A stretch of DNA of 32,703 nucleotides, taken from NCBI GenBank assembly GCA_025055285.1, contig JANWXM010000003.1, positions 1-32,703 of the forward strand, in the 5' to 3' direction. Both the position numbers and the translations under genes were made by a program. Below are positions 1-32,703 of the stretch, piece after piece (the stretch's first letter is position 1; each line of letters begins with the position of its first letter). Source of the DNA: Saprospiraceae bacterium. Lineage in GTDB: Bacteria; Bacteroidota; Bacteroidia; Chitinophagales; Saprospiraceae. The notes under the pieces are model-generated. The model worked only from the letters and a program-made list of their open reading frames with translations, did not search any database and was not told the origin of the DNA.

Positions 1-359
1 AAATTCGGCTTTGAAGGTAATCCCTCTGGAACGGGCGGGTAGTATTCCGCTGGCAGAAAAACAGTACAGGCCTGATACAGTGTGTCTACAATAACCTGGT
101 TGGCCGACTCCACGGAAATACTCGGATATCCTGCCGACTCTAAAGAGCAGACGACGGACACATATTTCCCCTCTGCATTCAACCGACGCGCCAGCGCGTG
201 CAGCAGTGTCGTCTTGCCCGTCTGCCGCGGCGCATGGATGAGAAAGTACTGCTTGGCTTCAATCAGCCGACGAATTTCAGGATACATGCCGCGGAGCGGG
301 TCTACCATGTAGTGCTCTTCCGGGTCGCACCGGCCGGTGGTGTTGAAATAGCGCGCCAT
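1..359 (-). CDS. AAA-like ATPase, 5' part (runs off the left edge)
   Basis: The minus-strand frame opens with ATG at 359 and stays open to base 1, giving 119 codons of an incomplete gene. The product starts MARYFNTTGRCDPEEHY and carries a Walker A motif APRQTGKT (K49), so it is a P-loop ATPase of the AAA-like type (AAA_35-like, my family call). No function can be assigned from this part. It is the inverted partner of the gene starting at 31853: the first 62 codons are about 95% identical in DNA, and after that the two differ strongly. A TATCTTTG promoter box lies only 6 nt upstream of the ATG. The start is chosen because both copies share it and the box directly precedes it. Walker B and the rest lie outside the window. 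Confidence 0.8.
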   Translation of the reverse strand, partial: MARYFNTTGRCDPEEHYMVDPLRGMYPEIRRLIEAKQYFLIHAPRQTGKTTLLHALARRLNAEGKYVSVVCSLESAGYPSISVESANQVIVDTLYQACTVFLPAEYYPPVPEGLPSKPN

Positions 360-396
360 GAGGACAAAGATAGGCACAGGGCCGCCGAATTCGTTC
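174..396 (-). repeat. Inverted repeat, left arm (5' end of the ATPase gene)
   Basis: This segment is the inverted counterpart of 31816-32038. It covers the promoter box, the start codon and the first 62 codons. By eye there are about 10 mismatches in the 186 coding bases, most of them synonymous. Similarity drops sharply on the gene-internal side at the left end of this interval. The arms are about 31.4 kb apart and could support inversion or gene conversion. Confidence 0.75.
365..372 (-). promoter_or_regulatory. Bacteroidota -7 promoter box TATCTTTG for the left ATPase
   Basis: A perfect TAnnTTTG match lies 6 nt from the ATG at 359. The second ATPase copy has the same box at the same spacing (31840-31847). 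With a start site about 7 nt after the box, transcription would begin at or next to the ATG, so the mRNA may be leaderless. No clear -33 TTTG is visible. Confidence 0.55.
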
Positions 397-768
397 ATTT
401 ATTCCGGCTGTTGGCGAAAGGTCGCAGGTTGTTCGCCCGCAGTCGCTCAGTTTTCCAGCCGTTGTGAGCGCTGAGGGAAACATACACTACCGACAGGAGC
501 ACTTGTCTGAAGCACGTTTACCCTTCTGACAAACATTCCATCTACTCTATCCACCCCCCTGAATGTGATGCCTGTCAGCACGATAGATGAATAAGGTAGA
601 AGGAGACACGCCAGACCCTCCGGTAAACCAGAGGGTTACGGGATGGTGAATGCACATAATGGGAATTTTAGGCCGATGTCCACTTCGAATGGACAGCTGT
701 TTTCCAGACTTGGCAAGGAGAGAGCAAGGTTTCTTTCACTGATATCCTGGAGAATAGTTCCTAAAGAA
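397..768. other. Non-coding spacer between the ATPase 5' end and the transposase remnant
   Basis: Apart from the palindromic repeat at 561-651, I see no gene here. A plus-strand open frame from 643 to 1104 begins inside the repeat and lies antisense to the transposase remnant, so I do not accept it. Bases 397-560 show no promoter, hairpin or coding signal that I can support. Confidence 0.5.
561..651 (+). repeat. REP/BIME-like palindromic repeat, copy 1
   Basis: The order of parts is a GTGATGCCTGTCAG block, GATAGATGAA, CGCCAGACCCTC, a hairpin (CCCTC-CGGTAAACCA-GAGGG), then GTTACGGGATGGTGAATG. The same order recurs at 31457-31535 (minus strand) and 31555-31648, and in degraded form at 14182-14265. 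The hairpin core varies but keeps its complementarity, and the flanks are conserved. That is what repetitive extragenic palindromes look like. No associated transposase is visible in the window. Confidence 0.6.
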
Positions 769-1782
769 TTAGGCTGCGATTTTTCCAAAGTCATACCGTT
801 TTCGGATTTTGGGATGATTTTCTGTGAGGTTCAGAAACTTAGCGAACACGTCAAAATTTCGTTCAATCATCCATTCATTGAAATCCTGTGTTTTAACGTC
901 GGCCATCGAATACGGCCTCTGCGGGCTTTTGTCTATGGAACAGATGTTCCGGGCCGGGAATTTCAAATCCATACGGCCGAAGCACTTGACCAACTTGACC
1001 GCGCCGTCTTGGTTCCGCGCATGGACGATAGCGATGTTGACCATGCGTTTGAACAACTTGATGACGAAAGCTACGCCTGCGTAAATACGAGGGCTTTCCT
1101 CTGAGGCAATGCAGGGCAGTTGCTTAGCGTCCGGATTTCGGGCTAAAAGGCGGTCGCCGTATTTTTTAAGCCCTCTTATCTGGGCGGTGATGCGTAGAGC
1201 AGCATCGCATCGTCACGCAAGCGGGTGATGGCCTCGAGAACGCTCTCAAGCGCTGTGTTTACAAAGGATTTTTTGGCAAAGAAGGCATCGACCGCCAAAT
1301 ATTGGCTCCTTTTGAGCCGTTTAGGCGCTTGTTGCCTCAACGGGTGGCTATAAAGATCCCTCAGCCCTCGGCCCTCTCGCGACAAGGTTTGAGCCACCAC
1401 ATCGTACACTGCCGGGTTGGCCTGCACGTCCCCTGCCGCAAAACTGCACCCTTCCAGACTCCACTGCGCCCTCCCTGCACGGCTAGACTAAAAGTAGCCC
1501 ACGCCAGGCATGCGCTTGCCGCGCTCAGGAAGAAGGGTCAAGGGCAATCGGGCGTGGATGGCCAGTGCATTTCTCGGTCAAGAGCCAGTTAAACGTCTGA
1601 AAATCAGAGGCTGTCTAGTAGTGGCTGCGGTAGGTCAGTTCGTTCTTATGGCCGCAGTGCTCAAAATTCATGCAGGTGTACCGGCTGAGAAGGGACAGGA
1701 AAAAGCCCAAGTGGTGGTGAAAGAAATCGTGTTGCCATTTGTTTGCATTCGGCATTGGCTGCAGGATTGCGCCTATGGGCAT
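769..1782 (-). pseudogene. Decayed DDE transposase of an IS4-superfamily type element
   Basis: Read on the minus strand, pieces in different frames line up in order with one Bacteroidota transposase family. An N-terminal part from ATG at 1782 has NANKWQHDFFHHHLGFFLSL. A middle part has IALDPS, GYF and QANPAVYDVVAQ. Then at 1427-1176 comes YLAVDAFFAKKSFVNTALES with AITRLRDDAMLLY, then RNPDAKQLPCIASEE, and finally 1110-769 with RIYAGVAFVIKLFKRMVN, then RPYSMADVKTQDFNEW and ending YDFGKIAA. Several frameshifts and stops separate the pieces. The segment with the last catalytic acidic residue (normally an RDAKQ-like motif) appears to be deleted between LKFPARN and CSIDKSPQRP. It cannot make an active enzyme. 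The family is recognised from memory of motifs. I could not define terminal inverted repeats. Confidence 0.72.
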
Positions 1783-2011
1783 TTCGCCGTTCACGAGCAG
1801 AAAGTATCGGGTTGATATTTCGTACCACAAACCTAAACTTTTGCCCTTTTTTATCTCAACATTTTCAAACCGGATAGGGCGATTTCCTTACGAAGTATTG
1901 TTGTATCTTGTATAAATATTCGTGAGATTAACTTCCTCAGATTCTTTAAGAGACGACCTTCTCGGTCCCGCTAGCTTCCCAGAGCGTGACCAGTACGAGT
2001 GAGAGTTGAAG
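1783..2011. other. Short spacer holding the lost 5' part of the antitoxin gene
   Basis: Bases 1783-1915 hold no gene that I can support. From about 1916 the frame of the downstream XRE gene is open and reads DDLLGPASFPERDQYE, then TGA at 2000-2002, then ELKMEIL. This matches the usual N-terminal extension of this antitoxin type. No toxin gene is recognisable upstream. Confidence 0.5.
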
Positions 2012-2242
2012 ATGGAAATTCTGGGCGATCTAATTCGGCAGTTAAGGCTCGAAAGGAACCTGACGCAAGCCGAGTTGGGCGCCCTGCCTGGCGTCCAGAA
2101 AGCGCAGGTTTCGAAGCTGGAGAACAACGCCACCAATGTCTCAATGGGCACTTTGCTTTCTGTGCTTAAAGCGTCGAATGCTAAGGCCTACCTGCAGGTA
2201 GACCTTCCGAGCAAAGAATTCGCTATTGCCACTGCTCAATGA
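2012..2242 (+). CDS. HigA-like XRE-family HTH protein, N-terminally shortened
   Basis: The 76-residue product has a compact XRE helix-turn-helix (LTQAELGALPGVQKAQVSKL at about residues 17-36) followed by NNATNVSMGTLLSVLKASNAKA. This is the pattern of antitoxins of RelE/HigB-type toxin-antitoxin modules that bind their own operator. The reading frame continues upstream with PERDQYE, a stop (TGA 2000-2002), then ELK before ATG 2012, so relatives with the longer N-terminus would read straight through. Either this is a decaying gene, or translation restarts at ATG 2012 (or TTG 2006) and gives a functional DNA-binding domain. There is no partner toxin on either side: upstream is a dead transposon, downstream is superoxide dismutase. 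An orphan antitoxin is the simplest reading. Confidence 0.65.
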   Translation: MEILGDLIRQLRLERNLTQAELGALPGVQKAQVSKLENNATNVSMGTLLSVLKASNAKAYLQVDLPSKEFAIATAQ

Positions 2243-2302
2243 ATGTGGGAGCATTCCTTGTCCTCGTGTGCATAGAGGGCAGGGGCGTTTCCTGTAGCCT
2301 TA

Positions 2303-2348
2303 CCTCCCGACAAGCTGCTTGTATGCTTGGGTAGGGAGGCAGGTTTTT
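2303..2348 (+). terminator. Possible terminator after the XRE gene
   Basis: CCTCCC at 2303-2308 pairs with GGGAGG at 2334-2339. An inner stem CAAGC/GCTTG (2311-2315 with 2325-2329) lies inside it, and a run of five T follows at 2344-2348. A second, looser hairpin (GCGGGCT 2415-2421 with AGCCCGC 2443-2449, then TTTT) lies further on. No gene was found in 2243-2485. Confidence 0.4.
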
Positions 2349-2485
2349 GAAGGGAGTCCAGTAAAGCAAGGCTTTGCCCACGGCTTTGAGGCAGATTGTT
2401 TGACCAAAAGACAGGCGGGCTTTCCGCCGCAACGAGAGCGTCAGCCCGCTTTTGACATACGGAAATTAAATGGTCAGCCTACGCA

Positions 2486-3097
2486 CTATGAGCGCGCAGC
2501 GGCATAGTGTTGGGCTACAGCGTCCCAGTTCACCACATTCCACCAAGCCTCTACATAGTCAGGCCGGCGATTTTGATAATGCAGATAATATGCATGTTCC
2601 CACACGTCCAAGCCAAGGATGGGTTTTCCTGGCTTTTCAGCGACGTCCATAAGTGGATTATCCTGGTTAGGAGTGCTGGTGATGAACAAATTGCCATCGG
2701 CATCTAGGCAAAGCCAAGCCCAACCCGACCCAAAGCGACCAATGGCTGCTGCAGCGAATTGCTTTTTGAATTCTTCGAAGGAGCCAAACGTTTTCTCGAT
2801 CGCCGCAGCCAATTCACCAGAGGGTTGTCCACCACCATTGGGCGACATGATATTCCAAAAGAATGTGTGATTCCAATGGCCTCCGCCATTATTGCGCACT
2901 GCCACTGGCAATTGTGAGACGTTGGCAAGCAGCTCTTCGATAGACTTATTCTCGTGTTCTGTGCCCTGAATGGCTGCATTGAGGTTGTTTACGTAGGCTG
3001 CATGGTGTTTGCCGTGATGAATCTCCATTGTTCGCGCATCAATGTACGGTTCTAGCGCATTGTGCGGATAGGGTAAAGCAGGTAATGTGAAAGCCAT
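2486..3097 (-). CDS. sodA: Superoxide dismutase, Mn/Fe family (Mn-type signature)
   Basis: The enzyme converts superoxide to oxygen and hydrogen peroxide in the cytoplasm. The 203-residue product starts [20 protein letters not shown], the family's normal N-terminus. Metal ligands are H27, H77 (in HWNHTFFW), D164 and H168 (in [10 protein letters not shown]). GGGHWNH and TPNQDNPLM favour the Mn or cambialistic subtype over the strict Fe type, because the active-site glutamine comes from the C-terminal domain. The open frame extends 35 codons upstream, but that part lies across the promoter box at 3147-3154, so ATG 3097 is the start. The gene stands alone, downstream of a hairpin and its own promoter. 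Confidence 0.95.
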
Positions 3098-3146
3098 AAC
3101 AAGGAAGATTTTTCGTAAGAATGTTTTTTGCCACAACAGGCATTTG

Positions 3147-3154
3147 CAAAGATA
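3147..3154 (-). promoter_or_regulatory. -7 promoter box TATCTTTG for superoxide dismutase
   Basis: This is a perfect TAnnTTTG match about 50 nt upstream of the start codon. A TTTCG (+ strand 3168-3172) at about the right distance could serve as a weak -33 element. The box decides the short start of the gene. Confidence 0.6.
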
Positions 3155-3178
3155 GTTCATTAGCGAGCGAAATTTTAA

Positions 3179-3212
3179 CGCCCGGCGCTCTCCTTCGAGC
3201 ACCGGGCGCTTC
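3179..3212 (-). terminator. GC-rich hairpin between the kinase and superoxide dismutase genes
   Basis: CGCCCGGCGCTC pairs with GAGCACCGGGCG around the loop TCCTTC, with one mismatch. On the minus strand it is followed by TTAAAATTT. It lies downstream of the kinase gene and upstream of the dismutase promoter, so I read it as the terminator of the two-component operon. The remaining spacer up to 3421 contains nothing else I can support. Confidence 0.55.
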
Positions 3213-3421
3213 GATCTAACTAACGTTTGTTTGCCTGCATCGTGCGTCTGAGCCTTTTGCTCGAAGACAACACGAAAATGCGAACGCTGCGACTTCTTAT
3301 AAATGGAGCGATGTAAGATGTAAGCGGTTCTTGTGAAGCCCTTGGCAAAGGTTGGTCAGCTTCTACAGCTTCTAATCCAGAAAAAAACGGATTTTTACAA
3401 TCAGGTAAAACCCTGAAAAAA

Positions 3422-5308
3422 TCACCGGTTTTTTACGGAGACTGTAACCAAGGTGCTCACACCCTGCCCTATGGCCGCTTGGACGTTTATTTCGCCTCGG
3501 ATGAATTGGACGCGCTGGCGAATGTTGTCCGAGCCCATACCCTTTGTGACTTGAGCTGGGTCAAAGCCAATGCCGTTATCTTCGACTAGGATGGCAATGT
3601 CGTCGCCAGTTCGAGTAAGTTGTACGAGAATCTCCGTAGCCTGGGCATGCTTAATGCTATTCTGGAGAAGTTCTTGAATGATGCGGTAACAGTTCAGCGC
3701 AATGGTATGGTCTAGGTGGTCGAAGTTGCCAAATTTTTGAAAGTGAATAGCAGGACCATCTGGTGTACGGAAGCGCGCAATCAGGTCCTGAATGGCTTTG
3801 ACCAAGCCAAACCGGCTTAAGGAAATAGGTTGCAAATTGTGCGAAATTTGGCGGGTTTCGGCAATAGTGTCGGCGAGAAGTTCCTTTACCTTGACAAAAT
3901 CTTCACTATTCGCCAATTGGGGCAGTTGTTTGGATAGGCTTTCCAAGCGCATGCGAATAGCAGCGAGCATGCCACCAACGCTGTCGTGAAGGTCGTGAGC
4001 TATCCGCCTGCGTTCACTTTCTTGACCCTCGATCATGCTCTGCATGGATTCGATGCGCAGGGCATCCTCTAATTGCCGAATCATCTGCTGATTGATCTGC
4101 TCGCGTTGTTCGGCGATGACTCGACTGGTTCTGAGGCGATGTCTGTAGTCGCGCGCCATGAAGAATAAGGCGATAATAGCAGCAGCAAAAAAGAGCGAAA
4201 TAGCGTAGAAAAAGCTGCGCTGTTGTTGTTTGGCCTCTTCTACTGCTTCTATTTCACGGCTTAATCTTTCTACTCTTTTCAGATGTTCATGGGTGCCGTA
4301 TTGGACTGCTAGACGCAGCGAGCTAGCAAGCCGGTCTCGTCGTAGGATAGTATCTGTCAGCCCAATATATCGCTGAGCATATAGCAAAGCTTGTTCAGCG
4401 CTATCCAAAACGTAGTAAACGGTATAGAGGTGCCGATATAGGTTGCAGCGCATTTCGTCGGATGCAGCGCTGCAAACCTCTTCTGCTCGCTTAAAAGCGC
4501 GCAAAGCCAGAGGGTAGTCTCCAAGTGAGAAGTTGAGGTGACCAATGCGATATTCTGCCTCTACAAGAGAGGAGGTGCGATTGCTTTGACGGGCTAGGTC
4601 GCGAGCGCGAAAAGCAAAGGCATGCGCCTCGGCATATCTTTTTTCTTCTCTTAGAAAATCTACCTCCTGCAAGAGGGCTGTAATGAGCAGAAGGGTATCG
4701 CCCAACGCTATGCTACGGTCTCGAAAAGAGAATCGCAGGGCTGCGGCCTGAAGTGTGTCACCGCGCAGTTGATGAACGCGAGCCATTTGGGCCAACAGGA
4801 GGACTTCAGAGCGCTGGTCACCGAGCTTTTTAAAGTATTGAAGCGCCTCTCGATGCATGACAAGCGCTTCGTCTGCCATGCCGCGTTCTGGCATACGGGT
4901 TGCCAACTCTGCACGAGCGCGATGATAAGCCAACGAATCGCCTGCCTGCTTAAAATATTCGACGCTGCGCGCCAAGTATGAGAAGGCAGAATCTCGGTTG
5001 TATCCGCCTTCCTCGCGATAGAGGGCCCATCTGTACCACCCAAAAGCTTGTTTACGCAAATCGCGTTCTCGAATGCCCTCGCTGATTAGATGCTGGATTT
5101 CGTCGAATGTCAAAGGCCGTTCGAAGAGCTCATAACTCTTTTGAGCGCTCAGCGGCGTAACCCATCCTGCAAACGTCAGCAGGACAGTCTTTCCAACTAA
5201 GAACCACCCGCAACGGCAGAACCGATGCAGCAACCATGCCCTACCACGTAAGCCTACGATTTGCAGGTTTTTTCCCATTCGACGGCTCAATCGTCCAACA
5301 ACTTCCAA
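3422..5308 (-). CDS. TPR-containing sensor histidine kinase, HisKA_3 (NarX/DesK-like) type
   Basis: The kinase partners the response regulator just upstream; its start overlaps the regulator's end by 22 nt, so the two are translated together. The 628-residue protein has a hydrophobic N-terminal segment (about residues 33-55), probably a signal or anchor. A helical region of TPR-like repeats follows (about 65-340), then a short coiled coil, one transmembrane segment (about 366-388, FFYAISLFFAAAIIALFF) and the kinase core. The phosphoacceptor is H441 in RRIAHDLHDSVGG. The ATPase domain has an N box (ELLQNSIKHA), VEDNGIGFD and KGMGSDNIRQR. This layout, periplasmic or extracytoplasmic TPRs followed by a HisKA_3 core, is common in Bacteroidota. 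The signal sensed is unknown. Confidence 0.92.
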   Translation of the reverse strand: MEVVGRLSRRMGKNLQIVGLRGRAWLLHRFCRCGWFLVGKTVLLTFAGWVTPLSAQKSYELFERPLTFDEIQHLISEGIRERDLRKQAFGWYRWALYREEGGYNRDSAFSYLARSVEYFKQAGDSLAYHRARAELATRMPERGMADEALVMHREALQYFKKLGDQRSEVLLLAQMARVHQLRGDTLQAAALRFSFRDRSIALGDTLLLITALLQEVDFLREEKRYAEAHAFAFRARDLARQSNRTSSLVEAEYRIGHLNFSLGDYPLALRAFKRAEEVCSAASDEMRCNLYRHLYTVYYVLDSAEQALLYAQRYIGLTDTILRRDRLASSLRLAVQYGTHEHLKRVERLSREIEAVEEAKQQQRSFFYAISLFFAAAIIALFFMARDYRHRLRTSRVIAEQREQINQQMIRQLEDALRIESMQSMIEGQESERRRIAHDLHDSVGGMLAAIRMRLESLSKQLPQLANSEDFVKVKELLADTIAETRQISHNLQPISLSRFGLVKAIQDLIARFRTPDGPAIHFQKFGNFDHLDHTIALNCYRIIQELLQNSIKHAQATEILVQLTRTGDDIAILVEDNGIGFDPAQVTKGMGSDNIRQRVQFIRGEINVQAAIGQGVSTLVTVSVKNR

Positions 5309-5961
5309 TAAATGGCTGCTTTTACTAAGCCTGCTGTGTTTCGAGCTCCCAACTTAGCCAACAGAGCAGCCCGATGGCTCTCTACCGTTTTTTCTGACAA
5401 AAACAATTGGGCAGCAATCTCCTGAGTCGTTCGTTCATCCACAATGAGTTTGAGCACCTCGCGCTCTCGCCGGCTGATCTTAGGCGGCTCTTTGGGCGTA
5501 CCACTCTTGCGGTCGCGCATGAGCCCTTGCATCACCGTATCCGTAACTTCCTTCGAAAAATATGTCTTTCCTCCCGCCAAAGTGCGGATGGCATGGCACA
5601 ATTCTGCTCGGTCTGTGCTTTTGAGCACATATCCCTGTGCACCGTGGCTGAGCATCGCTGTAATGTAACTCTCATCGTTGTGCATGGATAGGGCTAAAAT
5701 CTTGACTGTCGGGCACTGTTCGCGCAATTGCTTGCATATCTCCAGACCTGAGCAATCGGGCATATTGATGTCTAGTAAAAGCACGTCGGGCTTTGCCTCT
5801 GGCACGCGTTGAAGTGCCTCACGGCCATTGCGCGCATGGCCACATACTTCAAAATCTGGTTCGCTATTTAGCAAGCTTTCCAGACCTTCAACAAACATGG
5901 CGTGGTCGTCTGCGATAAAGATGCGAATCACGGCTGTCGTTCGTTTCACAAGGTGACACAA
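5287..5961 (-). CDS. NarL/LuxR-family response regulator
   Basis: The DNA-binding output partner of the adjacent kinase. The receiver domain (about residues 12-130) has the acidic pair in FIADDHAMF, the phospho-acceptor aspartate in DVLLLDINMPDCSG and the conserved lysine in GYVLKST. The C-terminal LuxR-type helix-turn-helix (about 158-215) reads ISRREREVLKLIVDE, then TTQEIAAQLFLSEKTVESHR. The start is uncertain. ATG 5961 gives 224 residues, while GTG 5931 gives a product starting with IRIFIADDH, the usual N-terminus of the family. A TACCTTTG box at 5980-5987 fits either. It is divergent from prfA across a 123-nt (ATG 5961) or 153-nt (GTG 5931) shared promoter region. Confidence 0.93.
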   Translation of the reverse strand: MCHLVKRTTAVIRIFIADDHAMFVEGLESLLNSEPDFEVCGHARNGREALQRVPEAKPDVLLLDINMPDCSGLEICKQLREQCPTVKILALSMHNDESYITAMLSHGAQGYVLKSTDRAELCHAIRTLAGGKTYFSKEVTDTVMQGLMRDRKSGTPKEPPKISRREREVLKLIVDERTTQEIAAQLFLSEKTVESHRAALLAKLGARNTAGLVKAAIYWKLLDD

Positions 5962-5979
5962 TACCTACTAACGCTTCTA

Positions 5980-5987
5980 CAAAGGTA
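5980..5987 (-). promoter_or_regulatory. -7 promoter box TACCTTTG for the two-component operon
   Basis: A perfect TAnnTTTG match 18 nt upstream of ATG 5961 (48 nt upstream of GTG 5931). No strong -33 TTTG is visible. Confidence 0.5.
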
Positions 5988-6040
5988 CTCTATTGCCTTG
6001 ATTAAATGGCCTGTGCAGATGAATTAAACCTTACTCCAGG

Positions 6041-6058
6041 TATCTTTGTCTATCTTTG
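6041..6058 (+). promoter_or_regulatory. Tandem -7 boxes TATCTTTG upstream of prfA
   Basis: The 10-mer TATCTTTGTC occurs twice in direct succession (6041-6050 and 6051-6060), giving two perfect TAnnTTTG boxes 10 nt apart. The start codon is at 6085. An upstream in-frame TTG at 6046 lies inside the first box, so it is not the start. Confidence 0.55.
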
Positions 6059-6084
6059 TCGCTCTATACAAGCACAGTGGCTTT

Positions 6085-7161
6085 ATGCGAGACAAGTTAG
6101 AAGCCATTCGCGATAAATATCTGCATCTGGAAGAGCAGCTAGCCGACCCAACTTTGGCGGCCGATGTTGAACGCTTTCGAAAATTGAATAAAGAATACAA
6201 AAAGTTGCAGCCTATCGTCGCTACCTACGAGCGTTACAAAAAGGTGCTTGCTCAGATTGATAGCGCTCGTGAAGTGTTGGAGGTTGAGAGCGACCCAGAA
6301 ATGCGCCAGATGGCTCGCGAGGAAATTGATACACTTCAGGTACAACTCGAGGCTCTAGAAGGCGAGCTCAAAGAATTGCTTATTCCTCGAGACCCTGAGG
6401 ATGAAAAAGACGTTATCTTTGAAATTCGCGCCGGTACAGGTGGTGACGAAGCAGCACTTTTTGCTGGCGATCTTTACCGCATGTACATGCGCTATTTTCA
6501 ACGCCAGGGTTGGGAGGTAGAGGTCGTAGATGAAAGCCCGGGCACAGTAGGTGGATTTTCCAAGGTGATTTTAGAGGTGCGCGGTGAAAACGTGTATAGC
6601 AGGCTTAAGTTTGAGTCAGGCATTCATCGCGTACAGCGGGTGCCTGAAACAGAAGCTAAAGGGCGGATTCACACCTCTGCTGCATCGGTAGCAGTGTTGC
6701 CTATCATAGAACCTGAGGAGATCAACATCCGCAAAGAGGATTTGCGCCGCGACGTATTTCGCTCAAGCGGTGCAGGTGGCCAACATGTTAACCGTACGGA
6801 ATCGGGCGTGCGATACACGCACTTACCCACAGGCCTGGTAGCCGAGAGCACAGAAAGTCGCTCACAGCACAAGAACAGCGAAATTGCCCTCGGACGCCTT
6901 TTGCAACAACTGCGCGAGATGCAGCTCCAACAACAGCGCTCTGCCTTAGCGATGCAACGCCGAAGCTTGGTAGGCTCGGGCGACCGCTCTGAAAAAATCC
7001 GCACCTACAACTGGCCGCAAAACCGCGTTACTGACCATCGGCTGGAAGGAGAACAGAAGAATTTTAACTTGGACAAAATCATTGAAGGTGAATTGGACGA
7101 GCTGATTGAAGCCTTAACCGTAGCTGATCATGCTGCCAAACTACAGACAGAGACAGTCTAA
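6085..7161 (+). CDS. prfA: Peptide chain release factor 1
   Basis: This factor recognises UAA and UAG in the ribosomal A site and triggers peptide release. The 358-residue product has the normal length of the family. The catalytic GGQ (G231-G232-Q233) lies in SSGAGGQHVNRTESG. The C-terminus has RSEKIRTYNWPQNRVTDHR, which marks RF1 and separates it from RF2. The stop-codon-reading tripeptide PxT is P187-E188-T189; PAT or PVT is the more familiar form. ATG 6085 is chosen because the product then starts MRDKLEAIRDKY, as expected. The stop codon overlaps the convergent pseudouridine synthase stop by 4 nt (CTAA), so there is no room for an intergenic terminator. Confidence 0.96.
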   Translation: MRDKLEAIRDKYLHLEEQLADPTLAADVERFRKLNKEYKKLQPIVATYERYKKVLAQIDSAREVLEVESDPEMRQMAREEIDTLQVQLEALEGELKELLIPRDPEDEKDVIFEIRAGTGGDEAALFAGDLYRMYMRYFQRQGWEVEVVDESPGTVGGFSKVILEVRGENVYSRLKFESGIHRVQRVPETEAKGRIHTSAASVAVLPIIEPEEINIRKEDLRRDVFRSSGAGGQHVNRTESGVRYTHLPTGLVAESTESRSQHKNSEIALGRLLQQLREMQLQQQRSALAMQRRSLVGSGDRSEKIRTYNWPQNRVTDHRLEGEQKNFNLDKIIEGELDELIEALTVADHAAKLQTETV

Positions 7162-7841
7162 AGGAGTTCTTTCACTGCCGTCCAGTAAGCAGCAACGGGC
7201 AGCGGTGCTTCAAGGATGAGGAGTTCTTGGCGCACAGGATGTTCCAACCTGAGCGAAAGGCTGTGGAGTGCTACTTCGCCCTGAGGAAGAGGGGTGGGCG
7301 CGCCATACTTCAGGTCTCCTACTATTGGACAGCCGATGGCTGCAAGCTGAGCGCGAATTTGATGTGGACGGCCAGTATGCGGCCATATTTCCAGGAGATG
7401 CATACCATGCACTGCTCCTCTCCAGCGATAAGCCAGGATAGCCTCGTGTGCGCCTTTTACTTGTGCCCTAACAATTCGAACCCGATTTCGCTGTTCATCT
7501 TTGAGGAGGTAGTGCCGCAGTTCGCCCTCTCGCGTTGGCGGAGCGGCCAGGGTCAGAGCTAGGTAAATTTTCGTTACGCGCCGCTCGCGAAAGGCCGTAG
7601 TTAGCCGGCTAAGTGCCTTGCTTGTGCGCGCAAAGAGCGTCAGGCCGCTCACAGGCCTATCTAGCCGATGCACGGGATGAACGAACACTTTTCCTGGTTT
7701 AGCGTACTTTTCCCGCAGGTAAGCTTCGGCCCACATGGTCAGCGTAGCGTCGCCTGTTCGGTCTCCTTGAACTAGCCAGCCTGCAGGCTTGTTGAGCGCT
7801 AATAAATGATTATCTTCATAAATAACAATGTGCTCTTCCAT
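7158..7841 (-). CDS. RluA-family RNA pseudouridine synthase
   Basis: It isomerises a uridine in rRNA or tRNA to pseudouridine. The 227-residue product consists of the catalytic domain only, without an N-terminal S4 domain. It starts with IVIYEDNHLLALNKPAGWLV, has the catalytic aspartate in HPVHRLDRPVSGL (about residues 55-67), and further motifs KIYLAL and PHTGRPHQIRAQLAAIG. Short single-domain members include the tRNA U65 enzyme TruC and related rRNA enzymes, so the target site cannot be told from sequence alone. The 5' end overlaps the divergent mqnD start by 14 nt, and the 3' end overlaps prfA by 4 nt. Confidence 0.93.
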   Translation of the reverse strand: MEEHIVIYEDNHLLALNKPAGWLVQGDRTGDATLTMWAEAYLREKYAKPGKVFVHPVHRLDRPVSGLTLFARTSKALSRLTTAFRERRVTKIYLALTLAAPPTREGELRHYLLKDEQRNRVRIVRAQVKGAHEAILAYRWRGAVHGMHLLEIWPHTGRPHQIRAQLAAIGCPIVGDLKYGAPTPLPQGEVALHSLSLRLEHPVRQELLILEAPLPVAAYWTAVKELL

Positions 7842-8664
7842 AACCCTTGGCTACTCGCCGTGTCCGAACGATACCTTCATCTTCTACGCCCTGGTACACG
7901 GCAAAATAGACACCGAAGGTCTACACTTTGAACCAATTCTCGAAGATGTAGAAGCGCTCAATCGCCGCGCCTTTGCAGGTGAACTTCAAGTGACTAAACT
8001 GAGCTTTCACGCCTTTGCCCATCTTACCCACCAATATTGCTTGTTAGACGCCGGCAGTGCCCTTGGTTTCGGCTGTGGCCCTCTGCTTGTGGCAAAAAAG
8101 CCCTTGAGCGAAGCCGACTTAAACATTGGACCTGTCGCTATCCCTGGACGATTTACCACAGCCAATTTTCTCTTTACTCTCGCCTACCCGCGTGCTCAGG
8201 CCAAAGTAGAGATGCGCTTTTCTGATATCGAGGAGGCTGTACTGCGCGGTGAAGTCGTCGCTGGCCTAATCATTCACGAAAACCGCTTTACCTATGCTCA
8301 AAAAGGCCTGACTTGTTTAGTTGACCTGGGTGCTTGGTGGGAACAACAAACGCATTTACCTATTCCCTTGGGCGGCATTGTCGTAAGGCGCGATTTGCCT
8401 GCTGACGTACAACAACGCTTAAATCAAGCTCTTCGACGGAGCGTCGAATATGCTTTTGAGCACCCAGATGAGCCTATGCCCTATGTCCGACGTTATGCCC
8501 AGAGCCTTAACGACAGTGTCATGCGCGCCCATATAGACCTGTATGTCAACGAATTCTCACGAGATCTCGGCAATATAGGTCGTCAAGCCGTCCTGCACAT
8601 GTTTCGCCTAGCGCACCAAAGCGGCTATCTCTCTCAGTATCGCGAAGATATTTTTATAAATTAG
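7828..8664 (+). CDS. mqnD: 1,4-dihydroxy-6-naphthoate synthase (futalosine menaquinone pathway)
   Basis: MqnD converts cyclic dehypoxanthinyl futalosine to 1,4-dihydroxy-6-naphthoate on the way to menaquinone. The 278-residue product has the family's typical start, ITLGYSPCPNDTFIFYALVH. It continues with the periplasmic-binding-protein-like fold motifs LEDVEALNRRAF, VTKLSFHAF and DAGSALGFGCGPLLV, and further on GLIIHENRFTY. The length is normal. Its presence implies the alternative (futalosine) route, not the classical men pathway; the other mqn genes are not in the window. The start lies inside the divergent rluA-type gene. A TATCTTCA at 7811-7818, with TTGTTG about 18 nt upstream, is a possible promoter, which would again give a very short leader. 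Confidence 0.95.
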   Translation: MCSSITLGYSPCPNDTFIFYALVHGKIDTEGLHFEPILEDVEALNRRAFAGELQVTKLSFHAFAHLTHQYCLLDAGSALGFGCGPLLVAKKPLSEADLNIGPVAIPGRFTTANFLFTLAYPRAQAKVEMRFSDIEEAVLRGEVVAGLIIHENRFTYAQKGLTCLVDLGAWWEQQTHLPIPLGGIVVRRDLPADVQQRLNQALRRSVEYAFEHPDEPMPYVRRYAQSLNDSVMRAHIDLYVNEFSRDLGNIGRQAVLHMFRLAHQSGYLSQYREDIFIN

Positions 8665-8749
8665 ACAAAAAAATTATGTTTTGGCATGGTTTTCGCCACG
8701 TGCTCTCTTGTGTGTGTAAGTATTGTTTTTTAGAATTGGAAAATTCGGG

Positions 8750-8775
8750 GCGCGTGAAAAGTCACGCGCTTTTTT
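8750..8775 (+). terminator. Rho-independent terminator after mqnD
   Basis: A perfect 8-bp stem GCGCGTGA/TCACGCGC with a 4-nt loop AAAG is followed by six T (8770-8775). It lies 86 nt beyond the mqnD stop. Nothing else in 8665-8934 is supported. Confidence 0.85.
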
Positions 8776-8934
8776 GTTTTGAATAGCCAGACCAACACCC
8801 TCACTTCTCAATAATGGCCAATTGCGTAGCTCAACCAAAAATGCAACATAAGAAGACCTCTCCCATAGTTGAAAGAGAAGCCCTAATTTGTGCCCTCATT
8901 TCAGAAAGTTAGGCCATAAAGGAACGCTGTGCGC

Positions 8935-9909
8935 ATGCGAATTCTCTACCATCCTGCCGTTCTTCGCCATGACCCTGGGCCTACGCATCCAGAGCGCCAA
9001 GAGCGCATTACCGCCTTTGGCGTACTAGAAGTTACTGAGCCAGAGGCGTTCGAGACAATAGAGGAAGAGCTTCATCGCGTCCATCAGCGCGCCTACATTG
9101 AACACGTAAAACGAGCTTGTGCCTTAAGTCTAGCCTTAGATGGAGACACGCAAACCTCTCCTAATAGTTATGAGGCTGCACTCGTAGCTGTGGCTATGAC
9201 CCTTCGAGCTCTGGCTGATGGCCATTTTGCGCTAGTTCGCCCACCCGGACACCACGCTTACGCGGCACAGGGGCGTGGCTTTTGTCTGTTCAACAACGTC
9301 GCAGTTGCTGCTCAGAAAGCAGTTGATGCAGGAAAGCGTGTGCTCATCTTAGACTTCGATGGGCACCTAGGCGATGGAACCATGGACATATTTTACCGAA
9401 ATCCGCAGGTGCTGTACTGGTCGCTGCATCAGTACCCTGCCTATCCGGGTAATGGCTCTCCGCTGGAAATTGGAGAAGGAGCCGGTCGCGGTTTTACAAT
9501 CAATTGTCCTTTGCCACCTCAGAGCGGAGACGATATCCTCCAGCATGCTGTCGAGTACATGCTGCCTATTGTTGAGCAATTTCAACCCGACATTGTGGCC
9601 GTGTCTGCAGGCTTCGATGCCCATTGGTCAGACCCGCTCCTTCAGTTGAGGGCAACTAATCATTTTTACTATTGGATAGGGCAAGTGCTTCGCCGAACGT
9701 TCTCCCGGCAGCAGATCTTTGCTGCACTTGAGGGCGGCTACAACACCGATGAATTACCGAACTGTGTTTACAATTTTATCGCAGGTATAAACGGCGAGTC
9801 GCCTGCAGCAATAGAACAACCTTCCACCTCGAGTCGTCGAGTGTGGGAAATGTATGAAATGTATCTCCATCAGGCCTCGGCCGTGCTCTCGAAGCATTGG
9901 AAACTCTAA
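8935..9909 (+). CDS. Histone-deacetylase-superfamily amidohydrolase (AcuC/class II-like)
   Basis: A zinc-dependent deacetylase of the arginase/deacetylase fold, 324 residues. Visible motifs are the N-terminal HPERQERI, the catalytic His pair in RPPGHHAY, FCLFNNVA, the first zinc ligands in DFDGHLGDGT (usually D-x-H in DxDxHHGxGT) and the third zinc aspartate in SAGFDAHWSDPL. LEGGYN follows near the C-terminus. Bacterial members act on acetyl-lysine in proteins, on acetylpolyamines or on other acylated amines. The gene lies 4 nt upstream of a Pat-like acyltransferase, so an AcuC-like role in removing protein acetyl groups is the best inference. ATG 8935 is preferred over GTG 8929 because the family starts right at RILYHP. 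Confidence 0.9.
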   Translation: MRILYHPAVLRHDPGPTHPERQERITAFGVLEVTEPEAFETIEEELHRVHQRAYIEHVKRACALSLALDGDTQTSPNSYEAALVAVAMTLRALADGHFALVRPPGHHAYAAQGRGFCLFNNVAVAAQKAVDAGKRVLILDFDGHLGDGTMDIFYRNPQVLYWSLHQYPAYPGNGSPLEIGEGAGRGFTINCPLPPQSGDDILQHAVEYMLPIVEQFQPDIVAVSAGFDAHWSDPLLQLRATNHFYYWIGQVLRRTFSRQQIFAALEGGYNTDELPNCVYNFIAGINGESPAAIEQPSTSSRRVWEMYEMYLHQASAVLSKHWKL

Positions 9910-9913
9910 ACGG

Positions 9914-12592
9914 ATGAAGCAGGTCTTAGACAAGTTTTTTCTGCCGCAATCTGTAGCCGTTGTGGGTGCTACGGAAAAGCCAGGAAAGCTAGGCAACATC
10001 GTGCTGCAGAATCTGCTTCAAAGTAGCTATCGAGGTAAGATATATGCCATCAATCCGAAATATCGCCACGTCTATGGCTTACGGTGTTATGCTCGGCTAA
10101 GCCAATTGGCCGAGTGTCCCGATTTGGTTGTGTTTGCTCTGCCAGCTGCTCACATACCCCGTTTAATAGAAGACTGCGGCGAAATCGGAGTACAGTGCGC
10201 CTTGGTGCTTTCCGATGGCTTTCAGCCGGGCGTCGGAGAAGCTCAAGAGGACTTGCTACGAGCGCTCAAGGAGAATGCTAATCGCCATGGTGTGCGCTTG
10301 ATTGGCCCCGATTCTCTAGGTCTAATGAGTCCACATATTGGGTTAAACGCTACCTATGCACCGGCGATGCCACAAGCAGGGCGATTGGCTTTTATCTCGC
10401 AAAGCGGATCACTAGGTGCTGCTGTGCTTGACTGGGCTACAGAGAAGCAAGTGGGTATTAGCCATTTCGTGTCCACAGGTCAAATGGCCGACATCGGCGT
10501 GGATGTACTTATTGACTATTTTGGCACGGATAGCCGGACTACCTGCATTCTTCTATATGTAGAGACACTCAGTCAGGCCCGGCGATTCATGAGCGCTGCA
10601 AGAGCTTTTGCCCGCTCTAAACCCATCGTAGTGCTTAAAGCAGGAGTGAGCACTATTGGCGCGAGAGCCACTTTTTTGCACGCTGGAGCACTTGCAGGCA
10701 ATGATGCTGTGTTCGAGGCAGCTTTCCGACGCGCGGGCGCTATTCGAGTGCAAACAGTGCAGGAATTGTTCGACTGCGCGCAAGCTTTGGCCCTTCAACC
10801 ATTGCCGACTGGCTCTCGGCTAGCCATTGTAACAAATGCTGGTGGCCCCGCTATTCTGGCGGCTGACGCCTTGGAAACTCGCGGAGGTATGCTAGCCACT
10901 TTAGAAGAAGACCTTATCGCCCTGCTAGACCGCGAACTTCCTCCCACTTGGAGCCGCTCTAATCCCCTTGACTTGTCGAACCTGGCCACTCCTGAGCAGT
11001 ATCGGGTAGCAATCCGCACCTGTTTGCAGACTCCACCCGTCGATGCTGTGCTCGTCATTTTCACGCCGCAGCGCCCAACAGATGCGGAAGCCGTGGCCCA
11101 TGTCGTGGTTCAAGAAGCGCGAAATACCACGAAGCCTATCTTCGCAGCTTGGATGGGTCAGCGTTCCGCCCAATTGGGCCGTGCAGTCTTAGAGGCTGGA
11201 GGCATCCCGTGGTATCCTTTCCCTGAGCGGGCTGTTGCTGCTTTTATGCACATGGTCCACTATCGCCAAAATCTAGATATGCTCTATGAGACGCCGCCTG
11301 ACCTACCCATAGACTTACCAGGAATAAATCGAGCTGCTGCCTGTGGTGTTATCGAAGCAGTGCGCGCTAAGGGGCGATTGCTTCTCGAAGAAGCAGAAGC
11401 ACGACACCTTCTGGCCTGCTATGGCATTCCTGTTAACACGACATACCTGGCTCGCACAGAAGATGAAGCGGCTGCTATCATGCGTAGTTTGGGCGGTCCA
11501 GTAGTCCTCAAAATTGCCTCTCCTGACATTTGGCACAAGTCTGAGGTGCATGGTGTGCGTTTGGGCATTGAAACAGAATTCGGCACGCGTCAAGTATTTC
11601 GTTTTCTGATGGAAAATGTGCGCCAGAAGCGTCCTGAAGCACGTGTGGAAGGAGTAACCGTAGAGCGAATGGTCAACGTCCAGCACGAGTTACTGATTGG
11701 TTCGTTCAAAGACCCAACCTTTGGGCCTGTCATCGTGTTTGGACTGGGCGGAGTAGCCACGGAAATCTGGCGCGACCGAGCCATTGGCTTACCTCCACTT
11801 AACTTGGCCTTAGCTCGCCATTTGGTGGAAGGAACGCGCATTGCTCGCTTGTTACACGGTTTCCGCCACTTGCCTCCTGCGCCCGTAGAGCAACTCTACG
11901 AGGTATTGGTGCGGTTTGCTTATCTGCTCATGGACTTTCCCGAACTAGCAGAAGTAGAAATCAATCCTTTTGCCTTAAGCCCTGAAGGCGGCATTGCATT
12001 GGATGCTGCTGCTCGCCTCGAACCCGCGCGCCCAGCTCAACGCGACCCCTACGAACATCTATGCATCCAACCTTATCCTACCCAATGGATAAAGCGCGTG
12101 CAGCACCCAAAAAGCGGCCTGACCCTACTGCTTAGGCCTATTCGGCCTGAAGATGAGCCTCTTGAGGCTGAACTGGTTCAGAATGTCTCGCGCGAAAGCC
12201 TGTACTACCGCTTCTTTGGATTCACTCCTGGCTTCGACCACAAGATGCTCGCGCGCTTCACCCATATTGACTACGATCGAGAGATGGCCATCGTTGCAGT
12301 AATAGAGGAAGAAGGTGGAAGACCGCACATTATCGGCGTTGTGCGCATTGTAGGCGATGCCTGGCGCGAAACATGCGAGTATGCCATCCTAGTGGCAGAC
12401 GCCTGGCACGGCAAAGGCATCGGCAGTCTACTCACAGATTACATTATTGAAATTGCTCGCGCACAAGGCTATCGCCGTATTACGGCAACTTTCCTAAAGA
12501 CCAATACCGCTATGCGCCGCCTCTTCGAACGAAAAGGCTTCGCGATTCGCCCAGGCAAAGAAGCTGATTATGCAGAACTAGTCCTCCGATAG
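9914..12592 (+). CDS. NDP-forming acyl-CoA synthetase fused to a GNAT domain (Pat-like protein acyltransferase)
   Basis: The 892-residue protein has a CoA-binding Rossmann domain (from FFLPQSVAVVGATEKPGKLG), a succinyl-CoA-ligase-like domain, an ATP-grasp domain (about 490-715) and a C-terminal GNAT domain (about 735-892, with the acetyl-CoA loop WHGKGIGSLL). This is the architecture of Pat, which acetylates and inactivates AMP-forming acyl-CoA synthetases. The synthetase half keeps H256 in LHAGALAG, the expected phospho-histidine, and H541 in DIWHKSEV, the second histidine of ADP-forming acetyl-CoA synthetases. It may therefore still be an active acyl-CoA ligase. It is transcribed together with the deacetylase gene (4-nt gap). 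The longer open frame from 9854 overlaps the deacetylase, so ATG 9914 is chosen. The 3' end overlaps the convergent GNAT gene by 15 nt. Confidence 0.92.
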   Translation: MKQVLDKFFLPQSVAVVGATEKPGKLGNIVLQNLLQSSYRGKIYAINPKYRHVYGLRCYARLSQLAECPDLVVFALPAAHIPRLIEDCGEIGVQCALVLSDGFQPGVGEAQEDLLRALKENANRHGVRLIGPDSLGLMSPHIGLNATYAPAMPQAGRLAFISQSGSLGAAVLDWATEKQVGISHFVSTGQMADIGVDVLIDYFGTDSRTTCILLYVETLSQARRFMSAARAFARSKPIVVLKAGVSTIGARATFLHAGALAGNDAVFEAAFRRAGAIRVQTVQELFDCAQALALQPLPTGSRLAIVTNAGGPAILAADALETRGGMLATLEEDLIALLDRELPPTWSRSNPLDLSNLATPEQYRVAIRTCLQTPPVDAVLVIFTPQRPTDAEAVAHVVVQEARNTTKPIFAAWMGQRSAQLGRAVLEAGGIPWYPFPERAVAAFMHMVHYRQNLDMLYETPPDLPIDLPGINRAAACGVIEAVRAKGRLLLEEAEARHLLACYGIPVNTTYLARTEDEAAAIMRSLGGPVVLKIASPDIWHKSEVHGVRLGIETEFGTRQVFRFLMENVRQKRPEARVEGVTVERMVNVQHELLIGSFKDPTFGPVIVFGLGGVATEIWRDRAIGLPPLNLALARHLVEGTRIARLLHGFRHLPPAPVEQLYEVLVRFAYLLMDFPELAEVEINPFALSPEGGIALDAAARLEPARPAQRDPYEHLCIQPYPTQWIKRVQHPKSGLTLLLRPIRPEDEPLEAELVQNVSRESLYYRFFGFTPGFDHKMLARFTHIDYDREMAIVAVIEEEGGRPHIIGVVRIVGDAWRETCEYAILVADAWHGKGIGSLLTDYIIEIARAQGYRRITATFLKTNTAMRRLFERKGFAIRPGKEADYAELVLR

Positions 12593-13114
12593 GTCGTTGA
12601 CTTTTTCCTTAGGCTTACTCTCCCAGCACATGATAAAGTCGTTCATGAAGAAGCCTTCGCCGATGTCAAAGTCTGCACAACGCTCAATGCGAAAGCCCAA
12701 TTTGAAATAGAAGTTAATGCTTTTATAGTTTTGGCGATTAACCGTTAGCCGGATTCGCTTGGCTGCGGGATATTGCTCTAGCAGTTGCTCGAAGGCCTCG
12801 GTGCCCAGACCCTTTCCCTGGTAGGCAACGTCTAGATAGAATTTGTGAATGAAGTATTCGCTTGCGCATTGTTCGCTGATGGAAAGAAAGCCAATCGATA
12901 CGTCAGATAGCGTATTTATCAGCCAAAAATGGGCGTTTTCTTCTGTCATTTGCCGCCGGAGCGCTTCAGCACTGTACATGCGCTCGAGCATATAAGCAGT
13001 TTGTGCTTCGCCAATAATAGGAGGATAATGCGCCCACCAGATGCGGTTGGCCAGCATCTGTAGGGTAGGTATATCGCGAAGGGTTGCCGGCTGTAGCCTA
13101 ATTCTTTTGGGCAT
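12578..13114 (-). CDS. GNAT-family N-acetyltransferase
   Basis: The 178-residue single-domain GNAT has an N-terminal RLQPATLRDIPTLQMLANRIW and the acetyl-CoA-binding loop VAYQGKGLGTEAFEQLL, followed by IRLTVNRQNYKSINFYFKLGF, the usual last strand and helix of the fold. Relatives include peptide- and small-molecule acetyltransferases; the substrate is unknown. It starts inside the end of the upstream OmpH-like gene (17-nt overlap, ATG within the last codons), so the two are co-translated. Its end overlaps the convergent Pat-like gene by 15 nt. The link to the acetylation operon may be chance. Confidence 0.88.
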   Translation of the reverse strand: MPKRIRLQPATLRDIPTLQMLANRIWWAHYPPIIGEAQTAYMLERMYSAEALRRQMTEENAHFWLINTLSDVSIGFLSISEQCASEYFIHKFYLDVAYQGKGLGTEAFEQLLEQYPAAKRIRLTVNRQNYKSINFYFKLGFRIERCADFDIGEGFFMNDFIMCWESKPKEKVNDLSED

Positions 13115-13712
13115 TTAGCAGTTCGAGCACGCGATTCGTAATATCCAAACTATCGTTTGCATACAACACTTGTCCGCCGCCTTTGGAGTAGGATAAGATG
13201 AAATCATAGCCAATTTGGGCCTGGAGAGCGCGCAGCTGGGCTTCCACTTTGGCCATGAGTTCGTTGAGTGCCTTTTCGCGCTCTTCAGCCAATTGTTGAC
13301 CTAGCCGAATCTCCTCTTGAGCAAGCTTTTGCTGGCGTTCGGCCAGTAGAGCGTACTCTTTTTCCAACTGGGCGCGGGAGACAGTACCACTTTCATATTT
13401 TTCTTGGAAGGCTTCCAAATCGCGTATGAGCGCCTCTTTCTTGTTCTTCATGCTGCGCTCTGCATTCTGGACGCGCTGTTCTAGGGCTCTCTTCTGTTCC
13501 TTGAGCCAGTTGTATTTGGCATCTAGGGTATCGGCATTCACAAAAGCAATGCGCACAGGGCGCTGAACAGCTGCTGGTGGATTCTCTCTAGCAGGAGCAG
13601 CAGTGGGCGTCGGGTTTCCAGAGGATGCCTTCCCGGAAAAATGGAGATAATACAAATGGGCTACAGCAATTAGCAGCAGAATTTGCAGCGCAAGCGAAAG
13701 TTGTCTTTGCAT
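13098..13712 (-). CDS. OmpH/Skp-family periplasmic chaperone-like protein
   Basis: The 204-residue product has an N-terminal hydrophobic segment (about residues 6-26) and a Pro/Ala-rich linker. Then comes VRIAFVNADTLDAKYNWLKE, the typical start of the OmpH/Skp domain, followed by a long charged coiled coil (about 80-170) and YDFILSYSKGGGQVLYANDSLDITNRV at the end. Skp-type proteins hold unfolded outer-membrane proteins in the periplasm. The lack of a clean signal-peptidase site suggests a membrane-anchored form. The open frame extends 22 codons upstream, but ATG 13712 directly precedes the hydrophobic segment. Confidence 0.85.
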   Translation of the reverse strand: MQRQLSLALQILLLIAVAHLYYLHFSGKASSGNPTPTAAPARENPPAAVQRPVRIAFVNADTLDAKYNWLKEQKRALEQRVQNAERSMKNKKEALIRDLEAFQEKYESGTVSRAQLEKEYALLAERQQKLAQEEIRLGQQLAEEREKALNELMAKVEAQLRALQAQIGYDFILSYSKGGGQVLYANDSLDITNRVLELLNAQKN

Positions 13713-14580
13713 GAGTGAGCAATATGTTATTGTTAAGAAACGATAGAACATGCCCTGGTAGGCTGAGGCAAAGGTCAAGATTTTGGCGAAAAGGTTTTGC
13801 TGGTTCGTTGGGAAGTTGTAAATCTATTTAGGAGCGTGTTCGAAGCCACATGCGTTTCAATCCTTTACTTGATGAAGCTAAGGATTAATACAAACCTATC
13901 TCCTCGCGACCTTCCTCGCATGGATGAGAACCAGCGTCCGGCCGCACAACTTGTCTTTAATTATTTCGACCTTCGAGGAAGAGAAATCAATCGATAAAAA
14001 CGGTGTTTAGCCCAGCTGTCGAACCCATGTTTCGATAACAAACCTTACCTGGGCGAAGCAAACCCTGCTGTATAGAGGTTAACTGCCTCGTTGCCTTAAA
14101 AATATGCGCAGGAATCTCTCTCTAGCATCCGTTCCTTCAACGAACACCCTAGCGTTCGTGATACTGATCTGACGGCGAGATGGAATGCCTGTCGGAACAA
14201 CAGGTGAAGAGATAGAAGGGAGTGCCTCGAATACTCTCCGATAAACCCGGGGTTACGAAATGGCATGAGAATGGCATTGATTACCACCCGCCTGATTTTT
14301 CTGTAGCAAATAACTGCTATATCTTAAAACCGTTTCAGATGCTTTGCATTGGAGCAGGTATATTGAATCCTCTGCGACTATTTAGTTAAGCGAGTTTGGC
14401 AAGAGCAAGAATATTCCCATGGCTCATTGAGTTGGAACGAACATTGCTTTAGAGGAATGCTTAGTGCAGTGCAGTAGGCCTCGGAGGCACATAGACATTG
14501 ACGCCAAGGGCTTTTGCCTTTTCAAGTCGGGTGTAAACAAGACATTCGCTCTCTGTTGTTCACGCATAATGTCTGTCAAT
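13713..14580. other. Gene-poor stretch with a decayed repeat copy
   Basis: No gene is supported here. A 66-codon plus-strand frame (13797-13997) ends in QLVFNYFDLRGREINR. That tail resembles the end of a type IX sorting domain and could be a remnant, but there is no other support. The degraded palindromic repeat lies at 14182-14265. The rest shows no coding signal, tRNA or promoter that I can defend. Confidence 0.5.
14182..14265 (+). repeat. REP/BIME-like palindromic repeat, degraded copy 3
   Basis: It aligns in order with copy 1: GAATGCCTGTCGG, GGTGAAGAGATAGAAGGGAG, then CTCTCCGATAAACCCGGGG and TTACGAAATGG. The hairpin has largely lost its complementarity, while the conserved GGTTACG block remains. 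It reads as an old copy that no longer folds well. Confidence 0.45.
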
Positions 14581-14615
14581 AAAAAGCAAAAACCGCAGGG
14601 GATTGAGCCTGCGGC
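14581..14615 (-). terminator. Terminator of the T9SS cargo gene
   Basis: CCGCAGG (14593-14599) pairs with CCTGCGG (14608-14614). On the minus strand the stem is followed by TTTTTGCTTTTTATTG. It lies 67 nt beyond the stop of the cargo gene. The plus-strand side also has a short TTTT, so it may work in both directions. Confidence 0.8.
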
Positions 14616-14681
14616 TTTTCATCTTTAGAGTAAGCGGTTATGGGTAAAATCGGCTATTGGCAATGGCTGGGAGGTCTCTCG

Positions 14682-17561
14682 TCATCGAACGAGGAGCTTT
14701 CCAGAGGCAATGGGTTCCCCGCGGTCAGAAGTGATGCGGAAGAAAAGCATGCCTGCTGGCAATTGTTGCCTTTGAAGTCGGAAAATGGGTTGGTCATAGC
14801 GTTGACTAAAAATTACCCTGCCTTGTAGGTCTAAAATTTCCAATAGATAACTCTCTGCTTCGGCACCTTTAATTTCGAAGATGGTACTGCTTTCAAACGG
14901 ATTAGGATATACTTTGACATCGGCGCCTTTCCAGTGAATATTTTTTGTTTTGACGACAATAAATGTGTCTAGGTCACAGACTGTGTGGAAAGTTTGGTTT
15001 GTCAAGGCCGGCGCGTTGAAGTCGAAGTAGACGGCAGCAGTATTGCGCACTTTAGTTCTGCAAGGGATGTCCCGCGTGAATGCGACCCGGAACTTTACAA
15101 AGCCCTCGCTTCCACTGCCTTGAGGAGATAGAACAGCCGTAGGCAGCGTGAATTGCACAATACCACTACCGTATACGTCAAATTCGTACGGATGACTTGC
15201 CGTTCCCGGTCGTACGGTGGCAGGATCAAGGAAGGGGGGCAACGTGTCCCGCACGACTACCTGGAATACCGTATCGGCAGTAGCATTCCGAAACTGGATT
15301 AAATACTCCATCTCGGTTTCTGGACGGACGTAGTGCTCTACGCCATAGCCTTTGGGATGGCCTCTTTTCAAGTAAATAGGATTAAAATCGGGCGGAGCGC
15401 TTTCCTGACAATCGTAGGAGCGGAAAGGATCGAGGTCGTCTTCCGCAAACATAGTGTAGAACCCAATACTAAACGGTGCGCTTGTATCCGAACGGCACCC
15501 TTCTACTGCAGCAGTAGGGTAGCTAGTGCCTGGATAACCTGCCGTTTGCTCAGCAATGACTCGGTAAGTGCGCCCGTTTGCGGGTGTTGTCCAAACAATA
15601 GATTCTTCACCTGCTTTCAACTGGCGGCGATAGAGCGGGTCGCCAGGTTGAGTAAGCATGATCACGTCTTCCGCAATCACAAAGCCCACCGACGACTGCA
15701 TGTCACCCGTGCCAACATTCGCTAAGCTGAGGCGTACTACACCCTGTTCACATGCAGCGCGTGCTTGAACGATAGAGCGATCCCACCCGCTGACGTTACA
15801 GAAAGAGTCTGGATATATGTGCGCTCGAACGCAGTGAGTTTGGCCAGTAAGGGTATTGCAATCGAGAAATGCAACAAACGTAAACGAGCCGCACTCCCCA
15901 TTGGGCAACAAGCCAATATCGAAGGCGTACTTATTGCCTGAAAGTGGCGTTGCGGGTATAGAACTACTTACAAGAGTAAGATTGCGGTCTAGCTCGATCT
16001 CGATACGCGTGTTTGCCGAGGGGAGCGTGCCGGAATTGCAGTAGCGTACAGTGTATACGTTATTCGTGCAGCGCCGAAGGATAGGCGTTGCTACGTCCAC
16101 TTCATTGCGCGGGCAGAGTGAAAGGGCGCGTACGGGCACCTCTACCGTAAAGGTGTCTAAGAAGCCTGAAACTTTGAGCGGAATTTCCGCTACACACGAG
16201 GCCCAAGAATTATTTGGTGGAAAGAGTTTAACCTTGTAATGGCCTGTATCTACTAACAGGAGAAACTCTCCACCACTTTTTGCTACAGCATACCGCGTAA
16301 AGTTGGGGCTTTCGAGGCGCACTATCCAGTTTTCTAAGCCCGGTTCGTTAGCATCTCGCGTGCAATTGCCGTTGATGTCATAAAAGATTTTTCCTGCCAC
16401 ATAGCTCGAAAAGGAAACGCAATTGCGATCCATCCTTACCAAATATGGATTGGATTCCGAGCCAATGGTAGGGAAGAAGAACTCGCCCACGCCTGCAGCA
16501 ATGGCTCCGCCGTCTGGAGTGACAACAATGCTCATGCCCTGGTCAAAGCCTGGGCGCCCTATAGTCACATCGCAGATTTTAACGCCTTGAGCATTAGTGC
16601 GTACAATGTATACGTCTTCTGATTGATTAGTGGCCTTCGTCCCTGTAGCGTAAATTTCACCTGTAAACGCCTTAGCGAGGCCGTATATGTCTGAGCGAGG
16701 AAAGCCCGAGCGCCACAGCGCTTGTCCGGTACCTTGAGCGCTTACTTTCATGAGTAGGCCTACGCCGTTCTCCTCGTAGGTACTTCGGCCTCCAATGAGG
16801 ATGTGCCCATCTGTATCTACGGTTACAGCGCGTGCGACGTCGTCTGCCGGCGTACCTGTGGTGATTTCAAAGAAATTGAAGGTATTCTCCCAGAGCAGAC
16901 TGCCGTTCGAGGGTGCTATCCGAGCTACCCAAATATCGCGTGGGACGACTTTCTTTTCTCCAACGACGACAACTGAGCCATCGGGCATTAACGCAAGGGC
17001 GTTTGCCTTCTCTACTGTGCTCGTCTCTCCATAAGTGTTGCTCCACAATAGCTGACCTGTTGCCGAGAGGCGAAAAACCAGTACATCCTCTACGCCAGCG
17101 CTGTTTTTGCGATGACCGCAAACGACAAAACTGCCGTCGCTGAGCGCAACGATATCTTTGGCTTCCGTGTCGAAAGGGCTAGAAAGGAAAAAGGTCCACA
17201 AGGCGTTTCCCTTCGCATCGGTCTTAATTACGAAAGGACGACGCGGATTCAAGCCAGTCCGAGTAAAACCTGCAAGCGCATAGCTACCGTCTGGGCTTAA
17301 CGCAAGGCCTTCTGCCGTGGCTTGAGTACCCAACGAAAAGTCTCGAGTGAACTGAAGGTAGCCATCGGCATTGATCTTGAAAAGACGGGCACGACTCAAA
17401 TTCGCGTAGTAACCCACAGCTACATATCCCCCATCGGCGGCGGGCTGAATGTCGTTAATTTGGCCCTGCCCCCCGCCATCAAATACGCGTTCCCAACCTT
17501 GTGCGGAGCTCGTAGCTACCGACAACACCAAGAGACTACATACGAGAAGAGTTCTTTGCAT
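14682..17561 (-). CDS. Secreted type IX secretion system cargo protein with beta-propeller-like repeats
   Basis: The 959-residue precursor starts with a Sec signal peptide (MQRTLLVCSLLVLSVATSSA, cleavage before QGW). Residues about 25-370 hold repeats of 45-60 residues of the DGGYVAVGYY / PDGSYALAGF kind, each a probable propeller blade. A KIFYDINGNCTRDANEPGLE segment (about 387) is the calcium-binding-like linker often seen before SpaA/Sdr-type domains. A DUF11-like beta region follows, with ETEMEYLIQFRNATADT and VVVRDTLPPFLDP. The last 80 residues (from VKVYPNPFESS to LLVR) are a type A T9SS sorting domain. The product is therefore expected at the cell surface or outside. Binding partner unknown. 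The frame is open 50 codons further upstream, but the signal peptide decides the start. Confidence 0.9.
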   Translation of the reverse strand: MQRTLLVCSLLVLSVATSSAQGWERVFDGGGQGQINDIQPAADGGYVAVGYYANLSRARLFKINADGYLQFTRDFSLGTQATAEGLALSPDGSYALAGFTRTGLNPRRPFVIKTDAKGNALWTFFLSSPFDTEAKDIVALSDGSFVVCGHRKNSAGVEDVLVFRLSATGQLLWSNTYGETSTVEKANALALMPDGSVVVVGEKKVVPRDIWVARIAPSNGSLLWENTFNFFEITTGTPADDVARAVTVDTDGHILIGGRSTYEENGVGLLMKVSAQGTGQALWRSGFPRSDIYGLAKAFTGEIYATGTKATNQSEDVYIVRTNAQGVKICDVTIGRPGFDQGMSIVVTPDGGAIAAGVGEFFFPTIGSESNPYLVRMDRNCVSFSSYVAGKIFYDINGNCTRDANEPGLENWIVRLESPNFTRYAVAKSGGEFLLLVDTGHYKVKLFPPNNSWASCVAEIPLKVSGFLDTFTVEVPVRALSLCPRNEVDVATPILRRCTNNVYTVRYCNSGTLPSANTRIEIELDRNLTLVSSSIPATPLSGNKYAFDIGLLPNGECGSFTFVAFLDCNTLTGQTHCVRAHIYPDSFCNVSGWDRSIVQARAACEQGVVRLSLANVGTGDMQSSVGFVIAEDVIMLTQPGDPLYRRQLKAGEESIVWTTPANGRTYRVIAEQTAGYPGTSYPTAAVEGCRSDTSAPFSIGFYTMFAEDDLDPFRSYDCQESAPPDFNPIYLKRGHPKGYGVEHYVRPETEMEYLIQFRNATADTVFQVVVRDTLPPFLDPATVRPGTASHPYEFDVYGSGIVQFTLPTAVLSPQGSGSEGFVKFRVAFTRDIPCRTKVRNTAAVYFDFNAPALTNQTFHTVCDLDTFIVVKTKNIHWKGADVKVYPNPFESSTIFEIKGAEAESYLLEILDLQGRVIFSQRYDQPIFRLQRQQLPAGMLFFRITSDRGEPIASGKLLVR

Positions 17562-17666
17562 AAACGGGAGGATTATAGGCAGCTGTTTTTTGACGCTACA
17601 AAAGTGCGCACCGAAAATGCCAGCATTAAGGACAAAATTTTGAGTTTGTTGAAATATTTTTAGAGG

Positions 17667-17674
17667 CAAATTTA
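17667..17674 (-). promoter_or_regulatory. Possible -7 box TAAATTTG upstream of the T9SS cargo gene
   Basis: A TAnnTTTG match 106 nt upstream of the start codon, in the AT-rich divergent region 17562-17903. This region is the only place for promoters of both the cargo gene and the VanZ-like gene. A single match in AT-rich DNA is weak evidence. Confidence 0.35.
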
Positions 17675-17903
17675 GGCTAAAAACAGACCATAATTGAATA
17701 TTATTAATCATAAAAATCTGTTTTACAATTTCTTTTAAAAATTAAAGAAAGGATTTTATAACGGGCGTTTCATCCTGTTTGTTGTTTAGAGAAGGACAAT
17801 ATTCTTCCCTCCGAGAGCTTTTTTTTTCGCAGGCGGGAGAACAAACAAGTTACATAAGATAAAATAATGACCATTTCTTCCGTTTGCATCTAACTTCGCC
17901 TCG

Positions 17904-18293
17904 ATGATACGCGCTTTTGCTCCAGCCCTCCTATGGTTAGCCGCGGTAGTATTTCTCTCCACGATGGGAGGTGTTTCAATGCCTAAATTTGAGGTGCTCT
18001 CCACCGATAAATTAGCGCACGCGGCTGCCTACGCCCTGTTGGCATGGCTAACGCTATGGGGGTTCTTCCGTTGGATAGGACGGGCTAGGGCACTTCATGG
18101 GATTTTCACCGTAGTCACAGCCTCTTTGATTGGTGCGACATTAGAATATGTGCAGTTTCGGTATTTTCCTGACCGCATGTTCGAGTACGACGACATGGTA
18201 GCCAATGCTGTGGGCGCTTTCATAGGATGGTGGGCTTTTGCCCATGTAATTCCGCCAGAGCGGATAATAACTTGGTGGAATTCATTAGAGTAG
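17904..18293 (+). CDS. VanZ-like integral membrane protein
   Basis: The 129-residue protein has about four hydrophobic segments (APALLWLAAVVFLS, AYALLAWLTLWGFF, GIFTVVTASLIGATLEY and ANAVGAFIGWWAF). The conserved VanZ pattern is present: DKLAHAAAYALLAW, then GATLEYVQFRYFPDR and EYDDMVANAVGAFIG. VanZ is known for teicoplanin resistance, but most family members have no known role; an envelope function is likely. It faces the radical SAM gene end to end, with a single base between the stops. Confidence 0.88.
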   Translation: MIRAFAPALLWLAAVVFLSTMGGVSMPKFEVLSTDKLAHAAAYALLAWLTLWGFFRWIGRARALHGIFTVVTASLIGATLEYVQFRYFPDRMFEYDDMVANAVGAFIGWWAFAHVIPPERIITWWNSLE

Positions 18294-18294
18294 T

Positions 18295-19317
18295 TCACAC
18301 CCATACTCGGCAACCCTCCGAGCAATTGGAGCAGATGTCAATTTTATCGCGCCCGCGGAGGAGGCGATAGCGAAAGTGGTGGTAAGCCACTCCGCGCCAG
18401 ATCTCACGGAAAGAGGTGGTTGTAAGGTCACCTAGTGGATGGCGAGCATCTTTGTCGAAGCAGCAAGGCACAACGATACCGTCCCATGTGATCACACAAG
18501 TGCGCCATAGCCTCCAGCAGTGGTTGAGCGCAGTGGTGCGCAGCACCCAGGTGCCATCTGCTTGGCGTACGTACCGCGAATATTGGCTTTGTTCAGGAAT
18601 GAGGGGATTCCCGCCCTGATGGTTGTAGATTTGAGCCGTTTTTAGCCGGACTTCATCGGCTCCCCAAGTGCGCGCCATCTGCTTAACCTCAGATACCTGA
18701 CTTTCGTTGTGGCGAAAGATGATGAATTGGACAATGATATAAGGGCGGCGGGAACGCAGGCGGCGTTTGAAGGCTGCCACTTGTTGAATGCCCTGAATTA
18801 CGCGTTCGAGTTGTCCTCCTATGCGATAGCGCTCGTAGGTGGGCTGAGTGAGGCCATCTACCGATACAATGAGGCGATCCAGGCCTGCCTCCACGGTTCG
18901 ACGCGCACGCTCAGGGTCTAGAAAGTGCCCGTTTGTGCTGGTTATCGTAAATAAGCCGCGCTTGTGGGCGTAGCGCACCATGTCGAAAAACTCAGGATGG
19001 AGGTAAGGCTCGCCCTGAAAATAAAGAAGGAGAGCATAAGTATGGCGATAAAGTTCGTCTACGACTTGGCGGAATAGGTCAAATTGCATCTTGCCTGTCG
19101 GTCGGTTGAAGGCGCGCAAACCGCTCGGGCACTCTGGGCACCGCAAGTTGCAGGCTGTAGTCGGCTCTATGCTTACGGCGACGGGTAGGCCCCATTGGAT
19201 GGGGCGCTGTGTTAGGCGCGTCAAGCAATACGATATTCCCACGCAGGCGGCATTCCACACGCGGCGAGCAGTGAGTTTCTCGACCGCATTTAGCCAATCT
19301 GCCCAAGGAAAAGCCAT
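18295..19317 (-). CDS. Radical SAM/SPASM-domain protein
   Basis: The 340-residue product has the radical SAM iron-sulfur motif CNLRCPEC (about residues 56-63) after VAVSIEPTTA. It also has the barrel motifs YFQGEPYLHP, ITSTNGHFL and LIVSVDGLTQPTYERYR. A C-terminal SPASM-like cysteine cluster is present (CWRLWRTCV, VVPCCFDKD, ICSNCSEGC), expected to bind one or two extra Fe-S clusters. Family members modify peptides, sugars or cofactors; nothing here points to a substrate peptide. It lies 27 nt downstream of a PorP/SprF gene on the same strand, so the two are probably co-transcribed, which is an unusual pairing. Confidence 0.88.
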   Translation of the reverse strand: MAFPWADWLNAVEKLTARRVWNAACVGISYCLTRLTQRPIQWGLPVAVSIEPTTACNLRCPECPSGLRAFNRPTGKMQFDLFRQVVDELYRHTYALLLYFQGEPYLHPEFFDMVRYAHKRGLFTITSTNGHFLDPERARRTVEAGLDRLIVSVDGLTQPTYERYRIGGQLERVIQGIQQVAAFKRRLRSRRPYIIVQFIIFRHNESQVSEVKQMARTWGADEVRLKTAQIYNHQGGNPLIPEQSQYSRYVRQADGTWVLRTTALNHCWRLWRTCVITWDGIVVPCCFDKDARHPLGDLTTTSFREIWRGVAYHHFRYRLLRGRDKIDICSNCSEGCRVWV

Positions 19318-19344
19318 AGGGTAGGTAAGATAAGGCCGTGTTTT

Positions 19345-20382
19345 CTAGAATTTTGGACAGAGAATTTGTTCGTTCTCATATTCGCCTAGGTACGCTACGG
19401 AAAGTTCAAGGGCTCCTTGGCGACGCCCAAAGCTCAGTGCCTGCGGATTGATATCGTAGCTAATGCCAAAAAGCACGTTGTTGACCTCAAAACCTACGAG
19501 CGCTACAACAGCGTCGAGGTCGAAACCATTGACTCCACGTACCGGGCGCACCCAGCTGCCCAACTGTACGGCCGAAGTCCCATATCGCCCTACTGGAAAG
19601 CGCACATTAGTGCCAGCATTTACCTGAGCGTGTGCGCCCTGAAGCGCAAAAAGAAAGCGCGGCAACAGAGCCGTACGCGAAGCACCAAGGGGAATATTTG
19701 CCGCCAGTTGTGCAGAGATCTTTTTGTAGAAGCGATCGCCCGGAATTCCTTGATTGTAAAAGGTAGCTCGAGGTTCTACAATGTGGTGGATAGCCGTTCC
19801 AGCAAACAGAGCACCTGCCCGCCCAAAGCGTCCTACATAGGTGAGCCCTACGTTTAAGTCAGCGTAAGCAAAATTGTTTTCTGGGAATTGTTCACCTGTG
19901 GGCAAGACGAAACCTGTGAAGCCATCGAACTGATCTGAAAAGCTCAAGTAGGCGTAGTTGATGTTTCGTTGGGTCAGGCCTCCTTGGAGTCCTAGCGTCA
20001 AATACTGGCGTCCATCTACATCTAAGGCTTTGTGGTAGGCCAAAGTTAGGGCGATTTGGTTGGTGCTAAAATCAAGGACGCTGACTTGGTCAGTAAAAAA
20101 CATTAGCCCTAGTCCGACGGCATCTTGCGAAAAGCGGCTAAATGGCGGGTCAAAGCGAAGATCGCCGGCGACGGCAAAAGTGCGGATGGGATTGTCTAAT
20201 ACGTTGCGCCATTGGTCGCGGTAGATGGCGCTAACGCGGTAGCGCCCTTCGAAGGCACCAGTTAGGCCAGGATTGAGCAATTGTGGCGAGGCATAGAATT
20301 GAGTAAAGTGTTGGTCTTGCGCCATCGCAGCATGGCTCATTCCTAGCAAGCCGAGGGTCAATAAGTGAATGCGTATGGTCAT
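19345..20382 (-). CDS. PorP/SprF-family type IX secretion membrane protein
   Basis: The 345-residue precursor has a signal peptide (cleavage after HAAMA), followed by QDQHFTQFYASPQLLNPGLT, the hallmark N-terminus of the family. The rest is an outer-membrane beta-barrel pattern with VSAIYRDQWRNV, GLGLMFFTDQ and LGLQGGLTQRNINY. PorP/SprF proteins are outer-membrane components linked to T9SS function and to surface attachment of gliding adhesins. Genomes often hold many copies, so this need not be the core PorP. The radical SAM gene follows 27 nt downstream. Confidence 0.92.
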   Translation of the reverse strand: MTIRIHLLTLGLLGMSHAAMAQDQHFTQFYASPQLLNPGLTGAFEGRYRVSAIYRDQWRNVLDNPIRTFAVAGDLRFDPPFSRFSQDAVGLGLMFFTDQVSVLDFSTNQIALTLAYHKALDVDGRQYLTLGLQGGLTQRNINYAYLSFSDQFDGFTGFVLPTGEQFPENNFAYADLNVGLTYVGRFGRAGALFAGTAIHHIVEPRATFYNQGIPGDRFYKKISAQLAANIPLGASRTALLPRFLFALQGAHAQVNAGTNVRFPVGRYGTSAVQLGSWVRPVRGVNGFDLDAVVALVGFEVNNVLFGISYDINPQALSFGRRQGALELSVAYLGEYENEQILCPKF

Positions 20383-20502
20383 GCGATGCAGTAGGAATTT
20401 AGACGAGGATATGAGAGGGCATTCTGGCGGACATCCTTGCTCGTATGCGATGTTCTTGCCGCAAAGAAACGGCTAGTTGAAACAAAAATTTTGCTAAGAG
20501 CG

Positions 20503-20510
20503 TACCTTTG
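20503..20510 (+). promoter_or_regulatory. -7 promoter box TACCTTTG for the phosphopantetheinyl transferase
   Basis: A perfect TAnnTTTG match with TTG at 20477-20479 as a possible -33 element. The start codon at 20521 is 10 nt downstream of the box, so the 5' leader would be only a few bases. The box decides against the longer open frame from 20437. Confidence 0.55.
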
Positions 20511-20520
20511 CGGGGCGAAC

Positions 20521-21222
20521 ATGCCTTTACTGTTCACCCGACGCTTACCGGCTGTGCACCAACAGCAGCCGCTCTTTGGCGTATGGCACATCCTCGAGGA
20601 GGAGGCCTTCTTTCGCGAACGCCTTCTGCTCACTGCGGCGGAGGAAGCAGAACTGGCACAGTATAAAGACTTGCGTCGTCGCGAGTGGTTGGCTGTGAGA
20701 TATCTACTCCATCTGCTCACTGGAAACGGCGAGCGATGGCCACTGAGCAAGGATGCCTTTTCCAAGCCTTTCTTTTTAGGGCATAATCATCTTTATTGCT
20801 CTTTGAGCCATTCTAAAGGCCTGGTAGGCGCTTTGCTGGCCGACGTTCCCGCGGGATGTGACCTTCAAGTACTTACTGATAAGATGCCGCGGCTCGCCTG
20901 GCGCTTCTTGCACGAGGAAGAGTTTAGTTTTCTTCGCTCGTTTGCAGCTGATGTGCAGTTCGATTTGCAACACGTATTCTGGACGGCAAAGGAGAGCCTT
21001 TACAAGGCATACGGCTTAAAAGCAGTAGACTTTCGCCGCCATTTGCGCCTTGAGCCATTTGATTGGGAGGCCGGCAGCGGTGAAACAACAGGCTGGGTAT
21101 GCAAGCAAATGCCCTATCAACCTTATCAGATCTATTTCGAAAGGCCTGCGCCACGCTTGGGTATTCCTCCGTTCATCTGGGCTGTTTGCTTGCAAATTGA
21201 ACAAGAACAGAATGGAACTTGA
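20521..21222 (+). CDS. 4'-phosphopantetheinyl transferase superfamily protein (Sfp-type)
   Basis: It transfers the phosphopantetheine arm of CoA to a serine of acyl or peptidyl carrier proteins. The 233-residue product has the two-lobed Sfp layout. CSLSHSKGLVGALLAD (about residues 97-112) is followed by AGCDLQVLTDKM, where the aspartate is the Mg ligand; the glutamine after DL replaces the more common glutamate. WTAKESLYKAYG is the WxxKE signature. No carrier-protein gene is nearby, so the target is unknown; the enzyme may be the housekeeping one or serve a secondary-metabolite pathway. Confidence 0.88.
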   Translation: MPLLFTRRLPAVHQQQPLFGVWHILEEEAFFRERLLLTAAEEAELAQYKDLRRREWLAVRYLLHLLTGNGERWPLSKDAFSKPFFLGHNHLYCSLSHSKGLVGALLADVPAGCDLQVLTDKMPRLAWRFLHEEEFSFLRSFAADVQFDLQHVFWTAKESLYKAYGLKAVDFRRHLRLEPFDWEAGSGETTGWVCKQMPYQPYQIYFERPAPRLGIPPFIWAVCLQIEQEQNGT

Positions 21223-21308
21223 GCGCACGAAGCAGGTGTTACCTTCCCAAATCAGGGCCTATTCTCTTGGGTCTTGTTCTTTTTTCTGCGTGTCCAGGAA
21301 AGAAGTTT

Positions 21309-21845
21309 TTAGCGAAAGTTCTTCCACATCATGCTTTCGGTAGGTTTGTCGCTTCGATGGTTGTACTTGGCATCAGGTTTTCGGTGGTAGTAGGTCTCGA
21401 TATCGCCATCTACGCGGAAGTAAATTAGCTGACCGATGGGCATGCCCGCATACACGCGCACAGGTTGAATACAGGAGATTTCCAATGTCCAGTGATTGGA
21501 AAAACCCACATCGCCTTTGCCGGCGGTGGCGTGAATGTCTATGCCCAATCGGCCCACGCTGCTTTTGCCCTCGAGAAAGGGCACAGCGCCATGCGTTTCA
21601 GTGTATTCTTCCGTGACACCTAAATAAAGGGTTCCTGGCTGAAGGACGAAGCCTTCTTCTGGAATCTCCAGGAGCTCCACTGGATTGTGGCGTCGCGCAT
21701 CCAACACGCGGTCGCGATATACGGCAAGGTATTTGCCCAAGTGCACATCGTAGGAGTTCGTGCCCAAACATTCGCGCCGAAAGGGCTCTATAACTATCTC
21801 TCCGGCAGCAATGGCTTCTAGAATCTTTTTGTCACTCAAAACCAC
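21309..21845 (-). CDS. dcd: dCTP deaminase
   Basis: It deaminates dCTP to dUTP for thymidylate synthesis. From GTG 21845 the product is 178 residues and starts with VLSDKKILEAIAAGEIVIEP, the family's normal N-terminus. Other motifs are CLGTNSYDVHLGKYLAVY, FLEGKSSVGRLGIDIHATAG, DVGFSNHWTLEISC with the catalytic glutamate, and AGMPIGQLIYF. Upstream ATGs at 21908 and 21971 would add unrelated residues. A TACCTTTG promoter box at 21878-21885 lies between them and the GTG, which supports GTG as the start. Confidence 0.93.
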   Translation of the reverse strand: MVLSDKKILEAIAAGEIVIEPFRRECLGTNSYDVHLGKYLAVYRDRVLDARRHNPVELLEIPEEGFVLQPGTLYLGVTEEYTETHGAVPFLEGKSSVGRLGIDIHATAGKGDVGFSNHWTLEISCIQPVRVYAGMPIGQLIYFRVDGDIETYYHRKPDAKYNHRSDKPTESMMWKNFR

Positions 21846-21877
21846 GGTAGGTGCAGTTTTAGGTAAAAAATGGCCTG

Positions 21878-21885
21878 CAAAGGTA
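21878..21885 (-). promoter_or_regulatory. -7 promoter box TACCTTTG for dcd
   Basis: A perfect TAnnTTTG match 32 nt upstream of the GTG start. It decides the start of dcd. Confidence 0.55.
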
Positions 21886-22035
21886 ATTGTGGCGTTTGGC
21901 GTGTGCATAATGGAGCGGCATAAGAGGGAAGCTCGCACGATGTGCTGCCGAGAAAGGCGCGAAATACACACTGCAAAACAGCAAAATGAGTGATCTTCGC
22001 CCGCAGTAAAAGTGGTGACTTCATCTCGACGTCCA

Positions 22036-22395
22036 GTGAAGAAAACGCTTGTCTTAGGTGCTACGCCTGATGCCCGCCGCTACGCTTATCTAGCAGTACA
22101 GGCTTTGCGCCGTCATGGACACGAAGTAATACCCGTGGGCATTCGCAGAGGCGAAATCGAGGGCATACCTATCCTGACAAACAGGCCTTTTGTAAAAGAC
22201 CTCCACACTGTAACACTTTACGTGGGAGCGCAGCGGCAATTGGTGTATTACGACTATTTGCTTTCACTACAGCCTAAGCGGATCATTTTTAATCCGGGCG
22301 CAGAAAATCCCGAGCTTGTGGTTCTGGCTGAAGCACATAGTATTGAGCCTGTGGAAGGCTGTACACTGGTCATGTTGAGCACAGGTCTTTACTGA
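22036..22395 (+). CDS. CoA-binding domain protein (YccU/CoA_binding_2 type)
   Basis: The 119-residue product is a single Rossmann-like CoA-binding domain: KKTLVLGATPDARRYAYLAV, then GHEVIPVGIRRGEIEGIPIL and RIIFNPGAENPELVVLAEAH. The family is widespread and conserved, but its role is not established. GTG 22036 is preferred because the product then begins at MKKTLVLGA; GTG 22012 or 22015 would add eight or seven residues. Its end overlaps the convergent ugd gene by 7 nt. Confidence 0.85.
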   Translation: MKKTLVLGATPDARRYAYLAVQALRRHGHEVIPVGIRRGEIEGIPILTNRPFVKDLHTVTLYVGAQRQLVYYDYLLSLQPKRIIFNPGAENPELVVLAEAHSIEPVEGCTLVMLSTGLY

Positions 22396-23711
22396 CGCCC
22401 ATCTACTACGGGGCGTCCGATGCTGACGTAGTAAAAGCCGTGTTCGCGCATTACATCGAGGTCATATACGTTTCGCCCGTCAAAGATAACGGGCTGACCA
22501 AGACGCGCTTTCATTTGGGCGAAATCTGGTGTGCGGAATTCGCTCCATTCGGTGGCGATCAATAAGCAGTCGGCGCCGTCTAGAGCATCATACATGGAAG
22601 GAGCATAGGTAAGCCGCTCTCCGTACTGGGCGCGCACGTTGTCCATGGCCTCGGGGTCAAATACTTTTAAATGAACGCCTTCTGCCAGTAAGGCATCGGC
22701 CATGACTAGAGCCGGTGCTTCGCGGATGTCGTCGGTATTTGGTTTAAAAGCCAACCCCCAGAGGGCCATCGTGCGGCCTGATAAGTTAGGACCAAAGAAA
22801 TCGCGCACTTTCTGCACCAACGTGCTCCGTTGGCGCTCATTGACTCCCATAACGGCCTTCAAGATACGAAAATCGTAGTCGTATTCCTCAGCCGTGCGCG
22901 CCAAAGCTTTAACGTCTTTAGGAAAGCACGAGCCGCCGTAGCCGATGCCAGGAAATAAGAACCGCTTACCGATGCGGCTGTCGCTACCAATGCCGATGCG
23001 CACCATGTCTACGTTTGCACCTGTACGCTCGCAGAGGTTGGCCATCTCATTCATAAACGAGATGCGCATGGCCAAATAGGCATTGGCAGCATATTTGGTC
23101 ATCTCCGCCGAACGCGTATCCATAAAGTATATGGGATTTCCTTGCCGCACAAATGGCTCATAGAGCTGCTTCATGAGCCGACGGGCACGTTCACTAGAAG
23201 TGCCTACGACCACTCGATCAGGCTTGAGGAAGTCTTCCACTGCTACGCCTTCGCGTAAAAATTCCGGGTTTGAGACCACATCGAAGCGCTCTTGAGGTAA
23301 GCGTTCAGCCAAGATGGCCGCAACCTTCTCGGCAGTGCCTACGGGTACTGTGCTCTTGTTAACTATGACGCGATAGTCCGTAATTAGCTCGGCCAATTGC
23401 CGCGCTACACCTAACACATAGGATAGGTCCGCACTGCCGTCTTCGCCAGGAGGTGTAGGCAGAGCTAAAAAGATGAGGGTACTTTTCTCTACCGCCTCGC
23501 GCAAATCGGTCGTGAAATGCAGGCGTTTTTCTTTCATGTTGCGCTCGAAGAGCACATCTAATCCCGGCTCGTAAATGGGAATTCTCCCCGCCTTGAGGGT
23601 TTGAACTTTGGCCTCGTTGTTATCTACACAGATAACGTTATTGCCTGTTTCAGCAAAACAGGTGCCTGTAACTAAGCCTACGTAGCCAGTGCCAACGACG
23701 GCAATATTCAT
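22389..23711 (-). CDS. ugd: UDP-glucose 6-dehydrogenase
   Basis: It oxidises UDP-glucose to UDP-glucuronate with two NAD+, supplying precursors for surface polysaccharides. The 440-residue product has the NAD-binding start MNIAVVGTGYVGLVTGTCFA and the motif NKSTVPVGTAEKV. It then has SNPEFLREGVAVEDFLKPDR, the catalytic cysteine C262 in GIGYGGSCFPKDVKAL, and a C-terminal domain with WGLAFKPNTDDIREAP. Length and order are normal. No polysaccharide genes are next to it. It may be read with or without fumC, 130 nt upstream on the same strand. Confidence 0.95.
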   Translation of the reverse strand: MNIAVVGTGYVGLVTGTCFAETGNNVICVDNNEAKVQTLKAGRIPIYEPGLDVLFERNMKEKRLHFTTDLREAVEKSTLIFLALPTPPGEDGSADLSYVLGVARQLAELITDYRVIVNKSTVPVGTAEKVAAILAERLPQERFDVVSNPEFLREGVAVEDFLKPDRVVVGTSSERARRLMKQLYEPFVRQGNPIYFMDTRSAEMTKYAANAYLAMRISFMNEMANLCERTGANVDMVRIGIGSDSRIGKRFLFPGIGYGGSCFPKDVKALARTAEEYDYDFRILKAVMGVNERQRSTLVQKVRDFFGPNLSGRTMALWGLAFKPNTDDIREAPALVMADALLAEGVHLKVFDPEAMDNVRAQYGERLTYAPSMYDALDGADCLLIATEWSEFRTPDFAQMKARLGQPVIFDGRNVYDLDVMREHGFYYVSIGRPVVDGRQ

Positions 23712-23841
23712 GACAAAATGTAAAACGTAGAAAATAAAAACGTAAACAATTGGTATTCAATACTTAAAAAATTCGAACGGCATAGCGCAATTCCAAATGG
23801 GAAAAAGTAAGCTACGGGGACTCTTTCCTCTGCAGTGACAA

Positions 23842-25245
23842 TCAGTGGCTTTTCAAGCCTGTCATCTCTTCAGGTCGCACCCACTGGTCAAATTCTTCTG
23901 CTGTAACGTAACCCAGGGCTAAGGCAGCCTCTCTGAGCGTGAGGCCCTCGCGATGGGCCTTTTGAGCAATTTCAGCAGCTTTGTAATAGCCAATATGTGG
24001 ATTTAATGCGGTAACGAGCATTAAAGATTGGTTGACGTGGCGGCGAATATTTTCTTCGATAGGTTCGATGCCCACTGCGCACTTATCGTTAAACGAGACG
24101 CAAGCCTCGCCAATAAGGCGAGCCGAGTGGAGGAAATTATAGATAATCATAGGTTTGAATACGTTCAGTTCGAAATGCCCTGTAGCACCGCCTATGTTTA
24201 TGGCTACGTCGTTTCCCAGCACTTGAGCAGCTACCATGGTAAGGGCCTCGCACTGAGTGGGATTTACTTTTCCCGGCATGATAGAGGAGCCAGGCTCGTT
24301 GTCTGGGATATGGATTTCGCCGATACCTGCGCGCGGCCCAGAAGCCAGCATTCGGATGTCGTTAGCAATTTTCATTAAGCTAACAGCAGCCGTCTTGAGG
24401 GCGCCGTGACTTTCTACGAGGGCGTCGTGCGTAGCTAGAGCCTCAAATTTGTTTGGCGCCGATACAAAGGGCAGGCCCGTGAGCTGGGCAATATAAGCAG
24501 CTACTTTTTCGGCATAGCCAGGGGGTGTATTGAGCCCTGTGCCCACTGCCGTGCCGCCAAGGGCAATTTCGCTCAGGCGCGGTAGCGTGTTGCGGATGGC
24601 GCGCAGAGCGTTGTCTAGTTGCGCTACATAGCCCGAAAACTCTTGCCCTAGCGTCAAGGGTGTAGCATCCATGAAATGGGTGCGCCCGATTTTAACAATG
24701 TGCATGAAAGCCTTTGATTTCGCCTTCAGCGTATCGCGCAGACGCTCTATGCCAGGCAGAGTTACCTCTACTAGCATCTTGTAGGCCGCAATGTGCATGG
24801 CCGTTGGAAAAGTGTCGTTCGACGATTGCGATTTGTTTACGTCGTCGTTAGGGTGGAGCACTTTTTTTTCGTCAGTCAACTTTCCACCCGCTAAGACATG
24901 TGCTCGGTAGGCAATGACCTCATTGACGTTCATATTTGTTTGTGTACCTGAGCCAGTCTGCCACACCACTAAGGGAAACTGATCGTCGAGTTTGCCCGCT
25001 AGAATTTCATCGCATACGCGACAGATGAGGTCACACTTTTCCTCGGAGAGCACCCCTGCATCGCGATTGGTCAGGGCAGCAGCCTTTTTCAAGTAAGCAA
25101 ATGCGCGGATAATCTCGATAGGCATTCGATTGATTTCGCACGCAATCTTGAAATTTTCAATCGAACGTTGGGTCTGCGCTCCCCAGTAAACATCAGCGGG
25201 CACTTGTACCGTGCCCATTGTATCTTTTTCTGTGCGAAAGGTCAT
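23842..25245 (-). CDS. fumC: Fumarate hydratase class II
   Basis: It interconverts fumarate and malate in the citric acid cycle. The 467-residue product starts [20 protein letters not shown] and has [34 protein letters not shown] and the fumarase/aspartase signature [17 protein letters not shown]. The longer open frame from 25347 crosses the promoter box at 25285-25292, so ATG 25245 is chosen. Class II is the oxygen-stable, iron-free type. Confidence 0.96.
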
Positions 25246-25284
25246 GTCTGAGCGTTTTTTATGTACGTCTAGCGGTTGCGGGCG

Positions 25285-25292
25285 CAAAAGTA
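25285..25292 (-). promoter_or_regulatory. -7 promoter box TACTTTTG for fumC
   Basis: A perfect TAnnTTTG match 39 nt upstream of ATG 25245; a TTTTCC lies further upstream near the -33 position. Confidence 0.5.
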
Positions 25293-25660
25293 AGGGAAGA
25301 GCTTTGGAAAAGCTAGAGAAAGGTCTTTTACCGAAATAAACTTCCAAACAGATCCTGAGGCTCTGGTGTCACATTGCTTTGCTCGTCTTGATGCTGTAGT
25401 ATGCATCAGAAGATGCGACCGTTGGGAGTTTTTTAAGAGGCACCTCTGCCGCAGTGGTCAAAGGTTTTGCCCTCTAAGGGAGGTTTGTTGAGCGAACTTT
25501 CTTCGTTGAGCAGCACAATTGACGAGAAAAATACCACCCCCTTGTTCGCGCAAGCATTGCTGCATTCAGCACAGTTTGCGCAGCGCCCTCCAAAACGTTC
25601 GTTTTTATAAGGCTAATTTAAGTTTTTTTGTTGGCTAGCCGACGCTTAGCTAGGAATTAC
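25293..25660. other. Divergent spacer between fumC and the OmpA-like gene
   Basis: No gene is supported. It contains a small hairpin (GATGC/GCATC near 25400) and GC-poor DNA close to the OmpA-like promoter. No terminator is expected, since both neighbouring genes point outward. Confidence 0.45.
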
Positions 25661-25668
25661 TATATTTG
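25661..25668 (+). promoter_or_regulatory. -7 promoter box TATATTTG for the OmpA-like operon
   Basis: A perfect TAnnTTTG match 40 nt upstream of ATG 25709. It excludes the longer frame starting at 25628. Confidence 0.6.
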
Positions 25669-25708
25669 CGGAAACATCAGTGTACAAAATTTAAAACCGC
25701 TCTTATCT

Positions 25709-26509
25709 ATGAGTAAGATTCCACTATGGCTTGTGCTGCTAGTATTCGTGGGCTACTCGGTATGGGCTGTTCGTTTTTGGCATTGCTACGTGTGCAAGTG
25801 CTGCGACGGACAACCTTCTCAAGAGGTGCCCGCGAAGACTACTGGCGAACCCTTATTCAAATGGAAATCGGACGTTCCTGAACCAGATACCAATTTTGCG
25901 GCATGGAAGAAAGCACTGCTCGCACGAGGCGGCCAGGGGGATACTCTCCTGATCACGGGCTGGCAACGCCCCGGCGAACCCGAGGGCCTTGGGCTGGCGC
26001 GTGCGGAGGCTATTAAGCGCCTCATGGCGCCCGAAGTTCCCGACAGCCGCGTTCGGCTGGCCTCCAAAACCGTACAAGACGAACTGGCTGAAGGCAGCGC
26101 ACCTATGCGCTCAGCCGACTATGAGTGGATCAAGATGGTTCTCGCCATGGAGAAGGGAGCCATTATCGAATCGGACCGCGACGTTATTTTTCTGTTTCCT
26201 TTCCGCTCGACAGAGTATGACAAAGATCCCGACGTAGAAAATTATCTGAAAAAATTAGTAGAAAAACACAAAACCACAACTGCTACCTTCCTCGTCGTAG
26301 GGCACACGGATGACGTGGGAAGTGACGAATACAACGTGAAGTTGGGTTATGCCCGGGCTCAATCGATTGCTAATGTACTCATTAGGCGCGGCATTGCGCC
26401 AAGCCGCATCAAAGTAGAATCCCGCGGCAAGCGCGAACCTGTGGCTGACAATACTACTGAAGACGGCCGTCATCGCAATCGCAGGGTCGTTATCACTGTT
26501 AAACCGTAA
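25709..26509 (+). CDS. OmpA-domain envelope protein with N-terminal membrane anchor
   Basis: The 266-residue product has one N-terminal transmembrane segment (about 5-22) followed by a cysteine-rich stretch (CYVCKCC). Its C-terminal half is a complete OmpA-like peptidoglycan-binding domain: FLVVGHTDDVGSDEYNVKLG, ARAQSIANVLIRRGI and DGRHRNRRVVITV. The first half contains GDTLLITGWQRPGEPEGLGL and ARAEAIKRLM, which looks like a second, degenerate OmpA-like module. The protein is therefore probably anchored in the inner membrane and contacts peptidoglycan. It is the first gene of a pair with the coiled-coil/HhH gene (28-nt gap). Confidence 0.87.
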   Translation: MSKIPLWLVLLVFVGYSVWAVRFWHCYVCKCCDGQPSQEVPAKTTGEPLFKWKSDVPEPDTNFAAWKKALLARGGQGDTLLITGWQRPGEPEGLGLARAEAIKRLMAPEVPDSRVRLASKTVQDELAEGSAPMRSADYEWIKMVLAMEKGAIIESDRDVIFLFPFRSTEYDKDPDVENYLKKLVEKHKTTTATFLVVGHTDDVGSDEYNVKLGYARAQSIANVLIRRGIAPSRIKVESRGKREPVADNTTEDGRHRNRRVVITVKP

Positions 26510-26537
26510 CTCAAACCGTCAAAACAAACTCAACGCC

Positions 26538-27182
26538 ATGCTTTTCTCTTACCTCTTGCTCAATAGTTTTACTGAAAATCTTCCTGTGGCCCTTGCCTTG
26601 TGCATTGTGCCGTTTATTCTAGGCTGGATTGCTGCCTATCTTTACTATAAGGTTAGCCAGTTAAAGAACGACAATGCTGAGCTGAAAGCTAAAGTCGAAG
26701 AGCAGAGCAACACAATCACGGAATTGCGAATGCATATTGCTAAGGTGGAGGCCGATCTTGAGACCCGCACCAAGGAACTGCAAAAGACAAAAGATGCTCT
26801 CATTTTAGCCGAAAGCGAGCGGAATGCACTGCGGGAGCAACTAGGCCCAGAAGCTTTGAAAAACTTGAGGATTTCGACAGCGCAACCCGAGGTGCGTACG
26901 GTTACGTTTGCGGGTAAAGAATACCACTGGGACGACTTGCAAATTATTGAGGGCATTGGACCGAAAATTGCTGAGTTGCTCCGAGATGCTGGCATCACTA
27001 GCTGGCAACAGCTTTCAATGACTTCGCCTTATCGCCTACGGGAGATCTTGGAAGCAGCTGGGCCGCAGTACAATACCCACGACCCTGAAACATGGCCGCA
27101 ACAGGCTGCTCTAGCCGCTGACGGCAAATGGGATGAGCTTCAGAAGCTGCAAGACGAGCTCGTGGGAGGCCGTCGCACTTGA
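26538..27182 (+). CDS. Membrane-anchored coiled-coil protein with helix-hairpin-helix domain
   Basis: The 214-residue product has a transmembrane segment (about 16-37), a coiled coil (about 40-105) and a C-terminal domain. That domain contains DLQIIEGIGPKIAELLRDAG, ITSWQQL and HDPETWPQQAALAADGKWDE. This domain also occurs at the ends of other bacterial proteins, including some fused to ribosomal protein L21; its GIGPKI loop is of the helix-hairpin-helix kind that binds DNA in other proteins. The role here is unknown. It follows the OmpA-like gene and probably shares its promoter. Confidence 0.82.
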   Translation: MLFSYLLLNSFTENLPVALALCIVPFILGWIAAYLYYKVSQLKNDNAELKAKVEEQSNTITELRMHIAKVEADLETRTKELQKTKDALILAESERNALREQLGPEALKNLRISTAQPEVRTVTFAGKEYHWDDLQIIEGIGPKIAELLRDAGITSWQQLSMTSPYRLREILEAAGPQYNTHDPETWPQQAALAADGKWDELQKLQDELVGGRRT

Positions 27183-27204
27183 GAACTCTCTTCCAAAGGC
27201 AGAG

Positions 27205-27246
27205 GTGAGGGCGCAGCTTCTCCTGGATTGAGAGCAGCGCCCTCAC
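27205..27246. terminator. Shared hairpin between the HhH gene and the convergent amidase gene
   Basis: A perfect 10-bp stem GTGAGGGCGC/GCGCCCTCAC closes a 22-nt loop. It fills the 69-nt gap between two convergent stop codons. There is no T-run, so it is probably a bidirectional stabilising or terminating hairpin. Confidence 0.6.
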
Positions 27247-27251
27247 GCCAT

Positions 27252-28532
27252 TTAGAGGGCTTCAAAAAGCCATTCGGCCAACAACTGGCGGTTTCGCGGC
27301 TTCACTAGACGACGTTGATCCCACTGGTTGCGGATGTTGCCTAACTCTACATAGACAGCGATGGGAATGCGTGTCTCCTTTAGGGTCAGTAGGCCGCGAG
27401 GCGTTACAGAGCCTTGGTAACGCTTATGCGCCCGATAGCGAGAGTATTTCAGTTGCATGACCCGATGCATGTTGAGCGCCAGCGCCCGGCTCTGCGCACA
27501 GCCAGGCCGATAGTAAAAGAAGACATCGATTTCCTGAGTCGTCTTGCGCGAATCTACGTGAATCTCTATGATGGTTTGTTTTTTCACTCCTGCTTTTTGA
27601 TGGCTTTCTGCGAGTTGATTTATCAACTCCGTGCGCTGTAACAGGCGTTCCTTCTGGTCTTGAGGAATGGTTCGATTTCCCCAAACGACCTCGTCTTTGT
27701 CGCACGGCAAGAAGGCGTCGTTTCGAATTCCATCGTTTGAGTCGCGCACAATGACGTAAGTAGTTGCTCCATGACTGACCAATAGACGGGCTAGGCGAAG
27801 CGAGACATCGTAGGCATATTCATCTTCACACAGCGTACGGCCCTCGCGCTTGCCTTCAGCACCCACGTCCGGTCCGCCGTGGCCACTTATGATATAAAAG
27901 ACCTGATCTCGCAGGCGCTGGCTCAACAGTGGTACTTGCTGATGAGTCGGCCCAAAAATGGGAAAAAGGCGCTTGCCGGCGTATTCTGCTTCTTTTTTCA
28001 TCGCGCTGGATACGGAAGATGGCGCTAAAGCTGCAGCGGCCGCTGCCAAGTGCTCATTGCGGCAGTGTAGCTCGTGCCAAGGAACCCATAGCTCGCGGTC
28101 GTCTAAAAAGCTGCGGTCGCGCAGACCTTTGGATAGGGCTTGTCGATTAAATTCAACGATGCTAGAGGCTACTTGCCAGCTGTCGATACCTAACGTAGAG
28201 CGCACTGTCTTTCCGTCGTAAGTGACAATCTGAATGGGCAGTCGATAAGTGGTCTTTGCCTTCAGACGGTAATCCTCTTGAAGGCCATTTATGCGAAAAA
28301 ACGCCGTGGCATTGCAGGTATAACCATCCAACCCGAAGCGAGCCAACAGCTCTGGAACTGTCTCTCCCGGTTGAGCAACAGCCTCCACATAGCGAGCCTC
28401 CACATTGCGAACGTGCGTAGCAGCAACAGCCTTCACTTGGCCACTCACGGAGGCCTTAAGCTCTAAAAATAAAGCAAGACACGCCAATAGGCGCCTTACA
28501 AGCCGCTGAGCATGGATAGAGTTAATTAACAT
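27252..28532 (-). CDS. LysM-like N-acetylmuramoyl-L-alanine amidase (Amidase_3)
   Basis: It cleaves the bond between N-acetylmuramic acid and the stem peptide. The 426-residue product starts with a hydrophobic signal-like segment (LLACLALFLELKASVSGQ). A LysM-like module follows (about residues 45-95: GETVPELLARFGL, FFRINGL, LKAKTTYRLPI). The catalytic domain has the zinc ligands H218 in SGHGGPDVGA, E238 in CEDEYAYDV and a histidine in IEIHVDSR, and the catalytic glutamate in YVELGNIRN. It belongs with the OmpA-like, SPOR and peptidase genes around it as an envelope cluster. ATG 28532 lies immediately after a promoter-like box at 28539-28546. Confidence 0.88.
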   Translation of the reverse strand: MLINSIHAQRLVRRLLACLALFLELKASVSGQVKAVAATHVRNVEARYVEAVAQPGETVPELLARFGLDGYTCNATAFFRINGLQEDYRLKAKTTYRLPIQIVTYDGKTVRSTLGIDSWQVASSIVEFNRQALSKGLRDRSFLDDRELWVPWHELHCRNEHLAAAAAALAPSSVSSAMKKEAEYAGKRLFPIFGPTHQQVPLLSQRLRDQVFYIISGHGGPDVGAEGKREGRTLCEDEYAYDVSLRLARLLVSHGATTYVIVRDSNDGIRNDAFLPCDKDEVVWGNRTIPQDQKERLLQRTELINQLAESHQKAGVKKQTIIEIHVDSRKTTQEIDVFFYYRPGCAQSRALALNMHRVMQLKYSRYRAHKRYQGSVTPRGLLTLKETRIPIAVYVELGNIRNQWDQRRLVKPRNRQLLAEWLFEAL

Positions 28533-28538
28533 CTCAGG

Positions 28539-28546
28539 CAAATATG
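28539..28546 (-). promoter_or_regulatory. Near-match -7 box CATATTTG before the amidase gene
   Basis: One mismatch to TAnnTTTG, 6 nt from ATG 28532. This is the same spacing as in the two ATPase genes, so a leaderless message is possible. Confidence 0.35.
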
Positions 28547-28704
28547 GGAAAATTCTGCGTCCTCTGTGAAATGGACTTTTGACATTCAAAGCAATTCCTC
28601 GGAGACCTTAAAAGCATTGCGTCAAGGCGCAATAGTCAGCAAAGGTTTAGCACCTGATGGATTGGCGTTAGATTTTGATTCGCTATCTGCGCTCTTCTTT
28701 CCAT

Positions 28705-28712
28705 TACTTTTG
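28705..28712 (+). promoter_or_regulatory. -7 promoter box TACTTTTG for the peptidase gene
   Basis: A perfect TAnnTTTG match 17 nt upstream of ATG 28730. A TTTTG lies about 26 nt upstream of the box, longer than the usual spacing. Confidence 0.5.
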
Positions 28713-28729
28713 CTGGCAAATTTTATTTC

Positions 28730-30604
28730 ATGCGTTATTTTTCAGTTCTATTCTTGTTTTTGAATACGAACGTCCATTCTCTTTTTAGCCAGAGCACCGA
28801 TCTATTCCTTCCCTATAACATGTTGCGAGCTTATGAAAAGGGCACGCGAAGTTTCGATGGACGACCTGGGCCGCATTATTGGCAAAATCGCGCGAGTTAT
28901 CAGATGCGCGTCAAGCTTGTGCCTAAAAAGCGGAGGGTGGAAGGCTCGGCGATTATTTCCTACTACAATCAAAGTCCGGACACTTTGCGCCTGCTTCGCT
29001 TCAAGCTAGCAGCTGACCGCTATCGAAAAGGCAGCCTACGCGACGACGACGTAAATCCTAACGATGTTGGCGAAGGCGTCCGAATCGAACAACTTACGCT
29101 CAACGACAAGGCTGTCGCTGAACAGGAGCGCATTCGCCGCCGCACGTTCTTAGATGTAGATCTTCGGAAAAAGCCTTTACTGCCTAGAGATTCCTTACGG
29201 ATATACGTTCGGTGGTCTTACACTTTACCTGCTGATAAAAACGCTGCGCGCGAATGCGTATGCGATCCGACCACTTTCTTTGTGCCCTATTGGTATCCAC
29301 AAATAGCTGTATATGACGATATCCGCGGTTGGGCTAGCACACCGTACAGTGGCCAACAAGAGTTTTACCACGATTTTGCAGACTATGATGTAACGCTCAT
29401 CGTACCCAAAGGTTTTATGGTTTGGGCCACTGGCGAATGGAAAAATGCCGCTGATTTGCTTCAGGCACCTTATCTGGAGCGTTTCCTCTTAGCTCACCGC
29501 GTAGATACAGTTGTGCGCATTTTCACTGAAGAGGAATTAAGGCGCGGCGGGGTATTTCGCCCTCAAAATCCACATGTATTTCGCTATCAGGCTACTCAGG
29601 TGCCTGATTTTACCTTTGCTGCAAGCGACCATTATAATTGGGACGCTACTTCGGTGGTTGTGGATAGTACTACAGGCCGCCGGACGTTTGTTAGCGCTGC
29701 TTACCACTCAAGGTCGGCCGACTTTTATCGCGTGGCACGTATTGCAGCCGATGGCATTCGCCTTATGAGCTTCTGGCTGCCAGGTTATCCCTTTCCCTAT
29801 CCATGCATGACAATTTTTAACGGCAACGATGGCATGGAATACCCGATGATGGTGAATGACTATAGTGTAGCGCCTGGAGACCCTACCAATCTAACGGTAC
29901 ATGAAGTAGCGCATACGTATTTCCCTTTCCTGATGGGCATTAATGAGCAGGAATATGCTTGGATGGATGAAGGCTGGGCTTCTTTTTTCGACTTTTTCTT
30001 GGCAGATTCGCTTACTGGCCGCAAGCACAACCTGCGCGGTTATGCTGCTGTAGCTGGCAACGATTTTGATGTGCCGCCCATGGTACGTTCCAGCTTTTTG
30101 CGCAGCCCTGCTTACAGTGTTGCTTCGTATTCGCGCCCTCAGGCTGCTTATACTGTTCTGCTTGACCAGTTGGGATATGAGGTCTTTCACCGCTGTATGG
30201 TCGAGTACATGAACCGCTGGAAGGGAAAACACCCAACTCCCTATGATTTCTTTTTTACTTGGAACGAAACTTCTGGACAAAATCTAAACTGGTTTTGGCG
30301 CCCGTGGTTTTTCGAGTGGGGCTATCCAGATGTGGGTGTACGCGATGTACAGCGCGATAGTTCTGCCGAATGCGACGTTATTGTGATCGAGCGCTTAGGA
30401 AACCTGCCTATTCCCATACATTTGCAGATCAATTATACTGATAAGACCTCGGAAATAGTGCATCTAAAAGCGGATATTTGGAAAAATGGTGAACAGCGCT
30501 ACGCCGTATCTTGTGCTCCGGGTAAAAGCGTAAGCCATATCGAATTAGGCAATCGCCTCATACCCGACCGAAACCGCACCAATAACTCGTGGAAAAGAAA
30601 CTAG
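28730..30604 (+). CDS. M1-family-like zinc metallopeptidase, secreted
   Basis: The 624-residue precursor starts with a signal-like segment (MRYFSVLFLFLNTNVHSLFS). The zinc site is H391-E392-V-A-H395 with the third ligand E414 in WMDEGWASFF, which is exactly the M1 pattern HEXXH-(18)-E. Further M1-like parts are NDGMEYPMMVND just before the zinc site and the aminopeptidase N-like beta domain at the N-terminus. The C-terminal part is short compared with classic aminopeptidase N, so the substrate is uncertain; an extracellular or periplasmic aminopeptidase role is inferred. The SPOR gene follows 7 nt downstream. Confidence 0.9.
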   Translation: MRYFSVLFLFLNTNVHSLFSQSTDLFLPYNMLRAYEKGTRSFDGRPGPHYWQNRASYQMRVKLVPKKRRVEGSAIISYYNQSPDTLRLLRFKLAADRYRKGSLRDDDVNPNDVGEGVRIEQLTLNDKAVAEQERIRRRTFLDVDLRKKPLLPRDSLRIYVRWSYTLPADKNAARECVCDPTTFFVPYWYPQIAVYDDIRGWASTPYSGQQEFYHDFADYDVTLIVPKGFMVWATGEWKNAADLLQAPYLERFLLAHRVDTVVRIFTEEELRRGGVFRPQNPHVFRYQATQVPDFTFAASDHYNWDATSVVVDSTTGRRTFVSAAYHSRSADFYRVARIAADGIRLMSFWLPGYPFPYPCMTIFNGNDGMEYPMMVNDYSVAPGDPTNLTVHEVAHTYFPFLMGINEQEYAWMDEGWASFFDFFLADSLTGRKHNLRGYAAVAGNDFDVPPMVRSSFLRSPAYSVASYSRPQAAYTVLLDQLGYEVFHRCMVEYMNRWKGKHPTPYDFFFTWNETSGQNLNWFWRPWFFEWGYPDVGVRDVQRDSSAECDVIVIERLGNLPIPIHLQINYTDKTSEIVHLKADIWKNGEQRYAVSCAPGKSVSHIELGNRLIPDRNRTNNSWKRN

Positions 30605-30611
30605 ACGACAC

Positions 30612-31235
30612 ATGGATAAAGCTAGAATCCTAACCTACATAGTGTCTCTCTTGGTGGCAGGCCTTGTGCTAACGGCGGTTTATAAAATCTACACGGCAAA
30701 AAGCCGTCAAAGCCAACTGGCTCAGGAAGCTCAAGAATTCGACCAACAACGCCACTTGGGTTACGTTGACCCAGATTCAACCGGAACGCTCTTTACAGGA
30801 GATACATCAGTGATTGTCGGTAGCGAAGAGGCAGAAGCCCCTGCCTCACCATCCTTAGACAATCCTCCGAGCGCTCCACCGCCTACCCAGCCTTCGCCCT
30901 TGGCGGAAAAGCCCACTGCGCCACCCACTGCTCCGCCGCAGCCAACGGCATCTCCACTCCCTGAATCGTCTGTAGATCTCGACAACGATACTCATGACGG
31001 CCGATATCGGGTAGTGGCTGGTTCTTTTACCAAACTCGAAGGTGCACGCCGCGAAATGCAACGCCTCATTAAAATGGGCTACACTGATGCCGAAATTGGC
31101 TACTACAACCGCGGCAAATACGCCGCTGTCGTCGTTAAGCGCACCAACAGCCTCGCCGAAGCTAACCGAATTGTAGACGACCTCGAGCGCCGTGGTATTG
31201 ATGCGTCAGTTATTGATAAGTTTCGAAAAAATTAA
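30612..31235 (+). CDS. SPOR-domain protein with transmembrane anchor
   Basis: The 207-residue product has one N-terminal transmembrane segment (about 7-24), a low-complexity Pro/Ala/Ser linker (about 75-120) and a C-terminal SPOR domain (about 130-205). The SPOR domain contains RYRVVAGSFTKLEGARREMQ, GYTDAEIGYYNRGKYAAVVV and EANRIVDDLERRGIDAS. SPOR domains bind denuded glycan strands at division sites, which fits the amidase nearby, since amidases create such strands. It is probably cotranscribed with the peptidase gene. Confidence 0.88.
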   Translation: MDKARILTYIVSLLVAGLVLTAVYKIYTAKSRQSQLAQEAQEFDQQRHLGYVDPDSTGTLFTGDTSVIVGSEEAEAPASPSLDNPPSAPPPTQPSPLAEKPTAPPTAPPQPTASPLPESSVDLDNDTHDGRYRVVAGSFTKLEGARREMQRLIKMGYTDAEIGYYNRGKYAAVVVKRTNSLAEANRIVDDLERRGIDASVIDKFRKN

Positions 31236-31456
31236 GCATAGGCTTCCGAGAGGCTTTCGCCAAAGTGCAATTTCATCCTTTGCTTGGGCCACTACGTGAG
31301 GATGAGCACGTTCACAGCATGTCAAGAAGCTCTGGTTTCTAAACCTCTGAACCCAGAAACTTCATTTGTCGACTGAGCAAGAGACGGCTATTTGCTTGTT
31401 TATCGGTTCCACAACTGAAACCGTCCAACAACTCGGGCGGCGGAACCTTGAGCACG

Positions 31457-31535
31457 CATTCATTTACTTTTCTACAGCCCTCTGATTTATCAGAGGGTCT
31501 GGCGTTTTCATCTATCATCCTAACAGGCATCACAT
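31457..31535 (-). repeat. REP/BIME-like palindromic repeat, copy 2a
   Basis: Read on the minus strand it matches copy 1 part by part: GTGATGCCTGTTAGG, ATGATAGATGAA, CGCCAGACCCTCTG and a hairpin CCCTCTGAT/ATCAGAGGG. The block after the hairpin is diverged. It lies head-to-head with copy 2b, which is the paired layout of BIMEs. Confidence 0.6.
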
Positions 31536-31554
31536 CCTGGCGGGCGGGAGTCGT

Positions 31555-31648
31555 AGATGTGATGTTCGTCAGGATGGTAGATGTGAGGGTGGGGCCCTGG
31601 GTCTGTCCACCCGATGAATCGGGTGGTTACGGGATGATAGATGTGCCT
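31555..31648 (+). repeat. REP/BIME-like palindromic repeat, copy 2b
   Basis: Parts in order: GATGTGATGTTCGTCAGGAT, GGTAGATGTGAGG, a hairpin CCACCCGAT-GA-ATCGGGTGG (31607-31626), then TTACGGGATGATAGATG. The hairpin sequence differs completely from copies 1 and 2a, yet it folds and sits at the same place. This compensatory change argues that the structure matters. Confidence 0.6.
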
Positions 31649-31815
31649 GTGTCCGGAAACGCCAGTTTGTGGCCGCTCGGCAGGCATGCGGTGGCCTTTC
31701 CCTGTGTGCTCTCGGTGGTTTCCTTTTTAACTGCAGAGGACGTAGAGAAACACATAGAGGTTAATGGGAAGCGACCTTTTCGAAGGTAGAGAGTGGTTTT
31801 GGGCCTTCAACAGGC

Positions 31816-32038
31816 GAACAAATTCGGCAGCCATGCAGCTATCTTTGCCCTCATGGCGCGCTATTTCAACACTACCGGCCGGTGCGACCCGGAAGAGCAC
31901 TACGTAGTAGACCCGCTTCGCGGCATGTATCCTGAAATTCGTCGGCTGATTGAAGCTAAGCAATACTTTCTCATCCACGCGCCGCGGCAGACGGGCAAGA
32001 CGACGCTGCTGCACGCGCTGGCGCGTCGGCTGAATGCC
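31816..32038 (+). repeat. Inverted repeat, right arm (5' end of the ATPase gene)
   Basis: Counterpart of 174-396 in inverted orientation. Identity is about 95% over the first 62 codons and falls to roughly two thirds over the next 17 codons, then lower. Confidence 0.75.
31840..31847 (+). promoter_or_regulatory. -7 promoter box TATCTTTG for the right ATPase
   Basis: A perfect TAnnTTTG match 6 nt before ATG 31853, the same as in the left copy. Transcription would start at or next to the ATG. Confidence 0.55.
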
Positions 32039-32703
32039 GAGGGAAAGTATATCTCCATCGTAAGTTCCTTAGAGTCAGCAGGTTTTCAGGACATCACCGT
32101 AGCCGAAGCCAACTGGGCGATTGTCAGTTCTTTACGCGACAATGCAGAACTTTTCCTCGACGAGGAGCACATGCCTCCGGTGTTGGAGCGATACAGTCCG
32201 ACGGTTACGCTCTTTCAGCGGTATTTGCAGGATTGGTGTCGAGGCTTGCCCAAGCCGTTGGTGTTGTTGTTGGACGAGGTGGACGCGCTGTATGACGACG
32301 TGTTGGTGTCGGTGTTGCGGCAGTTGCGCGACGGTTTTCAGCGTCGTCCGCGGTTGTTTCCGCAGTCGGTGGCGTTGGTGGGTCTGCGCGACATTCGGGA
32401 GTACCGCCTCAAGGCGCGCGGCGAAAATCCCTCCCTGGGCGCCGGCTCGCCGTTCAACGTCAAGGCCGAGTCCTTTTTCCTGCCGGTGTTCAGCGAGGCC
32501 GAGGTGCGCACGCTGCTTGGGCAGCACACGCAGGAGACCGGCCAGGTGTTCACCGAGGAGGCCATTCAGAAACTTTACGCCTACTCGGGCGGTCAGCCCT
32601 GGCTGACCAACGCCCTGGCCAACGAAATTGTGGCCAAGATGCTGAAAAACGACTACACGCAGCCCATCACGGCGGACATGGTGGAGGAGGCCAAAGAGCG
32701 GCT
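31853..32703 (+). CDS. AAA-like ATPase, 5' part (runs off the right edge)
   Basis: The frame is open from ATG 31853 to the last base, 283 codons without a stop. Walker A is APRQTGKT (K49) and Walker B is LVLLLDEVD (D141, E142). Further on come VALVGLRDIREYRLK, SPFNVKAESFFLPVFSEAEV and a winged-helix-like GQPWLTNALANEIV. This is the order of AAA-like (AAA_35-type) ATPases that are common and repeated in Bacteroidota and cyanobacteria. Relatives often carry a nuclease-like C-terminal domain, which would lie beyond the window. Base composition rises clearly in the later part (GC-rich third positions from about 32220), unlike the core genes, and suggests horizontal origin. The function is unknown. 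Confidence 0.85.
   Translation, partial: MARYFNTTGRCDPEEHYVVDPLRGMYPEIRRLIEAKQYFLIHAPRQTGKTTLLHALARRLNAEGKYISIVSSLESAGFQDITVAEANWAIVSSLRDNAELFLDEEHMPPVLERYSPTVTLFQRYLQDWCRGLPKPLVLLLDEVDALYDDVLVSVLRQLRDGFQRRPRLFPQSVALVGLRDIREYRLKARGENPSLGAGSPFNVKAESFFLPVFSEAEVRTLLGQHTQETGQVFTEEAIQKLYAYSGGQPWLTNALANEIVAKMLKNDYTQPITADMVEEAKER

Follow-up and report, generated by a model that had tools for sequence, protein, structure and literature searches.

Two genes for a predicted ATPase stand in opposite orientation at the ends of a 32,703-nucleotide stretch of Saprospiraceae DNA, the whole of which is here called the window, and are almost identical over their first codons and poorly alike thereafter, raising the question of how members of one gene family come to share a beginning in this way and to differ in what follows it.

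Two inverted gene copies at the ends of one contig

The window comprises positions 1-32703 of contig C33 of genome G000 (3.62 Mb, 93 contigs) and, as a run of 10 N stands directly after base 32703, represents one assembled contig, which begins inside one of two inverted copies of the gene (copy B) and finishes inside the other (copy A). Copy A lies on the forward strand (31853..32703, codons 1-283 and part of 284, up to the 10-N scaffold gap) and continues past the gap in C33 to a stop at about 33427, with a length of 524 codons when the N codons are counted. Copy B lies on the reverse strand with its M1 at 359 and is truncated by the contig start, leaving only codons 1-119 (3..359); it gave a 78% match to copy A over 112 residues in a tblastn-type comparison. 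When residues 1-283 of copy A were used as a query, copies A and B were the only two matches in G000 at E 0.001, and the assembly therefore lacks the 3' part of copy B. The gene was matched in 11 of the 42 genomes of the window's genus, G000 included.

Both copies encode the Walker A motif APRQTGKT at residues 43-50 (31979..32002, forward, in copy A; 210..233, reverse, in copy B), the residues of which were invariant or almost so across 66 homologues, and copy A also encodes the Walker B strand (residues 136-142, ending D141 E142; 32258..32278, forward). Between the two motifs lies a segment of about codons 82-127 that we call V1 (32096..32233, forward, in copy A; codons 82-119 at 3..116, reverse, in copy B, where the contig end cuts it), and downstream of V1 the framework of copy A runs from codon 135 onward (32255..32703, forward), this being the side that was alike between copies in other genomes.

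Similarity between the two copies breaks close to V1

A repeat search of the window returned one inverted repeat pair (88-396 and 31816-32124; 309 nt, 85%). Within it, the shared 5' tract of a promoter-like box and codons 1-62 (174..396, reverse, in copy B; 31816..32038, forward, in copy A) was identical at 206 of 223 positions (92%), and the identity of about 95% that a sequence-only reading of this DNA had given for the coding part was confirmed, at 176/186 nucleotides. Where the amino acid was kept, the codon differed at 8 of 59 sites in codons 1-62 (M and W left out), as against 16 of 26 in codons 63-119 (Fisher p 1.4e-5). A max-chi-square scan of the 357 nt placed the best break after nt 230, in codon 77 (chi-square 96), with 20/230 differences before it and 71/127 after, a value reached in 0 of 2,000 permutations (largest 24.7). 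Identity passed through a shoulder of 70% in codons 63-80 to 42-47% in codons 81-120. The collapse in similarity that had been described as abrupt at codon 62/63 is therefore present, but with its main break near codon 77, and a common breakpoint across many copies does exist, at about codons 77-82 and not at 62. The accompanying statement that the proteins hardly align further on holds as low identity to codon 119, beyond which copy B lacks sequence; a recovery of similarity beyond V1 was visible in other copies, and the A/B pair ends too early for it.

The likeness of the pair begins 37 nt upstream of the ATG and takes in a TATCTTTG box 13 nt before each start (31840..31847, forward, in copy A; 365..372, reverse, in copy B), which we take to be a Bacteroidetes -7-like promoter of consensus TAnnTTTG. 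Among 45 copies (from a set of 52 that left out the partial L064 and distant or partial matches, with 7 Thiotrichaceae copies then set aside), 24 had the consensus at most 30 nt from the start, compared to 5 of 522 ATGs of the window; the remaining 21 copies mostly carried TATCTTTA or similar, as judged by eye.

The 5' ends and the following codons group the copies oppositely

For quartet analyses, the counterparts were copies C70 and C100 (or C27 for C70) of the congeneric genome G018. Informative sites in codons 1-40 grouped A with B at 11 positions, A with C70 (and B with C100) at 2 and the third tree at 1; codons 41-62 were undecided (1:2:0), and in codons 63-119 the counts were 0:71:0. 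Replacing C70 by C27 gave 12:1:1, 0:1:2 and 0:70:0 for the same three stretches. AU tests on 12 copies rejected, for codons 1-62, the groupings A+C70 (p 0.006), A+C70+C27 (p 0.0008) and B+C100 (p 0.0004), and for codons 63-119 the grouping A+B (p 7e-6); support for the A+B branch in codons 1-62 was just 85/83.

In codons 1-40, pS was 0.17 between A and B and 0.54 both for A-C70 and for B-C100, and within G018 it was 0.50 (C70-C100) and 0.46 (C70-C27), the G018 copies having their 5' residues in common and their 5' silent sites not; recent homogenisation of the 5' end is thus shown for the window genome and not for G018. These data supported the reading of the shared 5' end as a probable gene-conversion tract, in either direction, since codons 1-40 and codons 63-119, on either side of the break, group the copies in opposite ways. 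The earlier argument that purifying selection on the protein would not keep silent sites alike proved sound, as the 5' silent sites vary within the family, and of its two proposals conversion of the 5' end was upheld; the other, that a recombining 5' cassette is attached to variable bodies, was wrong, because in other copies the framework is alike on both sides of V1, and it is V1, joined in some lineages by V2, which behaves like an exchanged cassette.

Core genes of G000 and G018 were nearly saturated at silent sites (pS 0.81 for prfA, 0.74 for fumarase and 0.78 for a peptidase; UGDH was left out for a wrong frame, pN 0.55), whereas pS was 0.30 for A-C70 (codons 128-524) and 0.07 for B-C100 (codons 63-119). 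Most simply, members of the family would also have been transferred between the two species after their split.

V1 occurs as a cassette of few types within a conserved framework

The V1 of copy B was 98% identical to that of G018 copy C100 at the nucleotide level (codons 81-120), and about 45% identical to that of copy A. Saprospiraceae copies were compared in 64 within-genome pairs, a number that falls towards the 3' end; averaged over windows of 15 codons, identity was 0.75-0.89, but 0.57-0.70 in windows 81 to 125. The same dip (0.51-0.60) was seen in the 21 pairs formed by 7 copies of a Thiotrichaceae MAG, along with lesser dips at 311-335 (0.69-0.70) and 361-375 (0.64). In SAR324, for which 15 of 16 fetched stretches were used, the lowest windows were again in V1 (0.34-0.35), with no clean classes in a family diverged throughout and other dips at 0.40-0.43.

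Types of V1 were clearest in a Haliscomenobacter-like set of 24 copies from eight genomes, chosen from the best 80 of 100 matches. V1 identity in its 276 pairs fell either at 0.40-0.55 (135 pairs) or at 0.70 and above (141 pairs), with none between, while flank identity was 0.75-1.0 in all 276 pairs on the 5' side and in the 190 pairs with data on the 3' side; V1 identity correlated at 0.20 with the 5' flank and at 0.09 with the 3' flank. Both types were found within one genome in 4 of the 8 genomes. Flank pS hardly differed between pairs of one V1 type and pairs of two (5', 0.49 and 0.50; codons 135-200, 0.42 and 0.44; codons 201-283, 0.47 and 0.46), and V1 itself differed between types with a saturated pS of 0.82 and a pN of 0.395. 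In the V1 tree, type 2 formed one clade (support 100/100), a clade that the 5' tree (p 5e-7) and the 3' tree (p 0.002) both rejected. Mapped onto the 5' tree of 24 copies, V1 type required 7 changes, compared to 7.4 in shuffles (244/500 as low); on the 3' tree of 20 copies it required 4 compared to 6.0 (24/500 as low), so that a weak link of V1 type to the 3' side remains. Several within-genome pairs (BJGN, CAMDWC, JAHBTW) displayed a single V1 type or a shallow dip. Most of the genomes compared were drafts. An early stop was observed in 5 of the 24 copies (L050, L056, L061, L062, L063), and some copies may consequently be decayed, broken or misassembled.

Pairs of genomes with the gene at the same locus but with different V1 were also seen; flank lengths are given as summed alignment pieces. 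CANMVX_L037 and JAIYCH_L054 share their surroundings (89% identity over 2,149 bp upstream and 78% over 901 bp downstream), and within the gene identity was 0.96 and 0.86 before V1, 0.47 in V1 and 0.88-0.96 after it. Similarly, CANMVX_L059 and JANQZX_L092 share 3,714 bp upstream at 91%, with 0.97 and 0.92 in the gene and then 0.43 in V1; the JANQZX_L092 contig stops inside the gene. JAFMBH_L081 and JAJTER_L046 (3,815 bp upstream at 91%) differed both in the 5' end (0.71) and in V1 (0.43), and CANMVX_L061 and JAJTER_L046 had locus and V1 type in common (V1 0.96).

A second cassette is present in closed plasmids

Of 72,556 plasmid records searched at the protein level, 15 contained members of the family. 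Carriage by phages was considered and rejected, as a search of 50,697 phage records at E 1e-10 gave no match. Eight of the plasmid copies, from closed plasmids of two Pseudanabaena strains, formed a set of 28 pairs (a second place in the H4 record was left out). V1 identity was 0.33-0.53 in 21 pairs and 0.84-1.0 in 7, and a second segment, V2 (about residues 300-382), was likewise either 0.54-0.61 (17 pairs) or 0.79-0.98 (11 pairs), with the framework (165-290) at 0.81-0.91. V1 identity correlated at 0.22 with V2, 0.39 with the framework and 0.47 with the 5' part, and V1 and V2 assort largely independently in these plasmids; the copies on ABRG53e and ABRG53d, for example, are alike in V1 (0.99) and differ in residues 301-400 (0.60). 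Tyrosine recombinase genes adjoined an ATPase copy, or lay within about 1.5 kb of one, in 4 of the 8 Pseudanabaena plasmid stretches (L179, L180, L182, L185). One Pseudanabaena copy is adjoined by drmA and another by cas6.

The predicted protein joins an AAA+ ATPase to a nuclease-like domain

On the evidence of profiles and a structure model (mean pLDDT 84, pTM 0.64), the protein of about 520 residues is predicted to be an AAA+ ATPase with a helical middle part and a C-terminal PD-(D/E)XK-like domain. Full-length copy A scored above the Pfam cut-off for AAA_35 (34.5 bits, cut-off 27) and AAA_16 (34.7, cut-off 32.6), and G48, K49, T50, D141 and E142 were invariant in the 66 homologues, D141 lying on a strand modelled at 136-141. 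Also invariant were E409, D442, E455 and K457; the model places the D and the E-x-K on adjacent strands (440-447 and 450-459) with helices on either side (408-425 and 464-479), as in a PD-(D/E)XK-like core. No PD-(D/E)XK profile exceeded its cut-off in six proteins of the family (the best was PDDEXK_9 in L067, 19.5 bits against 25.5), and copy A gave no such Pfam match up to E 1.

The nearest solved folds in Foldseek were an archaeal ATPase (2qen), Orc/Cdc6 proteins, RuvB and clamp loaders, with ORC2 (1w5t) at E 1.5e-10 and TM 0.38/0.47, and the top 50 fold matches had 12-17% identity. The model gives V1 one helix (83-101), followed by a loop and the first part of a further helix (120-131), all of it lying after strand 67-72 and before the Walker B strand, and when the spacing of the initiator-specific motif was measured from K49 and E142 it pointed to residues 104-116, inside V1. 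The middle part may hold a winged helix: a sub-model for which 57 of the 66 homologues were used (mean pLDDT 65) had winged-helix repressors as its top matches, weakly (E 0.31 or worse), and with Pfam the first member had no winged-helix match and the 57 together a single weak one (E 0.015).

Probable recombination of cassettes and its alternatives

From these sequence comparisons we consider recombination between copies very probable, and give a probability of about 0.85 to recombination with exchangeable cassettes as the explanation of both the pair and the family. The genes are members of a dispersed multi-copy family in which homologous recombination between copies, by gene conversion or double exchange and either inside a cell or after interspecies transfer, very probably keeps the framework alike on either side of V1, with V1 present as a few old types whose silent differences are saturated. 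The window pair carries two V1 types behind a common 5' end that was probably converted recently, and the breakpoint first noticed at codon 62/63 would be the approach to V1.

Three accounts would dispense with such exchange. V1 might be the least constrained part of the protein, diverging by point mutation or hypermutation, and the pair an old duplication; V1 is the most divergent segment in the Saprospiraceae, Thiotrichaceae and SAR324 sets and within types its dN/dS of 0.15 is roughly double the flank values (0.04-0.07), but the two classes without intermediates and with the same flanks, the saturation of silent sites between types together with purifying selection on V1 within them, the close match of copy B to C100 in V1 and the opposite groupings before and after the break make this account improbable. 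We judge an assembly artefact, with 5' ends joined to the bodies of different copies or similar copies collapsed, to be very slightly less probable again: both ends of the window contig lie inside copies, with the 10-N gap following and the 3' part of copy B absent, and three G018 copies likewise stand at contig starts (C100, C20, C29), whereas 10 differences in 186 sites show that the 5' ends are not one collapsed sequence, and the two-cassette mosaic recurs in closed plasmids of two isolates. Least probable by some way is that selection on DNA or RNA, as a regulatory or codon constraint, held the 5' end alike. The promoter-like box that 24 of 45 copies have beside their start makes some 5' DNA constraint likely, but a nucleotide-level constraint behind the common 5' end was rejected, as 5' silent sites differ freely between genomes (pS 0.54 in codons 1-40) compared to 0.17 in the pair of one genome.

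A further rival accepts recombination and cassettes and concerns what the cassettes do. By their position, roughly where Orc1-type proteins contact DNA, we infer that V1 and V2 may be recognition modules, with V1 at the site of the initiator-specific motif and V2 roughly at that of the winged helix; several V1/V2 combinations per genome would presumably be useful, and the nuclease-like domain would act on the recognised target. By this analogy, V1 (and V2 where variable) has in our view an even chance of being a recognition module, and recognition of DNA in particular is a tentative suggestion. A role in protein-protein specificity, for co-assembly or for a partner, is a strong rival to which we give the same weight as to DNA recognition. 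In AAA+ proteins the stretch from beta2 to Walker B can bear pore loops or partner contacts, many copies per genome might gain from avoiding co-assembly, and no DNA target is known; against this, the nearest folds are those of AAA+ proteins acting on DNA (Orc/Cdc6, RuvB, clamp loaders), the protein ends in a nuclease-like domain and the 55 neighbouring ORFs hold no partner family in common. Somewhat more doubtful than DNA recognition is the analogy carried further, in which each genome would possess a putative, changing repertoire of specificities through the assortment of V1 and V2 between dispersed chromosomal and plasmid copies, and the family would be one of recognition and cleavage without a known modification partner. 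If true, it would mean that an Orc-like nuclease had come to the domain-shuffling logic of HsdS, and had done so in at least two phyla.

Relation to known systems

In HsdS proteins of type I restriction, recombination assorts two exchangeable recognition segments within a conserved framework, and the present family is alike in having a conserved framework with two recombining, exchangeable segments. It differs in that the cassettes lie in the ATPase and the middle domain and that their role in recognition is putative; among the Pfam matches of the six proteins there were no HsdS, HsdM or HsdR families, including the HsdS target recognition domain. Shuffling of HsdS is reported in PMC3077401 and other papers.

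Multi-copy AAA+ plus PD-(D/E)XK proteins are widespread, and DUF1703 proteins, described in the accessible text of PMC1913061 as AAA+ plus PD-(D/E)XK, are a close parallel. For the DUF1703 paralogues of Cardinium cCpun (PF09820 AAA-ATPase_like and PF08011 PDDEXK_9), the available text of PMC6387759 describes intragenic recombination between paralogues and states 'no apparent homogenization'. As far as that text goes, in both families an AAA+ ATPase precedes a PD-(D/E)XK domain in a protein of about 500 residues, genomes carry many paralogues, these recombine with one another within the gene, and the function is unassigned, but both Pfam domains of DUF1703 fell below cut-off in our six proteins (AAA-ATPase_like at most 11.9 bits against 26.1, PDDEXK_9 at most 19.5 against 25.5), and that text names no cassette position, whereas here the variable segments are defined within a conserved framework. 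Recombination among related DUF1703 paralogues is already published; the top matches of a narrowly worded search of the open-licence literature included no report of position-specific cassettes in such a family.

Orc1/Cdc6-type proteins resemble the family in that V1 matches the initiator-specific motif in spacing and V2 falls in the part that follows, as judged from the available text of PMC9738581. Identity among the top 50 fold matches is 12-17%. Unlike these proteins and 2qen, the family has a nuclease-like domain added, and it would be hypervariable at a place that Orc1 conserves. Where the exchanged cassettes sit, and how many there are, indicates which residues may carry specificity, and specificity is made testable by natural recombinants with one cassette in common and the other different, such as the ABRG53d and ABRG53e plasmid copies.

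Genomic surroundings of the copies

A palindromic REP-like repeat (hairpins followed by GGTTACNGGATGNTNNATG) lies beside both copies, at 31478-31677 and at about 540-660, and its core pattern, with at most 1 mismatch, was counted 9 times in G000, 45 times in G018 and 0 times in reversed controls; being so dispersed, it is not an end of the gene. A mobile unit with fixed ends was considered and rejected: the five G018 stretches matched the contig only in the gene and this repeat, but the repeat is too dispersed to mark such an end. The upstream neighbour of copy A is present in G018 at 74%, but a DNA search of five relatives did not find metE, which lies downstream of copy A, so that no empty site could be shown. 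The idea of a shared partner gene was likewise abandoned, the 55 neighbouring ORFs (60 found, five near-duplicates left out) giving 64 families of which the commonest occurred in 5. Within the window, positions 2012-2239 encode a small Cro/C1-type helix-turn-helix protein with PADLOC matches to capH and restriction control proteins. Some 9 kb beyond copy A (L006:12095-17459; about 42.6-48.0 kb of C33) lies a DrmMI or type IIG-like methyltransferase gene, and this stretch also carries a DpdE/DrmD-like helicase part.
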